A stretch of DNA of 64,000 nucleotides from Deferribacter autotrophicus. GTDB taxonomy: Bacteria; Chrysiogenota; Deferribacteres; Deferribacterales; Deferribacteraceae. Positions within the stretch are counted from its first letter, which is position 1, and each line of letters starts with the position of its first letter. The stretch lies in contig NZ_VFJB01000004.1 of the NCBI RefSeq assembly GCF_008362905.1, forward strand, positions 62,001 to 126,000. The letters are read 5' to 3'. Shown piece after piece: positions 1 through 64,000 of this stretch. The notes beneath the pieces were generated by a model, which was not told the origin of the DNA, did not search any database, and saw only the letters and a program-made list of their open reading frames with translations. The position numbers were made by a program, and so were the translations under genes.

Positions 1-631
1 TCTCATTGAGTATAAAATTTCCTGGAGTCCAGACAGGAAGACAGTTACATACTTTTATAGCAAAATTTGCTAGAAGCTGACTTCCATAATCTGTGTGAGC
101 TACCTCTGGATGAAATTGAATTGCATAATAAGGTTTTTCTTTATGCTTCATGGCTGCAATGGGGGAATTTGCAGTAAATCCAATTACTTCAAAATCTGAT
201 GGAATTTCCTCGAGTCTGTCCCCATGACTCATCCACACCTTTAATTTTCCGTTATCCAAAGGGATATCATCAAAAAGAAGATCATCTTTTTTAATCATCA
301 GTTCTGCATGGCCATACTCTCTTTTTTGCGCTTTTGCTACAACACCTCCGAAATGAGTACACATCAATTGCATACCGTAACAGATACCAAGTACAGGGAC
401 ACCAAGTTCATAAATATCTTTATCAATTATCGGAGCACCAACATCATAAACACTTTTTGGACCACCAGAAAGTATGATTCCTTTCGGATTAAAGTCTTTA
501 ATTTTATCTATACCACAATTGAATGGAAAAATTTCACAATAAACTCTGCTTTCTCTAATTCTTCTTGCAATGAGCTGAGTATACTGCGAACCAAAATCAA
601 GAATTAAAATTTTATTATTCAAATAATCCAT
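1..631 (-). CDS. guaA: GMP synthase (glutamine-hydrolysing), N-terminal part, cut by window edge
   Basis: Amidates XMP to GMP using ammonia released from glutamine; only the class I glutamine amidotransferase domain is inside the window. The translation starts MDYLNNKILILDFGSQYTQ and carries the nucleophile elbow GICYGMQ (Cys84) and the His/Glu pair in QFHPEVAHT (His174, Glu176), the full catalytic triad. About 210 residues are visible; the ATP-pyrophosphatase and dimerisation domains should follow to the left of position 1. AGGTG lies just upstream of the ATG. It lies downstream of guaB on the same strand, so IMP to XMP to GMP is encoded in order, but a 216-base gap with a palindromic repeat separates the two genes. 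Confidence 0.95.
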   Translation of the reverse strand, partial: MDYLNNKILILDFGSQYTQLIARRIRESRVYCEIFPFNCGIDKIKDFNPKGIILSGGPKSVYDVGAPIIDKDIYELGVPVLGICYGMQLMCTHFGGVVAKAQKREYGHAELMIKKDDLLFDDIPLDNGKLKVWMSHGDRLEEIPSDFEVIGFTANSPIAAMKHKEKPYYAIQFHPEVAHTDYGSQLLANFAIKVCNCLPVWTPGNFILNE

Positions 632-663
632 TTTTCACCTCAATTAACATATTTTTTGTTTTA

Positions 664-793
664 AAAATGAGATCCTACTCCGCCCCAGAGCGAACTCAGG
701 ATGACAGATGAGTATCGTCATTCTGAACGAAGCGTAACAAAGTGAAGAATCTAAGATTCTTCACTAACTGGGGCGGACGAAAAACCTCATTTT
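664..793. repeat. 130-bp nested palindromic element between guaB and guaA
   Basis: Nested inverted repeats: AAAATGAG (664-671) with CTCATTTT (786-793), TCCGCCCCAG (679-688) with CTGGGGCGGA (768-777), and a 12-bp arm AGTGAAGAATCT (741-752) with AGATTCTTCACT (754-765). It is GC-richer than its surroundings and has no ORF. The internal motif around 718-742 resembles the dispersed palindromes scattered in many bacterial genomes. It may be a MITE-like element or a transcript-stabilising hairpin; copy number elsewhere cannot be seen here. Confidence 0.6.
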
Positions 794-847
794 ATTTAAC
801 CATACTAATTTATCATTTATCATTCATAAAATTTAACATTATAATCT

Positions 848-2359
<1,512 letters not shown>

Positions 2360-2383
2360 TCAGACAAAATAAAATCGATAAAT

Positions 2384-3196
2384 TTAATATCCCCAGTCTC
2401 TGCTGTACCTGAAGTCTTTACCAATAGTTCTGTTACTCACCTTTGCAATTACAGGTAGTTGTCTTTTAAACTGATTACGTCTAATCCTTTCATAAACATC
2501 TTTTACAAATCCCTCGTCAAATCCCATTCTTACTAGCTCTTGTTTACTTCTCCTTTCATCAATCATTGCATACAGCAGTTTATCCACATCTTTATAGGAA
2601 AATCCAAGTTCATCCTCATCACTTTGACCAACCCATAAGTCTGCTGTAGGCTTCTTCTTTATAACCTTTTCAGGGATACCTAAATACTCTGCCAAATCCC
2701 AAACTTGTGTTTTGTATAAATCACCTATTGGATTAAGTGCCGAAGCCATATCTCCATACCAGGTACCATATCCAAGCAACAATTCGGTTTTATTGCTTGT
2801 ACCCAATACCAAGGCATTGTTTTCAGCAGATTTGTCAAAAAGAACAATCATCCTCATCCTTGCCATTACATTACCTTTTCTAACCCTGGAAATATCAGCA
2901 AACTTCTCAAAATAAGGATCAACAAAAGGTGTTATTTCAATAACATCAAAATTAACACCTAAAAAATCAGCTACCAGCTTAGCATCATTAAGACTTTCTT
3001 CACTGCTTGTTTTATAAGGTAGTGCATATGCATACACTCTCTCTTTTCCAAGAGCTAATGTGGCCAAAGTAGCACTTAAAGCAGAGTCAATCCCCCCGCT
3101 AAGTCCCACAACTACATTTCTTAATCCCACTTTTTCCACTTCATCTTTAATAAAAGATGTAAGAACTTTCGTAACATATTCATGATTGAGTCTCAT
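2384..3196 (-). CDS. nadE: NAD+ synthetase, stand-alone synthetase subunit
   Basis: ATP-dependent amidation of nicotinic acid adenine dinucleotide to NAD+. The 270-residue protein has the PP-loop SGGIDS (33-38) and the conserved [14 protein letters not shown] and [17 protein letters not shown] segments. It lacks the N-terminal nitrilase domain of glutamine-dependent NadE, but a nitrilase-type protein is encoded 9 bases upstream on the same strand. The pair therefore probably works as a two-subunit glutamine-dependent enzyme, although a free-ammonia enzyme cannot be excluded. Confidence 0.93.
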
Positions 3197-3205
3197 GACA
3201 CACCT

Positions 3206-4027
3206 TTATCTAATTAGTTTTGCAATAATTGAAGCTTTATCATCTTTTAAAAATGGAGAAACAATTCTTGCTCTTCTAACTTCATCTTTATCCAATCTGG
3301 TCGTAGCAATTTCCTTATCGAAAAGACAACATTCCTTTATAATTTCACCCATTGGAGAAAAAATCACTGATCCACCCCAAAAGGTAACCCCTTCTTCCAC
3401 GCCAACTCTGTTTACAAAAACAGTATAAGCATTACAACTAAGTGACATATATTTTAGAGCTGTATACCAGAAATCTTTTGAATAAAACTTATTCTCTTCC
3501 AACCCTCTTGTAGGACTGTTTGATATCACAAAGATAACTTCAGCCTTTTGAAGTTTCATTGCATAGATTGAACTAACCTGTAATGCATCTTCACAAATTA
3601 GTATCCCGGCCTTAAGATACCTAGTACTGAAAACACAAAATGAATTGCCCGCTGTAAAATATCTTCCCTCTTCAAACATTGTATAATCAGGCAAATAAAC
3701 CTTCCTATGAATATACTTCAATTCCCTATCTTCAAAATAAAAAGCCGCATTGTATAAAAGATAATCCTCATCCTCATAGACACCACCAACTACGATAGAA
3801 ATATATTTGGAAAACTCTTTCAACTCTTTTATTATATGGGAATGTATATTAAGACTTGTCTCTTCCACCAAATCTCTTAAAAAATAACCTGTAAGAGATA
3901 ATTCTGGAAAAACAATCACATCAGATTTTGATTCAATAGCCTTTTCGATTAACTCGAAATGTTTTTCTGCATTTTTATTTAAATCACCCAAAACCGGACT
4001 CATCTGCGCTAAAGTTACCTTTACCAT
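3206..4027 (-). CDS. Nitrilase-superfamily amidohydrolase, probable glutaminase partner of NadE
   Basis: A carbon-nitrogen hydrolase of 273 residues with the family's Glu-Lys-Cys triad: Glu42 in FPELSLTGYF, Lys109 in HRKVYLPDY and Cys145 in GILICEDALQ. The segments LPDYTMFEEGRYF and SNSPTRG resemble the amidase half of glutamine-dependent NAD synthetases. It is immediately upstream of nadE with a 9-base gap, the same order as the two domains in fused enzymes. I infer that it hydrolyses glutamine and hands ammonia to NadE. A general amidase role is the alternative. Confidence 0.85.
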   Translation of the reverse strand: MVKVTLAQMSPVLGDLNKNAEKHFELIEKAIESKSDVIVFPELSLTGYFLRDLVEETSLNIHSHIIKELKEFSKYISIVVGGVYEDEDYLLYNAAFYFEDRELKYIHRKVYLPDYTMFEEGRYFTAGNSFCVFSTRYLKAGILICEDALQVSSIYAMKLQKAEVIFVISNSPTRGLEENKFYSKDFWYTALKYMSLSCNAYTVFVNRVGVEEGVTFWGGSVIFSPMGEIIKECCLFDKEIATTRLDKDEVRRARIVSPFLKDDKASIIAKLIR

Positions 4028-4116
4028 ATTTCACCACTCATAATTTATTAAATTAGTTATCTCTACAACACATCCTTACAACATCTAAAACCTTTACTAC
4101 CCCTACTACTATTTCC

Positions 4117-4599
4117 CTACTTACCCATTTCCCTCACAAAAGTTCCACTTTTTCCGCCTGTTTTTTTCAAAAGCATGATATCCGAAATTACCATTTCTTT
4201 ATCCACCGCCTTGCACATGTCATATATGGTCAAAGCCGCAATAGACACTCCTGTGAGAGCTTCCATCTCAACTCCAGTTTTACCACTAAGCTTTACTGTA
4301 CAATCGATTCGTATTCTGTTTTTTTCTTTTTCAGGGGTAAAAAATATCTCAACTCCAGTTATATTTAAAGGATGACACATAGGAATCAAATCTGATGTCC
4401 TTTTCACTCCCATAATACCTGCTACTCTTGCCACCTCAAAAACATTCCCTTTCTCAATTTTCTTATCCACAATCATCATCAACGTTTCTGGCTTCATATA
4501 AATATAGCCGCAGGCATGTGCCTCCCTTTTCGTAACGGCCTTTTCCGTTACATCCACCATCTTACTTCTGCCTTCTTCATCAAAATGAGTAAATTTCAT
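4117..4599 (-). CDS. moaC: Cyclic pyranopterin monophosphate synthase
   Basis: Second half of the first step of molybdenum/tungsten cofactor synthesis: converts the MoaA product to cyclic pyranopterin monophosphate. At 160 residues it is normal length. It has the N-terminal [14 protein letters not shown], the [14 protein letters not shown] segment and the C-terminal [20 protein letters not shown] active-site region. A tungstopterin enzyme (the AOR at 25.8 kb) in the same window is a possible cofactor user. No other moa gene is adjacent. Confidence 0.95.
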
Positions 4600-4609
4600 A
4601 GTTCCCTCT

Positions 4610-5398
4610 TTATGATTTTATTTCAGCAAATAACGAATTCAAAGAAACATTGCTCTCAACATAATCCCAAATCTTACCATCAACATTTTTAATTTCAAAA
4701 AACCTGTTATCCATATCAGTATATCTCAATTTTGCATATAATTCAGTATTTTTACCTTTTTTATTTTTGTCATAAATATAAATCTCATAGTACTTGGACT
4801 GTTCCATAAACATCTTAAAGAACACCACTTCCAAAAATTGCTTCAATAAATCTTGAAAAGGGTTTTCTTTCTTTTTTATCTTCACACCCTTTTTTATATT
4901 CCAAAAATAGTAAAGTTCGACCCTTAATGTACCATTAAATTTCTTTACACTTTTCAAACCAAAATTCGGAACATATCCCATATCTAAAAAAAACTTAGAT
5001 TCCGTCATATTGAAATTAAATCTTTGGATAAGGCTTTTAAGATCAATCTGCAGTTTCTTTAGCTGGTAAGGACCTCTTTTAACTTCTTTTTTAAGCGTAT
5101 ATCTCATTTCAATATTCTTTTTAAGAACAAATCCTGTCCTTACATTGTTATATTTTACCTTATACCATTTATCATCATAATCTTGGATTACAATAATTTT
5201 CGAATCCCTATATAATCTTCTCAATTTTTTTGACTTTATATTAGGCTCTTTATAAACGTAGGTAGTTACTTTCACCTTTGCTAAGGTTTCAATAAATTTT
5301 GTCACATTATCAGATTTTGAGGACGCATTATCACCAGCAATAGCAGATATTGAGAAGCAAAAGAAAAAAAGCAAAAATATTAAAAGTTTTCTAAACAT
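4610..5398 (-). CDS. Exported SH3-like domain protein of unknown function
   Basis: A 262-residue protein starting with a clear signal peptide ([22 protein letters not shown]). An SH3b-like module follows at about residues 40-95 ([24 protein letters not shown]...WYKVKY), a fold often used to bind cell wall. The C-terminal half is Lys-rich and has no motif I recognise. The start overlaps the 3' end of ychF by 8 bases; a start nine codons earlier is possible but would bury the signal peptide. Probably periplasmic. Confidence 0.7.
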
Positions 5399-6482
5399 TG
5401 AATCTAAAATAGATGATATCACCATCTTTTACAATATATTCTTTTCCTTCAAGCCTTAATTTACCAAGCTCTTTTATTTTTTGCATCGATTTATATTCTT
5501 TAAAGGTTTCAAAGTCAACCACTTCAGCCCTGATAAATCCTCTCTCGATATCTGAATGAATTTTCCCTGCTGCTTTTACCGCTGGAGTACCCTCTTTTAT
5601 TGTCCAAGCTTTTACCTCTTTTTCTCCAGCAGTAAAAAATGTGATTAGACTTAAAAGCTTATACCCCTCCATTATCATATACTCCAGTCCAGATCTCTCT
5701 AATCCCATCTCTTTCAAAAACTGTTTCGCCTCTTCTTCATCAAGCTCAGTCAGTTCCGCCTCTATTTTACCACAAATCTTTACCACCCTTGCATTCTCTT
5801 TTTCAGCAATCTCCTTTACTGCTTTAACATAATCGTTATCCTCATATAGACCTTCTTCATCAACATTTAATACATACATCATCGGTTTTAGAGTCAATAA
5901 GTTGTACTCTTTCAGTAATTCCTTTTCATCTTCATTCACAATATTTTTCAGCATCACCCCAAGGGAGGCTCGGTTATAAATATCTTTCAAAACCTTCGCT
6001 TTTTCTTTAAGCTCTTTATTTCCACTCTTTGCATTCTTTTCCACCTTTACAATGGCCCGTTCAAGTACTTCCAAATCTGCCAATAAGAGCTCTGTATTTA
6101 TTATCTCAATATCATTTTTAGGATCAACTCTACCATTTACATGCACAATATTTTCATCTTCAAAGCATCTAACCACATGGGCAACGGCATCAACCTGTCT
6201 TATATTAGAAAGAAATTGATTCCCTAACCCTTCACCTTTACTCGCACCTTTTACAAGCCCAGCAATATCAACAAACTCTATTGTTGTAGGGGTAACCTTT
6301 TTAGGTTTTATATGCTCAGCTATAAAATCCAACCTATCATCCGGAACATTTACAATACCCACATTGGGATCTATAGTGCAAAATGGATAGTTTGCACTAT
6401 CTGCCTTCGCTCTTGTAAGTGCATTAAAAATTGTCGATTTCCCTACATTCGGTAAACCGATTATTCCACAATTAAATCCCAT
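5391..6482 (-). CDS. ychF: Ribosome-binding ATPase YchF (Obg-like)
   Basis: P-loop protein of the Obg family that prefers ATP over GTP and binds ribosomes. The 363-residue protein has G1 GLPNVGKST, G3 DIAGLVKGASKGEGLGN, and NVDEE in place of the usual NKxD, which is the known reason for relaxed nucleotide choice in this family. A TGS domain ends the protein. It lies downstream of pth, as in the classic pth-ychF pair, but hppA, a terminator and a 249-base gap intervene. Confidence 0.96.
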   Translation of the reverse strand: MGFNCGIIGLPNVGKSTIFNALTRAKADSANYPFCTIDPNVGIVNVPDDRLDFIAEHIKPKKVTPTTIEFVDIAGLVKGASKGEGLGNQFLSNIRQVDAVAHVVRCFEDENIVHVNGRVDPKNDIEIINTELLLADLEVLERAIVKVEKNAKSGNKELKEKAKVLKDIYNRASLGVMLKNIVNEDEKELLKEYNLLTLKPMMYVLNVDEEGLYEDNDYVKAVKEIAEKENARVVKICGKIEAELTELDEEEAKQFLKEMGLERSGLEYMIMEGYKLLSLITFFTAGEKEVKAWTIKEGTPAVKAAGKIHSDIERGFIRAEVVDFETFKEYKSMQKIKELGKLRLEGKEYIVKDGDIIYFRFNV

Positions 6483-6526
6483 TTCAACCTCACCTTTTAA
6501 ATAATACTATTTTAATAAAATATTAT

Positions 6527-6674
6527 AATGAGATTCTTCTCAGGCCACATTCGAATCTCTGAGAGTTATGCACCTTTCTTTAGTTGTATTGCTTTCTATA
6601 CACTTACAACCAAAATCAGAAAACTTATCAATTTTGAAGTCCTATACCAAGGACCCGGCCGAAGAATCTCGTTT
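6527..6674. repeat. 148-bp element with imperfect terminal inverted repeats
   Basis: Left arm AATGAGATTCTTC..GGCC (6527-6546) and right arm GGCCGAAGAATCTCGTT (6657-6673) form an inverted repeat around about 110 bases with no ORF. The gap 6483-6731 otherwise holds only the hppA terminator. It has the look of a MITE-like noncoding element. It shares the GATTCTTC/GAAGAATC core with the palindrome at 664-793, so the two may be related. Confidence 0.5.
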
Positions 6675-6700
6675 CTCAAACATAAAATTGTATAATATAC

Positions 6701-6730
6701 AAAAAAAGGCCGCTTTTAAGCGGCCTTTTT
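6701..6730 (-). terminator. Rho-independent terminator after hppA
   Basis: Perfect stem of about 13 bp (AAAAAGGCCGCTT with AAGCGGCCTTTTT) starting one base past the hppA stop, followed on the minus strand by a T run. It separates pth-hppA transcription from ychF. Confidence 0.88.
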
Positions 6731-6731
6731 G

Positions 6732-8750
6732 TTAAAGTAATGGAGCAATAATTAGAGAAACAATACTCATTAATTTTATCAAGATATTCATAGCAGGACC
6801 GCTGGTATCCTTGAATGGGTCACCAACTGTATCCCCAACCACAGCAGCCTTATGCGCTTCTGAACCTTTTTTCTCTCCAGGAATCTCACCCTTTTCAATC
6901 GCCTTTTTGGCATTATCCCAAGCACCGCCGGCATTAGCCATTAATAATGCAAGTAATACACCTGTAACTGTTGCACCAGCCAACATACCACCAAGAGACT
7001 CTTTGCCGATTCCAAAGCCTACGATTATTGGAGCAATAACTGCTATCACACCTGGTAAAACCATCTCTCTTAAAGCAGCTTTAGTTGAAATATCTATACA
7101 TGTTTTTGAATCAGGTTTTACACCTGGTTTGCCTTCAAGTAAGCCTGGAATTTCTCTAAATTGTCTTCTAATCTCTTCTACCATTTCTCCAGCAGCTTTA
7201 CCAACCGATGTCATAGTAAGTGCTGCAATCAAAAATGGTAAAAATCCACCAATAAGCATACCTATAACAACATTTGGATGAGTAATATCTATAATATCAA
7301 TTTTTGCACTACTGCTGTATGCCGCAAAAAGTGCCAATGCTGTCAGAGCTGCTGAACCAATCGCAAAACCTTTACCAACTGCTGCAGTTGTGTTACCCAA
7401 TGCATCAAGACTATCTGTGATCTTTCTTACCTCTGGACCAAGTTCAGCCATTTCTGAAATACCACCAGCATTATCAGCAATTGGTCCATACGCATCAACA
7501 GTCATTGTAACACCAACAGTGGCAAGCATACCTACTGCTGCAATACCTATACCGTAAAGGCCTGCAGCACTATTAGCCACAAAAATAGCTACACAAATCA
7601 TAATAATTGGAAGTACGGTACTCTCAAGCCCTACTGCAAAACCCTGAATAATGTTTGTTGCTGGACCAGTTTTAGATGCTTCAGCAATTCTATAAACAGG
7701 TCTTGATGAAGTATAGTATTCTGTAATCAAACCGATAACAATACCTGCAATGGTACCAAGAAACAGTGCCCAAAATACTCCTGTATTTATTCCAAATGAA
7801 GAGACTGCTATATAAGCGCCTGCAATAAACAGAATAGCTCCGATAAATGTTGAATATCTCAATGCCTTTTGAGGATCTGTATTTTTAAGCACTTTCATTG
7901 AGAATACACCAATCAATGATGCAACCAAGCCAATCACTGCAAGAAATACTGGTAAATACATAAGATTTAAACGTAAATTTTCACCACCTAATTTGGTAAG
8001 CAAATCGGTATTAGCGGTAGCAGCAATAGCAACAGTGGCAATAATCGATCCCACATAAGACTCAAAAATATCTGCACCCATACCTGCAATATCACCAACA
8101 TTATCACCAACGTTATCTGCAATAACACCAGGGTTTCTTGGATCATCTTCAGGGATTCCTGCCTCAACCTTACCCACAAGGTCTGCTCCAACATCCGCTG
8201 CTTTTGTGTAAATTCCGCCCCCTACTCTTGCAAAAAGTGCGATGGAAGAAGCTCCCATAGCAAAACCATTAATGTATTTTGCATTCTCAGGATCGCCAAA
8301 CAGTGCAAAAAAGATACCCACTCCAAGCAAACCAAGGCTTGCAACAGCAAGTCCCATTACGGCACCACCATTGTAAGAAACAAACAGTGCAGCATCTATA
8401 CCTTTACTTCTTGCAGCTTCACTTGTCCTTACATTGGCGCGAGTTGCTGACTTCATACCAAAAAAACCAGCAAGAATTGAACAAACAGCACCACTTAAAA
8501 AGGCAATAGCTGTTTTATACCCAAGATCTTTGGAAAGTATCATAAGAATAAATACAATTATAACAAACACAGCAAGGACTCTGTATTCCCTGCTTAAAAA
8601 TGTCATAGCACCATCATGAATCATATCAGAAATCTCTTTCATCTTCTCGGTGCCCACAGGTTGCTTTTTGACATAGTTATAAATTATAAATGCGACGATA
8701 AGACCAACAGCCCCCATAATAGGAGCGAGATACATTAAGGCTGACGACAT
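6732..8750 (-). CDS. hppA: Membrane-bound pyrophosphatase, K+-dependent, probably Na+-translocating
   Basis: Couples PPi hydrolysis to cation pumping across the inner membrane. The 672-residue, about 16-helix protein has the catalytic [18 protein letters not shown] and [19 protein letters not shown] segments. The sequence GNTTAA (Ala rather than Lys) is the mark of K+-dependent enzymes. Asp227 followed three residues later by Glu230 (ADIFESY) is the glutamate placement described for Na+-pumping members; plant-type H+ pumps carry it lower in the helix. The start overlaps the pth stop by 16 bases. Confidence 0.95.
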
Positions 8751-9325
8751 TGTTTTTCCTCCTTATCCACTTTTTTATTATTAAAATTATTCATTGCTAC
8801 CCTATAGCCATCATTCACAAAACATAAAACTGCATTTCTACATAACTCTATCAATTCTGGCAACACTTTTTTCTCACTAGTATTAAATTCTCCAAGAACA
8901 TATTGAGATGTATATTCAGATCGAATAGGTTTAGAAATCCCTATTTTTAGACGAAAAAAATTGCTATTTCCAAGATGATTTATTATAGATCTGATTCCGT
9001 TATGCCCTCCATCCGAACCACCCTTTTTAAACTTAATCTTACCAAATTCCATATCCAAATCATCATGGATTATAAGAATGTTTTCTGTATCGATTTTGTA
9101 ATAATTCACCACATCCTTTACCGCTTCGCCGCTTCTGTTCATATATGTAAAAGGTTTCAATAAAATCACATCGCCAACCTTTGCATACCCTCCTTTGAAC
9201 CCTCTCTTATAGTTAGCGTCAAGACACTCCGCCACGGCATCAACAACCATAAAACCGATATTATGCCTTGTCCTTTCGTACTCTTTTCCTGGATTACCCA
9301 GGCCAACAATCAAATTCTTTATCAT
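8735..9325 (-). CDS. pth: Peptidyl-tRNA hydrolase
   Basis: Recycles peptidyl-tRNA dropped from ribosomes. The 196-residue protein starts [16 protein letters not shown], with Asn11 and His21 at the active site, the [10 protein letters not shown] loop, the catalytic Asp in IIHDDLD (Asp88) and the [12 protein letters not shown] segment. Its ATG overlaps the prs stop codon region by one base and its 3' end runs 16 bases into hppA, so the three genes are probably translationally coupled. Confidence 0.96.
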
Positions 9326-10281
9326 TAGTTCACAAAAAGAGAACTTATACTCTCTTTCTTATGTATTCTTCTTATCGCCTCAGCAAAAATTTCAGCCACA
9401 GATAACACTTTTATTTTGGAAATAGCAGCTTTCTCTTTTGTTAATTCAATAGTGTTTGTAACAATCACCTCTTCAAGACAACTATTTACAATTCTTTCAA
9501 TAGCAGGACCGCTCAATACAGCATGAGTAGCAGCAGCTCTTACAGATAAAGCCCCCATTTCAATTACTGCATTTGCAGCTTCCGTTAATGTACCTGCAGT
9601 ATCTATCATATCATCTATAATTATTACATGCTTGCCTTTTACATCACCTACTACATGCATTGCCTTTGCTTCATTTGGAGCAATACGTCTTTTATCAATA
9701 ATAGCAAGACTAGTTTGTAAAACTTTGGCATACGCTCTTGCCCTTGGCACACCACCAGCATCAGGAGAAACCACAACATAATCATCACCCATCATTTTAT
9801 TCTCAATAAGATATTTCGTAATTATGGGTGATGCATAAAGATTGTCTACAGGGATATCGAAAAATCCTTGAATCTGCCCTGCATGAAGATCCATTGTAAC
9901 CATTCTATCAATACCTGAAGTCGTCAAAATATTTGCCACCAGTTTTGCCGTAATGGGAACTCTTGGTTCCACAGTCCTATCCTGTCTTGCATATCCGAAA
10001 TACGGCATAACCGCAGTAACAGAATTTGCAGAAGCACGTCTCAAAGCATCCACCATTATCATCAGTTCCATCAAATGCTTATCAGCAGGATAATTACTAG
10101 ACTGAATAACAAATACATCCCTGCCCCTAACACTTTCATTTATCCTCACAAAAATCTCACCATCACTAAACTGTGTTACCGTAGCATCACTTAGCCTCAT
10201 CCCCAATTTTTGTACAATTTCAACAGCTAAGCTTTTATTTGAATTTCCTGAAAAAACTAAAAAGTCCATATCTTTACCCAT
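9325..10281 (-). CDS. prs: Ribose-phosphate pyrophosphokinase
   Basis: Makes PRPP from ribose 5-phosphate and ATP for nucleotide, His, Trp and NAD synthesis. The 318-residue protein has FGYARQDR (ATP contact), the VVSPDAGGVPRA loop and the PRPP-binding IIDDMIDTAGTL signature. The start has AAGGA close upstream. It follows ispE by 11 bases, preserving the widespread ispE-prs-pth order; the ribosomal L25 gene often found between prs and pth is absent. Confidence 0.97.
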   Translation of the reverse strand: MGKDMDFLVFSGNSNKSLAVEIVQKLGMRLSDATVTQFSDGEIFVRINESVRGRDVFVIQSSNYPADKHLMELMIMVDALRRASANSVTAVMPYFGYARQDRTVEPRVPITAKLVANILTTSGIDRMVTMDLHAGQIQGFFDIPVDNLYASPIITKYLIENKMMGDDYVVVSPDAGGVPRARAYAKVLQTSLAIIDKRRIAPNEAKAMHVVGDVKGKHVIIIDDMIDTAGTLTEAANAVIEMGALSVRAAATHAVLSGPAIERIVNSCLEEVIVTNTIELTKEKAAISKIKVLSVAEIFAEAIRRIHKKESISSLFVN

Positions 10282-10292
10282 ATTCCTTACTC

Positions 10293-11135
10293 CTACAATG
10301 TAGTTGTTTTATAAACAAAGTAATCTTTATTTAAATCCTTAAAATAACAATATGCTTTCTCAAGCTTATACTTGGAAGGGAATATACCAAAAATCGTTGA
10401 ACCACTACCACTCATTAAAGACCTAACAGCTCCAAAATTCAACATCTGTTTTTTTATCAACCTTAGCTCACTAAATTCTTGCAAAACAACGCTCTCAAGA
10501 TCATTGTGCATATATGAAATCAGGGTTTCAAAATTCAAAAGCGAGTGAATATTAGTAATTCGAGGCTCACTTGTCAACGTTAAATTTCTACTATTATACA
10601 CAGCTTTCGTGCTTATTCCAAAAGAGGGTTTTACCAACAATAAATAAAGAGGACACAAATCTAAATCGGCAACAAACTCATCACCTATCCCCTTTGCTAT
10701 AAGTGCTTTTTCTTGCAAAAAAAATGGTGCATCAGCACTCACATCTCTCAAAATGTTTTTCATTTCATCCAGACTCAACCGCAAATTAAAAATTTTATTT
10801 ACCAACTTTAAAAAACCTGCCGCATCACTGCTGCCCCCACCCAAACCGGCTTCTATCGGAATATTCTTATAAAGATATACTCTTACACAACCATCAAAAC
10901 CTGTAGTTTCACATAACTTATCATAAACTTTATAAATCAAATTTTTTTTATCCACAGGAATTGAAGGATTATTACATACAATCTTAAATTTTTCAGCAGG
11001 CTCAACATATAAGACATCAAAGAGATTTATACGGCTAAAAAGTGTAAAAAGATTATGATAACCATCTTTCCTTTTACCGGTGACATACAAAAATAGATTG
11101 ATTTTCGCATAACATTTAATTGTATTTGCCGTCAC
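10293..11135 (-). CDS. ispE: 4-diphosphocytidyl-2-C-methyl-D-erythritol kinase
   Basis: GHMP-family kinase of the MEP isoprenoid pathway, phosphorylating CDP-methylerythritol. The 280-residue protein has the substrate motif YAKINLFLYV, the ATP-binding GLGGGSSDAAG and the C-terminal LMSGSGSTIFGIF. I place the start at a GTG because AAGGAG lies 7 bases before it. The longer reading from a TTG codon would put that ribosome site inside the gene. Confidence 0.94.
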   Translation of the reverse strand: MTANTIKCYAKINLFLYVTGKRKDGYHNLFTLFSRINLFDVLYVEPAEKFKIVCNNPSIPVDKKNLIYKVYDKLCETTGFDGCVRVYLYKNIPIEAGLGGGSSDAAGFLKLVNKIFNLRLSLDEMKNILRDVSADAPFFLQEKALIAKGIGDEFVADLDLCPLYLLLVKPSFGISTKAVYNSRNLTLTSEPRITNIHSLLNFETLISYMHNDLESVVLQEFSELRLIKKQMLNFGAVRSLMSGSGSTIFGIFPSKYKLEKAYCYFKDLNKDYFVYKTTTL

Positions 11136-11205
11136 TATAAAACTCCTTACAAACAAAACTCAAAGGTTTTGTCTCTGCCATCAGAAGAATTCTCAGAAAT
11201 AACAT

Positions 11206-11249
11206 AGATTGCTTCGGAACTATCATCCTTTGCAATGACGAAGCAATCT
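11206..11249. repeat. Inverted repeat in the ispE-lipoprotein gap
   Basis: Perfect 11-bp arms AGATTGCTTCG (11206-11216) and CGAAGCAATCT (11239-11249) around a 22-base loop, inside the 244-base noncoding gap 11136-11379. It is richer in G+C than its neighbours and resembles dispersed palindromes seen in other bacterial genomes. It may also act as an RNA hairpin between the lipoprotein gene and ispE. Confidence 0.5.
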
Positions 11250-11349
11250 CCTCTGCCTTGTTTTTTGTTCTCCTCGGGTTTTTGCATAATTGGGCAAAAA
11301 TCCAAGGAACTTGTTTATTGAGTTATAATCATTCATTAATTTATAATTT

Positions 11350-11371
11350 GTTAGCACCTTTTCAGGGCTAA
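11350..11371. repeat. Degenerate member of the GTTAGCAC-type hairpin family
   Basis: TTAGCACC and GGGCTAA form an imperfect stem around TTTTCA just past the lipoprotein gene. The upstream context TTTATAAT and the overall plan match the hairpins at 39325-39349, 62940-62969 and 63025-63049. It could serve as a weak terminator. Confidence 0.4.
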
Positions 11372-11379
11372 AGAATTCA

Positions 11380-11985
11380 TCAAAGGAAGGTTATAGACAA
11401 TTTCTGTGAAAAATCAACATAATCTATTTCTTTAAGCCTTCCATTTTTAAATTCGTATGAAATATTAAAATTATCCGTCTTAATTTCTACGATTCTAAAC
11501 TCGTTATCAATTTTATACAAAATATTGTTTTTATCAAACAGCAACAAATAATTTTCAAACACTTCTTTTTTCAAAATCCCTTTTGGTAGAAAAGCCGGAG
11601 TGTTAAATAGCTTAATAATTTTCTCAATCCTATCTTTATCCAAAACGTCTGCATATTCTTTTGAAATATCTTTGTTTTTCTCCAATACAATAACCTGAGT
11701 TCCATCATAACGAACAGTTGCTATAACCTGATTCAACAATCCAAAAATAAACAACCTTATAGAATTGTTACAATCCTTTACCAAGGCACATCTAAACTTT
11801 ACTTTGAAAAACCTATCCTCATAATATATGATAAATTTCCCTTTAACATTGCAAACCAATTTATTATTTTCATAAATTTTCTTTAAAAGAACACTATCCG
11901 AATAATCAAATCTTACAACGTCCTTCTTTGCACAGGAAAAAGTTAAAAACAAAGATAAAAATAAAAATAAGATTTTTTTTTTCAT
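11380..11985 (-). CDS. Small lipoprotein in the LolB position
   Basis: A 201-residue predicted lipoprotein: MKKKILFLFLSLFLTFSC has a lipobox with the acylated Cys at residue 18. The rest is beta-rich (CNVKGKFIIYYEDRFFKVKFRCAL, VRYDGTQVIVLEKN), as in LolB-like and DUF4292-like half-barrels, but identity is too low for me to assign a family. In many proteobacteria lolB sits directly upstream of ispE-prs, exactly where this gene lies. I infer an outer-membrane lipoprotein-handling role, unproven. It overlaps the TPR gene by 4 bases. Confidence 0.7.
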   Translation of the reverse strand: MKKKILFLFLSLFLTFSCAKKDVVRFDYSDSVLLKKIYENNKLVCNVKGKFIIYYEDRFFKVKFRCALVKDCNNSIRLFIFGLLNQVIATVRYDGTQVIVLEKNKDISKEYADVLDKDRIEKIIKLFNTPAFLPKGILKKEVFENYLLLFDKNNILYKIDNEFRIVEIKTDNFNISYEFKNGRLKEIDYVDFSQKLSITFL

Positions 11986-13571
11986 TCTTTTTCTTTTAAG
12001 ATTTCGTCAGGCGTTTTTTCTGGATGAACCTTTTTCAGCACTTTTATAAAATGTTCTTTTATCTCCTGCTCATCAGGAGCTAACAAAAAAGCTCTCTTCA
12101 GATATTTATAAGCTTCTTCATATCTTTTCATCTGATAAAGCACCCATCCCATACTATCAATGTATGCAGGATTATCTGGCTCAATCTCAAGGGCTTTTTT
12201 AATCAGATCATAAGCTTCATCGAGATTAATACCATGCTCTGCAAACATATAGCCTAAGAAATTCAAAGCGGTTGCATTTTTAGGATTATATTCAAGAATC
12301 TTTCTCAGATATTTCTCAGCATTTTTATAGTCTTTCATCTTTTCATAATTTATAACAAGATCAAACAGCAAATCCTCATCATCATATCCTGCTGCTAATC
12401 CTTTTTGCAAAACTCCTATGGCATCCTTATATTTCCCCTGCTCATAGTAAATTACAGCCTTTAACCTGTAATAATCCACATCCCTATCTTCCACTTTGAT
12501 ACTATCCAATATCTTCTGTGCTTTATCATAATCTTTTCTTTTGGTATAGATTACAGATAACCTTTTTTTAGGTTGAACATAATCGCTATCAATTTCTAAA
12601 GCTTTTTTATAAAAATCGATTGCATCATCATCCTTATTAAGTGCCTCGGAAAGAAAACCTGCAAAATAGTAAGCCTGTAAATCATCCTTTTTAATTTCAA
12701 GGACCTTTTTAAAATACTCTAGCGATTTTTTATAATCTTTTTTATCAAAATAAATTGCGGCAATCTGTTTTAAAGCAGTAATTTTTATCAAATTATCTTT
12801 ACTGTTTTCCAGTGACTTAAAAACAGATAACGCCTCATCATATCTCTCTTCATCCACCAAAAGTCGCCCAAGTTTAAAACTGAGACTCCTCTGATTAGGA
12901 TGAGCTTTGATCACCTTCTTGAGCATATCTATTGCTTTTGCCTTATCCCCCTTCTTTATGTAATAATCGGCAAGCCTATACAAAGCCAACGGATACTCAT
13001 CGATTTCATAGGATTTTTTGACATCATCAATTCCCTTCTTCTCCAATCCCAGCTTTAAGTATAAAACGCCCCTTCTATAATAATATTCTGAAGACGGATT
13101 AATTTTTATCAGTTTATTATAGATTCCAACGGATGAAGAGAAATCACCTTTCATCTCATACAAATTTGCCAGTTCAAAAAGGTATTCCTCTTTCTCATTT
13201 ACCTCGATAGTCTTTTTCAAATATTTAATAGCCTCGTCGATATCCTTATAATGAGTACGATACAGATATGATAAACTATAATAAATTTTTTCATTCTTAT
13301 ATTTTTGAACATATCTTAAATATAGTTCTTTTGCCTCATCAAATCTTTCTTCTTTGATTAAAATATTACCCTTTTTAAGAACAAGGTATGGATCATTATC
13401 AACTGCTAACAACTCATCAAGTAACTTTAAAGCCTCATCATATCTACCTTCTTGCTCAAAACTTAAAATTTTCATGAATGAATTGTATAATTTTGCTGTA
13501 TCGGTAATCTTTGCCTGATTAATCGTACTACAACTTATAACAAACAGCACAAAAAACAGTATTTTTCTCAT
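11982..13571 (-). CDS. TPR-repeat lipoprotein
   Basis: A 529-residue protein with a lipoprotein signal (MRKILFFVLFVISC) followed by about a dozen tetratricopeptide repeats filling residues 30-515. Typical units read YDEALKLLDELL, YYRRGVLYLKLG, and ALNFLGYMFAEHGINLDEAYDLIKKAL near the end. It is likely tethered to a membrane facing the periplasm as a protein-protein scaffold. It overlaps accC and the next lipoprotein by 4 bases each, so all three are co-translated. No specific partner can be read from the sequence. Confidence 0.85.
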   Translation of the reverse strand: MRKILFFVLFVISCSTINQAKITDTAKLYNSFMKILSFEQEGRYDEALKLLDELLAVDNDPYLVLKKGNILIKEERFDEAKELYLRYVQKYKNEKIYYSLSYLYRTHYKDIDEAIKYLKKTIEVNEKEEYLFELANLYEMKGDFSSSVGIYNKLIKINPSSEYYYRRGVLYLKLGLEKKGIDDVKKSYEIDEYPLALYRLADYYIKKGDKAKAIDMLKKVIKAHPNQRSLSFKLGRLLVDEERYDEALSVFKSLENSKDNLIKITALKQIAAIYFDKKDYKKSLEYFKKVLEIKKDDLQAYYFAGFLSEALNKDDDAIDFYKKALEIDSDYVQPKKRLSVIYTKRKDYDKAQKILDSIKVEDRDVDYYRLKAVIYYEQGKYKDAIGVLQKGLAAGYDDEDLLFDLVINYEKMKDYKNAEKYLRKILEYNPKNATALNFLGYMFAEHGINLDEAYDLIKKALEIEPDNPAYIDSMGWVLYQMKRYEEAYKYLKRAFLLAPDEQEIKEHFIKVLKKVHPEKTPDEILKEKE

Positions 13572-14905
13572 TTAAAATACTTCTCCAAAAAATCCGTACT
13601 CACATCCCCTTCCATAAATTTGTGATGTTCCATAATTCGTTTATGTAGAGGAATTGTTGTTTTTACCCCTTCTATAATAAATTCATTTAAAGCTACTTTC
13701 ATCTTGGCTATTGCTTCATCTCTATCCTTGCCATGCACTATGAGTTTTGCAATCATTGAATCGTAATACGGCAAAACTGTACATTCCTGATAAGCTGCAG
13801 AATCTACTCTCACACCAAAACCACCAGGAGTGTAATAGGCATTTATCGTACCGGGTGAAGGCATAAACGTTTCTGGATCCTCAGCATTTATTCTACATTC
13901 TATTGCATGTCCTCTAATCTCAATATCTTCCTGCTTAAAAGGTATCTCTTTTTCTGATGCTACAAGTAATTGAAGTTTTACCAAATCAATTCCTGTAATC
14001 ATCTCAGTGATGGGGTGTTCAACCTGAATCCTTGTATTCATCTCCATAAAATAGAAATTACCTGATTTATCCACAATATATTCTATTGTGCCTGCATTCT
14101 CATAACCAAGTTTTCTAACTGCTTCTACAGAGATTTCACCCATTTTCTGGCGCATACGCTCAGTGAGAAATGGACTAGGAGCTTCTTCTATTAATTTCTG
14201 ATGCCTCCTTTGGATAGAACATTCCCTTTCATAGAAATGCACTACGTTACCAAAAGAATCCCCAAAAACCTGTATTTCAATATGTCTTGGCGACTCAATA
14301 AACTTTTCTATGTAAACATCACCACTTCCAAAAGCTTTCTCACTTTCTATTTTAGCCATCTCAAACTGATTCAAAAAACTCATTTCATTATGAGCCACCC
14401 TCATCCCTTTGCCACCACCACCAGCTGATGCCTTAATAATCACAGGAAATCCTATCTCTTTGGCAATCTTCAATGCTTCATCCGGATCATCCACAGCACC
14501 TTCGCTACCAGGGACAACAGGAACACCAAATTCTTTCATTGTTTCCTTAGCCTTAGCTTTATTCCCCATCAGTTCTATATGTTCAGATTTTGGACCAATA
14601 AATTTGAATCCACAATCTTCACAAATCCTTGCAAAATCAGCGTTTTCAGCAAGGAAACCATAACCTGGATGTATACCATCCACATCAGCAATTTCAGCTG
14701 CAGAAATTATGTTTTTAATATTGAGATAGCTATCACCTGCCTGATGAGGACCTATACATATTGCCTCATCAGCAAATGCCACATGAAGTGATTCCCTATC
14801 TGCATTAGAGTAAACAGCTACTGTTTCTATACCAAGTTCTTTACATGACCTTATTATTCGAAGCGCAATTTCACCTCTATTAGCAATCAATACCCTTTTT
14901 AACAT
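13568..14905 (-). CDS. accC: Acetyl-CoA carboxylase, biotin carboxylase subunit
   Basis: Carboxylates the biotin on AccB using ATP and bicarbonate, the first step of fatty-acid synthesis. The 445-residue ATP-grasp protein has MLKRVLIANRGEIALRI, the glycine-rich KASAGGGGKGMR loop, and EMNTRIQVEHPITE with the catalytic region. It sits 9 bases after accB. The carboxyltransferase genes accA and accD are not in the window. Confidence 0.96.
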   Translation of the reverse strand: MLKRVLIANRGEIALRIIRSCKELGIETVAVYSNADRESLHVAFADEAICIGPHQAGDSYLNIKNIISAAEIADVDGIHPGYGFLAENADFARICEDCGFKFIGPKSEHIELMGNKAKAKETMKEFGVPVVPGSEGAVDDPDEALKIAKEIGFPVIIKASAGGGGKGMRVAHNEMSFLNQFEMAKIESEKAFGSGDVYIEKFIESPRHIEIQVFGDSFGNVVHFYERECSIQRRHQKLIEEAPSPFLTERMRQKMGEISVEAVRKLGYENAGTIEYIVDKSGNFYFMEMNTRIQVEHPITEMITGIDLVKLQLLVASEKEIPFKQEDIEIRGHAIECRINAEDPETFMPSPGTINAYYTPGGFGVRVDSAAYQECTVLPYYDSMIAKLIVHGKDRDEAIAKMKVALNEFIIEGVKTTIPLHKRIMEHHKFMEGDVSTDFLEKYFK

Positions 14906-14914
14906 AGTTTACCC

Positions 14915-15397
14915 CTAAAGTGGTTCCACTATAAATATAGTCTCACCATATTCTACAGGCTTTGCATTCTGTCCAACTTTCTTAATGATTTTACAGTCAA
15001 ATTCTGCCTCTATCTCATTCATAATCTTCATTGCTTCAATTATACAAAGGGTTTGCCCCTTTTTCACTGTGTCCCCTTCTTTTACAAATGGTTCAGCACC
15101 TGGAGCTGGAGCCTCATAAAATGTTCCTACAATAGGTGCCTTTACTTCAACATAATTAGTATCCAGAGCTACATCTTTTTCTTTTACTTCAGTTGGCTTA
15201 GCTTCTACTGCGACTTCTTGCTCCTTTAACACAGGCTGAGTAACTTGCTGCGCGGCAGTCTGCGGTTGAGCTGTAACTGTAACAACTTCTACATTCTTTG
15301 ATAGATAAATCCTTTCATCACCATTCTCATATTCAAATTCAGTAATATTTGATTTGTCGATTAACTTAACTAATTCTCTAATAACTTTTAAATTCAT
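14915..15397 (-). CDS. accB: Biotin carboxyl carrier protein of acetyl-CoA carboxylase
   Basis: Carries carboxybiotin between AccC and the carboxyltransferase. The 160-residue protein has an N-terminal oligomerisation stretch, a Gln/Ala/Val/Pro-rich flexible linker (about 40-80), and a C-terminal biotinyl domain with the biotinylated Lys124 in EAMKIMNE. It also has the protruding-thumb segment FYEAPAPGAEPFVKEGD. Order efp-accB-accC as in many bacteria. Confidence 0.96.
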   Translation of the reverse strand: MNLKVIRELVKLIDKSNITEFEYENGDERIYLSKNVEVVTVTAQPQTAAQQVTQPVLKEQEVAVEAKPTEVKEKDVALDTNYVEVKAPIVGTFYEAPAPGAEPFVKEGDTVKKGQTLCIIEAMKIMNEIEAEFDCKIIKKVGQNAKPVEYGETIFIVEPL

Positions 15398-15411
15398 AAC
15401 ATACTCCTAAT

Positions 15412-15981
15412 TTATTTAGCACTCTTTACTCTTTCTATATACTTACCATCTCTCGTATCAATTTTGATAACATCCCCTTCAGAAATAAAAAGTGGCACCT
15501 GTACTACACCACCTGTTGCTACTTTAGCTGGTTTTGAACCACCACTAACAGTATCCCCTTTTACTCCAGGATCTGTTTCCACCACTTCTAACTCTACAAA
15601 GTTTGGCAACTCAATTCCAACAGGTTTACCATTAAATATCAAAACAGTTACATTTAAATTTTCAGGCATAAAAAGTGCTGATTCACCCACTTCATCTGCA
15701 CTTACAATAATCTGCTCATAGGTATCATTATCCATAAAATAGTAATTTGCCCCATCATTATAAAGATATTGCATCTCTTTCTCTTCAAAATCAGGCTGCT
15801 TTAATTTTTCATCAGATTTGAATGTTTTTTCAATAACGTTACCTGTTAATAAACTTTTTAACTTTGTCCTAACATTTGCACCGCCTCTTCCCATCTTAAA
15901 GTGCAAATATTCCACCACAACAAAAGGTTCTCCATCAACTTCAATCTTTGTACCTCTTTTAAACTGATTTGGAGTAATCAT
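15412..15981 (-). CDS. efp: Elongation factor P
   Basis: Relieves ribosome stalling at polyproline stretches. At 189 residues it has normal three-domain length, starting MITPNQFKRGTKIEVDGEPF and ending DTRDGKYIERVKSAK. The loop that reaches the peptidyl-transferase centre reads KMGRGGANVR with Arg32 at the tip. EF-P proteins rhamnosylated by EarP also carry an arginine there, while the EpmA/lysine types carry Lys. No modification gene is visible nearby. Confidence 0.95.
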   Translation of the reverse strand: MITPNQFKRGTKIEVDGEPFVVVEYLHFKMGRGGANVRTKLKSLLTGNVIEKTFKSDEKLKQPDFEEKEMQYLYNDGANYYFMDNDTYEQIIVSADEVGESALFMPENLNVTVLIFNGKPVGIELPNFVELEVVETDPGVKGDTVSGGSKPAKVATGGVVQVPLFISEGDVIKIDTRDGKYIERVKSAK

Positions 15982-15999
15982 ATCACACCTCTTCTTTTT

Positions 16000-17049
16000 T
16001 TATATTTTATAAACATAATCTTTTAATAAACCGTTTAATGTTTCACACCCATCTTTTTTAACTATTACCGTATCTTCCAATCTTACACCAAATTCTCCAT
16101 CAAAATAAATCCCAGGCTCAATGGTCAAAACCATCCCTTCTTCCAAAATAGTTTCATCACGCTTGTTAAAAGCAGGTAATTCATGAACATCTATACCTAC
16201 CCCATGACCTAATCCATGATTGAAAAAACTTCCATACCCTTTTGAATCAACATAATCCCTGGCAATCTTATCAATCTCCTTGCACTTAACTCCTGCTCTT
16301 ACATTCTCTTTTGCAAACATTAAAGCACTCTTAACAATTTCAATAATCTTTAACACATAACTATCATTTCCATTATAAATGACCCTTGTTATATCGCTAC
16401 AATAATTTACTTTACAACCATAATCTACGATTACCGGTTCATTTTTATTTATCTTCTTATCTGAAGCTACACCATGCGGTAAAGCACCTCTAAACCCTGA
16501 TGCAACAATAGTATCAAAACTTGTGCCCCTTGCACCAGCAACTTTCATGTTATATTCAAGCTGTGCAGCCCATATATTTTCCGTCTCACCGTAAGAAAAA
16601 CTTTCTAAGCTGTTTAAAAAAGCAATCTCTGCAACTTTATAAGCATCTCGAATCAACTTTATTTCATTTTCATCTTTTATCATTCTTAATAACTTAACCT
16701 TATCTTCTTCGCATACTTCAACATCTAAATTAAGATTTTGTAAACTGATAAGCAATCTTATTTCACCAGAAGGCTCAAGCCAAACTTTTCTATAACCCTT
16801 TAATAAACTTCTAAAAGTTTCTTTATAATCTTCGGCAATTTTTATTTCAAAATCATCATTTACTTCTTTTTTCGACTGAACCGCGTACCTTCCGTCTGTA
16901 ATAAAATAGTTATGATTTTCTGTAAGAATTATAAAAGCTGTACTTCCAGTAAAACCTGATAAATAGTAAATATTTGATACATCTGATACAATATACGGAT
17001 AATAGCCACAATTATCCAAATAATCTCTTAATTTATCAACCCTATTCAC
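16000..17049 (-). CDS. pepP: Xaa-Pro aminopeptidase (M24 family)
   Basis: Removes N-terminal residues preceding proline. The 349-residue protein has an N-terminal creatinase-like domain and a pita-bread catalytic domain. The dinuclear metal ligands are all in place: VIVDYGCKVNYCSDITR (two Asp), GLGHGVGIDVHE (His), TIEPGIYF (Glu) and RLEDTVIV (Glu). It lies between aroQ and efp, a very common neighbourhood. The symbol could equally be pepQ-like; substrate range is not readable. Confidence 0.9.
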   Translation of the reverse strand: MNRVDKLRDYLDNCGYYPYIVSDVSNIYYLSGFTGSTAFIILTENHNYFITDGRYAVQSKKEVNDDFEIKIAEDYKETFRSLLKGYRKVWLEPSGEIRLLISLQNLNLDVEVCEEDKVKLLRMIKDENEIKLIRDAYKVAEIAFLNSLESFSYGETENIWAAQLEYNMKVAGARGTSFDTIVASGFRGALPHGVASDKKINKNEPVIVDYGCKVNYCSDITRVIYNGNDSYVLKIIEIVKSALMFAKENVRAGVKCKEIDKIARDYVDSKGYGSFFNHGLGHGVGIDVHELPAFNKRDETILEEGMVLTIEPGIYFDGEFGVRLEDTVIVKKDGCETLNGLLKDYVYKI

Positions 17050-17065
17050 TTAAAGCCTCTTAAAA

Positions 17066-17503
17066 TTATTTTTTTAAAAGATTGTTCAAAAAATCTATTG
17101 CATATATGTACGAATATTTACCCAAACCGGCAATCACACCCTCAGCAATATCTGAAATATATGATTTGTGTCTGAAATTTTCTCTTTTGTAAACATTACT
17201 TATATGAACTTCCACAACAGGTTTGCCAAAAGCAATTAAAGCATCTCTTATAGCCACACTTGTATGAGTATAACCGGCAGCGTTAATTACAATCCCATCA
17301 GCCCATTTTCTTAGCCGATGAATTTCATTTATTATTTCACCCTCTATATTCGATTGAAATACAGAAACTTCTATATTATTATTCTTTGCAAAATTCAAAA
17401 TATCTGTAGTTAATTCATCATACGTAAAGCAACCGTAAAACCCTTTTTCTCTCTCACCAAGCAGATTTAAATTAGGACCATTTATAACAGCGATCTTAAT
17501 CAA
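17066..17503 (-). CDS. aroQ: 3-dehydroquinate dehydratase, type II
   Basis: Third step of the shikimate pathway. The 145-residue protein carries NGPNLNLLGERE with the flexible active-site lid (GFYG) following, QSNIEGEIINEIH, and the HISNVYKRENFRHKSY segment with the catalytic region. Its 5' end overlaps the roadblock gene by 8 bases. With aroB and aroK upstream it gives three successive shikimate enzymes in one operon. Confidence 0.96.
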   Translation of the reverse strand: MIKIAVINGPNLNLLGEREKGFYGCFTYDELTTDILNFAKNNNIEVSVFQSNIEGEIINEIHRLRKWADGIVINAAGYTHTSVAIRDALIAFGKPVVEVHISNVYKRENFRHKSYISDIAEGVIAGLGKYSYIYAIDFLNNLLKK

Positions 17504-17855
17504 TATCCAGCTCTCTTCTTAAATCTTGCTCAAAATACTTTATATAAAACCTGAGTTTTCCTATTATAGCATTTCTATCCAAGAGGGCTACAATATAATA
17601 AAACTTGTTAAGTTTGTGAAGATAAAAAATTTCATTTCCACAATCAATAACCATTTTTTCCATTTTACCAGTAACCAAATAAGTTGTTACCTTATCAATA
17701 TATCTTAAAACGGAAGAAAATTCCGCAGCCAATTCCTCCGCGGTTCTTTCAGACTTTTCCTCTTTATCCACAATTATACCGTCTTTATCAAATATGGCAA
17801 AAAGCTTTAATCCTTCTACAGAGTTAAAAATAGATTGAATTATCTTTTTAAACAC
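17496..17855 (-). CDS. Roadblock/LC7-like small protein
   Basis: A 119-residue protein with the alpha-beta plan of roadblock/LC7 (MglB-like) proteins: KLFAIFDKDGIIV, a helix EELAAEFSSVLRYIDKV, then MEKMVIDCGNEIFYLHKLNKFYYIVALLDRNA. Such proteins dimerise and often regulate small GTPases; no GTPase gene is adjacent. It overlaps both aroQ (8 bases) and the TPR gene upstream (8 bases), so it is firmly co-translated with them. Assignment rests on fold-like pattern only. Confidence 0.65.
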   Translation of the reverse strand: MFKKIIQSIFNSVEGLKLFAIFDKDGIIVDKEEKSERTAEELAAEFSSVLRYIDKVTTYLVTGKMEKMVIDCGNEIFYLHKLNKFYYIVALLDRNAIIGKLRFYIKYFEQDLRRELDID

Positions 17856-18660
17856 TTCTTGATGCCTTTACTTTTCTAATATTTTCTAGCCAACCTTCTA
17901 ATTGTTCAATCAATGCTGCGTTTTTAACCTTTTCTACCTTAAATTCCTCTACTTTTTCTTCTTCATCTAAAATACCCGTAGATAGTTCTTCCTGTTGTAA
18001 TATGGTTTCAGGTTCGATCACGCGTTCTGGAATTAAATCTTCTTTTAAATCTTCCGCGCCTAATTTTACCTCTTCATCAAGCCCCTTTTCAATAAACTCA
18101 TCAACTTCTTTAACAATATCTTCTTGCTGCAAAACTTCAGCAGAAACTTCTTCCCCTATATCTTCTTGAACCTCCTTAATAACCTCTTCAATTTTTTCCT
18201 TCTCAGGTATCTCTTCAATGTCTCTCGGAACTGCTTCGATGTTTTCAGCCAACTCTTCTACAAGCTCTTTTAGGTCTCTATCCTCAGGAACTATATATAA
18301 AGCATTACGATAATAATAAAGCGCCTTGTCTAAGTTATCTTCAGACCTGTAAATATCTCCTAATAATTTATTAGCTCTGTAATTATCTTTATTCAATGTA
18401 GTAACTTCAATTAAAAGAGCTTTTGCCTCTGCAATCATCCCTTTTTCAAGATAAGCTTGTGCAAGAACTGTTTTAGCAGCTAAATAATTTGGATTTTTAT
18501 CAAGCCCTTTTATGCAAGTATCTATAGCTTCATCATATTTACCAAGTTTCAAATATGCAATAGCAAGAGGCATGAACACTTTAGAATCGGGCTGTTCTTC
18601 AAGTTTCTTTGAAAAATATTCAATATCTTTGAGATATCTATTTCTTATTTTCTCATCCAT
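17848..18660 (-). CDS. TPR protein with acidic C-terminal tail
   Basis: A 270-residue cytoplasmic-looking protein: three to four TPR units in residues 10-130 (AIAYLKLGKYDEAIDTCIKGL, TVLAQAYLEKGMIAEAKALL, KLLGDIYRSEDNLDKALYYYR). A Glu-rich stretch (130-245) follows, ending in a short helix LIEQLEGWLENIRKVKA. I start at MDEKIRN, where AGGAG precedes by 6 bases and the ATG overlaps the aroB stop. The tight overlap with the roadblock gene suggests that the two proteins interact. Confidence 0.8.
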   Translation of the reverse strand: MDEKIRNRYLKDIEYFSKKLEEQPDSKVFMPLAIAYLKLGKYDEAIDTCIKGLDKNPNYLAAKTVLAQAYLEKGMIAEAKALLIEVTTLNKDNYRANKLLGDIYRSEDNLDKALYYYRNALYIVPEDRDLKELVEELAENIEAVPRDIEEIPEKEKIEEVIKEVQEDIGEEVSAEVLQQEDIVKEVDEFIEKGLDEEVKLGAEDLKEDLIPERVIEPETILQQEELSTGILDEEEKVEEFKVEKVKNAALIEQLEGWLENIRKVKASRSV

Positions 18661-19717
18661 TAAAAACTCCTGTTTTTTCAAGAATTAATACCACATCATC
18701 CAACTTTATACCTGTTATAATTTTACCAGCCCCAATTCTATTAGTCAAGGAGAGTACTAATCCGTCATTTTCAATTTTTTTATCACTCATCATGGCATTA
18801 ATGAACAAATCTTTATTTTTTATTTTATATGTATAATCAAATCCATATAAACTCAGTATTTTCTTTACAAAATCCAATGTATCTTCGGATACTTCCCCAA
18901 GCTCAACCCCCACCAATGTTTCAAGATACATCCCTATGGCTACAGCAAATCCATGTTTTATACTGTAATTGGAATCCACCTCGATGGCATGACCTATGGT
19001 ATGACCAAAGTTTAAAAATTTTCTTATGCCTGACTCAAGCTCATCCTGCCTAACCACATCAGCCTTATGCTTACAACATCTATAAATCATCTCCATTACA
19101 GTTTCATTCTTTTTCATGGCTATTTTGTTACGATTTGATAATAAAAACTCATAAAACTCCTCGTCAAACATCAAGGAATATTTAATAACTTCAGCCAATC
19201 CATTTTTATATTCATCATCCGCAAGAGTGGAAAGGAATGCAGTATCTATAAATACTTTTTCAGGCTGTTTAAAACTACCTATAAAATTTTTTCTATTTTC
19301 AAAATTTACACCTGTTTTTCCACCAACACTACTATCTACCATAGACAAAAGGGTGGTAGGTACTTGAATAAAATTAATACCTCTCATATAAAGGGAAGCC
19401 GCAAATCCCCCTACATCACCAGTAATCCCACCTCCGAGCACAATAAGTTTTGAACTTCTGTTTGCCTGTTCATCCTTCAGCCATTTTAAAATTTCCAGCA
19501 CGCTTTCAATTTTTTTGTTTTCTTCTGATGCTTCAAATATAAATTTCTTATCTATATTTTCAAAAAAACTCTCATAAAGAGAGTACACTTTAGAATCAAT
19601 CAGATAAAAGGAATTATGATACATCTCTAATACATTTTTTATGCAGCCTTTCTCGATAATTATTGGATAGGAATAATCGACTTCTTTTTTTAAATTTACG
19701 AATAAATTATAACTCAT
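18653..19717 (-). CDS. aroB: 3-dehydroquinate synthase
   Basis: Converts DAHP to 3-dehydroquinate using NAD+ and a divalent metal. The 354-residue protein has VLGGGITGDVGGFAASLYMRGI, PTTLLSMVDSSVGGKTGVNF (active site), and metal ligands in GLAEVIKYSLMFD and FLNFGHTIGHAIE. The start overlaps aroK by 11 bases, and the stop overlaps the start of the TPR gene. Confidence 0.97.
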   Translation of the reverse strand: MSYNLFVNLKKEVDYSYPIIIEKGCIKNVLEMYHNSFYLIDSKVYSLYESFFENIDKKFIFEASEENKKIESVLEILKWLKDEQANRSSKLIVLGGGITGDVGGFAASLYMRGINFIQVPTTLLSMVDSSVGGKTGVNFENRKNFIGSFKQPEKVFIDTAFLSTLADDEYKNGLAEVIKYSLMFDEEFYEFLLSNRNKIAMKKNETVMEMIYRCCKHKADVVRQDELESGIRKFLNFGHTIGHAIEVDSNYSIKHGFAVAIGMYLETLVGVELGEVSEDTLDFVKKILSLYGFDYTYKIKNKDLFINAMMSDKKIENDGLVLSLTNRIGAGKIITGIKLDDVVLILEKTGVFNG

Positions 19718-20210
19718 CTAAAAACTCCATAATTTCAGCAGCCACTTCATCGGGAGAAACATCGGAAGTATCAACAATATAATCCGCCTTTATATAAAGA
19801 GGTGCCCGCTCAAACATCAGTCTTTTAATCTCATCAATAACATTCTCCACCATAAGCAGAGGTCTGCTTTCATCACCTTTTAGCCTCTCATAAATCGATT
19901 CGGCACTAGCAGCAAGAGTAATTATAACACCACTCTCTTTCATCACTTCGTAGTTACCTTCCGTAGTCAATAAACCTCCACCTGTAGCAATAATATAACC
20001 TTTCCCTCCTGCGACCTCTTTTAAGACCTCAGTCTCAATTTTTCTAAAGTGCTCTTCGCCATCATCAATAAAAATATCCCTGATTGATTTGCCTGCTTTT
20101 CTCTCTATAAGTTCATCAAGGTCATAAAATTTCCTTCCTAATTTCTCAGCAAGTATTTTCCCCACCGTTGTCTTTCCTGTTCCCATAAAACCTATCAGGT
20201 AAATATTCAT
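19707..20210 (-). CDS. aroK: Shikimate kinase
   Basis: Phosphorylates shikimate at O3. The 167-residue NMP-kinase fold protein has the P-loop GFMGTGKTT near the N terminus, DLIERKAGKSIRDIF (shikimate binding), ATGGGLLT and the lid region KGDESRPLL. The start MNIYL is chosen because GGGGTG lies 4 bases upstream. A longer reading would start at a TTG inside that site. In many bacteria aroKB sits beside pilQ; here the pil operon is about 28 kb away. Confidence 0.95.
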   Translation of the reverse strand: MNIYLIGFMGTGKTTVGKILAEKLGRKFYDLDELIERKAGKSIRDIFIDDGEEHFRKIETEVLKEVAGGKGYIIATGGGLLTTEGNYEVMKESGVIITLAASAESIYERLKGDESRPLLMVENVIDEIKRLMFERAPLYIKADYIVDTSDVSPDEVAAEIMEFLDEL

Positions 20211-20228
20211 AAAACACCCCAATAATCG

Positions 20229-22049
20229 CTATTTTTTTACTCTTTTTACCATTAAATCTTGTGCACATTTCCTCGGCAGATTTTCTTTTTTTAACATTTC
20301 ATAATAATAATTTCCACAATTATCTGAATAAAGCAAATCCTCATTTCTCACAACTTTTTTAAGAGCAACACCCTTTGGCACTTTAAAACTCACCTTTTTT
20401 ACGTTCTTTAACAAATTTTTCTCTATCTTTGCAATTATTGGAGCTGCAATTTTACCTCCTGTTGCATCTTCGCCAACAGTTCTAAAATCATCATACCCCA
20501 CCCACAACACCGCCACATAAGGGGGGAAAATTCCCACAAACCAGCAATCTCTACTATCGTTGCTTGTCCCGGTCTTGCCGGCAGTTCCTGGAATTAACCC
20601 CTTCCTCCTGGCTGTTCCATATTTCACAACTTTTTCCATCAAAAACAAAACCTGATAAGCAGAAGTCTCATCCACCACCCGTCTACACTTTTTATCAGGT
20701 TCTATTACCACACCATCATCATCTACTATTTTCTTTATAAATGTAATTTCACACTTTTTACCATAATTTGCAATTGCAGTGTAAACCTTTGCCACTATCA
20801 AAGGTGTTTGCGGAATCGATCCAAGAGGCATAGCGTGAAATGGCTTTACACCCTCAAACCCCAATCTTGTAGCTATCCTAGACACCCTTTCCAGACCAAC
20901 AATTTCAGCAAGTTTTACGGTAAGATTATTTAGTGAATAAATCAGGCCGTTTCTTATATTTGTCTTACCCATGAAATAGTTTTTAAAGTTTTTTGGTGAA
21001 TATAGTTGCTTACCTTCTTTGAATTTATACGGCTTATCCTCCAAAACGTAAGAAGGTCTAAAGCCATAATAAAAAGCTGTAAGATAAGTAATCGGTTTAA
21101 AAATAGACCCAACTTCCCTTCTAACATTTACTGCTCTATTTTTTGAAAAATCATCCCGTATGGAACCGTTAACTGACACAACTTCATTTCTAAAATAATC
21201 CACCAGGACAAAACCAGCTTCAATACCTTTAAATTTACTCAAAGAATTTTTAATAATTTCTTTGCTCATTTTATACAGTTTCTCATCAAAATTTGTATAA
21301 ACCACATAACTCTTACTCTTCAAATCAACATTTAAATTTTTTAATTCTGCCAAAACACCATCAAGATAATCCGGATATTTTTTCAATGTTTTAGGTTTAT
21401 GAAACTCTACCCTAGCATCATCCCCGCTTAAAATATCTGCTATCTTTGATAAAAAAGGGTAATTACTCTCTGCATTTTTTAAATCATAAATCACGCAAAA
21501 AACCAGAAAAACCTTCTCTTTATAGGACAAATTTTTAAAATCTTTGCCAAACAAACTGACTGAATATCCGTTAACCCCTTTGATCCCATTTGCAAAAAGA
21601 TAGTTGTTTAATTCTATTTCATAAATTTTCTCTAACGAATACTCTTTTAACAGACGACTGATAAAATGTTTTTTTAAAAACTCTTTATATTTATTATGCA
21701 AAATATATTTTTTATTTTTGGAATAAAACTCATCCCAATATTTATTTAATAAAAGGTCTTTTCCAATAAAACCAACGTAATCTTTGTAAAACCTATCAAA
21801 CTCTTTGAAATCCTTACTGATATTAATCAATCCACCAAAATTCATATACCCCGAAAAAATAACATTTCCATTTGAAGCAAATATTTTCAAAGTCGTAGTT
21901 TTAGAATCATTTTGAAGAGCTAGTTTTGGAATTTCGATTCGAGCTAATAAAAAATCTTCATAAGTTTTTAAAGCAAGTAAAGAAAAAGAAATAGCGATAG
22001 CTATTAACAAAAAAAACAATAAACTTTTAGCAATAATTTTAAAATTCAT
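20229..22049 (-). CDS. Penicillin-binding protein, class A architecture with degenerate glycosyltransferase domain
   Basis: Cross-links peptidoglycan in the periplasm. After a membrane anchor (residues 8-28) comes a region (about 60-210) in the place of the GT51 transglycosylase. The end of that fold is still recognisable (SLEKIYEIELNNYLFANGIKGV...LSYKEKVFLV), but the EDxxFxxHxG catalytic motif and the QQLxKN motif are missing. The transpeptidase domain is intact: Ser315-x-x-Lys318 (GSIFKP), SLN at 372-374 and KTG at 492-494. I infer a transpeptidase-only enzyme that needs a partner glycosyltransferase. It overlaps rdgB by 11 bases. Confidence 0.85.
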   Translation of the reverse strand: MNFKIIAKSLLFFLLIAIAISFSLLALKTYEDFLLARIEIPKLALQNDSKTTTLKIFASNGNVIFSGYMNFGGLINISKDFKEFDRFYKDYVGFIGKDLLLNKYWDEFYSKNKKYILHNKYKEFLKKHFISRLLKEYSLEKIYEIELNNYLFANGIKGVNGYSVSLFGKDFKNLSYKEKVFLVFCVIYDLKNAESNYPFLSKIADILSGDDARVEFHKPKTLKKYPDYLDGVLAELKNLNVDLKSKSYVVYTNFDEKLYKMSKEIIKNSLSKFKGIEAGFVLVDYFRNEVVSVNGSIRDDFSKNRAVNVRREVGSIFKPITYLTAFYYGFRPSYVLEDKPYKFKEGKQLYSPKNFKNYFMGKTNIRNGLIYSLNNLTVKLAEIVGLERVSRIATRLGFEGVKPFHAMPLGSIPQTPLIVAKVYTAIANYGKKCEITFIKKIVDDDGVVIEPDKKCRRVVDETSAYQVLFLMEKVVKYGTARRKGLIPGTAGKTGTSNDSRDCWFVGIFPPYVAVLWVGYDDFRTVGEDATGGKIAAPIIAKIEKNLLKNVKKVSFKVPKGVALKKVVRNEDLLYSDNCGNYYYEMLKKENLPRKCAQDLMVKRVKK

Positions 22050-22626
22050 TATTCAGATAAAATTTTAACTGCTCCAAAGCCTTTCTTCGATGACTAATCT
22101 CATTTTTTTCTTCAGCTTCAAGCTCGGCCATTGTTCTACCATCTGAAAGCAAAAATAGAGGGTCGTAACCAAACCCGTTACTTCCCCTCATTTCAAATGC
22201 AATTCTGCCTTCACATTCACCTCTAAATGTAGCAACTGTCTCTCCGTCTTTGCAGAGGGCTATCACGCAGACAAACTTTGCCCCCCTTTTCTCCAAAGGA
22301 ACACCCTTTAACTTATCAAGTAGCAATCTGTTATTCTCCTCATCAGTTGCATTCTCTCCGGCAAATCTTGCAGAAAACACTCCAGGTGCGCCATTAAGTG
22401 CATCCACTTCCAGCCCAGAATCATCTGCAATTATATAACCTTCCACAAACTTTGATAAAGTCTCACCTTTTAGTTTTGCATTTTCTTCAAATGTAGCACC
22501 ACTCTCTTCGACATCAACATTTTCATTAATAACATCAAATGCAGAAAGCACCTCTATAGGCTTTAATATTTCTGCAATCTCTTTCAATTTTCCCTTATTC
22601 TTTGTTGCAACAAAAAGTTTCTTCAC
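22039..22626 (-). CDS. rdgB: XTP/dITP pyrophosphatase (HAM1 family)
   Basis: House-cleaning enzyme removing non-canonical purine nucleotides. The 195-residue protein has the nucleotide-binding [10 protein letters not shown] at the N terminus, the metal/catalytic segments [15 protein letters not shown] and [25 protein letters not shown], and GFGYDPLF. The start overlaps the rph stop (ATGA). The rph-rdgB pair is common. Confidence 0.96.
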
Positions 22627-23339
22627 TTTTTCAATGCCTCTTTTTGAGCAGATATAATATTTTTTATCCCAATGAATGCAGTATCAAGCATTTTATCAAG
22701 CAACTTTCTATCAAAAGGTCTTTCTTCTCCTGTCCCTTGAATTTCAATAATCTCACCATTACTTGTAGCTACTACATTCATATCCACTGTAGCTGCAGAA
22801 TCCTCTTCATAGTTCAAATCCAAAACTACCTCATCATTTACAAGCCCCACACTCACAGCAGCCACAAAATCATTAATAGGATTTTCTTCCATTTCCCCGC
22901 TTTCCACGAGTCTTTCAAAAGCTAAATAAAGTGCCACAAAACCTCCTGAAATGGATGCTGTTCTTGTGCCGCCATCAGCCTGGATCACATCACAATCTAT
23001 AACCACGGTTCTCTCACCAAGTTTGGTCATATCCACCACAGATCTCAACGACCTACCTATAAGTCTTGATATCTCTTGAGTCCTTCCTGATAGTTTACCC
23101 TTTTGAGCCTCACGCACATTTCTTGTATGTGTTGCTCTTGGAAGCATAGAATACTCTGCCGTTACCCAACCTGTGCCAGAACCTTTTAAAAACGGAGGTA
23201 CGCCATCGGTTACCGATGCATTACAGATAACCTTTGTTTCACCAAACTCTATCAATACCGAGCCCTCCGGATATCTTATATAATCAGTAGTTATTTTAAT
23301 AAGTCTCATTTCATCATTTCTTCTGCCATCACTTCTCAT
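22623..23339 (-). CDS. rph: Ribonuclease PH
   Basis: Phosphorolytic 3'-5' exoribonuclease that trims tRNA 3' ends. The 238-residue protein begins [12 protein letters not shown] and has [18 protein letters not shown] and [19 protein letters not shown] for RNA and phosphate binding, plus [18 protein letters not shown]. The start overlaps the GerM-like gene by 11 bases. Confidence 0.97.
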
Positions 23340-23820
23340 CGCAACTCCCTTCTATAATCTTTATTTCATCATTTTCTAATGTCATAGCACAATTATAATC
23401 TATTTGTGTAAATGCCTCACTATTTACAACATCAATCTTAAATACCTTTATGTTACTATCAAAGGATTTTAAAGTTTTAAGTAAGGATTTTAAAAAAAGA
23501 TACTCACTATTACTACCATTTTGAAACCCTTTTAAAAAACTTAAACGTATTTTGCAGAAACCGTTTTTAATATTCACATCTTGAAACTTGACAAATTCTC
23601 CTACGGCTGAAATGGTATGATCACCTTTTTCCACTTTTAGTTTATTTAAAAGCAAAAATGCATACACATTTTTTTGATAAAAAGGGTTTATCACTACAAC
23701 TTTTTTTGGTATTAACTTGTTACTTTCAATATCTATAAAATATGCATCATAAATTCTAATAGAAAATAAAAAAAACAAAATAACAAGAAAACCAATTATC
23801 AGGTATAAAAATCTTTTCAT
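23329..23820 (-). CDS. Membrane-anchored GerMN-like domain protein
   Basis: A 163-residue protein with one N-terminal transmembrane helix (about 5-23) and a small extracytoplasmic domain. Its pattern (hydrophobic strand, [13 protein letters not shown], helix with [20 protein letters not shown]) is like GerMN/spore-germination domains found in many non-spore-formers. The same kind of gene precedes rph-rdgB in several delta-proteobacterial genomes, which supports the call. It is the first gene of the long minus-strand operon that runs to accC. Function unknown. Confidence 0.6.
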
Positions 23821-24159
23821 AAAATAAGAATTACCACATCACCCTTAAAATTTCAATGTTATTATTATTCTGACGTCACTCTAAAATTTTAAAAAGATGT
23901 TAAATTATTTTTACAGCATTTTTATCTCGTTAAAAATCGCCATAAATAGGGAGATTTCGAGGCAAATCTCTACAGAATTAGAGTATGTCTTTCAATAATT
24001 AGCAAGAAAATTATTTAACACTTTCTTACACAGCATTTTTAATATTATCAAAGTATTACTACACTTTGGCTTCAAAAAATAATGTATTGCCATTCAAATT
24101 TTAATTGACATCAAAAGCTAGTTGAATTATTTTTCTGCCATACTAAAAAGGTGTTTTAG
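23821..24159. other. Divergent intergenic region between the GerM-like operon and the SCP2-ADH-AOR operon
   Basis: 339 bases without an ORF. It holds a good plus-strand promoter (24105-24133) and a 7-bp hairpin GAGATTT/AAATCTC (23951-23957 with 23964-23970). It is otherwise AT-rich with many partial -10 boxes. The minus-strand promoter for the long operon must also lie here, but I could not choose one with confidence. Confidence 0.7.
24105..24133 (+). promoter_or_regulatory. Sigma-70-type promoter for the SCP2-ADH-AOR operon
   Basis: Perfect -35 TTGACA (24105-24110), 17-base spacer and -10 TATTTT (24128-24133). AAGGTG precedes the ATG at 24160 by about 7 bases. Confidence 0.65.
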
Positions 24160-24630
24160 ATGAAAAAGTTTCTTTTAAAAATTCTGTTTTTTTTCTTTAA
24201 GCGTTCTCTAATATTTCTTTCAAAGCATGACAAAAATATCAAAGACGAATTGAGTAATTTACCCGAAAATTATCGAATAATCTTAAAAATACACAATATG
24301 ACTTCCCCCATGATTTCCCTTATGAAAGTTAACGACAAATTTGTGGAAAATATCGATACATCATCTGCTGATTTAATTGTTGAATTTAAAAATATTAACA
24401 GTGCTTTTTTGATATTCACCGCTCAAAAAGGACTCGAAAAAGCATTTGCTGAAAAAAGAATAATTTTAAAAGGGCTAATAACATATGGGATTATTTTCAC
24501 AAGAATATCCATAATTGTTCAAAGGTATCTTTTTCCGGCTTTTATATGTAAAAATATCATGAAGCATATTATGCCTATCAACAATATGCTAAAAATAAAA
24601 CTATACATTTACGGAATAATTAAGGGATAA
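24160..24630 (+). CDS. SCP2 sterol-transfer-like protein
   Basis: A 156-residue protein whose middle (residues 45-135) follows the SCP2 plan: DLIVEFKNINSAFLIFTAQKGLEKAFAEKRIILKG is the strand-helix-strand typical of small lipid-binding SCP2 domains. The N terminus is very hydrophobic and basic (KKFLLKILFFFFKRSLIF), suggesting membrane contact. It starts a plus-strand operon with an iron alcohol dehydrogenase (5-base gap) and an AOR. I infer that it binds a hydrophobic substrate or holds the enzymes at the membrane; this is unproven. Confidence 0.65.
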   Translation: MKKFLLKILFFFFKRSLIFLSKHDKNIKDELSNLPENYRIILKIHNMTSPMISLMKVNDKFVENIDTSSADLIVEFKNINSAFLIFTAQKGLEKAFAEKRIILKGLITYGIIFTRISIIVQRYLFPAFICKNIMKHIMPINNMLKIKLYIYGIIKG

Positions 24631-24634
24631 TGCC

Positions 24635-25810
24635 ATGAAAAATAATTATTTTGAATTCCATGCACCCACAAAGATTCTTGCCGGATTTGATGCTTTGGAC
24701 AATCTCCTCTTTGAGCTTGAAGTATTGCACTGTAAAAATCCGCTTATCATTACTGATTATGGAGTTAAACAAGCTGGGCTCTTAAAACTTGTTGAAAAGA
24801 TACTCTTTGAGCAAAATATTAACTACCACCTCTTTGATAATGTACCACCAGATTCATCCCTTGAAACTGTTAAGGATGTTGCTAACCAATTTAAAATGTA
24901 TCAATGCGATTGTCTTATAGCAGTTGGCGGTGGATCAGTTATTGATACAGCTAAAGGCGCAAATATAGCTATCAGTTATAATGAAAATGATCTTATAAAA
25001 TTAGCTGGTGCTGATAGATTAGATAAGAAAACAAAACCTTTGATTGTCATACCTACCACAAGTGGTACAGGTTCAGAAGCAACCCTTGTAGCTGTGATAT
25101 CCGATGAAAAAAGAGGGGTAAAACTCCCTTTTGCCTCCAATTTTCTTTTACCTGATGTAGCCATTTTGGATGCAAGAATGACGGAAACCTTACCACCAAA
25201 ACTAACTGCAGCTACAGCTATGGATGCACTCACCCACGCCATTGAAGCATATTTGTGTTTACAAAAAAATCCCATATCTGATTCTTTTTCCATAACCGCC
25301 ATCAAGCTAATCAGCCAAAATTTGCTGAAAGTAATTGAAAAACCAAAAGATAAATATTTGAGATTAAATCTTGCCGTCGCATCCACATGTGCAGGGATAG
25401 CTTTCTCAAATTCTATGGTAGGAATAATCCACGCCATAGGACATTCTGTTGGTGCAGTTTCCAAGGTCCCTCATGGCATTGCTATGGCAATATTGTTACC
25501 CCATGGAATTGAATTTTATCTTCAAAATAAAAAAGAAGATATTGGCAACCTTTTGCTTTTTCTTTCAGATGAAAATAGTTTTATTAGCTCGCAGGATAAA
25601 TCCGGTGATACAATCAAAATTATTAAAGATTTATTAAAGACATTAAACGAAAAAACCGGATTACCAATTACACTGAAAGAGGCAGGTGTAAAAAAAGAGG
25701 ATTTTAATAAAATTGCTGAATTATCCTTAAATGACGGTGCAATTACATTCTCCCCTGTATATGCCGACAAAAATAACATACTACAATTACTTAATGAGGC
25801 ATACGAATGA
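24635..25810 (+). CDS. Iron-containing alcohol dehydrogenase
   Basis: NAD(P)-dependent group III alcohol dehydrogenase of 391 residues. Nucleotide-binding GGGSVIDTAKGAN is followed by PTTSGTGSEAT. The iron ligands are Asp197, His201 (DALTHAIEAY), His266 (GIIHAIGHSVGA) and His280 (VPHGIAMAILLPHG), with spacing close to that of FucO. Its stop overlaps the AOR start (ATGA). With the AOR it makes an alcohol-aldehyde-acid route. Substrate is not readable. Confidence 0.93.
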   Translation: MKNNYFEFHAPTKILAGFDALDNLLFELEVLHCKNPLIITDYGVKQAGLLKLVEKILFEQNINYHLFDNVPPDSSLETVKDVANQFKMYQCDCLIAVGGGSVIDTAKGANIAISYNENDLIKLAGADRLDKKTKPLIVIPTTSGTGSEATLVAVISDEKRGVKLPFASNFLLPDVAILDARMTETLPPKLTAATAMDALTHAIEAYLCLQKNPISDSFSITAIKLISQNLLKVIEKPKDKYLRLNLAVASTCAGIAFSNSMVGIIHAIGHSVGAVSKVPHGIAMAILLPHGIEFYLQNKKEDIGNLLLFLSDENSFISSQDKSGDTIKIIKDLLKTLNEKTGLPITLKEAGVKKEDFNKIAELSLNDGAITFSPVYADKNNILQLLNEAYE

Positions 25811-27663
25811 AAGTGGTTGAAGGCTTCTCTAATAAGCTGCTTACTATAGACCTTACCAACAAGAGTTTTGAAATCTCTCAAATACCAATGGAAGATAGAA
25901 TAAAATACCTAGGTGCAAAAGGGTTAGGTTTAAAATTATTTTACGACAATTTTCCCGGTAAAATCGATCCACTCTCTCCCGAAAACATTATAGTAATAAT
26001 GCCTGGTATTTTAATGGGTACAAATGCGCCTTGCTCTGGAAGATTTCATGCAATCACCATCTCTCCTCTTACCGGGATTATCGGCACATCATCTTGTGGT
26101 GGTCCATTTGGCATGTCTCTTAAAAAAAACGGCTTTGATGCACTGATAATTAAAGGTAAAGCTGAAAACCCTACCTTTTTAGTAATTGATGAAAAAGGCG
26201 TTACATTTGAATCGGCTTCTGAAATATGGGGAAAAGATACTCACCACACACAAGATTATCTCAGCAAATATGGCGATGGTATTTTAGCCATTGGCCCTGC
26301 AGGAGAACATCTTGTAAGATATGCGAACGTAATTTCTAGACACAGATTTCTTGGTAGATGCGGATTCGGCGCAGTATTCGGTTCTAAAAATCTAAAAGGG
26401 ATTGTTGCTAAAAAAGGTGAGTATAAGATATTGCCTAAAAATAAAGTACTTTTTGATAAACTTCGAAAAAAAGGTTTAAATTATATAAATAGAAATCAAT
26501 TTACAGCATACAACTATAGAAATTATGGCACATCTTCAAATGTAAATTTTACAAACCCAAAAGGTGCAATGCCTGCATATAATTTTAGAGACGGCTATGA
26601 TCCCCAATCCGTTAACCTCTCCGGCGAAAAAATGGCAGAACTTTTCCATTCAAAGCATCATACCTGCAAACCATGCTCCATACTTTGTGGACACAAAGGT
26701 ATCATTAATGGAAAAGAGATGGCCATACCGGAATACGAAACAGTTACATTGCTTGGCAGCAACCTCGGAATCTTTGATCCCGCAAAAATTGCAGAATGGA
26801 ACGACTTATGTTCTAAAATGGGATTAGATACCATTTCTCTCGGCGGTACTCTTGCATGGGCTATGGAAGCTAATGAAAAAGGGATATTTAAAAGCGAATT
26901 AACATTTGGAAAAGAAGACAACATTGCTGATACAATTCTTAAGATTGCTCATAGAGTGGATATTGGAGATAAACTTGCAGAAGGGGTAAAAAGGCTTGCC
27001 GAAGAACACGGTGGGAATGAATTTGCCATCCATATCAAAGGGCTCGAAATTTCAGGTTATGATCCCAGAGCAGCCTTTGGGCAGGCGTTATCTTTTGCTA
27101 CTGCTAATAGAGGAGGTTGTCATCTATCTGCATATCCAGTTGGTCTTGAAATAATTTTTGACCTCTTAAACCCCTACAGTGAAAAAGGGAAAGCTGATTA
27201 CACAATCTTTTTTGAAAACCTTTTTAATTGTATCAATTCACTACAAACATGTCTTTTCACTGCTTTTGCATATCTTTTTGAAGCACCACTAACAAAATAT
27301 ACTCCGCATTTTCTCTTAAAATTTATCATGACAAATTTCCCAAAAATTGCCATATCGTTGGTTGATTTCTCTCTTTATCACAAAATGTGGGTGGCAGTAA
27401 CAGGACTAAATATAACAGCTAAAGAATTTATTACCGCAGGAGAAAGAATACATGTTCTTGAAAGATATATGAACTGTCTCCTTGGAGTATCTAGAAATGA
27501 TGATATACTTCCTGCAAGATTAATTTCAAAGTCAAGACAGTCAGATAAAAAACAAAAACTTCCGCCCATCGATAAAATGTTAAAAGCTTATTATAAAAAA
27601 AGAGGATACGATAAAAACGGTAAACCAACGGAAAAATTACTAAAAAAATTACAAATTATTTGA
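25807..27663 (+). CDS. Aldehyde:ferredoxin oxidoreductase (tungsten AOR family)
   Basis: Interconverts aldehydes and carboxylic acids with ferredoxin at a tungsten bis-pterin site. The 618-residue protein has the N-terminal pterin-binding fold (GAKGLGLKLFYDNFP, ITISPLTGIIGTSSCGGPFG, PAYNFRDGY). The 4Fe-4S ligands are C287-x2-C290-x3-C294 plus Cys482 in SLQTCLFTAF, matching the Pyrococcus AOR pattern. Glu309/Glu311 and His439 fall where the catalytic pair is expected. It ends 8 bases into the convergent cupin gene. moaC at 4.1 kb may supply the pterin. Confidence 0.92.
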   Translation: MKVVEGFSNKLLTIDLTNKSFEISQIPMEDRIKYLGAKGLGLKLFYDNFPGKIDPLSPENIIVIMPGILMGTNAPCSGRFHAITISPLTGIIGTSSCGGPFGMSLKKNGFDALIIKGKAENPTFLVIDEKGVTFESASEIWGKDTHHTQDYLSKYGDGILAIGPAGEHLVRYANVISRHRFLGRCGFGAVFGSKNLKGIVAKKGEYKILPKNKVLFDKLRKKGLNYINRNQFTAYNYRNYGTSSNVNFTNPKGAMPAYNFRDGYDPQSVNLSGEKMAELFHSKHHTCKPCSILCGHKGIINGKEMAIPEYETVTLLGSNLGIFDPAKIAEWNDLCSKMGLDTISLGGTLAWAMEANEKGIFKSELTFGKEDNIADTILKIAHRVDIGDKLAEGVKRLAEEHGGNEFAIHIKGLEISGYDPRAAFGQALSFATANRGGCHLSAYPVGLEIIFDLLNPYSEKGKADYTIFFENLFNCINSLQTCLFTAFAYLFEAPLTKYTPHFLLKFIMTNFPKIAISLVDFSLYHKMWVAVTGLNITAKEFITAGERIHVLERYMNCLLGVSRNDDILPARLISKSRQSDKKQKLPPIDKMLKAYYKKRGYDKNGKPTEKLLKKLQII

Positions 27664-28015
27664 GCAACTCTTTTCTTTTAAGCCAAAAATCAAAGGATCT
27701 GCCTGGGACAAAAATATCAATTCCCACTGAGGGTTCATCAAGGGGATTTGTTACAATATGCTCTTCATCCCCTTCAATATACACTGTATCATACTTATCG
27801 AGTATCACTTCTCCATCCTTTTCAGTCCACACAGCAAGCTTACCTTCTAATACAATCAACACCTGAGCATTTGGATGCTTATGTTTTGGAGAAGAGTGTT
27901 TTGGAGGCTTTATAAAATATTCAATGGATATATCTTTTTGATTACAAAGACTTACACGCTTCCAATTTTTCTCAGGCTCATAACTTTCAGCTTTGTGATA
28001 TTTAATAACTTCCAT
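27656..28015 (-). CDS. Cupin-fold protein
   Basis: A 119-residue single-domain cupin: HKHPNAQVLIVLEGKLAVWTEKDGEVILDKYDTVYIEGDEEHIVTN has the two histidine motifs of the barrel, so a bound metal is likely. GGGGGA precedes the ATG; an upstream in-frame extension would run into the tRNA and is not real. It faces the AOR gene tail to tail with an 8-base overlap and no terminator between, so antisense effects are possible. Ligand unknown. Confidence 0.8.
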   Translation of the reverse strand: MEVIKYHKAESYEPEKNWKRVSLCNQKDISIEYFIKPPKHSSPKHKHPNAQVLIVLEGKLAVWTEKDGEVILDKYDTVYIEGDEEHIVTNPLDEPSVGIDIFVPGRSFDFWLKRKELLK

Positions 28016-28032
28016 AATTTTCCCCCAACAAA

Positions 28033-28104
28033 TAGGCGCGGGCGGGATTGAACCGCCGACTCCTGCGACGTCAACGCAGTGCTCTCCCACTGAGCTACGC
28101 GCCT
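28033..28104 (-). tRNA. tRNA-Val (anticodon GAC)
   Basis: Clean cloverleaf of 72 bases: acceptor AGGCGCG/CGCGCCT with discriminator A, D-arm GCTC/GAGC, anticodon stem CTGCG/CGCAG with loop TTGACGT (GAC), and T-arm GGCGG TTCAATC CCGCC. The CCA end is not encoded. It lies between the CheW-CheZ gene and the cupin gene and probably shares their transcript. Confidence 0.96.
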
Positions 28105-28133
28105 ATGTAAATATAAATAGCTAAAAAAATTTA

Positions 28134-29858
28134 CTAATTCAACCCAAAATCACTCAACAACTTATCTACTTCTTCCTGACTAACACTAAACTGTTCACCT
28201 TGCATCTGCTTTACTTTCATATACCCTAAAATTGCTCCAAATTTTGCACCAATCTCTTCAGTATAGCTTATAATTTTCCTTATTTTCTGCTCTGTAATAT
28301 CCTGGAACTCAAGCGAATTCAACATTTCAAATCCCATATTATCAAGTTCAGCCAATCTCTTTTCTATGTTTTCAATTTGGGATAGTGCTGAATTTTTATC
28401 AGCACTAGATATGTATTTCTCCAGACTACTTAGATCATCTTCAATAGACTTATATACTGATAACATTTTTTCAACATTGTTCATTAGGTTAAATGCAGCA
28501 TTTTCAGCCCTTTCGGTTACATCATCAAGGGAATCTTTTACTGAAGGGATCCGTCTAGATGAATCATCTACAGTGGGCTCTACTTCGTCCACTTTTCTTT
28601 TAGTTTCTACAAGTAATTTCAATAATTCACCTATTTCACCTTTTATATCAATATCAAGCTCTGCTGTCTCACCATTTATAATTTTTTCGGCTATACTTTT
28701 TAATTCTTCTAACGAATCTCTTTCAATTATTATTGAATCAGAATTTTTAGAATCCAAATCTTTATCTGCAAAACTTTCAACTTCATCTACTACATTACTT
28801 TCACAACTATCTTCATCATTTAAATTTTTTTTTTCTTTTTTTCTTTTTATTAATTCTTCTGTTTCTTTTTCTCGTTTGGCTAACTCTTGAGCAATCAAAG
28901 CATCGAGATCATCTTGTGATACATATTCTTCTTCATTACCCAACACTTCTTCACTTTGTTTTAATGCATCCTCCAAAACTTCTTGAGTATCTGGTAATCT
29001 CGCTTTTTTCTTTTTAATCAACTCTTCAGTTTCTTTCTCACGCTTAGCCAATTCTTGTGCAATCAAAGCATCTATGTCATCAATATCTTCAACGCCAATT
29101 TCTTCAGTCTGAGATATTGTTACATCTTCTTCTATTTTTTCAGAGCTTTCCTCTACCCCAATCATATTTTCATTTACATAATCTAACTCAGCTTCTTTCA
29201 CTTCATCTTTTTCTATAGCTTCTTTCTCAGGTTGTTTTGATTCTTTTTCAATGCTAATATCAACTTTGCTATCATTTACAACAGTTTCTTCAACATCCCT
29301 ATCTGATTCAACAAATTGAGAAGCACCCACACTTTCAGGCTTAGTAAAAAACTTTTTCTTTAACTCACTATCATCATATTTCCCTTCTCCAAAAATAACT
29401 CTATCGATATCAAGCAGTATTATTAAACGTTCATTATATTTACAAATACCAAGAATATATTCTTGCCCCACTGACCCCACCAAAGGGGGTGTAGGCTCTA
29501 CAATACTTTTAGTAATTCTCATCACTTCAGTAACTTCATCTACAACAAACCCAATACTTTCCTTCTCAAAATTAACAACAATTATCCTTGTGTTTTTATC
29601 AAAATCGCTTTTATCAAGATTAAATCTCAATCTTAAATCCACTACAGGAATAACTTTACCTCTTAAATTCATTACCCCAAGAACAAAATGATCCACTCTT
29701 GGAACAGAAGTAATTTCAACCATTCTGATAATCTCTTGAACTTTCAATATATCTATAGCGTATTCCTCATCCCCCAGTTTAAAACCAACAAGTTGTATAA
29801 TATCTTCTTCTTTTACAATTTCTTCAAAATCATTTTGGCTTACCTGTTCCGGACACAT
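28134..29858 (-). CDS. CheW-CheZ fusion with internal CheY-binding-like repeats
   Basis: A 574-residue chemotaxis protein. Residues 18-160 are a CheW domain (IQLVGFKLGDEEYAIDILKVQEII, VMNLRGKVIPVVDLR), which couples receptors to CheA. Residues 165-385 are an acidic linker holding two near-identical units, each with DALIAQELAKREKETEEL (263-280 and 319-336). Residues 385-550 are CheZ-like: LEFQDITEQKIRKII keeps the catalytic Asp520 and Gln524 needed to dephosphorylate CheY-P. The end, SQEEVDKLLSDFG (560-572), resembles the CheY-docking tail of CheZ and the N terminus of FliM. I start at MCPEQ, with GAGGTG 4 bases upstream. Confidence 0.85.
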   Translation of the reverse strand: MCPEQVSQNDFEEIVKEEDIIQLVGFKLGDEEYAIDILKVQEIIRMVEITSVPRVDHFVLGVMNLRGKVIPVVDLRLRFNLDKSDFDKNTRIIVVNFEKESIGFVVDEVTEVMRITKSIVEPTPPLVGSVGQEYILGICKYNERLIILLDIDRVIFGEGKYDDSELKKKFFTKPESVGASQFVESDRDVEETVVNDSKVDISIEKESKQPEKEAIEKDEVKEAELDYVNENMIGVEESSEKIEEDVTISQTEEIGVEDIDDIDALIAQELAKREKETEELIKKKKARLPDTQEVLEDALKQSEEVLGNEEEYVSQDDLDALIAQELAKREKETEELIKRKKEKKNLNDEDSCESNVVDEVESFADKDLDSKNSDSIIIERDSLEELKSIAEKIINGETAELDIDIKGEIGELLKLLVETKRKVDEVEPTVDDSSRRIPSVKDSLDDVTERAENAAFNLMNNVEKMLSVYKSIEDDLSSLEKYISSADKNSALSQIENIEKRLAELDNMGFEMLNSLEFQDITEQKIRKIISYTEEIGAKFGAILGYMKVKQMQGEQFSVSQEEVDKLLSDFGLN

Positions 29859-29866
29859 TTTACACC

Positions 29867-30751
29867 TCACAACTTATTCAATACATTCTTTGCAATATCA
29901 TCAATACATTCGGTTATAAAATTTTCATTAGTGCTGGTATAAAAAAGTTCCAGCCTTTTTAAACTTTCCGGTATACTTATATCGTATGGTATAAAACCAA
30001 GCTTTTCAACTTTAATCCCAAGATATTTATTAGCTACATTTTCAAAACCATAAAAAACATTCAATTCTTTTTTAAACTTCAACATATTCAAGACTAATCC
30101 CACTTTGTAGTTATTTATTATATCGACTACTTCAGGAATAGATTTAGAATCATACATTTTTAAATCATCGATTATATCAGTAACTTTCTTATAATTCATA
30201 CTTCTACTTCTTAAGCGTTTTAATACTTTTTCAAGCAAAGGATTATTTTTTAAACTTCTTTCAATAAGCCTATATAAAGCAATCTTTATAAATCCATAAG
30301 AATTCTCAATTGATGTAGGTTCGCTGTTCATAATAACAACTTTTTTTTCAGAATAGTTGAAAAAATCCAACATATTATAGCTTGTACCAGCTCCTAAATC
30401 CAATATAACATAATCAAAATTCGTTCTTTTCAAGTTATTAACAAGCTTTAGTTTTTCATAATTTGATATATGTGCCATTCCAAGGATATCACTGGCACCA
30501 CCAATAAATTTTACCCCAGCAGGAGTATCTATAATTATTTCTTCTAATTTATATTTTTCTTTTAAAAAATTGTATATTCCCACCCCTGCAGTTTTTAATC
30601 CTACAAAATTATGTAGATTTGCACCTCCTAAATCTCCATCGACCAGTAAAACATTATTCCCTTTGTTTTTCAAAGAAATAGCAAGGTTAGCAGAAAAAAA
30701 GCTTTTACCAACACCACCTTTTCCACTAGCAACAGATATAATTTGTGCCAT
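29867..30751 (-). CDS. MinD/ParA-family ATPase, FlhG-like
   Basis: A 294-residue deviant-Walker ATPase: SGKGGVGKS at residues 9-17, switch VDGDLGGANLH and DYVILDLGAGTSYNMLDFF. Members of this branch (FlhG/YlxH) set flagellar number or position polar chemoreceptors. It lies 8 bases upstream of the CheW-CheZ gene, which suggests a role in placing the chemotaxis or flagellar apparatus. No flhF is next to it, so the precise role is open. Confidence 0.82.
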   Translation of the reverse strand: MAQIISVASGKGGVGKSFFSANLAISLKNKGNNVLLVDGDLGGANLHNFVGLKTAGVGIYNFLKEKYKLEEIIIDTPAGVKFIGGASDILGMAHISNYEKLKLVNNLKRTNFDYVILDLGAGTSYNMLDFFNYSEKKVVIMNSEPTSIENSYGFIKIALYRLIERSLKNNPLLEKVLKRLRSRSMNYKKVTDIIDDLKMYDSKSIPEVVDIINNYKVGLVLNMLKFKKELNVFYGFENVANKYLGIKVEKLGFIPYDISIPESLKRLELFYTSTNENFITECIDDIAKNVLNKL

Positions 30752-30752
30752 T

Positions 30753-31178
30753 CTATCTTCTATATTTTTTTACTATATAAAACACACATATATACACTAT
30801 AAAAGCAGCTACTATGCCGACAACATGAGTACCCACGAAAAAAGGTATAAATATTTCTTTCACGTTATTAAACATATCATGAAAAGTTAAATGCTTCCAA
30901 TCTATTGATATATTAACTTTTATATCGGTTAAAATTAATCCCACTTTATAACAAAAAGCATAAATAAATAAAATCGTGATTGGATTAGTAATATAAACAC
31001 CTAGAATAACTGGATAAATAGGCAAATTAAAAACATAAGAAACCACTATACCTAAAACTGTATGAAGGCCAAAGTAAGGTGAAATACCTATAAATGTACC
31101 AATAGCAGCAGACAACGCAACAACATTCGCAGACCTATCTATTTCTAACAGTTTTTTTAACTTATCCCGAAGTTTAAT
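30753..31178 (-). CDS. DUF2062 membrane protein, probable AUU start
   Basis: An integral membrane protein with the DUF2062 core SAAIGTFIGISPYFGLHTVLGIV and a C-terminal helix pair. The family normally has a basic N-terminal stretch before that core. In this frame the stretch (KLRDKLKKLLEIDRSANVVAL) is present upstream, yet the frame has no ATG or GTG there. An AUU at 31176-31178 has GAGGG 4 bases upstream, giving 141 residues. A TTG at 31113-31115 would give 120 residues without a ribosome site. Function unknown; it abuts the MinD-like gene by one base. Confidence 0.7.
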   Translation of the reverse strand: MKLRDKLKKLLEIDRSANVVALSAAIGTFIGISPYFGLHTVLGIVVSYVFNLPIYPVILGVYITNPITILFIYAFCYKVGLILTDIKVNISIDWKHLTFHDMFNNVKEIFIPFFVGTHVVGIVAAFIVYICVFYIVKKYRR

Positions 31179-31208
31179 ATTACCCTCTTAAACAATCATT
31201 TACAAAAA

Positions 31209-33542
31209 TTAGTCTTCAACAGCAATTTTCAAAATATCATCAAACTTTTCCACAAATACCATTTTTAATGATTTTCTTATATCCTTCGGCAATTCTACCA
31301 AATCTTTTTCATTCTTTTTAGGTAATAATACTGTTTTAATATTGTGTCTTTTTGCTGCCAAAAGTTTTTCTTTTATCCCACCTATCGGCAACACCTTACC
31401 TGTAATGGTAATTTCACCTGTCAATGCTACATCTTTTTTTACTTTTACTTCTTTAAACACAGAATAAATAGCCGTTGCAATTGTTATACCTGCAGAAGGG
31501 CCATCTTTCGGTATTGCACCGGCAGGTACATGTATATGTATATCATATTGGTCAAATATTGTCTCATCTATTCCATACTTTGAGGCAATAGACCTAACAT
31601 GAGTTAGCGCCGCTCTTGCCGACTCTTTCATCACATCACCTAACTGACCTGTAAGTATGAGGTTACCTTTACCTTTATACTTAGTGCATTCAACAAACAG
31701 TATTTCTCCACCAAATGGAGTCCAGGCAAGACCTGTTACAATACCTACTTCATTTTCTTTCAACTCATCTTCAGCTAAGTATTTAACGGGACCAAGATAT
31801 TTTTGAAGAACTGCTTCTGTTATTAAAAATTTATCCTTTTTCCCTTCAGCATACTGTTTTGCTGCTTTTCTACAAATTTTTCCTATTAATCTCTCAAGGT
31901 TTCTCAGGCCAGATTCTCTTGTATATCCAGAAATTATCTTATCTACAGCTGCTTTAGTAAATTTAATCTGTTTAGGTTTTAATCCATTTTCAACAATTTG
32001 ACGAGGAATCAAATACTTCTCAGCAATCTTTACCTTTTCTTCTTCAGTATAACCAGGCAAATATATTATCTCCATTCTATCTTTCAACGCTGGAGGAATA
32101 GGATCCAAATAATTAGCAGTGGTAATAAATAGTACTTTAGACAAATCAAATGGCACACCAATATAATGATCCACAAAAGCATGATTCTGCTCAGGATCTA
32201 AAACTTCAAGTAATGCAGAAGAAGGATCACCTCTGAAATCCATCCCTATTTTATCTATTTCATCAAGCATAAAAACAGGGTTATTAGTGCCGCAATTCTT
32301 TATCCCCTGAATAATTTTACCAGGCATTGCCCCAATGTAGGTCCTTCTATGCCCTCTAATCTCTGCCTCATCCCTCATTCCACCAAGGGAAATCCTATGA
32401 AACTTCCTCCCCATCGCTCTTGCTATGGATTTACCAAGGGAGGTTTTACCTACTCCTGGAGGTCCTATAAAACAAAGTATTGGACTTTTCATATTAGGAT
32501 TGAGCTTGCGAACAGCTAAAAACTCCAAGATCCTCTCTTTAACCTCTTTCAATCCGTAATGATCTTCATCAAGTATTTGCTTTGCACGTTTTAAATCTAA
32601 TTTATCTTTACTGCTTTTACTCCAAGGCAACTCCACAAGCCACTCAAGATAAGTCCTCACAACGGTTGCTTCAGCTGAGTCAGGATGCATTTTTGACAAT
32701 CTATCAAGCTGTTTTTCAGCCTCTTCCTTAACCTTTTTGGGCATCTTTGCTTTTTTGATACTCTTCTCAAACTCTTCTATCTCCTTTTGAAAATCATCTT
32801 CTTCACCAAGCTCTCTTCTTATAGCTTTCAATTGTTCTTTTAAGAAATATTCACGTTGACTCTTATCAATTTCCCCTCTTGCATCATTTAGAATTTTTTG
32901 TTGAACCTCAAGTATTGCAATCTCTCTATTCAGAGAATCAGAAACTTTTTTTAATCGTTCAACTGGATTTTGTATTTCTAAAACTTCTTGTGCTTCATTT
33001 ATTTTCAATCCAATATTAGCTACAATTATATCCGCAAGCTTTCCCGGATCATCTATACTATCAATAATAGCAAGCAAATCTGGAAGCATCGGTTTACCAA
33101 GGCTAACAGCCCTACCAATTTGATCCTTAACATAACGAGTTAATGCTTCCACATTTAAATCTTTTTCTACTTCTATCTCACTAATTGGCCTAACTTTTAC
33201 CTTGTAATAAGGCTCCTTTGAAACATACTCTTCAATACTTCCTCTTTTTAACCCCTGAACAAGAATTTTTACTCTGCCATCAGGAAGTTTTAACATTCTC
33301 AGTATCATTGCAACACAACCAACTCTGTATATGTCATCCTCTTTTGGGGATTCAATCATTGCATCTTTTTGAGCTGCTAAAAATATTAACCTATCTTTGT
33401 TCAGAGCATCATCTATGGCAGCAATACTTGATTCTCTACCCACAAAAAGTGGTAAGACCATATAAGGGAAAATAACAATATCTCTTAAAGGCAATAAAGG
33501 TAACTCTTCAGGTATATTTATTTCATGTTCTAAATTTTCCAT
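31209..33542 (-). CDS. lon: ATP-dependent protease Lon
   Basis: Cytoplasmic hexameric AAA+ protease that removes misfolded and regulatory proteins. The 777-residue protein has the N-terminal substrate domain ([24 protein letters not shown]), AAA+ module with [13 protein letters not shown] and [10 protein letters not shown], and C-terminal Ser-Lys dyad protease ([10 protein letters not shown] and [10 protein letters not shown]). Two adjacent ATGs are possible; GGAGG favours the second. The start overlaps the hsp20 stop, so the chaperone and protease are co-translated. Confidence 0.97.
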
Positions 33543-33958
33543 CATTCCTCCCTCTTTTTTCTATTAATAATAATCTCTAAAACACCATCTTTTAACGCTG
33601 CCTTAACATTATCTTCATCAATATCCTCAGGCAAAGATATTGCTCGTCTAAAAGGGAAAAAATCTCTTTCCATACGGAAATATGTAACTTTTTGATCATA
33701 TTTGATATCTGATTTATATCCCTCTAATATCAAATTATTTTCATAAAGATACACTTTAAAATCTTCAAGTTTGACACCCGGCAAATCCACCAAAACTTTA
33801 ATTTCATCACTATACACAAAAACATCCATAAGAGGGTAGTTACTCTCAAATACAGATTTTTTGCTCAATATCCTATCCAATAATTCAAACATGTCATTCA
33901 GTTCTCTACTTAAAATACCATGAATTAATCTAAACCTTGTTACAGGATCATTGCCCAT
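33542..33958 (-). CDS. Small heat shock protein Hsp20
   Basis: A 138-residue alpha-crystallin-type chaperone that holds unfolded proteins. The domain spans about 40-135: [35 protein letters not shown], then [31 protein letters not shown] with the A-x-x-x-n-GVLEI signature. Its stop overlaps the start of lon. No CIRCE or other heat-shock operator is visible in the 10 bases before it; transcription probably comes from galU or further upstream. Confidence 0.93.
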
Positions 33959-33968
33959 TTAAATATCC

Positions 33969-34835
33969 TCATATAAATTTATTTTTTATCAACTCTACTA
34001 CATAATCTCTCAAATCATCTCTTTCCAATGCAAAATTAAGCGTTGCTTCAATATAGCCTTTTACATTACCACAGTCAAACCTTTCCCCTTTAAATTTATA
34101 GCCATAAACCAGTCCCTTTTCAGCTTCTTTTTTTATGGCATCAGTCAACTGTATCTCACCTAAGGCCCCGCTTTCAATGTTACCAATATTTTCCATCACA
34201 GCACTCGTTAAAACGTATCTACCAATAATTGCAAAATTTGAAGGAGGATTCTCTCTAGGCTTTTCCACCATATCATTAAGCTTGAAGAGTCTATCATTTA
34301 TTTCTTCTTCAATAGATACAATACCGTATTTCGATGTATTTTCTGGTGCTACTTCCTGCAAAGCTATTACACTCCCCCCCATTTCATTATACTGTTCAAT
34401 AAGTTGTCCAATTACTGGCTCTTTACTCAAAATCACATCATCTGGCAAAATTACTGCAAAAGGCTCATCCCCCACTATACTCTTAGCACAGTAAACTGCA
34501 TCACCAAGTCCTCTCTGCTCCTTCTGTCTCACTGATATAAACTCGCAGCAATTTGCAAGATACATTATTTTTTTCAACTCCTCCTCTTTACCACTCCTAC
34601 TCAAAGTTTCTTCAAGATCAAAAAATCTATCAAAATGATCCTCTATAGGTTTTTTATGCCTTGATGTTACAAATATAATGGTTTCAATACCAGAATTAAT
34701 AGCCTCCTCCACTGCATACTGAATAAGAGGTTTGTCAACAAGTGTGATCATCTCCTTAGGAATAGCCTTAGAAGCTGGCAACATCCTCGTCCCAAATCCT
34801 GCAACAGGCAATACTGCTTTTCTTATTTTTTTCAT
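33969..34835 (-). CDS. galU: UTP-glucose-1-phosphate uridylyltransferase
   Basis: Makes UDP-glucose for cell-surface sugars. The 288-residue protein has the nucleotidyltransferase start KAVLPVAGFGTRMLPASKAIPKEM, the VDKPLIQYAVEEAI segment, ILPDDVI for metal binding and VEKPRENPPSNFAIIGRYV. It sits 10 bases before hsp20 and follows the MEMO-family gene. Confidence 0.96.
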   Translation of the reverse strand: MKKIRKAVLPVAGFGTRMLPASKAIPKEMITLVDKPLIQYAVEEAINSGIETIIFVTSRHKKPIEDHFDRFFDLEETLSRSGKEEELKKIMYLANCCEFISVRQKEQRGLGDAVYCAKSIVGDEPFAVILPDDVILSKEPVIGQLIEQYNEMGGSVIALQEVAPENTSKYGIVSIEEEINDRLFKLNDMVEKPRENPPSNFAIIGRYVLTSAVMENIGNIESGALGEIQLTDAIKKEAEKGLVYGYKFKGERFDCGNVKGYIEATLNFALERDDLRDYVVELIKNKFI

Positions 34836-34845
34836 TTATTCCCCC

Positions 34846-35637
34846 TTAATAAATTATTATACCTGCATAACCCACTACCTGAGAGAAATCACTATTTACC
34901 ACTCCACTATGGGTATGCTCTACAAGTAACGAATTATTAGCACCAAATCGTTTTGCAATTTCTATCCCTACAATTGCAGGATAAATGCCACACATACTTA
35001 TATCTTTTTCAAATACAGTATCGTACAACTCTTTGCTATCCATATTCAAAATCTGTTTAATTGCTAACATATCTTTTTTCTCAGTGATCTCAGCATTTTC
35101 ATAATGATTAAAATCTGAACTCACTATAATTGTTATATTTTCATCCTTAATATTCTCGTAAATTTCTTGAGCTAAATTTATACATTCCTCATACCGTATT
35201 GGCATCATAGTAATAGCAGAAAAACTGAAATCTTTTTTAAAATATTTTAACATCGGTAAAATTACTTCTAAGGAATGCTCTCTAACGTGGGCTATGATAT
35301 CTTCTTTAATGTACGAAATATTCAATAACCTACTATTTAAATCCCTACTAATCTTCACATCACCAAAAGGAGTTTCCCACTCCCCTTCAGGATAAAGGGC
35401 TACTCTTTCACCAAATCCTGTATGATTTGGACCTAATAATAATATTTTATCTTTTAAATTTAGCCTTGAAATAGTTTTAACAGCGGTAACTCCTGAATAG
35501 GTATAACCAGCATGTGGCACTATAGCCATAATTCCATCAATTTTTTCACCATCATAAGCGTGTTTGCTGAAAAAACTTGTTAATTCATTCAAATTATCAG
35601 GATAAAAATACCCCTTTACCGCTGCTTTTCTGTACAT
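34846..35637 (-). CDS. MEMO1-family protein (AmmeMemoRadiSam system protein B)
   Basis: A 263-residue dioxygenase-fold protein: VPHAGYTYSG, LLGPNHTGFG, the EHSLEVILPMLKYF helix and SSDFNHYENA are the conserved family blocks, including the histidines that could bind a metal. The usual genomic partners (AmmeA and a specific radical SAM protein) are not adjacent, although a radical SAM enzyme (mqnE) is two genes upstream. The 5' end overlaps the unknown gene by 22 bases. Biochemical role not established. Confidence 0.88.
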   Translation of the reverse strand: MYRKAAVKGYFYPDNLNELTSFFSKHAYDGEKIDGIMAIVPHAGYTYSGVTAVKTISRLNLKDKILLLGPNHTGFGERVALYPEGEWETPFGDVKISRDLNSRLLNISYIKEDIIAHVREHSLEVILPMLKYFKKDFSFSAITMMPIRYEECINLAQEIYENIKDENITIIVSSDFNHYENAEITEKKDMLAIKQILNMDSKELYDTVFEKDISMCGIYPAIVGIEIAKRFGANNSLLVEHTHSGVVNSDFSQVVGYAGIIIY

Positions 35638-36431
35638 ATAAACCTCGCTAATTTTTCATACCAGTCATCCCATATCTTTATGGAAAAATTAAAAACGCTA
35701 TAGTCATTAATATAAAAAAACTCTTTTCCATTTAACGATTTTTTCTCAATCCAAGGATTCTCTTTTTTAGTAATTTGTCCAATCTTTTTTACTTCAAGAT
35801 TATAATTATCCAGGTATTTATAAATTTTATTCAGCTCTAAATTAGAATTTTCAGTTTTAACAATAATATAATTTTCATACCTAAAAATTTCAATTCCATT
35901 TTTCTTCAATATATAGAAAGTTGATTTTTGAATAGTATCAATAAACTCCTGTTCACCCTCAATTTTAAAAATATTATAATCATTTCCTAAAAAACCAAGT
36001 TTTAATATTTCCTGCTTAGGAAGATAAGAAAATACTATTTTATAATTCTCCCCATCATTTAAAATATCAGAAAATCTTTCTGTCTTTGATTTCTCCAGAG
36101 GTTGGGATTCTTTGAAAGACTTTATTCTTTCCATTAATGAAACAGTATTAAAACCGATTCTCTTTTTATATCGTAAAAATTTTAGTTTATTAAATAAACT
36201 TTTTTTAAATAAATAATAAATATCTTCTTTGCTTGTATTGATATTTGATAATGAACTAAATCTAGTTATCTTATCGTCTATCAAATATGCAGAATCAAAA
36301 AAACAAGGAAAATATAAATCAGTAGATGCATAAATAACTTTATACCCCATCCTCTTAATAATTCTTGATAATTTAATCATATTTGGAGATGGGTTGACAA
36401 AAATAATTTCATTAATAACTTCTGATCTCAT
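35616..36431 (-). CDS. Unknown protein between mqnE and the MEMO gene
   Basis: A 271-residue soluble, Lys/Ile/Tyr-rich protein that I do not recognise. The N terminus (EIIFVNPSPNMIKLSRIIKRMGYKVIYASTDLYFPCFFDSAYLID) alternates strand and helix like a Rossmann or receiver-type start. The middle is charged and the C terminus ends in a Trp/Tyr-rich helix (KIWDDWYEKLARFICTEK). It overlaps mqnE by 20 bases and the MEMO gene by 22, so expression is tightly coupled to both. No signal peptide or transmembrane helix. Confidence 0.75.
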   Translation of the reverse strand: MRSEVINEIIFVNPSPNMIKLSRIIKRMGYKVIYASTDLYFPCFFDSAYLIDDKITRFSSLSNINTSKEDIYYLFKKSLFNKLKFLRYKKRIGFNTVSLMERIKSFKESQPLEKSKTERFSDILNDGENYKIVFSYLPKQEILKLGFLGNDYNIFKIEGEQEFIDTIQKSTFYILKKNGIEIFRYENYIIVKTENSNLELNKIYKYLDNYNLEVKKIGQITKKENPWIEKKSLNGKEFFYINDYSVFNFSIKIWDDWYEKLARFICTEKQR

Positions 36432-37419
36432 TGTAAAAAGAGTCTCTTTCCACAGGAATTAAATTAGCTGATTTTATTAAATATACTAACTCTTCTAACG
36501 TTAATCCTTCCTTACTTTTAGCACCAGCAGAATGAGTAATGTTCTCCTTAACAATTGTTCCATCAAGGTCATCTGCACCAAATTTTAATGCCACTTGTGC
36601 AGTTTTTTCACCTAACATTACCCAATAAGCCTTTATATGAGGAATGTTATCCAAGACAATTCTAGACAAAGCTATAATTCTCAAGTCTTCGACACCTGTT
36701 GCTGGTTTCATATGGTTTAAAAAGGTATTTTCAGGATGAAAACTTAGCGGTATAAAAGCTACAAAACCTCCAGTTTTATCTTGTAAATCTCTCAATTTCT
36801 CTAAATGATCTAAAATGTCATCCATACTTTCCAGATGTCCATAAAGCATTGTAGCATTGCTTTTTATCCCTTCTTTATGAGCAATTTCCATAACCTCAAG
36901 CCATCTTTCTCCAGAAATCTTCTCAGGACAAATTTGCCTTCTAACTGCAGAAGCAAAAATCTCTGCTCCCCCACCTGGCATCATATCAAGGCCAGCTTTT
37001 TTCAATCTTTTTAAGACCTCATTTACAGGCAAATCACTTATCTTGCTAAAATAGTCAATCTCAACAGCACTAAAAGCTTTCACCGCTTTTTCAGGAAAAT
37101 TTTCCTTAATTGCTTTAACCATATCTAAATAGTATTCAAAAGAATGATGAGGGTGCAATCCTCCAACAATGTGTATCTCCTTTGCATCTTCTCCTTTATC
37201 ACCAATATATTTTACAATTTCACTCAAATCCATTGAATAACTATCATCATCCCCCTCATCTTTTGCAAAAGCACAAAATTTACACTTATTCAAACAGATA
37301 TTTGTATAATTTAAATGAATATTTTTAACAAAGAAAACCTTTTTACCCCATTTTTCTTCTTTTATCCTATTCGCTTCCTTTCCAAGCTCAATTAAATCAT
37401 TGCTTAACACATCTACCAT
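36412..37419 (-). CDS. mqnE: Aminofutalosine synthase (radical SAM, menaquinone pathway)
   Basis: Joins 3-[(1-carboxyvinyl)oxy]benzoate to SAM to give aminofutalosine, an early step of the futalosine route to menaquinone. The 335-residue protein has the radical SAM cluster C42-x3-C46-x2-C49 (NICLNKCKFCAF), HIVGGLHPHHSFEYY, MMPGGGAEIFASAVR and the ending VERDSFYNEI. The related MqnC is the main alternative, but PGGGAEIF and the C terminus favour MqnE. It overlaps both neighbours. Confidence 0.88.
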   Translation of the reverse strand: MVDVLSNDLIELGKEANRIKEEKWGKKVFFVKNIHLNYTNICLNKCKFCAFAKDEGDDDSYSMDLSEIVKYIGDKGEDAKEIHIVGGLHPHHSFEYYLDMVKAIKENFPEKAVKAFSAVEIDYFSKISDLPVNEVLKRLKKAGLDMMPGGGAEIFASAVRRQICPEKISGERWLEVMEIAHKEGIKSNATMLYGHLESMDDILDHLEKLRDLQDKTGGFVAFIPLSFHPENTFLNHMKPATGVEDLRIIALSRIVLDNIPHIKAYWVMLGEKTAQVALKFGADDLDGTIVKENITHSAGAKSKEGLTLEELVYLIKSANLIPVERDSFYNEIRSY

Positions 37420-38825
37420 GTAAATCCTCTCCTTTTCATAGCTGATTTAAAAGCCTTCACAATCTCAGTATCAAACTGAGTTCCACTGCACCTATCCAAT
37501 TCTTCCATAGCCCAGGTTAATGTTCTTCTTTTCCTGTAACTTCTATCTGTAGTCATAGCATCAAAGGAATCTGCCACTTGCAAAATTTTTGCACCAAGAG
37601 GTATTTCATTTGCCGTTAATCCAAAAGGGTAACCGCTGCCATCAAGTTTTTCATGATGATATAAAATATAATCAGGAACATCGCCTAGAAATTCAATAGG
37701 TTCAAGAATTTCCTTACCATATATAGGATGTTTTTTCATTTCTTCAAATTCTTCATCGGTCAATTTATCAGGTTTTGTAATAACATGAGTTGGCACTCCA
37801 ATTTTACCAATATCATGTAGTAAGCCTGCATAAGTCATTACTTCTTTAAAGTTTTCAGAGAAACCAAACTCTTCCACTATCATTAGAGAATAATTTTTTA
37901 CATTTTCAGAATGACCACGGGTATAATGATCTTTTGCATCAACAGCCACAGCCAATGAATTTATTGTTTCGAAATAACCTTTAGCCAATTCTTCATAAGT
38001 ATATGAATTTCTTAATGCAATAGAAAATTGATTTACAAAAATTGAATAAATTCTTTCATGGATTACATCAAACACCTTTGAACCAACATTTACAAGAGCA
38101 AAGATTCCCCATACAAACTTTTCAAAATACATTGGAATAACAAGTAAATTAACATCTTTACCATTTATTTTCACAGACTCATTTATTAAATTCTTTCCAT
38201 AAAACAGTTGAGCAGCATTTTTAAAGCTAAACCTTGTATCAAGATAATGTTTTATATCTTCACTCAAATTATATGATTTCTTAAATGCCTTTGTAAATAT
38301 GTGAAAAAAACAACCATAAACTAAAGAATCCGAAAAAAGCATTTTCTCCATTCCATTCAAAATCTCTTCATGATCTAAGGTCTTATTGAAAAATAAGCCA
38401 GCATCGTATATTTTTAACAACTGCTTGAGTTCTACTACTTCTTTTTTTAACTTTCTATTTTCATCAGCCTTTTGTAGCTTATTTATCAAATCTTCCACTT
38501 TAAACGGTTTAGTAACATAATCAAAAGCACCTTCCTTCAAACATTCTATTGCACTATCAATACTAGGAAATCCTGTCATAACAATCACTGGTAAATCAGG
38601 ATATCCCTCCCTAATCTTACGAAGCAATGTAATCCCATCCATTTCAGGCATTTTGATATCTGTAATTACAAAATCAAAATAATTTTTCTCCAATAACTCT
38701 AGAGCTTCATATCCACTACTTACACCAACAACCTGATAGCCTTCCGTGGATAAAATTATGTCAAGACTATCTCTTACATAATCTTCATCGTCTACAACTA
38801 AAATTTTGTATTTAAATTCTTCCAT
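37413..38825 (-). CDS. Response regulator with HD-GYP cyclic-di-GMP phosphodiesterase domain
   Basis: A 470-residue protein with an N-terminal receiver domain (Asp12/Asp13, phospho-acceptor Asp56 in ITDIKMPEMDG, then FDYVTKPF). A GAF-like middle (about 140-285) follows, then a complete HD-GYP domain: LLHDIGKIG, HPIYGKEIL, YHHEKLDGSGYPFGL and QVADSFDAMTTDRSYR. It should hydrolyse cyclic-di-GMP when phosphorylated. No histidine kinase is adjacent. The position next to the flagellar genes fits control of motility, but this is inference. Confidence 0.93.
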   Translation of the reverse strand: MEEFKYKILVVDDEDYVRDSLDIILSTEGYQVVGVSSGYEALELLEKNYFDFVITDIKMPEMDGITLLRKIREGYPDLPVIVMTGFPSIDSAIECLKEGAFDYVTKPFKVEDLINKLQKADENRKLKKEVVELKQLLKIYDAGLFFNKTLDHEEILNGMEKMLFSDSLVYGCFFHIFTKAFKKSYNLSEDIKHYLDTRFSFKNAAQLFYGKNLINESVKINGKDVNLLVIPMYFEKFVWGIFALVNVGSKVFDVIHERIYSIFVNQFSIALRNSYTYEELAKGYFETINSLAVAVDAKDHYTRGHSENVKNYSLMIVEEFGFSENFKEVMTYAGLLHDIGKIGVPTHVITKPDKLTDEEFEEMKKHPIYGKEILEPIEFLGDVPDYILYHHEKLDGSGYPFGLTANEIPLGAKILQVADSFDAMTTDRSYRKRRTLTWAMEELDRCSGTQFDTEIVKAFKSAMKRRGFTW

Positions 38826-38833
38826 AATAACTC

Positions 38834-39109
38834 CTAAAATTTCCCAATATAAACTGGGATATTGTGTATAATATTAACAGTGAAACTAATCAATTTATCT
38901 ATTATCCATGGAAAAAAAATTATCAACGCTACAACAACTGCAAGTATCTTAGGTATGAATGTCAATGTCATTTCTTGAATTTGTGTCACAGCTTGAAAAA
39001 TACTTACTATTAAACCAACAACTAATCCAAAAATAAGCATTGGTGCTGCAATCATCAAAGTTAGTTCCAACGTTTTTGTCGTTATCTCAATAACAAAGTC
39101 TACTGTCAT
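38834..39109 (-). CDS. fliQ: Flagellar export apparatus protein FliQ
   Basis: A 91-residue inner-membrane subunit of the flagellar type III export gate with two helices (TLELTLMIAAPMLIFGLVVGLIVSIFQ and FIPKILAVVVALIIFFPWIIDKL) and the family core QAVTQIQEMTLTFIPK. The start is the ATG with AAAGG 6 bases upstream. A 232-base noncoding insertion separates it from fliP, and a promoter-like sequence lies just upstream. Confidence 0.95.
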   Translation of the reverse strand: MTVDFVIEITTKTLELTLMIAAPMLIFGLVVGLIVSIFQAVTQIQEMTLTFIPKILAVVVALIIFFPWIIDKLISFTVNIIHNIPVYIGKF

Positions 39110-39125
39110 TTTCAACCTTTATAAA

Positions 39126-39154
39126 ATTATCCTTAAAAAACTCCCATCCATCAA
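39126..39154 (-). promoter_or_regulatory. Possible sigma-70 promoter for fliQ
   Basis: On the minus strand TTGATG (39154-39149), a 17-base spacer and GATAAT (39131-39126), 16 bases before the fliQ ATG. The -10 matches consensus at 5 of 6 positions and the -35 at 4 of 6. Confidence 0.4.
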
Positions 39155-39165
39155 TTATTCTGAGG

Positions 39166-39191
39166 CTTTGCCCCAGACCCCAATGGCAAAG
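39166..39191. repeat. Hairpin in the fliP-fliQ gap
   Basis: CTTTGCC (39166-39172) and GGCAAAG (39185-39191) form a 7-bp stem around CCAGACCCCAAT. The surrounding sequence is GC-richer than the gap. The rest of 39192-39320 is AT-rich with no ORF. It looks like a remnant of an inserted noncoding element. Confidence 0.4.
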
Positions 39192-39324
39192 TAATTTTTA
39201 TCCCCTTGCTTTTTAAAACATTTATTATTTATTTTAATCCTATCCCCAAATTTTTCAGCATGAAACTCAAAATATTCGGGAAAAAACTTACTAATTTTAT
39301 CTTAAAGTTTATATATTTATAATC

Positions 39325-39349
39325 AGTTAGCATTTTCTCAGTGCTAACT
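39325..39349. repeat. Hairpin of the AGTTnnCA..TGnnAACT family at the fliP stop
   Basis: AGTTAGCA (39325-39332) pairs with TGCTAACT (39342-39349). The fliP stop codon lies inside the stem. The core CAGTG-nn-AACTAA is shared with the hairpins at 62940-62969 and 63025-63049. It may end the motA-fliP transcript. Confidence 0.55.
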
Positions 39350-40103
39350 AATAAAAACTTTTTACTAAAGAACCAATTATTAAACCCCACCCATCCACTA
39401 ATACAAATAGTAATATCTTAAACGGCAATGATATCATAACAGGAGGGAGCATCATCATACCCATTGATAAGAGAACACTTGCCACCACAAAGTCAATTAC
39501 TAAAAATGGTAAAAATAGTAAAAAACCTATCTCAAAGGCCGTTTGCAATTCACTGGTAATAAATGCAGGAATGATAACAGTGTCAGGTATATCATCTGGT
39601 GTTTTAGGTCTCTTTATTTTTGCTATTTCAATAAATGTAAGTAATTCTTTTTTTCGAGTGTTTTTTAATAAAAATTTCCTCAACGGCTTTTTTGCCTCAA
39701 CAAGTGCTTGGGTAAAAGTAAGCTTACCATTTAAATAGGGCTGTAAAGCCTTTTTATTCATTTCACTAAAAACTGGAGACATAATGAAAAAAGTTAAAAA
39801 TAGCGCAAGACCTATCAAAACCTGGTTAGGTGGCGATTGCTGTGTACCTAAAGCACTTCGCAAAAAAGAAAACACAATAATAATCCTTGTAAAAGAAGTG
39901 ACCATTAGCAGTATTGCTGGAGCTAAAGTAAGAATGGTTAGTAAAAAAATGATTTGTAAAGTAATTGCTACATCATTTGGATTTTTAGCGGTTTCCACAC
40001 CAAAACGAAATGCGGGTAAAGGAATATTATCAGCTGCATTAACATAAAAGGAAGAAAAAAGAATTAATAAAAAAGTAAAAAAAACTATTTTTTTCTTAGT
40101 GAT
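39348..40103 (-). CDS. fliP: Flagellar export gate protein FliP, probable AUC start
   Basis: Core pore protein of the flagellar export gate, 251 residues including a cleavable signal peptide. The mature part has four helices and [40 protein letters not shown]. In frame upstream of the only GTG lies a perfect signal peptide ([23 protein letters not shown]) with no ATG, GTG or TTG. The likely start is ATC at 40101-40103, with GGGAG about 8 bases upstream, inside the end of fliO. The GTG at 39998 would delete the signal peptide. Confidence 0.85.
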
Positions 40104-40858
40104 TCAATCTTCTCCCTTACAATAGTTTTTGTGATTTCCATATCTTCTTTCGTAATTTTTTTACCAAAAAAACGTAAATAACTTGAAAAATCTTGATATT
40201 TAGAAAAACCTTTTTTTAGCTTACTAATTTCCTCATCGTCTGTAAGCTTATCAATCATTGTAACAGATGCATTTGTATAAGCCAATATGTACAGTATTGA
40301 ACCTAATTCAACAAATATCAATGAAACACCCGGAATCAAATCCATTTTACCTAAAACGCGTCCAACTCCTGGTATAACCTGATGCAGCTTTTTTTTATAC
40401 AAGAATTTGAAAATTATAAAAGAAAAAATTATCATCAGCAATACAATAATGAGGCCAACGACTATGCGTATATAAGGACTCACTGCATGAGCATTACTAT
40501 AACTCACCCCATTTTGAAATGGTATAACAATATTTAAATTATTGCCATTTACCTTAAATGTCGGTTCTACAACATTATTTATATAACTTATCTCAATATT
40601 ATATTGACCATTCGCATCATAGTATCCTTTTACATATGAAACTGGTAATCCTAAAAATTCTCGATTAAACTGTTCACCCTTTAATCCATCAATCAAATAA
40701 TAAACAGTGTTTTTATTAACTTTTTTCTCAATCAATTTAGGAACATTTTTAAAATTTATATTTAACGACAAATAATCTTCTTTCACATCATAATCAAAAG
40801 ACCAAACACTTAAAGAAATAAGTAGACAAAACAAAGTTAAAACAATTTTTTTAATCAT
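40085..40858 (-). CDS. fliO: FliO-like flagellar export assembly protein
   Basis: A 257-residue protein: signal peptide ([20 protein letters not shown]), a periplasmic domain of about 110 residues, one transmembrane helix ([25 protein letters not shown]) and a cytoplasmic part with [26 protein letters not shown] that fits the FliO pattern. FliO helps assemble the FliP ring. The large periplasmic domain is unusual. The call leans on position between fliN and fliP. The start overlaps the fliN stop by 8 bases. Confidence 0.75.
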
Positions 40859-41141
40859 AAAGTCCATCTCTTTTTTTATCAATTATATTTTCCAATGTAT
40901 AAATATCAGAAATTCTTACAGCGAATTTTTCATCTATTACCATCACTTCACCTTTGGCTATCGGACGATTAGCCACAAGTATATCCACTGCTTCTCCGGA
41001 AGTTTTATTTAATTTTACAATTGAACCACTATGCCAAGCCAGCATTTCTTGAATTGTTATTTTTTCCCTTCCCAATTCTACTACTACATCTAATATTACT
41101 TCTCCAAATTCCTCTTTTACTCTTTTAATATTATTTTTCAT
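40851..41141 (-). CDS. fliN: Flagellar switch protein FliN
   Basis: C-ring subunit of 96 residues consisting of one SpoA domain: ILDVVVELGREKITIQEMLAWHSGSIVKLNKTSGEAVDILVANRPIAKGEVMVIDEKFAVRI. It is short, lacking the N-terminal extension of enteric FliN. fliM, which normally precedes fliN, is not between fliL and fliN here. Confidence 0.93.
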   Translation of the reverse strand: MKNNIKRVKEEFGEVILDVVVELGREKITIQEMLAWHSGSIVKLNKTSGEAVDILVANRPIAKGEVMVIDEKFAVRISDIYTLENIIDKKRDGLYD

Positions 41142-41148
41142 TTCACAC

Positions 41149-41655
41149 CTATTGTGCTACAAACTCTGTAAAATATATACTTCTTATTGTTCCACTTGTT
41201 AAGATAAGATTTATTCTCCTTATCAGCTCTTGTTTTAAAGCAAGCTTTCCTTGTGCAGTACTAACTTCAGCATATGTTTTAGATGATAAAACCGTTAAAA
41301 TAACATCCCTAATTTGAGGTTTTCTTTTATCCATTTCTTCCTGCAACTTTTCATTATCAAGCTCAAGTTGCATTGTAACCTTTAAATACCTTGTACCACC
41401 AGGATCTGCAAGATTTACTATAAATGTATCCAATGAATACAACGGTCCAATGCCTGCATCCACTTTAGCTTGTTTCTTCTCTTTTACTGTCTCTTCAGCA
41501 TTTTTATCAGCTTTCCCCTTTACTAAAAAGAAATATGCAGCTCCGCCACCAATAAGCAACACAACTACTAATATTATAATGAGAAACAATTTAGATTTTT
41601 TCTTCTTTTTACCACCTTCTTCCTGCTCTTGAGTATTTTTTCCTTCATCAGCCAT
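41149..41655 (-). CDS. fliL: Flagellar basal body-associated protein FliL
   Basis: Stator-associated single-span protein of 168 residues. A Lys-rich cytoplasmic tail is followed by a helix (LFLIIILVVVLLIGGGAAYFFLV) and a periplasmic domain with YSLDTFIVNLADPGGTRYLKVTMQLEL and the C-terminal IYFTEFVAQ. The ATG overlaps the motB stop by one base, with GGAGG 6 bases upstream. Confidence 0.93.
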   Translation of the reverse strand: MADEGKNTQEQEEGGKKKKKSKLFLIIILVVVLLIGGGAAYFFLVKGKADKNAEETVKEKKQAKVDAGIGPLYSLDTFIVNLADPGGTRYLKVTMQLELDNEKLQEEMDKRKPQIRDVILTVLSSKTYAEVSTAQGKLALKQELIRRINLILTSGTIRSIYFTEFVAQ

Positions 41656-42404
41656 CAAAAACCTCCACTGTTATTTTCTTCAAAGATATTTTTACTTGAT
41701 TCTGCAAGTTCTGGACTCACAAAATTAATTTCAACTCTTCTATTTTTAGCTCTATTCTCTGGAGTAATATTTGGTACTATAGGATGATATTGAGCATATC
41801 CAGCAGCACTAAGTTTTTCAGGTTTTACCCCTTTTCTTATGAAAAACTTAACAATTGCCACAGCTCTAGCAGTCGAAAGCTCCCAATTTGAAGGGAATTT
41901 CGGTGTATGAATAGGTATATCGTCAGTATGCCCTTCTACTAGAATATTATATGGTGTATCCCTCATCACTGCCGCAAGTTTTTCAAGAATAGGTATGGCT
42001 GAAGGTAATATATCTGCACTTCCAGGTTCAAATAACACTGAATCCATAATCCTTACAGAAATACCTTTATCAGTCTTCACCACCGAAATCTGACTACTAA
42101 GATTAGCTTGTTCTACATAATTTCTTAAACCTGCTAGCATTTGCTGCTCAGTTTTTTTTATCTGTTGTACAAAATCCATTCTTGATAGAATCTCTTCTTT
42201 ACCTATTTCCGATTTCCTACCAGCTTCAAGTACACCTAGTGCTCCTTGAAGAGATCCAAGAGCTTCCTTTATTTTCCTTTGATCTAGAGACGCCATAGAT
42301 AAAAGCAAAACAAAAAAGGTTAAAAGCAAAGTTGTCATATCTGAAAATGTTACCATCCACTCAGGAGCACCAGCTTTACACTCTTCACACTTTTTTTCAG
42401 CCAT
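41655..42404 (-). CDS. motB: Flagellar stator protein MotB/PomB-type
   Basis: Peptidoglycan-anchored stator of 249 residues. The transmembrane segment PEWMVTFSDMTTLLLTFFVLLLS holds the ion-carrying Asp22. An OmpA-like domain follows (LVEGHTDDIPIHTPKFPSNWELSTARA, NRRVEINF). The PEWMxTFxD context is nearer to Na+-type PomB than to E. coli MotB. Cys6 and Cys9 precede the helix. It lies 7 bases after motA. Confidence 0.94.
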   Translation of the reverse strand: MAEKKCEECKAGAPEWMVTFSDMTTLLLTFFVLLLSMASLDQRKIKEALGSLQGALGVLEAGRKSEIGKEEILSRMDFVQQIKKTEQQMLAGLRNYVEQANLSSQISVVKTDKGISVRIMDSVLFEPGSADILPSAIPILEKLAAVMRDTPYNILVEGHTDDIPIHTPKFPSNWELSTARAVAIVKFFIRKGVKPEKLSAAGYAQYHPIVPNITPENRAKNRRVEINFVSPELAESSKNIFEENNSGGF

Positions 42405-42411
42405 AACTCAC

Positions 42412-43176
42412 CTATTCAAACTGCGACTTCCTCATTTTTGGAGGAAGATATGCATTAAGTTTTTGTTCCACAATTCTTGGGTTATCACCAGCTTGTATAG
42501 CCATAATTCCAGCAATCATTATCTCTCTCAATAAAATCTCTTCCGCAGAACGAGTCTTCAACTTACCAGCCAAAGGTGCAGCAAAAAGGTTTGCAATAAT
42601 TGCCCCATAAAATGTTGTAAGCAATGCTACAGCCATAGCAGGACCAATAGAGCTTGGATCATTCATAGTCTGAAGCATTGCCACTAAACCAATCAGAGTA
42701 CCAATCATCCCCATAGCTGGAGCAAAACTTGCAATACTTTCAAGTATCCCTACACCTTCTTTATGCCTTTCTTCCATATAAGATAATTCTGTTTCTAAAA
42801 TAGATTTTATTACCTCAGGTTCAGTACCATCAACTGCCAACCTAATACCTTTCTTCAAAAACTCGTCACTGATTTCATTCTCTGCTGATTCTAGAGCTAA
42901 TATTCCGTCCCTTCTTGCTCTTACAGCAAAGTTAACAAGTTGTTCGATAAGCTTTGCAGGATCCTCTGACTTAAAAAGAAATGTCTTCATAACAATAGCA
43001 ATTATATTAAATACCTTATTCATTGGGTAATTCATAAAAATTATACCAAATGTTCCACCAATAACAATTAACACAGAAGGGATATCAATATATACGCCTA
43101 CACCAGGCCCCATTAAGAGAGAAACAAATACCAAAACATAAGCAAGAACAATACCAATAAGGGTTGCTATATCCAT
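42412..43176 (-). CDS. motA: Flagellar stator protein MotA/PomA-type
   Basis: Four-helix stator of 254 residues. The start MDIATLIGIVLAYVLVFVSLLMGPGVGVYIDIPSVLIVIGG resembles PomA, and LESIASFAPAMGMIGTLIGLVAML is the conserved helix III. It works with MotB to convert ion flow to torque. First gene after a strong promoter (43196-43224), so motA-motB-fliL-fliN-fliO-fliP probably form one operon. Confidence 0.94.
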   Translation of the reverse strand: MDIATLIGIVLAYVLVFVSLLMGPGVGVYIDIPSVLIVIGGTFGIIFMNYPMNKVFNIIAIVMKTFLFKSEDPAKLIEQLVNFAVRARRDGILALESAENEISDEFLKKGIRLAVDGTEPEVIKSILETELSYMEERHKEGVGILESIASFAPAMGMIGTLIGLVAMLQTMNDPSSIGPAMAVALLTTFYGAIIANLFAAPLAGKLKTRSAEEILLREIMIAGIMAIQAGDNPRIVEQKLNAYLPPKMRKSQFE

Positions 43177-43195
43177 ACTATTTCACTCCTAAACA

Positions 43196-43224
43196 ATTAT
43201 AATTAAAAAAACAATAACTTTCAA
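43196..43224 (-). promoter_or_regulatory. Sigma-70 promoter for the motA operon
   Basis: On the minus strand TTGAAA (43224-43219), 17-base spacer, TATAAT (43201-43196), ending 20 bases before the motA ATG. This near-consensus housekeeping promoter is unexpected for middle/late flagellar genes, which often use sigma-54 or sigma-28. Confidence 0.75.
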
Positions 43225-43239
43225 AGAAAATTTATACAG

Positions 43240-43264
43240 ATGGGGATGTAATATCAATCCCCAT
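43240..43264 (-). terminator. Hairpin after flgE
   Basis: ATGGGGAT (43240-43247) pairs with ATCCCCAT (43257-43264) directly after the flgE stop. There is no strong T run, so it may be a weak terminator or a transcript-protecting hairpin. It separates flgE from the motA promoter. Confidence 0.55.
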
Positions 43265-43265
43265 T

Positions 43266-45773
43266 TTATCTTTTCAGATTCATCAACTCCTGTAACAGTT
43301 CATCACTGGTAGTAATGACTCTTGAGTTAGCCTGAAAACCTCTCTGAGTTGTAATCATATTTACAAATTCTCTTGCAAGATCGACATTTGAGTTCTCAAG
43401 AGCTCCTGATGCAATAGTTCCTCGACCTCCTGTAGAAGCACGACCGATTGCTGCCTGTCCAGAGTTTGGCGTCTCAGCAAATAATGTATCCCCTACCTTT
43501 AAAAGACCTTCTTGATTAGTAAAAATTGCTACCCCGACTTGCGCAATAAGTTTTATTTCACCATTCGTATAAGCCCCTATAATTTCCCCCGAATCATTCA
43601 CAGACAATCTTTCTAGTGAGCCCATTGGATATCCATCTTGATCTGTTTCTGTTATTGTTGATTCAGCAGCAGAAAGTGTCATCCCATCATAATTTCCCGG
43701 GGTTCCTAAATTAACACTAACACCACTCATTATTGAAGCACCATTTGCAGGTGATAACGTAAATGACAAATTTGATAATATATTATTTGTATATAAATCA
43801 TATACCCCTTGGAACGAACCATCCTGATTAAATCTTACAATCACAGTATTTCCAGTTGTTCCATCTATAGATATTGAATCATTAGAATCAGCAGGTTCTA
43901 TTGTAAGTTTCCACTCATTATTGGCCTCATCGTATAATTCAAAATTATAATTAACAACATGGGGGTTACCTTGAGCATCATATACTGTTTGACTAGTAAT
44001 TAACTGACCACCTGAAGCATTTTGCAACGTTTGATACTTCATATAGTCAGTAAATGTAGCATAAGAACTTGCTCCAGAGACAGAAAAATTAATATAATCA
44101 ATATTATTTGGTATACCTTTTTCCCCAATTACCTTAATTTTTCCATCTTCTATAGTAATGCTGTTATCTGGAAGTCCCATATATGATTCTAAACCATTTA
44201 ACAAATCACCAACTGTTTTACCTAATACAGGGACATAGTTTGTAGCTTCTGGGTCACTATTTGGTTCTTTACCTCCAATCTGCGCATCAAAATATATTAC
44301 TGCATCGCTATCAAGGCCAAGAGTTAAACCAGAATTAGTATATAAATTATCTAAAGAATCAGACTCCTTTGCATATCTTAAAAATCTGTTACTATATATT
44401 GGAGGATTTGTTTCACCAGCACCTAAAAGGATATCATTACTTGTAACAATATTTGATTCAAAAACTGTCCCACTATAAGCCTTATCAATTTTAAAACCTC
44501 TTATATCATTAGAAGACACATCAGGGATGCCATCTTGATCAGCATCAATGACTAAATTTTTGTAAACAAACATACCAGAATTTTCATCATAATTTACGGA
44601 AAAACCTTCTGAAACATTTTCGCTAATTGCAGACGTAATCTCAGAAGCTAATTCACCTAAACTATTAAAATCGCTTCCAGCATTTAATATTTTTTCATAA
44701 AATATTTCATTACTTTCTTTCGTATCATTTGAAACATAAGCACCTACAAGTGATTGTAAAACAACAGCAAGATTAGGATTACCTGAAAATGAATTAATTG
44801 TAAAGTTATTAGTACTTTCAATTTTTATTTTTCCTTCAGATAAACTTGCAGTTGCACCATAATTATTTAATATATTATTTAATTCATCAATAAATCCTTG
44901 TAATGTTTTAAATTTTCCATTACCTATATTATTATTGTCAAAGTCATCTTCATTACTATCATAAATTAACTGATGTTCTGTGGTCGTATCAGATTGAGTA
45001 ATAAAAATTGATATATTTTTATTAGAATCCAACCCTAAACTGACATCACTTGAATTATAAACTTTTGCCATATCAGTTATTTTAGTAGCAAGGGCTTTTA
45101 TTCTAACAGGCTCCCCTTCTACCAAATCTAATTTTAAACCATTTGAACTATGCAGATCAAAAATATTATCATTACTTGCAGCTGTTGTCATAAGTGGCTG
45201 AAACTCTAAAATAGTTGGCTCAGCCCTGGTATCAAGATTTCCAACAAGTGAGACATTTTCAGTAGCCCTTGCAGGTACACTTGTATAAGCAGAAGAAAGC
45301 TGGATATCAGAAACCTCTGTATCAGTAAGTATTTCACCTGTTGCAGCATCGGCCATCCATCCCTGAACTATAAAACCATCTGGAGTAACAAGATATCCAT
45401 CTTTATCAAAAGTAAAATTTCCTGCTCTTGTGTAATACATTTCGTTTTCATTCTCACTTCTTACCACAAAAAAACCATTCCCTTGTATTGCCATATCTGT
45501 CGTAACACCGGTATTTTGAAGAGTCCCTTGAGTAAAAATAGTGTCAACGGACGCTGTAGAAGTTCCTGTTCCTATTTGTTTAGGGTTAATCCCTCCAAGA
45601 TTACCAGCAGGCGCTTTTCCCCCACTGATTGTTTGACTTAACAAATCTTGAAACACAATCCTAGAAGTTTTATATCCCACAGTATTTACATTAGCTATAT
45701 TATTACCGATCACATCCATACTTTTTTGATGCTCATTCAAACCAGTAATACCTGAATATAATGACCTTAGCAT
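43266..45773 (-). CDS. flgE: Flagellar hook protein FlgE, enlarged
   Basis: Builds the flexible hook. At 835 residues it is about twice the length of enteric FlgE. N-terminal MLRSLYSGITGLNEHQKSMDVIGNNIANVNTVGYK and C-terminal NSNVDLAREFVNMITTQRGFQANSRVITTSDELLQELMNLKR are the standard axial-protein helices. Residues about 190-590 are an insertion containing two similar modules: GLDSNKNISIFI...SEGKIKIES (about 265-340) and GLDSDAVIYFDA...EDGKIKVIG (about 485-560). These probably form extra surface domains. Confidence 0.93.
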   Translation of the reverse strand: MLRSLYSGITGLNEHQKSMDVIGNNIANVNTVGYKTSRIVFQDLLSQTISGGKAPAGNLGGINPKQIGTGTSTASVDTIFTQGTLQNTGVTTDMAIQGNGFFVVRSENENEMYYTRAGNFTFDKDGYLVTPDGFIVQGWMADAATGEILTDTEVSDIQLSSAYTSVPARATENVSLVGNLDTRAEPTILEFQPLMTTAASNDNIFDLHSSNGLKLDLVEGEPVRIKALATKITDMAKVYNSSDVSLGLDSNKNISIFITQSDTTTEHQLIYDSNEDDFDNNNIGNGKFKTLQGFIDELNNILNNYGATASLSEGKIKIESTNNFTINSFSGNPNLAVVLQSLVGAYVSNDTKESNEIFYEKILNAGSDFNSLGELASEITSAISENVSEGFSVNYDENSGMFVYKNLVIDADQDGIPDVSSNDIRGFKIDKAYSGTVFESNIVTSNDILLGAGETNPPIYSNRFLRYAKESDSLDNLYTNSGLTLGLDSDAVIYFDAQIGGKEPNSDPEATNYVPVLGKTVGDLLNGLESYMGLPDNSITIEDGKIKVIGEKGIPNNIDYINFSVSGASSYATFTDYMKYQTLQNASGGQLITSQTVYDAQGNPHVVNYNFELYDEANNEWKLTIEPADSNDSISIDGTTGNTVIVRFNQDGSFQGVYDLYTNNILSNLSFTLSPANGASIMSGVSVNLGTPGNYDGMTLSAAESTITETDQDGYPMGSLERLSVNDSGEIIGAYTNGEIKLIAQVGVAIFTNQEGLLKVGDTLFAETPNSGQAAIGRASTGGRGTIASGALENSNVDLAREFVNMITTQRGFQANSRVITTSDELLQELMNLKR

Positions 45774-45792
45774 CTATACACCTCCAACATTC

Positions 45793-46455
45793 TTAATTAT
45801 ATACGGAAATTATTTCTTCTGGTTTTACTTGTGTAAAACCTAAGTCAAATACAGTATCGTTTCCATCCCTTAAAATACCTATAACTTTTCCGGATGAATA
45901 CAGTCTTACAGGTATTTCATTTCCGTCATTATCTTTAGCGATAACTTGGTACGAATAATAGCCTGGTTGTAACTTGACACCATTTTTATCAGTCAAATCC
46001 CAGCTGAAAAAATTCTCACCATCTACTGCTTCAAAATTTACTTCATTTACCAGAGCCCTTTTTTCATCATAAATTTTTATTACAGTATCTTTTGGCTCAC
46101 CTGCTAATTCAAACTTTAATACAGCACCATCTTCTTCTGTGCTAAATTTGTTCCCATAAAAATTAATTGTTTTATCAATGAATCCTACTGCGGAAAAAAG
46201 GTTTAGATTACTGCTTTCTTCATTATCTATCAATTTATCAAATTTCTCAGATATATTTATCAACTGCTCAAGAGATGAAAACTGTGTGGTCTGTGCAATA
46301 AACTCATTGTTATCCAGAGGATTCAATGGATCTTGATATTTCAGTTGAGTAACCAGCAAATTTAAAAAATCATCTTTATCAAGCTCTTTTTTAGGCTCCC
46401 TACTACTATCCATTGAATACAAAGTGGTTGTTACGTTATTTGTATCATATATCAT
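45793..46455 (-). CDS. flgD: Flagellar hook assembly protein FlgD
   Basis: Hook cap scaffold of 220 residues. The N-terminal block KKELDKDDFLNLLVTQLKYQDPLNPLDNNEFIAQTTQFSSLEQL is the FlgD signature. The C-terminal part has the FlgD/Fn3-like beta domain (VDGENFFSWDLTDKNGVKLQPGYYSYQV). It lies between fliK and flgE as in many bacteria. Confidence 0.95.
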   Translation of the reverse strand: MIYDTNNVTTTLYSMDSSREPKKELDKDDFLNLLVTQLKYQDPLNPLDNNEFIAQTTQFSSLEQLINISEKFDKLIDNEESSNLNLFSAVGFIDKTINFYGNKFSTEEDGAVLKFELAGEPKDTVIKIYDEKRALVNEVNFEAVDGENFFSWDLTDKNGVKLQPGYYSYQVIAKDNDGNEIPVRLYSSGKVIGILRDGNDTVFDLGFTQVKPEEIISVYN

Positions 46456-46466
46456 CTGTTATCCTC

Positions 46467-47546
46467 CTATGCATAAAGTGCATTACTATAATTTTCTTTT
46501 TCTTTATTGATGGTAACTCTATCAGCTGCACTATTTCCATTTTTAAAACCATTCTTTGTATCTCTATGATTGAATTGTTCCTTGGATGAATCATCAGTTA
46601 GATATCCAAAATCAATGTTGGAAAGATTTATCCCTTTAGCCTCTAAATGCTGTCTTATCAAATCAGTCTGTGTAACAAGTAAATTCTTTGCTTCATGTGA
46701 TTCCACAAAAAGTTTTGCTGTTAATTTTCCGCTAACATCACTAATTTCAATTTTTAAGTTTCCAAGATGCTCAGGATGAAGTTTTACAACTATTTTTTGT
46801 CCACCTTTGATATTTGTCATCTTCAAATAATCAACAAACTTCAAAATATCAGTTGGCTTTTCAACTTTAATTTCATTTTTAACTAACACATTATTATCTT
46901 GACTATTTGAATGAAATAGCAACGACTGATCAGATCTAAAATCTATTTCTTGTTTATTCCCTTGAAAATTTATTTTATTTATGTTTAAAAAATGTTCTGA
47001 TAATAGTTTCTTTTTATCAAAAACAAGCTTGGTATCTAATCCATTTTTTAAAACTTTACTAATATGTTGTGTATCTTTGGCATTTCTTACTGTTTTTTCC
47101 ATTTCATTTACAGCCTCACTCTTTAAATCCTCCTTATCAACCTGTTCTGACAACAAATAAGTTTCATCATTCACTATTTTTTTAAATTTAATATTCTCAA
47201 TATCGCTTAATATCTTTTTCACTTCTTCATCAGAAATCCCAAGCTCTAACAGCATCTCTTTCATTATTTTTTTTGCTTCAGCATAATTTTCTGCACTTTT
47301 AATATTCTCAATACTTTCTGTTGAAACTTCCAGATTAAGCTGCTCTAATATCTTTTGTAAAAATGAGATTATATTCTGAATATCACCTTGATTTTCTTTT
47401 GCATTATTATCCTCATTATCATTGAGCTTATTACGAAAAATCTTATGAAATTTTTCATTATCATCTGAGTTTGATTTATTAAGTTTTAGTTGTGTTTTAG
47501 GTTTTTCAGAAATGATATCATTAATATTAATTAATGCTTGCTCCAT
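46467..47546 (-). CDS. fliK: Flagellar hook-length control protein FliK-like
   Basis: A 359-residue protein with a long, polar, low-complexity N-terminal ruler region. Its C-terminal Flg_hook domain (about 245-330) reads GGQKIVVKLHPEHLGNLKIEISDVSGKLTAKLFVESHEAKNLL followed by LIRQHLEAKGI. It switches export from hook to filament proteins. The start MEQALIN follows GGAGGTG by 4 bases. The longer frame reading has no ribosome site. Confidence 0.85.
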   Translation of the reverse strand: MEQALININDIISEKPKTQLKLNKSNSDDNEKFHKIFRNKLNDNEDNNAKENQGDIQNIISFLQKILEQLNLEVSTESIENIKSAENYAEAKKIMKEMLLELGISDEEVKKILSDIENIKFKKIVNDETYLLSEQVDKEDLKSEAVNEMEKTVRNAKDTQHISKVLKNGLDTKLVFDKKKLLSEHFLNINKINFQGNKQEIDFRSDQSLLFHSNSQDNNVLVKNEIKVEKPTDILKFVDYLKMTNIKGGQKIVVKLHPEHLGNLKIEISDVSGKLTAKLFVESHEAKNLLVTQTDLIRQHLEAKGINLSNIDFGYLTDDSSKEQFNHRDTKNGFKNGNSAADRVTINKEKENYSNALYA

Positions 47547-47668
47547 AGCACACCTCCACCCTGTACATAGAAAAATAAATGCCAATATTTATTAATTTCA
47601 CTTAAAAACACTGCGAAACATCTAACAGTATAACTTGTTAATAAATAAGAGAAAATAATTTTAAGAAA

Positions 47669-48775
47669 TTAACTGTTTAAAAAGGAATATATTTCCTGAG
47701 CAGCTTGCTGGGAGGGATTATAAATGGAAAAAATTTCTCCAATTTTTGATAACTCATTTTTATAATATTCATAATTCTCAAGTAACTTAAAAGTATAGTC
47801 TATTAAATTCTCCGGTGTCAAACGGCTTTGTAACAATTCAGGAACAATCTCTTTGTCAGCCACAATATTTGGTAGTCCTATATATTTCGTTTTAATAACT
47901 AGTCGTCCCAATATTTCTGTGATTTTTCCTACTTTATACATAAGAATTAATGGAGTTCCTACAATAGCACTTTCAAGTGTAGCAGTACCTGAACAAACCC
48001 ACAATAAATCAGAATACTTCATAACATCATAATTATATCCTGCTGCTATTGGAATATTTTCATTACCAATGTATGAAAGCAAAATTTGTTTATCCAAATT
48101 ATCAGCTTTTGCTATTACAAATTGAAAATCATCTTTAATATTTTTTATGGCCTGCATAATAACAGGCATTAATGCTCTGATCTCTTTGACTCTACTTCCG
48201 GGTAAGATACCTATAATTTTCTTATTTTTAGTAAGCGAAAATAATTTCATAAAGTCATTTCCATTACTAATTTTATATTTTATATTATCTATAATGGGAT
48301 TGCCTACAAATTTTGCATTTATCCCCTTTTTCTTGAATAACTCTTCTTCAAAAGGTAAAATGCATAGAACTAAATCAACATACTCTTTAATCTTTTCAAT
48401 TCTACTATAATGCCATGCCCAAACCTGGGGCGCTATATAATAAATAACTTTAAAACCGTTTTCTTTTGCAAATTTTGCAAATCTTAAATTAAAACCAGGA
48501 TAATCCACTAAAATCACAACATCAGGCATAACTTCTAATAATTTTCTTTTTAATGTTTTAAATAGATTTGCAATGAATGGTGCTTTACGAATAATCCCAT
48601 CAATACCAATAATGGACATATCATTTATATGAAAATATTGGGTCTGACCCAGCTCCTTTAACCTATCTCCACCTGTTCCATATAAAGAGAAATCCGCCAT
48701 CTGAGAAAGATGGCGGATCATATTCGATGCGTGTATATCTCCCGATTCTTCGCCGGCTATCAAAAACAGCTTCAT
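47669..48775 (-). CDS. lpxB: Lipid-A-disaccharide synthase
   Basis: Joins UDP-diacylglucosamine to lipid X on the way to lipid A, proving an LPS-type outer membrane. The 368-residue GT-B enzyme has FLIAGEESGDIHASNMIR, YYIAPQVWAWHYSRIEKIKEYVD, GNPIID, ILPGSRVKEI and CSGTATLESAIVGTP. It begins one base after the pilQ stop, so the pil operon may run into it. Other lpx genes are not in the window. Confidence 0.96.
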   Translation of the reverse strand: MKLFLIAGEESGDIHASNMIRHLSQMADFSLYGTGGDRLKELGQTQYFHINDMSIIGIDGIIRKAPFIANLFKTLKRKLLEVMPDVVILVDYPGFNLRFAKFAKENGFKVIYYIAPQVWAWHYSRIEKIKEYVDLVLCILPFEEELFKKKGINAKFVGNPIIDNIKYKISNGNDFMKLFSLTKNKKIIGILPGSRVKEIRALMPVIMQAIKNIKDDFQFVIAKADNLDKQILLSYIGNENIPIAAGYNYDVMKYSDLLWVCSGTATLESAIVGTPLILMYKVGKITEILGRLVIKTKYIGLPNIVADKEIVPELLQSRLTPENLIDYTFKLLENYEYYKNELSKIGEIFSIYNPSQQAAQEIYSFLNS

Positions 48776-51166
48776 CTATTCTACAATTTTAGGTGTTATA
48801 AATACTAATAACTCCTTCTTAGTTGTTGTATTCGATTTTGCTCTAAAAAGTGCACCAAGTATCGGTATCTTACTTAAAAATGGAACCCCCTGGTATACTT
48901 CAGACTTTTCATCTTCATAAATACCACCTATTACTGTAGTCTCTCCATTTTCTAAAAGCACTTGAGTCTTAGCTTTTTTCTCTTCAGTTGTTGCTGTATT
49001 TGCAGTGACAGAACCTAGAGAACTTTTTTCAACTTCAATATCTAAAAAAACCATACCATTCTGGGTAATATGCGGTTTAATTTTCAGTTTTATACCAACA
49101 TCAACCTCTTGTGTTTCTGTATTATCACCTGTTGGCACAATAATTGCCGTACCACCACTTTTAATTTCAGCTTCTTGATTATTTAATGTTGTAATCCTTG
49201 GACTTGAAATAGTTCTTACCTTATTTTGACTCTCAAGAGCAGATAAGGCTACATCTAAATTAAATGTTCTAGATAAATTTCCTAATGACAGTGCTAACGC
49301 CCCAGCTGGAGTACCAACAGGTAGATTTACAATGTATCCAGAACCACTAATTCCTGTCGATCCTGTATTTCCATTAATAGTGATCGTATTGGGGAAATTT
49401 ACAGATGTGGAATTAACATTGTAATTCCCACCCCACTGAATACCCAAATTCAGATTATTTGTATCTAAAACTTCTACTATTCTTGCTTCAATTGTTACCT
49501 GAGGGGTCTTTTTATCAAGCTCTTTTAATAATTCACGCGCTTTATCGATTGATGATTTTATGTCAGTTATTACAAAACTATTAGTCCTTGAATTAATTTC
49601 AAGCTTACCTCTTTCGCTTAGTACTGATTTTATTATCGCAGTAAATGCAGATGCTTCAGAAAAATTTACAGGAACTGTTTCAGTCACCAATGGCTCAACT
49701 TTTTTTATAGCCTCTTTTTCTTTTATTTTTTTAATTTCTTCTGCCTTCATAGCAGAATATCTTTGTTTCGTTAAAATCCAAACCAAATTGTCATCTTCAA
49801 TTTTCACTAAGTTATTCTCTTTTAAAATAATTTCTAACGCCTGTGTATATGGAATATCTTTTACAAAAAGTGTTGCCTTTCCACTCACTCCATTCCCAAA
49901 AACAAGATTCTTTTTTCTACCAAAGTATATAAGTTTAATGGCTTCACGAACATCCATATCTTTAATGTTAAGAGTTATCAAATCAATTTTACTTACTTTT
50001 TTCTTATCCTCTCTAGACTCCAGAAGCTCTAATCCTTTACTAAATTTAACTGTAGCTTTACTAAAATTCTCAAAACTACCACTAATTAAAATACCTTCAG
50101 GGGCTGTTTCAACATTAGCGTAAACCTCATATCCATTCGGAATAATTAAAATTGCTGTTTTCCCCTCATAGTTTACAATCTTTAAATACTTAAATGGCGA
50201 TTTTTCACTAAAATTGATAATATTTTTTACTCTATTTAGTATTTTAACATCATCATCAAAAATTACTAAAAGATTACCATTTACAATTTTTTTCGTAAAA
50301 TTAATTCTTCCTGTTGTTTTTACAATTATACTTTGAAAAGTTTTTACCGAAATAGTTTCAATTCCCACCAAATACTTTTGTTCTTTTGGGAGGCTTTCAA
50401 AATTGTTTGATAAGATCAGATAATTTCTATCTTGAGCGGCAAACACAGTTATAGGATGAATAAGTTTAATTAACAATCTAACCTTTTGAGGAGGATAATA
50501 CTCACCAATTTTCACATATCTTATTATACCCTTATTATATTTTAAGTACTTCTTCTCACTAACATTTTTTACATCAAATAAATCAACATATAAATAATCA
50601 TTATCTAAATAACCATAATCATATCTAACCACACCATTTAGTTTAATTTTAAATAATAAGTTGGAGCTATCTGAGGAATTTTCAATATCAAGCAGTTTGC
50701 TACCTACCAAAATATCTTCAGTGAGTGGTGCGGTATAATCCAAGGTTTTACCAATTTCTTTCTCTTCTACTGTTAAAGGTAAAAATGTCAACAATACCTT
50801 ATTATCCTTAACATTATACTTATATCTAACATCTTTATTGAGAAGTATCTCAACATTGGCACCATATCTATCTTTATAAATTAAAACAGACTTAATGTTA
50901 TCATCAGTATACTTAAAATTTAATAATTCAGAACTGACACTACAATCAGGCACCAATATTGTTAATTTATATGGTTCTTTACCATAAAATACTTTTACAT
51001 CACTTTTATAATTCATTAACAATTCAGCTTTATATTCATCTTTAATTTTAGCTATTTTAAACTCTTTTATTTCATTTATATGTTTTACTTCCACAGTTTT
51101 CTGAGCACATGAAAACAAAAACATCAATGTTAAAAAACTTATTAAAAACTTAATATATAACTTCAT
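48776..51166 (-). CDS. pilQ: Type IV pilus secretin PilQ, lipoprotein form
   Basis: Outer-membrane channel for the pilus, 796 residues. Two AMIN-like peptidoglycan-binding regions (about 30-350) are followed by an STN domain (LITLNIKDMDVREAIKLIY), a secretin N1 domain (VPVNFSEASAFTAIIKSVL) and the secretin core (RIVEVLDTNNLNLGIQWGG, VRTISSPRITTLNNQEAEIKSG, ending VPFLSKIPILGALFR...ELLVFITPKIV). The N terminus reads MKLYIKFLISFLTLMFLFSC, a lipoprotein signal rather than an ordinary one, so it may not need a separate pilotin. The start shares a base with the pilP stop. Confidence 0.94.
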   Translation of the reverse strand: MKLYIKFLISFLTLMFLFSCAQKTVEVKHINEIKEFKIAKIKDEYKAELLMNYKSDVKVFYGKEPYKLTILVPDCSVSSELLNFKYTDDNIKSVLIYKDRYGANVEILLNKDVRYKYNVKDNKVLLTFLPLTVEEKEIGKTLDYTAPLTEDILVGSKLLDIENSSDSSNLLFKIKLNGVVRYDYGYLDNDYLYVDLFDVKNVSEKKYLKYNKGIIRYVKIGEYYPPQKVRLLIKLIHPITVFAAQDRNYLILSNNFESLPKEQKYLVGIETISVKTFQSIIVKTTGRINFTKKIVNGNLLVIFDDDVKILNRVKNIINFSEKSPFKYLKIVNYEGKTAILIIPNGYEVYANVETAPEGILISGSFENFSKATVKFSKGLELLESREDKKKVSKIDLITLNIKDMDVREAIKLIYFGRKKNLVFGNGVSGKATLFVKDIPYTQALEIILKENNLVKIEDDNLVWILTKQRYSAMKAEEIKKIKEKEAIKKVEPLVTETVPVNFSEASAFTAIIKSVLSERGKLEINSRTNSFVITDIKSSIDKARELLKELDKKTPQVTIEARIVEVLDTNNLNLGIQWGGNYNVNSTSVNFPNTITINGNTGSTGISGSGYIVNLPVGTPAGALALSLGNLSRTFNLDVALSALESQNKVRTISSPRITTLNNQEAEIKSGGTAIIVPTGDNTETQEVDVGIKLKIKPHITQNGMVFLDIEVEKSSLGSVTANTATTEEKKAKTQVLLENGETTVIGGIYEDEKSEVYQGVPFLSKIPILGALFRAKSNTTTKKELLVFITPKIVE

Positions 51167-51696
51167 TATTTACCCTCCTTCTGGGTTAAATATATCTCTT
51201 TAATATCAGTTCTTATATTACCAAATATATCTTTTTCAGTTTGTCTTACCACAATCATATCTTCACTTACCGAAATTATTTTACCTCTATTTACACCAAT
51301 TTCATCACCAACCTTAACATAATAATTATTCCCACTTATATCGATTACGCCTACATTACCAAAAGAACTTTTAAGTATTCCAACAAGTTTTATCTGATCC
51401 AAACTGACTCTAAAGAGAGGATTCCCTTGACCTTCAAGATCTTGACTATCTTTATATAAATCAACAACAGATAAGAAAGGATCTCTACCTGCTTCATACT
51501 TAAGTGGTTTGTAATCTTTAGCAAAAACTTGTCTTAATTTCTCTTCTTGCTTTTCTAACGTTTCTTTATCTATCTCAAACTTCTCCTGCTTAATTTTCAC
51601 AGGTTTCTTTTGAGGTTTAAACTCAATATCAGAGTTATCACAACCTGAAAAAATAAAAATCACCAAAAATATCAGTCCATATAAATAATTTATCAT
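51166..51696 (-). CDS. pilP: Type IV pilus inner-membrane lipoprotein PilP
   Basis: Links PilNO to the secretin. The 176-residue protein has a lipobox in LIFLVIFIFSGC, a charged linker, the GRDPFLSVVDLY motif and a small beta domain (IKLVGILKSSFGNVGVIDISGNNYYVKVGDEIG). It overlaps pilO by 4 bases and pilQ by 1. Confidence 0.92.
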   Translation of the reverse strand: MINYLYGLIFLVIFIFSGCDNSDIEFKPQKKPVKIKQEKFEIDKETLEKQEEKLRQVFAKDYKPLKYEAGRDPFLSVVDLYKDSQDLEGQGNPLFRVSLDQIKLVGILKSSFGNVGVIDISGNNYYVKVGDEIGVNRGKIISVSEDMIVVRQTEKDIFGNIRTDIKEIYLTQKEGK

Positions 51697-52274
51697 TTTG
51701 CAGCTCCACTAACTGGCACATTAAACATATAAGAATTCATACCTAAATTAGCCTTAAGTATTAAATTCCCTTCCTTATCTTTTATAGGATTAATACTTAA
51801 AGAATTAATATTTATTATCTTATCTAAGAAATTAATCCTATAAACAAAATTTACTAAATCTAGAAACCTACCTTCCATGTTCATATTAAAGTTAACAGAT
51901 GAATGAAAATCATCGATTTTTCTTATACCAGTGGGCTGAAAAAGAGATACTTTAATTCCGTTTCTCTCAGCTAATCCTACAATTTGATCATACAAAACGT
52001 TATAATTTCTCTCATTTGGTAAGATTTTAAGTACTCTGTTGAATTGTTCATTGACTATTTCAAATTCTTTTTTAAACTTTTTATAACTCAGCATAACAGG
52101 TTTTAACCTTGAAACAGAAAGAGCTAGTGAATCATAACGTTTCTTCAATTTATTAATTTCTTCCACCTGAGGTTTGTATGACATAAAATAATATACAGCA
52201 ATGATTACAATAATAATGGCAACCTCAACAACTATTCTAAACTTTAGTGGAACACTAGATATAATTTTTATCAT
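51693..52274 (-). CDS. pilO: Type IV pilus assembly protein PilO
   Basis: Bitopic inner-membrane protein of 193 residues: helix IVVEVAIIIVIIAVYYFM, coiled coil KPQVEEINKLKKRYDSLALSVSRLK, and a ferredoxin-like periplasmic domain (MNMEGRFLDLVNFVYRINFLDKIININSL). It dimerises with PilN. Two bases separate it from pilN. Confidence 0.92.
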   Translation of the reverse strand: MIKIISSVPLKFRIVVEVAIIIVIIAVYYFMSYKPQVEEINKLKKRYDSLALSVSRLKPVMLSYKKFKKEFEIVNEQFNRVLKILPNERNYNVLYDQIVGLAERNGIKVSLFQPTGIRKIDDFHSSVNFNMNMEGRFLDLVNFVYRINFLDKIININSLSINPIKDKEGNLILKANLGMNSYMFNVPVSGAAK

Positions 52275-52276
52275 CT

Positions 52277-52822
52277 TTATCCACCTAAATTCACTTTTGC
52301 AGTAATTGTAAAGCTATTAATATCTATCCCCTCAACCTGATTTTTCCTTACGATTTTTAAATCAATATTAGAAAAAATCTCACTTTTATACATGTTTATA
52401 ATAAATTCATTAACTGAAGTACTTCTCAAAGAAGAAACTTCAAGATTAATTTGACCTTTACCATAACTAAGTTTCCTAATCCAAACATCTTGAGGTAACG
52501 ATTTCTCCAAACTTGTAAGTATCTTATAATACTCCTTTTGCCCTTGTTTTAATCTTACAACCAAATCAATTTTCTGTTGCAATTCTGCCTTACGTTTTTT
52601 TAATACCTTTACTTCTTTATCAACTTTGCGTAATTTCCTTAGCTCAGTCTCTAACCTACTTATCTCTCTTTTAATCAAATTTTGCTGTTCTTTTAACTTG
52701 GTATTAATATTCACAATTCCAACAATAATTGAAACTATCAAAATAAAAAAAACAAATAGCTCTAAATAAATCCCTTGCAAACGAAATTTTTTCTTCTTAG
52801 GTAATAAGTTAATCCTTATCAT
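52277..52822 (-). CDS. pilN: Type IV pilus assembly protein PilN
   Basis: The cytoplasmic N terminus MIRINLLPKKKKFR contains the INLLP motif that docks into PilM. A helix (YLELFVFFILIVSIIVGIVNI), a coiled coil (about 45-95) and a periplasmic domain follow, 181 residues in all. The start overlaps the pilM stop. Confidence 0.94.
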   Translation of the reverse strand: MIRINLLPKKKKFRLQGIYLELFVFFILIVSIIVGIVNINTKLKEQQNLIKREISRLETELRKLRKVDKEVKVLKKRKAELQQKIDLVVRLKQGQKEYYKILTSLEKSLPQDVWIRKLSYGKGQINLEVSSLRSTSVNEFIINMYKSEIFSNIDLKIVRKNQVEGIDINSFTITAKVNLGG

Positions 52823-53856
52823 TTTTCATCCACTCTTCTTAATGATAACCCACACGCTACATTAAATCTATACAAATTACTGTTCAGCATCCCCTGGTCA
52901 ATATTTTTAGAAACCTCAAAGTTAGCAAATGGATTAAAAAACACTGACTCAATTTCACAAAATTTTTCTATATATTCTTTAAGTCCGTATATGTTTGCTC
53001 CACCTCCACAAACATATATTTTATCTACAACAAGTTGTGTGCTTGTATAAAAATAATTAATACTATTTTTAATCTCTGTTGCTAATCTTTCATTAAAGCT
53101 CTCAACAGCACTTTTCAACTCATCATCAAACTCCAACGACTCTTTATCAAACAGTTTCAATCTTGCATCTTCATAAACATAATTCATCCTCTTCTGAATT
53201 TCCTCAATACAATTTTTCCCACCTAAATCAACAGTCCTTGAAAATTCATAAAGACCATTTTTGATATAAACCATCAATGTTGAGGTATGACCAATATTAA
53301 TAATTAACGATACTTCATCCTCTCTACCATAATTAGCTTCAAAACAATTCATTAAAGTAAAAACTTCTAGATCTATGATAGTTGGTTTTAATTTTGCAGA
53401 TTCGAGTACAGATATAGCATCAGCAATTAAATCTTTTCTTGCAACCGCCAAAATAACATCTGCTTGATTAATAGTCTCATCAAAGTCTATAATTTCATAA
53501 TCAATATTAACATCTTCAATATTCATCTGAATATACTGTTCAGCATCCCATCTAAAAGTTTCATCAAACGTCTTTCTGTCTGGAACATTTGCCTGAACTC
53601 TTTTTACAATTACATCATTACCTTTTAATGCCGCACCAACATTTTTGTGACTAAACTTCCCTTTTTTAAACGCATTAATTATAGCTGTAATAACTTCGTT
53701 ATAATCAACAATGGAACCTTCAGATATGACATCTTCAGGAAGATCTTCCACAATAGCATTAGTCAGTTCAAAACCATTTTTTTTACTTTTTAATTCTACA
53801 ATTTTTATGGCATCACTTCCAATATCAATACCGATCACATTCTTCTTTTTAAACAT
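52819..53856 (-). CDS. pilM: Type IV pilus actin-like ATPase PilM
   Basis: Cytoplasmic actin-fold protein of 345 residues that binds PilN: phosphate loops GIDIGSDAIKIVELK and SLIINIGHTSTLMVYIKNG, and adenosine loop VYVCGGGANIYGLKEYI. First of pilMNOPQ and 2 bases after hisI. Confidence 0.95.
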   Translation of the reverse strand: MFKKKNVIGIDIGSDAIKIVELKSKKNGFELTNAIVEDLPEDVISEGSIVDYNEVITAIINAFKKGKFSHKNVGAALKGNDVIVKRVQANVPDRKTFDETFRWDAEQYIQMNIEDVNIDYEIIDFDETINQADVILAVARKDLIADAISVLESAKLKPTIIDLEVFTLMNCFEANYGREDEVSLIINIGHTSTLMVYIKNGLYEFSRTVDLGGKNCIEEIQKRMNYVYEDARLKLFDKESLEFDDELKSAVESFNERLATEIKNSINYFYTSTQLVVDKIYVCGGGANIYGLKEYIEKFCEIESVFFNPFANFEVSKNIDQGMLNSNLYRFNVACGLSLRRVDEK

Positions 53857-53858
53857 AT

Positions 53859-54200
53859 CTAATCCCCATATATCTTTTCAAAAAAACAACTATACTCACC
53901 TGTATGGCAAGCAACACCTTTTTGGACTACTCTGTATAAGATACAATCTCCATCACAATCTACATAAATTTCTTTTATATATTGTATATTACCAGATGTC
54001 TCCCCCTTTTGCCATATTGATTTTCTACTTCTTGAGAAATAATGACATTTCCCCGTTTCGATTGTTAATTTTAGAGCTTCCTGATTTACATATGCCTGCA
54101 TTAAAATATTATTTGTTTTAACATCCTGTACAATAACAGGAACTAAACCATTCATTTTTTTCCAATCAATCTTAGATATTGCAGATTCTAGAGCATTCAT
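53859..54200 (-). CDS. hisI: Phosphoribosyl-AMP cyclohydrolase
   Basis: Third step of histidine synthesis, here as a stand-alone 113-residue enzyme without a fused HisE. Substrate segment LVPVIVQDVKTNNILMQAYVNQEAL, FSRSRKSIWQKGETSGN, and the metal ligands in VDCDGDCILYRV and GVACHTGEYSCFF. No ribosome site precedes the ATG, and a TAAAAT box ends 7 bases before it, so the message may be almost leaderless. Genes downstream are the pil operon. Confidence 0.94.
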   Translation of the reverse strand: MNALESAISKIDWKKMNGLVPVIVQDVKTNNILMQAYVNQEALKLTIETGKCHYFSRSRKSIWQKGETSGNIQYIKEIYVDCDGDCILYRVVQKGVACHTGEYSCFFEKIYGD

Positions 54201-54250
54201 AATAAAATTTTAACATACTTTTAAACTTTAGCAAGAATAATTATATATAA

Positions 54251-54487
54251 TTATTTAATTTTATTGAGAATTTTTAATATTTCTTTCTCTTCAGCAGGTG
54301 CCAGTTGTAGCCCACGCCTCTTCATTGCATATATTATTCTTTCCCAATTATTAATTCCTTTAGGCTTATACACAATTTTCGCACTGTGACATAATCCACA
54401 TTTCTGCTCAATTAAGTCAGATTTTTTCGAGCTGCAAGCTACTACACTAACAAATACGAGGCAAAAGCTCACCAGCAGGTATTTCAA
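54251..54487 (-). CDS. Small monohaem c-type lipoprotein cytochrome
   Basis: A 78-residue protein: lipobox in FCLVFVSVVAC, one haem site CGLCH, and helices around YKPKGINNWERIIYAMKRRGLQLAP, as in minimal class I-like cytochromes. It starts at a TTG codon (AAAGG 4 bases before) inside the end of hypE, a 41-base overlap in another frame. It is probably an electron carrier on the outer face of the inner membrane. The partner is unknown. Confidence 0.8.
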   Translation of the reverse strand: MKYLLVSFCLVFVSVVACSSKKSDLIEQKCGLCHSAKIVYKPKGINNWERIIYAMKRRGLQLAPAEEKEILKILNKIK

Positions 54488-55430
54488 TATACCTTTTACC
54501 TCCTACTTTAGTTTCCAGTACTACCTTTGTATTATCTGTTACTTCACCCACTATTGCTGCATTTTTACCATTTTTAGATTCTTTAATTATTGCGAGGGCT
54601 TCATCTGCATAATCTCTATCTACAACAATTACTGCAACCCCCTCATTTGCCATCTGCAATGGATCAAAACCTAACATCTCACAAAAATAATTCACGCTTT
54701 CTAAAATAGGGATATTCTGCTCTTTAATCAAAAATCCTTTTCCACTTTTATCAGCTATTTCATTCAATACCGCAGCCACACCACCTCTAGTAGCATCTCT
54801 AACAAACTTGATCTTACTATAATCTAGTTTTCTTATAATCTCATATAAATTACAACAATCCGATTCTATATCACTACTAAAACCCAGTTCATTTCTCGCA
54901 ATTAATACAGCAACCGAGTGCCTTGCTATATCTGAAGAAAAAATAACTTTGTCACCAACTTTTATTCTATCATAACAGTTTAAATCACTTTTAAGTTCAC
55001 CAAAACCTGTTGTATTTACAATCAGAGAACTTATTCCATCAATTACTTTGGTATCTCCTGATATTATTTTAACTCCAACTTCATCAATTGCTCTTTTCAT
55101 TGAATCAAAAATCATCAAAAGCTTTTCCATTTCATATCCATCAGGGATAATAAGAGATAGTGTCAAATATTCTGGTATTCCACCACTAACTGCTACATCA
55201 TTACATGTCCCATAAATAGACAGTTTTCCAATATCGCCCCCTGGAAAAAATTCAGGTAACACAGTAAACGAATCTGTGCTAGTTATTATACTTTCTTTTT
55301 TTAAGTTTATTAAAGCACCGTCTCTTAATTCTTCTAAGAAACTATTTCCAAAGTACTCAAATATTACGTTTTTAATAAAATCGTTAGTTCCTTTACCGCC
55401 ACTTCCGACACTTTTGTTTATAAATCTCAC
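54447..55430 (-). CDS. hypE: Hydrogenase maturation protein HypE
   Basis: Makes the cyanide ligands of the NiFe-hydrogenase active site by dehydrating its own thiocarboxamide. The 327-residue PurM-like protein has GSGGKGTNDFI, TSTDSFTVLPEFFPGGDIGKLSIYGTCNDVAVSGG, RDATRGGVAAVLNEIA and the essential C-terminal PRIC cysteine. Follows hypD by 6 bases. Confidence 0.96.
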   Translation of the reverse strand: MRFINKSVGSGGKGTNDFIKNVIFEYFGNSFLEELRDGALINLKKESIITSTDSFTVLPEFFPGGDIGKLSIYGTCNDVAVSGGIPEYLTLSLIIPDGYEMEKLLMIFDSMKRAIDEVGVKIISGDTKVIDGISSLIVNTTGFGELKSDLNCYDRIKVGDKVIFSSDIARHSVAVLIARNELGFSSDIESDCCNLYEIIRKLDYSKIKFVRDATRGGVAAVLNEIADKSGKGFLIKEQNIPILESVNYFCEMLGFDPLQMANEGVAVIVVDRDYADEALAIIKESKNGKNAAIVGEVTDNTKVVLETKVGGKRYIEIPAGELLPRIC

Positions 55431-55436
55431 TGTTAA

Positions 55437-56522
55437 TCATCCTCCATATTTGTAATATGCAGCACAAGATCCTTCACTTGAGACCATACACGGGCCATAA
55501 GGATCCTCAGGAGTACACCTATTACCAAAAAGTGAACAATCCGTAGGCTTTATTCTACCCAACAAAACATCACCGCATCTACACCCAGGTAAGGATTTAC
55601 TATAATCAACTTCAATATTAAATTTTTCCATTGCATCAAAATCTTTATAATTAGCTCTAAGCATTAAACCGCTCCCCTCAATAACACCAATCCCTCTCCA
55701 ATAAGCATCACTATCCTCAAAAACTTCATACATTAACTTCATTGCTAATTCATTACCGTTTCTCTTCACCACTCTACCATAATTGTTTTCTACCCAGAAC
55801 TCTCCTTTATTCACCTGTTCCATGAGTAATTTTACACTCATTAAAACATCAACTGGCTCAAATCCAGAAATTACACACGCAAAACCACTTCTTACTAATG
55901 GCTCGTATAATCTTTCACCAGTAATAGCTGAAACATGACCAGGACACAAAAATCCATCAACCATAACGTTTTCTTGATTTGCTATAAAATCTAAAACCTT
56001 TGGCATCGTTTTATTCATAACAAAAAGTGATACATTTTTAATATTCTCTTTCACTAACTGCTTCACTAAACCTGCTGAAGGGGGTGTTGTTGTCTCAAAA
56101 CCTATACTTAAAAATACAACTTCTTTATCCGTATTCTTTGCAATTTCAATAACGTCCAACGGTGAAAAAACAACTCTTATATCAAAACCCATACTACGAA
56201 GAATATATAAATTTTCACCATTACTTCCTGGCACTTTAAGTAAATCACCGTAAGTTGCAATAATCACATCATTGTTTTTGACCAAATCGAATATAGCATC
56301 TATTTCACCCTGCGATGTTACACATACAGGACAGCCTGGACCTGAAATGAGAAGTATATTCTCTGGAAGTAATGTTCTTAATCCAAATCTTGAAATGGAC
56401 ATGGTGTGTGTTCCACACACCTCCATAAACCTATATTCCTTATCCTTTATGTTAAGTTTATCTATTTGCTTTAGTAAAATATCAACTTTTTCTTTATCCC
56501 TAAAACTATCAATCAATTTCAT
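55437..56522 (-). CDS. hypD: Hydrogenase maturation protein HypD
   Basis: Iron-sulfur scaffold on which the Fe(CN)2CO unit is built with HypC. The 361-residue protein has FMEVCGTHTMSISRFGLR, GPGCPVCVTSQGEID, GFETTTPPSAG, and the cysteine-rich GCRCGDVLLGRIKPTDCSLFGNRCTPEDPYGPCMVSSEGSC. I start at MKLID, which overlaps hypC by 14 bases; an ATG two codons earlier has its ribosome site too close. Confidence 0.96.
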   Translation of the reverse strand: MKLIDSFRDKEKVDILLKQIDKLNIKDKEYRFMEVCGTHTMSISRFGLRTLLPENILLISGPGCPVCVTSQGEIDAIFDLVKNNDVIIATYGDLLKVPGSNGENLYILRSMGFDIRVVFSPLDVIEIAKNTDKEVVFLSIGFETTTPPSAGLVKQLVKENIKNVSLFVMNKTMPKVLDFIANQENVMVDGFLCPGHVSAITGERLYEPLVRSGFACVISGFEPVDVLMSVKLLMEQVNKGEFWVENNYGRVVKRNGNELAMKLMYEVFEDSDAYWRGIGVIEGSGLMLRANYKDFDAMEKFNIEVDYSKSLPGCRCGDVLLGRIKPTDCSLFGNRCTPEDPYGPCMVSSEGSCAAYYKYGG

Positions 56523-56733
56523 CGGCATACTCTATAATTGTTTTCAAAGTCTCTTCTGCTTCTTCAGGATCCATTTTTGCAATAGCAAATCCCACATGAA
56601 CCATCACATAATCACCAACTTCAACATTTTCAGCTAACATCATCGTAGAAACTTCTCTCTTTGTTCCGGCAATATCTACAATCGCCGAAAACTCTTTAAT
56701 TTCAATAACTTTACCAGGTAAACCCAAACACAT
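56509..56733 (-). CDS. hypC: Hydrogenase maturation chaperone HypC
   Basis: A 74-residue chaperone with the essential N-terminal MCLGLPGKV (Cys2) and an OB-fold body (AIVDIAGTKREVSTMMLAENVEVGDYVMVHVGFAI). Order hypC-hypD-hypE is intact, but no hypA, hypB, hypF or hydrogenase structural gene lies in the window. Confidence 0.96.
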   Translation of the reverse strand: MCLGLPGKVIEIKEFSAIVDIAGTKREVSTMMLAENVEVGDYVMVHVGFAIAKMDPEEAEETLKTIIEYADEID

Positions 56734-56734
56734 A

Positions 56735-57403
56735 TTAATACCCCTTTCTAATCTTGTATATTATAGAGATAATAACCCCTGTAACAAATCCTGAAATATG
56801 TGCCCACCAAGCTACTCCACCAGCACTATCAAGTGTACTCTGAACCATACTATTTAAAAATTGAATAAAAAACCATAATCCCAAAAAAACAACAGCTGGG
56901 ACATCTATTACTGTAATAAAAAACAATATAAAAATCAACGTCTTAACTTTTGCCTGAGGGAATAAAATAAAATATGAACCCATAACACCAGCGATAGCAC
57001 CACTTGCTCCAATCATTGGTATACTTGATTGAGGGTACATAACAACTTGAGTAATTGCCGCAGTTAAACCACAAAAAATGTAGAATAAAAAATATTTCAC
57101 ATGACCAAACTCATCTTCCACATTATCACCAAAAACATATAAAAAATACATATTAAATAATAAATGGAAAAAACCTCCATGAATAAATATAGATGTAAAA
57201 AAAGGTATTATCTTTTCCCATAATGATACATCATGTAATGGTGCAAATAATTTTACAGGTACAACACCATAATTAACAAAAAAAAGAGATAATTTAGTTC
57301 CCAAATTCTTTTCATAAATAAAAACAAGTACACTAATAATAATAATCAAATAATTAATTATAGGAGTTCTACTTGAAGGGATCGAATCTTTTAAAGGAAA
57401 CAC
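56735..57403 (-). CDS. Rhomboid-family intramembrane serine protease
   Basis: A 222-residue protein with six or more transmembrane helices. The catalytic Ser is in MIGASGAIAGVMGSYF and the catalytic His in WWAHISGFVTG, with HLLFNMYFLYVFGDNVEDEFG on helix 2. The N terminus MFPLKDSIPSSRTPIINY is typical of the family. It precedes hypC by one base; a functional link to hydrogenase maturation is not obvious. Confidence 0.93.
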   Translation of the reverse strand: MFPLKDSIPSSRTPIINYLIIIISVLVFIYEKNLGTKLSLFFVNYGVVPVKLFAPLHDVSLWEKIIPFFTSIFIHGGFFHLLFNMYFLYVFGDNVEDEFGHVKYFLFYIFCGLTAAITQVVMYPQSSIPMIGASGAIAGVMGSYFILFPQAKVKTLIFILFFITVIDVPAVVFLGLWFFIQFLNSMVQSTLDSAGGVAWWAHISGFVTGVIISIIYKIRKGY

Positions 57404-57412
57404 TTAGACTCC

Positions 57413-57439
57413 ATAAAAAAAGCGGGCGGGCAGCCCGCT
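57413..57439 (-). terminator. Terminator after the 11-haem cytochrome gene
   Basis: AGCGGGC (57421-57427) pairs with GCCCGCT (57433-57439), followed on the minus strand by seven T residues. It separates the cytochrome gene from the rhomboid-hyp operon. Confidence 0.88.
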
Positions 57440-57445
57440 AAATTT

Positions 57446-58969
57446 TTATTTGTGACACGTATTACAACTTGTTCCTTTTTTAACTTTATATTCTTTGTGG
57501 CATGGAAAACAGAGCTCTTTATGGAATGTATTACTTGTTCCTTTTAACACCTTAATCTCAACTTTTAACGTGCCATCTTCTGGATTACTATGGCACTCTT
57601 GACATTTAAACATTTCATAGTGCTTTTTATGAGGGAAAATAACTGGCTTTTTAGTAGTCTCAATATCATGGTTTTCTGCAATATTCACTGTCTCAGGAGC
57701 TATTTCAACGAGTTCTGCAGGATTATCAGCCTTAAGCTCTTTACTAGCTTCTTCTTTATTCTCATGTAATTCAGTCTTTTCAACTTCTTTTACAGGTGCC
57801 TCATGTGCTGTTACTTCTACTTCCTCAGACTCAACATAATTTTCGATTTTCTCAATTAATTCATTAGCCTTTTCAATAATTAGATCAAAATATTCTGGAT
57901 TATGAAACCCTTTAGAGCCATCCATTTCCAATATTCTTACATAATATTGAAATTCATTAAACAGCTTACGCTTTCCTGCAGGCATTTCTAGCCTTTCATC
58001 AAACATTTTGTCTCTTACTTTTTGCAATTTTGATAACTTTTCAAGAAACTCTTTCTGTGTATCTATAAGCATTTCTCCATAGCTTTCATCATGACAAGAA
58101 GTACAGGTATCTGTGTTTGGTCTTACAAATGGATCTTTGTGACAATCAGTACAGTCTAAGTCTGCCATATACCATGGTGTTTCTTCCAATCCTTTAACAA
58201 ATACGCCTTTTTGAATTTTATCCTGCATTGTATGGCATGCAACACAGTCCATATTATCAGGAACCTTAGCAGTTTTATTCTCTTTTTTCACTTTATAATG
58301 GCATTCAAAGCATGTTTCCATTTTTGGTAAATTATGGAAATCCCCACCGTGAGCAACGCCCAAGTGACAATCTACACAATTTAAACCAGCATCGATATGT
58401 TTTTTATGATTAGGGGTAACACCTACCCTTGTATCCTCAGTTAATATATCAGGTCTGCCGAAGGATTCTCTAAACCTAGGATTTACCACATTATCAATTT
58501 TTCTAAATTTCACACCTACACTCATTACACGTTCTTTTCTAATCTTAGCGTTAATTGAATCAGTGTGACAGAACATGCATGTCTCATTTGGAACCAACTC
58601 AGCAGCTTTCTTTTTATTTGATGCTCCTTCAGCTAATACTTCTAATTTATGTTCATCAGATAAAATCATTTCACCATAAACATCTTTTAAGCCACCAATT
58701 TTTGCTTTCATATAACCGATAAATCCTGGCTCCCCATGACAATCAATACATTCAACTTCAGCAGTTGAATGTATATTTTTAGACCATGTGTAATACTCCC
58801 CCAAAGGTCCAACCTTCTGCTCTGGATGGCATTTACCACAAAATTCTGACTCAGATGTATAATGTAAAACCTTAACATTCGCAAAGACAAAACCGATAAT
58901 AATAACAGTAATAATAATTACAAAGACAACTGGATCTTTTCTGATAAAACTCTTTAGTTTCTCCCACAT
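57446..58969 (-). CDS. Eleven-haem NapC/NrfH-like membrane cytochrome c
   Basis: A 507-residue protein with an N-terminal membrane anchor (PVVFVIIITVIIIGFVFANVKV) and 11 CxxCH sites: CGKCH, CIDCH, CMFCH, CVDCH, CFECH, CVACH, CTDCH, CTSCH in the first 300 residues, then CQECH, CFPCH, CNTCH at the C terminus. The first part resembles NapC/NrfH quinol dehydrogenases. A helical, Glu-rich linker (about 300-440) leads to the last three haems. It likely passes menaquinol electrons to a periplasmic acceptor. GGAGGA supports this start. It stands as a single gene between two terminators. Confidence 0.9.
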   Translation of the reverse strand: MWEKLKSFIRKDPVVFVIIITVIIIGFVFANVKVLHYTSESEFCGKCHPEQKVGPLGEYYTWSKNIHSTAEVECIDCHGEPGFIGYMKAKIGGLKDVYGEMILSDEHKLEVLAEGASNKKKAAELVPNETCMFCHTDSINAKIRKERVMSVGVKFRKIDNVVNPRFRESFGRPDILTEDTRVGVTPNHKKHIDAGLNCVDCHLGVAHGGDFHNLPKMETCFECHYKVKKENKTAKVPDNMDCVACHTMQDKIQKGVFVKGLEETPWYMADLDCTDCHKDPFVRPNTDTCTSCHDESYGEMLIDTQKEFLEKLSKLQKVRDKMFDERLEMPAGKRKLFNEFQYYVRILEMDGSKGFHNPEYFDLIIEKANELIEKIENYVESEEVEVTAHEAPVKEVEKTELHENKEEASKELKADNPAELVEIAPETVNIAENHDIETTKKPVIFPHKKHYEMFKCQECHSNPEDGTLKVEIKVLKGTSNTFHKELCFPCHKEYKVKKGTSCNTCHK

Positions 58970-58980
58970 AACAGTCCTCC

Positions 58981-59006
58981 AAAATAAGAGGGGCATTGCC
59001 CCTCTT
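58981..59006 (-). terminator. Terminator after atpE
   Basis: AAGAGGGGC (58986-58994) pairs with GCCCCTCTT (58998-59006) with ATTTT following on the minus strand, 8 bases after the atpE stop. It ends just before the ribosome site of the 11-haem cytochrome gene. Confidence 0.85.
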
Positions 59007-59014
59007 AAATTATA

Positions 59015-59338
59015 TTACTTAACAACGAATAATAGGATCAAACAGATAACCAATGCGTAAATAGCAAGAGATTCGATCATCGCAAGACCGACGATCATAG
59101 ATGTCATAATTTTACCAGAAGCACTTGGGTTTCTTGAAATACCTTCAACTGCGCTTCCAACAGCTCTACCCTGCCCAAGACCGGTACCAAAAGCTGCAAT
59201 ACCGATACCAAGACCTGCAGCAAGGTAAATAGCCCACTTATAATTACCACCTGCAGCTGCACCTTCTGATGCAAATGCACTAAGAGCAAAAAGCCCCATA
59301 ATTAAAGCAGTGTTAAAAAGTACTTTGAGTGTCTTCAT
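59015..59338 (-). CDS. atpE: ATP synthase Fo subunit c, with N-terminal signal-like extension
   Basis: Rotor ring subunit of 107 residues. An extra N-terminal segment [26 protein letters not shown] looks like a cleavable signal peptide. The hairpin itself is [36 protein letters not shown], then [25 protein letters not shown] with the ion-binding Glu89. Gln56 lies 33 residues before Glu89 and Ser90 follows it, part of the ligand set of Na+-binding rings. The start with GGAGG is clear. A terminator follows; the F1 genes are not nearby. Confidence 0.94.
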
Positions 59339-59360
59339 GCACTTCCTCCTTTTTATTGTT

Positions 59361-60032
59361 TTAGTGTGCTTCTTCAAGAGCACCACTAATATAAATCATT
59401 GATAACATCATAAATACATAAGTCTGCAATGCACTTGTAAAAACTCCCATAAAAAACATTGGCAATGGAACCAGATAAGGCACCAATACAAATAAAATCG
59501 CTATAACTAAATCTTCTCCAAAGATGTTACCAAAAAGCCTCATAGATAAAGACAATGGCCTTGATAAATGCCCAATTAATTCAATTATAAGCATCAATGG
59601 TGCCAACGCAAGCATAGGCCCCATAAAATGTTTAATATAGCCAAGGCCATGCTTTTTAAATCCGATAAAATTGTAAACTAAAAATACAATAATTGCGGGT
59701 GCAACCGTAGAGTTTAAATTAGATGTTGGAGAAAGAAAGCCAGGGATAAGCCCCAAAACATTTGAAAAAAACACATAAAGGCCTATAGCAAATATTAATG
59801 GGATATATGGTTTCCCTTCTTCACCCATGATATCAATGGCCATATTGTAGATCCCTGAAACAAGCAACTCAAAAATGTTTTGCCCTTTTGAAGGAATCTC
59901 ACTTCTCATTTTACTGGCAATTGAACCAATAACAAAGGTTATCAACACCACTATAAATGTCATTAACACATGAATATACTTTGCCTGAATTTCATGCGGT
60001 AAAAATGAAAAGATATTAAGTGGATGTTCCAT
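59361..60032 (-). CDS. atpB: ATP synthase Fo subunit a
   Basis: Stator half-channel protein of 223 residues with five to six helices. The key arginine is in [19 protein letters not shown] and the C-terminal helix reads [24 protein letters not shown] lies 7 bases before this ATG. Its start overlaps the upstream I-like gene by 17 bases. Next gene is atpE, 22 bases on. Confidence 0.95.
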
Positions 60033-60381
60033 CCGTTTTCCTCCTCTCATCAATAATTACTACAAGGGGAATTGTAAGGGGAATAAGAGAGATACCCACC
60101 AACAATCCCCATATATTTACCTTTTGATTTTGAAACCATATAACATACAGCAACAATATAAAACTTAACCTAAAAACATATCCAAACAAACTATAACTAT
60201 TAAAATCCCCACTAAACACTTTTCTCAACTTCCTACTCATAAGCACAAAATTTAATACAGTAGTGAGATAACCAAACGTAAAGTTTTTTACAAATCCATT
60301 ATCAATCAGTAGTCTGCATACAGTATACAAAATTACAAAAAAAATCAACGAAATTATTAAAACTTTAATCTCCATTTTCAT
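60016..60381 (-). CDS. AtpI-like ATP synthase accessory membrane protein
   Basis: A 121-residue protein with four predicted helices (VLIISLIFFVILYTVCRLLI, FGYLTTVLNFVLMS, FRLSFILLLYVIWF, LVGISLIPLTIPLVVII). It sits in the AtpI position just upstream of atpB and overlaps both neighbours. Such proteins help to assemble the c-ring. Sequence similarity is too faint for a firm family name; the call rests on topology and location. Confidence 0.65.
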   Translation of the reverse strand: MKMEIKVLIISLIFFVILYTVCRLLIDNGFVKNFTFGYLTTVLNFVLMSRKLRKVFSGDFNSYSLFGYVFRLSFILLLYVIWFQNQKVNIWGLLVGISLIPLTIPLVVIIDERRKTDGTST

Positions 60382-60592
60382 CGTAAAGGTCGGTTCTTTT
60401 TATAAAATAAATAATATTTTTAAAACCGGCAATTATCCCCAAAACCATAAACACCATAGTTAAATAAGGTTTTGTATTAAAAACTTTATCAAGGTATACT
60501 CCCATTGCAGTTCCAATTAAAATGGCTGCCACAACCGAAATCCCAATGGAACTTGCATTCAACAAACTTCTCATTTTCTTATTTAATTTCAT
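60365..60592 (-). CDS. AtpZ/AtpQ-family ATP synthase accessory protein
   Basis: A 75-residue protein with two helices and the family pattern SSIGISVVAAILIGTAMGVYLDKVFNTKPYLTMVFMVLGIIAGFKNIIYFIKR. AtpZ proteins sit at the head of Fo gene sets and have been linked to Mg2+ uptake or c-ring assembly. It overlaps the AtpI-like gene by 17 bases and follows the PII-like gene by 2. Confidence 0.8.
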   Translation of the reverse strand: MKLNKKMRSLLNASSIGISVVAAILIGTAMGVYLDKVFNTKPYLTMVFMVLGIIAGFKNIIYFIKRTDLYDENGD

Positions 60593-60594
60593 TT

Positions 60595-60924
60595 TTAATC
60601 CTTCGGCAATCCTTTACTTTTATAAATATCTATTGCAAACAAAACCCCGGTGCCAGGTTCATCAAAATGCAAAATTTTGTCAAGACCTTCTATAAACTCA
60701 TCTAATCGATCATCTTCTACAGAAGTTATTATTGTTTTATTAGAAGCTTTACTCCCTATCATCAATTCTTTAAATGCTGCAAAAATGGGAATATCGTATA
60801 CAAGAATTTTTCCCATTCCCACAGAATCAAATACGGTTCCCCCTGTTATACCAGCTTCTACCATATATTCAAGGACCTCTTCTAATAATTCAGTTTTATT
60901 TATCACTATAAAAACAAGTTTCAT
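60595..60924 (-). CDS. PII/CutA-like small protein
   Basis: A 109-residue protein with a ferredoxin-like pattern as in PII family proteins: MKLVFIVINKTELLEEVLEYMVEAGITGGTVFDSVGMGK, then KTIITSVEDDRLDEFIEGLDKILHFDEPGTGVLFAIDI. The segment between (ILVYDIPIFAAFKELMIGSKASN) takes the place of the T-loop and lacks the uridylylated Tyr. It is sandwiched between hemL (3 bases) and the Fo genes (2 bases). I infer a small-ligand sensor; target unknown. Confidence 0.7.
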   Translation of the reverse strand: MKLVFIVINKTELLEEVLEYMVEAGITGGTVFDSVGMGKILVYDIPIFAAFKELMIGSKASNKTIITSVEDDRLDEFIEGLDKILHFDEPGTGVLFAIDIYKSKGLPKD

Positions 60925-60927
60925 CAG

Positions 60928-62199
60928 TTAACCAAACATTTCTTTCAAAGTTTCAAAATGTATCTTAATAGTCTTCTCTAAATCTTCATCACTATGCGCC
61001 ATAGAAACAAACATCGCTTCGAATTGACTGGGTGCTAAATTTACCCCTTTATCTAACATCTTATGGAAAAATTCTGCAAAGAGTTTTGTATCAGATTGCA
61101 CAGCATCCTTAAACGATTCAACCTGACCATCTTTAAAAAACATACATGCCATTGACTCTATGCTGTTGAAAGCAAACTTTAAATTTAATCTTTTTAAATT
61201 TTCGCCAAAGCCTTCCCAAAGTTTGTTTGCTTTTGCCCTTAAATTATCATAAAAACCTGGCTCCCCTAAAATCTTTAATGTCTCAATTCCAGCAGCCATT
61301 GCCAAAGGATTTCCACTAAGAGTTCCTGCTTGATAAACTGGTCCAACGGGTGAAACCATCTCCATAATCTCTTTTTTACCACCGTATGCACCAACAGGTA
61401 ACCCGCCTCCAATTATCTTACCAAGAGTGGTTAAATCCGGATTAATTCCGAAATACTCTTGCGCTCCACCTTTTGACAATCTAAAACCTGTAATAATTTC
61501 ATCAAAAATCAAAAGAGCTCCTTCATTTTTACACAATTCCTCCAACTCTTTCAAAAATCCATCTTTTGGTAACACAACCCCCATGTTACCTGCAACCGGT
61601 TCAATAATAACGCATGCAATTTCACCTTTGTTTTCCATAAAAAGTTTTTTTACTGACTCAATATCGTTGTAATCGGCAATCAATGTTAATTTTGCAAATT
61701 CCTCAGGGACACCAGGACTGCTCGGCTGGTTAAACGTCAATGCTCCACTACCTGCTTTCACAAGCAAACTATCAGAGTGGCCATGATAGCACCCTTCAAA
61801 TTTGATGATTTTTTTCCTATTTGTATATGCCCTCGCAAGTCTGATTGCACTCATAACAGCTTCAGTACCTGAATTTACCATCCTCACCATCTCTATAGAT
61901 GGAACATAATCTACCACCAATTTAGCCAGCTCTAATTCCAGCTCCGTAGGCGCACCAAAACTTGTACCATTCTCAATCACTTCCTTTAACTTTTTTACAA
62001 CCCTATAATCACTGTGACCTAATATTAAAGGTCCCCAGGAACAAACATAATCAATATATTCTTTACCATCTATATCATAAATTTTCGAACCCTCACCTTT
62101 CTTTATAATAACCGGTTCACCACCTACAGAACCAAATGCTCTAACAGGTGAATTAACCCCACCCGGAATAAATTTTTTGGATTCCTCAAAAATATTCAT
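60928..62199 (-). CDS. hemL: Glutamate-1-semialdehyde 2,1-aminomutase
   Basis: PLP enzyme making 5-aminolevulinate for haem by the C5 route. The 423-residue protein has [70 protein letters not shown] and the PLP lysine in [18 protein letters not shown]. Haem supply fits the many c-type cytochromes here. The start overlaps the TIM-barrel gene by 14 bases. Confidence 0.96.
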
Positions 62200-62950
62200 A
62201 ACTCTCCTCCACTACTTTTTTAACTATTTTAACAGACCTTTCAAAATCATCAATATTATTATTTTCAAACACTAAAAACTTAGGAACAAAAAGTTTGAAA
62301 ACCTTTTTAAAATCAAAGCTTCCCTTATCCACACTATTATGATCATCCCTAACACCAAAATTGTTATGAATATGATATTCATAAATATAATCTTTCAACT
62401 TTTCTACCCAATATTCCACAGAAACCTTTGAAAAAAGATTAAAATGCCCAAAATCAAAGCAAATCCCCACCCTCTTATCATCCATATTTTTCAAAATCTT
62501 ATAAATCACTTCAGGGGTTTCTTCAAAAACATTTTCCAGTGAAATGGTAAAACTAGGGTTCGTCTCTTTCAAAATATTTAATAGCTCTCCACAAAACCTA
62601 TCAACAAATTCATCTTCCATGAAAGCATAATGATATGGAATATAGTTATGATGCATTACAACATTTTCTACTTCCAAATATTTTACTGCTTCAATACTTT
62701 TAAGCAAAATTTGAAATGATAGATCCCTGACATATCTGTTTTTACTACCTAAATGAATATCAAAAAACGGTAAATGTACCGTCTTTATATTCTTTTTTAA
62801 ATTTTTCACATTAATTTCTTTATCAATATCATCAAATTCAAGTGTTAGCTCAACATTTACATCATTTTCCAGAATATACCTTGTATATTTCTCAATTACT
62901 TTAAAAGGTATTCTAGCTAAATACAATTTAATACCCCACTTAGTTGCCAC
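62186..62950 (-). CDS. Xylose isomerase-like TIM-barrel protein
   Basis: A 254-residue AP-endonuclease-2/sugar-isomerase fold protein: [77 protein letters not shown] and FLVFENNN provide the His/Glu/Asp ligands for a metal site. Substrate unknown. The GTG start at 62950 lies inside a perfect hairpin. A TTG at 62926 with GGGG 7-10 bases upstream would give 246 residues and may be the real start. Confidence 0.75.
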
Positions 62951-62969
62951 TTAAAAAAGTGGCAACTAA
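62940..62969. repeat. Perfect 13-bp hairpin, TTAGTTnnCACTT family
   Basis: TTAGTTGCCACTT (62940-62952) pairs exactly with AAGTGGCAACTAA (62957-62969), loop AAAA. It has the same plan as the hairpins at 39325-39349 and 63025-63049. It overlaps the 5' end of the TIM-barrel gene if that gene starts at its GTG. Confidence 0.7.
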
Positions 62970-63024
62970 TTTATAATAATTGATTTATTTCAATATCCCT
63001 ATAAAAATTATTTATTTAATAATT

Positions 63025-63049
63025 AGTTCTCACTTTTTCAGTGAGAACT
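63025..63049. repeat. Hairpin interrupted by the IS110-family element
   Basis: AGTTCTCACT (63025-63034) pairs with AGTGAGAACT (63040-63049), loop TTTTC. The left arm is preceded by TT, but the right arm is followed by CC instead of the AA expected from symmetry. The stem therefore stops being symmetric exactly after a CT, which I read as the insertion point. Confidence 0.65.
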
Positions 63050-63101
63050 CCTACGTTTTTTTGTTGTATAAGAAAATTATATTATGTAATGAATTAAGAA
63101 T

Positions 63102-63226
63102 GGGACAGAGGACTACAGTGGGAATAAGCTTAAAAGCTTCATATTTAGTCTGTCCCCCGTCCCGAAAGTCCCTATTGGTTGATTTGGCTATCAAGCCACT
63201 GTCAAACGGGAGTTTGGATTCGGGAC
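63102..63226 (+). ncRNA. Candidate bridge RNA (target- and donor-binding stem-loops)
   Basis: Two adjacent stem-loops each with an internal loop. First: GGGACAGA (63102-63109) with TCTGTCCC (63149-63156), inner stem AAGC/GCTT (63126-63129 with 63136-63139). Its left loop side is 63110-63125 and right side 63140-63148. Second: GTCCCGAA (63159-63166) with TTCGGGAC (63219-63226), enclosing TTGAT/ATCAA and CAAAC/GTTTG hairpins. This is the plan of the IS621 bridge RNA, encoded upstream of the transposase as in the IS110 group. Possible -10 TGTAAT at 63085-63090. Fold judged by eye. Confidence 0.7.
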
Positions 63227-63251
63227 TAAAATATTTTAAGTGAGGTTTGAC

Positions 63252-64000
63252 ATGAAAAATGACAAATTTGCTTTCTTTATAGGTGTTGATGTTTCCAAAG
63301 ATAAGTTTAATTGCGCTATTATTAACAATAAGCTTGAACTTCTCAAAGAAGCTGAATTTCAAATGGACATTGATGGTTTTAACAGCTTCTATGACTTGAT
63401 TAAAAAGTATGACTCCTCTATCATTGCTCTTGAATCTACTGGCAGCTATCACATTAACCTCTTAGCATCCCTTGTATCCAAAAAGAAAGATGTCTGTCTT
63501 ATTAATCCAGCTCTCATCAAAAAATTTGCCCAATCCGTTACTCTCAGAAAAACCAAAACCGATAAAATTGATGCTGTTATCATTGCTAAATTTATAGCTA
63601 AGAATATTGAACATTTCAATTATTTTGCTCTTCCTGAGTCCAATGATATTATCGCACTTGCCAGGATGAGAGAACATATTACTCAGCAGATTGCAAGAGT
63701 TAAGACTCAGCTTAAACAGCATCTTACTGTAGTATTTCCTGAACTTGTGGCAAATGCCAATGTATTTACTCAATCCATTTTGCATATCCTTAAACATATG
63801 CCTACAGCTGAAATCATCAGGAATGCTAATGAAGATGATATTCAAAAGATTCTTGATGAATTGAAGTTTGCACATAAGTCAAATATTACCCCTCAGAAGC
63901 TCATATCCCTTGCTAAATCCTCCATTGGTATTTCCTCTGATATCTGGGCTACTGTCATCAAAGAAGATGTTGAAATGCTCATATTTCTTAATAGCCGACT
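63252..64000 (+). CDS. IS110-family transposase (DEDD recombinase), 3' part outside window
   Basis: 249 residues are visible. The N-terminal RuvC-like domain has Asp13 (GVDVSKDKF), Glu61 (ALESTGSYH), and Asp104/Asp107 (TDKIDAVIIAKF), matching the DEDD positions of IS621. A coiled-coil stretch (LARMREHITQQIARVKTQLKQHL) follows. The C-terminal Tnp domain with its serine lies beyond the edge. GTGAGG precedes the ATG by 6 bases. It should act with the RNA encoded just upstream to recombine donor and target DNA. Confidence 0.93.
   Translation, partial: MKNDKFAFFIGVDVSKDKFNCAIINNKLELLKEAEFQMDIDGFNSFYDLIKKYDSSIIALESTGSYHINLLASLVSKKKDVCLINPALIKKFAQSVTLRKTKTDKIDAVIIAKFIAKNIEHFNYFALPESNDIIALARMREHITQQIARVKTQLKQHLTVVFPELVANANVFTQSILHILKHMPTAEIIRNANEDDIQKILDELKFAHKSNITPQKLISLAKSSIGISSDIWATVIKEDVEMLIFLNSR

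Follow-up and report, generated by a model that had tools for sequence, protein, structure and literature searches.

A stretch of 64,000 nucleotides of the Deferribacter autotrophicus genome (the window) harbors a gene on its reverse strand (28,134–29,858; ATG at 29,858, stop codon at 28,134–28,136) encoding a protein of 574 amino acids, in which an N-terminal CheW domain is joined by a long linker to a C-terminal CheZ-type phosphatase region. We favor, with moderate confidence, the reading that this protein is a CheW embedded in the array that brings along both a phosphatase and motifs for docking CheY-P, and thus an adaptor-phosphatase of flagellar chemotaxis. The domains, the fold prediction, the conserved catalytic pair, the conserved docking-like motifs and the phylum-wide retention together with flagella form the observed basis of this reading, from which we infer integration into the array, docking of CheY-P by the linker, phosphatase activity and dimerization. 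No description of a CheW–CheZ fusion protein was found in the open papers searched; already known are the family of each half, the non-covalent coupling in Escherichia coli and the combination of CheW with an extra domain (CheV). It has long been asked how the shape and the sensitivity of the chemotactic signal depend on the site of CheY-P destruction, array or cytoplasm; in the proposed role, the swimming signal would be switched off at its source. Annotation of the fusion as just 'CheW' misses a putative phosphatase.

The CheW and CheZ halves

CheW is the link between the chemotaxis receptors and the CheA kinase, contacting the tip of the MCP and the P5 domain of CheA. The CheW domain of the fusion (residues 22–155; 29,394–29,795, reverse strand) is recognized by Pfam PF01584 with 139.6 bits (cut-off 23.5; E 7e-41) and matches CheW sequences in the PDB with E-values as low as 5e-29. 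R66, which corresponds to R62 of E. coli CheW, falls on chain position 62 in an ungapped alignment with 2HO9, and both R66 and other CheW residues are invariant in 28 homologs (the role of R62 in E. coli CheW is addressed in PMC3828127). Judged from these sequence features, the domain is a credible array anchor.

The CheZ-type region (28,203–28,712, reverse strand) is matched weakly by Pfam; PF04344 covers residues 407–551 with 28.1 bits in the protein scan and 33.5 bits in the genome-wide search, at a cut-off of 30.7. Sixteen homologous C-terminal regions were combined into a profile, and in a search of all PDB sequences E. coli CheZ (1KMI) was its best match with E 6.7e-7; the runner-up, a coiled coil, followed at E 0.003. 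Foldseek with the whole-protein model returned CheW structures only (E 1e-15), hence the CheZ region was modeled separately. The AlphaFold model of this region alone consists of a short helix (383–395), two long antiparallel helices forming a single-chain hairpin (408–484 and 488–552) and a C-terminal helix, at a moderate mean pLDDT of 71.7, and its top PDB match in Foldseek is again 1KMI (E 1.3e-3, probability 1.00). The earlier note on this DNA had named the four-helix CheZ hairpin as a structural check of its domain assignment, and the model bears this out for the single chain; the hairpin probably pairs with that of a second copy.

The profile alignment places the catalytic motif LEFQDITEQK (28,284–28,313, reverse strand) on that of E. 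coli CheZ, with FQDITEQ opposite FQDLTGQ, so that Asp520 and Gln524, numbered correctly in the earlier note, correspond to D143 and Q147. It is conceivable that the CheZ domain is inactive and serves as a dimerization or spacing element, given that its Pfam score is weak and that another CheZ in the genome could do the work. However, D520 and Q524 are invariant in 28/28 fusions, down to about 30% identity and within a domain of moderate conservation, and the CheZ halves that occur as separate genes in some genomes (see below) also retain EFQDIT(E/Q)Q, which makes an inactive domain quite improbable. With these domains, this fold prediction and the conserved catalytic pair, the fusion is a putative phosphatase.

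The joining of the two halves could also be an artifact of assembly or gene calling, yet at least 33 of 51 Deferribacterota genomes, single-contig assemblies among them, encode the two domains in a single open frame. This conservation already refutes the artifact reading, to which we assign practically no weight. Together with the Pfam CheW match and the CheZ profile and fold matches, it establishes the fusion of an N-terminal CheW and a C-terminal CheZ, as had been claimed from the sequence of this one gene, as real.

Linker repeats and the C-terminal tail

The linker (approximately residues 173–381, roughly 210 residues; 28,716–29,342, reverse strand) is mostly predicted to be disordered, with pLDDT below 50 over residues 173–261 and 348–381 of the full-length model, in which CheW is folded. 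It had been described as an acidic linker; acidic it is, but not merely so, since two strongly conserved repeats lie inside it. Repeat 1 (DIDDIDALIAQELAKREKETEELIKKKK, residues 258–285; 29,004–29,087, reverse strand) coincides with a predicted helix at 262–286, and repeat 2 (VSQDDLDALIAQELAKREKETEELIKRKK, residues 313–341; 28,836–28,922, reverse strand) contains the CheY-docking-like core QDDLDALI and falls on a predicted helix at 315–348. Across 28 full-length fusions, D263, L265, I266, E269, L270, R273, E274 and E276 are invariant in repeat 1, and D319, I322, E325, L326, R329, E330 and E332 in repeat 2, where Q315 is nearly so; L568 and G572, close to the C-terminus, are invariant too. The protein ends in a tail of the CheY-docking type (FSVSQEEVDKLLSDFGLN, residues 557–574; core region 28,137–28,184, reverse strand) with a predicted helix at 561–570.

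The first half of the repeat consensus, (Q)xxΦDxLIAxELxKREKETEEL, is shaped like the CheY-docking peptides of the FliM N-terminus and the CheZ C-terminus. The core Q..[ILV]D.[LIM][LIM] is present in 26/28 linkers compared with 0.13 expected from shuffled linkers, a figure to be read with the pattern having been written after the repeats were seen and with the 28 linkers being homologs and not independent. Within the window, the pattern occurs twice in 18,164 residues (frames longer than 200 amino acids), both times in the fusion protein. In the weaker of the two tests, a weight matrix derived from peptides of FliM and CheZ scores the C-tail strongly, repeat 2 marginally (p 0.005–0.3) and repeat 1 without significance. 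The C-tail SQEEVDKLLSDFGLN, with a score of 19.7, has the form found in CheZ C-tails and in the FliM N-terminus of the phylum (MADILSQEEIDALLS), and it is gone in a Mucispirillum-like lineage. On these sequence grounds, docking of CheY-P by the linker repeats is plausible, and if they do bind it, they would constitute a docking element so far undescribed in array proteins. The conserved EL..RE.E part runs past any known CheY-docking motif, leading to the possibility of another partner for the repeats.

When two peptide patterns derived from the linker repeat were used to scan the genomes of 84,980 species, which probes the repeat and not CheW–CheZ fusions in general, 26 loci were recovered, all of them in Deferribacterota (Calditerrivibrio, Mucispirillum, Denitrovibrio, Seleniivibrio and relatives). 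Related motifs were also seen in other arrangements. A 308-kb plasmid of Deferribacter desulfuricans encodes a CheW with one repeat and without CheZ (L127:2332-3147), adjoining cheV, cheY and cheA, and N-terminal FliM-like motifs are present in CheZ proteins of the Deferribacterota family f10 and of two small-genome species elsewhere (L128:1031-1969, L129:558-1514, L168:562-1284 and L169:635-1357).

Distribution and origins of CheW–CheZ fusions

Some match to the protein, if only to CheW, is found in 51/51 Deferribacterota genomes, and the presence of the fusion follows that of flagella across the phylum. Approximately nine genomes (G017–G019, G030, G032 and G034–G037) carry a CheW-plus-repeats half and a CheZ half as adjacent separate genes, the break lying just past the second repeat, while two more are interrupted by contig ends at the fusion locus. 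In one of the split-gene genomes, the CheZ half contains in-frame stops (G018:C21:17924-19012), representing either a decaying copy or sequencing errors. Since the split-gene genomes are nested among the fused ones in the CheZ tree, splitting is the likelier derived state, and its occurrence in several lineages indicates that covalent tethering is dispensable there; the tethering on which the earlier proposal was built is hence not indispensable. The CheZ part is missing from G014 and G016, the two near-complete genomes without FliM, from G049, which is 64% complete, and from family f9 (G004 and G005), whose members are flagellate and keep a CheW without repeats.

The earlier note had suggested a search for the architecture across the phylum, in which the fusion proved widespread, as given above; it is, however, confined neither to this protein nor to Deferribacterota. 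In a domain-wide sample of 385 genomes, a single genome outside Deferribacterota (G310) has CheZ in a CheW frame, and CheW–CheZ frames are present in approximately 53 of 246 sampled genomes of the phylum to which it belongs, probably Nitrospirota, across many families and with two in one genome (G541). An architecture unique to one genome or phylum is ruled out by these fusions (L126:1313-2497, an example next to cheA, and L134–L154). Like those of Deferribacterota, they run from an N-terminal CheW to a C-terminal CheZ with a docking-type C-tail (e.g., SQEDVDDLLKEFGF), but their CheZ is of the classical kind and their linker short and devoid of repeats, whereas the Deferribacterota fusion has a long, repeat-bearing linker.

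In the CheZ tree, the second-phylum fusions do not fall with those of Deferribacterota but join free CheZ proteins from other bacteria. A single origin of both types is rejected by the AU test on CheZ (p 4.6e-5) and weakly on CheW (p 0.04), both results being tempered by long branches and a short domain. As the CheZ and CheW trees both set the second-phylum fusions apart, two or more origins are likely, and the apparently independent second fusion suggests that joining the activities of CheW and CheZ is useful. The two phyla offer a natural comparison: one has versions in which the phosphatase is joined to CheW, encoded apart from it or missing, and in the other a fusion of the two seems to have arisen independently. 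CheZ was also found in 148 of 398 sampled Pseudomonadota genomes, and there 0/7 testable CheZ-motif frames, from ten loci picked for long frames, contained a CheW domain.

Proposed role and genomic context

The genome encodes a separate CheZ of 215 amino acids, whose gene is flanked by cheY and cheA in the flagellar cluster, and free CheZ and fusion occur together in most Deferribacterota genomes. The earlier note had described a phosphatase fixed at the receptor arrays, implying that the fusion is the sole or main CheZ, and this is not supported, the fusion not being the sole sink for CheY-P; a separate full CheZ was also one half of the outcome, next to a lack of phosphatase activity, that the note had named as speaking against it. 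The cluster comprises FlhB, FlhA, FlhF, FlhG, FliA, CheB, FliM, a FliN-type protein, CheR, cheA, cheZ and cheY, and no cheW was found in it, which makes the CheW of the fusion a natural partner for the CheA of the cluster and the fusion a candidate for the main CheW of this flagellar system. This CheA (L013:7070-9163) is composed of Hpt, dimerization, ATPase, CheW-like and receiver domains, the phospho-acceptor motif of the terminal receiver being intact; P2, the CheY-recruiting domain of CheA, was not detected in it. CheV is also encoded in the genome.

For the favored adaptor-phosphatase, the following course of events can be proposed. The CheW domain of the fusion would enter the receptor/CheA array, and one or two helical docking segments of the flexible linker, together with the CheZ-type C-tail, would catch CheY-P leaving CheA. 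The CheZ hairpin, which probably dimerizes with the hairpin of another copy, would then strip the phosphate by means of Asp520 and Gln524, so that part of the CheY-P would be destroyed at its production site, while the separate soluble CheZ would act elsewhere. The source-and-sink arrangement in one polypeptide that had been suggested earlier may be realized in this manner. A bolder and rather less probable proposal is that the phylum-specific repeats form a docking array that catches CheY-P released from a CheA without a detected P2 and passes it to the tethered CheZ, with the ATPase encoded by the adjacent gene positioning the unit; if true, this would amount to a self-sufficient sink in the receptor array that captures CheY-P and destroys it.

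The domain composition of CheA bears on the substrate as well. Because the cluster CheA ends in a receiver with an intact phospho-acceptor motif, CheV is encoded and docking motifs of such type bind receiver domains, the CheZ part could act chiefly on the array-fixed receivers of the CheA-REC hybrid and CheV instead of on diffusing CheY-P. The docking motifs are of the FliM type, however, and the ligand of FliM is CheY, hence we consider array-fixed receivers a rather doubtful main target.

Directly upstream of the fusion gene, with a gap of 8 nucleotides, lies a gene for a MinD/FlhG-family ATPase (29,867–30,751, reverse strand). A Shine-Dalgarno-like GAGGTG immediately 5' of the ATG at 29,858 is likely the ribosome-binding site of the fusion gene, an in-frame GTG at 29,870 is an alternative start, less favored in view of this site and of the ATPase stop codon 8 nucleotides ahead of the ATG, and the ATPase and fusion genes are probably co-translated. 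Further upstream follow genes for a DUF2062 protein (30,753–31,115, reverse strand), a neighbor conserved by synteny, and for the Lon protease (31,209–33,545, reverse strand), a neighbor kept in many genomes. The order lon, DUF2062, MinD/FlhG-like ATPase and cheW–cheZ is repeated across Deferribacterota families, and wherever the contig extends far enough, the ATPase gene adjoins the fusion in each of the ten families inspected. Apart from the ATPase of the window, the genome encodes a distinct FlhG (L013:14159-15010).

This constancy of gene order raises the alternative that the fusion is mainly an array-positioning protein, with the ATPase binding the repeats and placing the arrays at the pole and CheZ being brought along. 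In the Vibrio ParP/ParC system, a CheW-like protein is likewise genetically coupled to an ATPase of the ParA/MinD family (PMC5706961), and docking of CheY leaves the conserved half of the repeat unexplained. Unlike that of ParP and ParC, the putative partnership of fusion and ATPase is suggested by gene order, and the closest solved structures to the ATPase are FleN, FlhG and MinD and not a tested ParC. Moreover, ParP has its CheW-like (AIF) domain at the C-terminus, a ParC-binding part at the N-terminus and no CheZ, whereas the CheW domain of the fusion is N-terminal, and the fusion was for this reason not filed as ParP. Family f9 keeps the ATPase and CheW as neighbors, yet CheZ and the repeats are both gone, which, in this one lineage, links the repeats with CheZ and not with the ATPase. 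Positioning as the main function is therefore unlikely, although the readings based on positioning, on array-fixed receivers and on an inactive CheZ are not all mutually exclusive.

The favored adaptor-phosphatase has counterparts among known systems. An array-bound CheZ has precedent in E. coli (PMC7750401; PMC2673030), where CheA-short likewise brings CheZ, with the same Asp/Gln pair and hairpin, to the receptor array, and where the placement of CheZ alters the dose response (PMC2673030). The contact between CheZ and CheA-short is non-covalent, whereas in the fusion CheZ is covalently attached to CheW and the linker contains the repeats. In Campylobacterota, CheZ is likewise placed by a separate localization element, ChePep (PMC7750401), but ChePep, a distinct protein, lacks a CheW domain, while the fusion carries its own. 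CheV resembles the fusion in that a CheW domain is extended by a second signaling domain acting within the array, and differs in that this second domain is a phospho-acceptor receiver in CheV and a phosphatase-type domain in the fusion. Elsewhere in the D. autotrophicus genome, just ahead of a cheV, a region of contig C9 (L014:2429-5212) resembles a diversity-generating retroelement, with a tail-protein-like ORF ending in GGNWGY...CRPAF, an Avd-like ORF of 115 amino acids and a reverse transcriptase.
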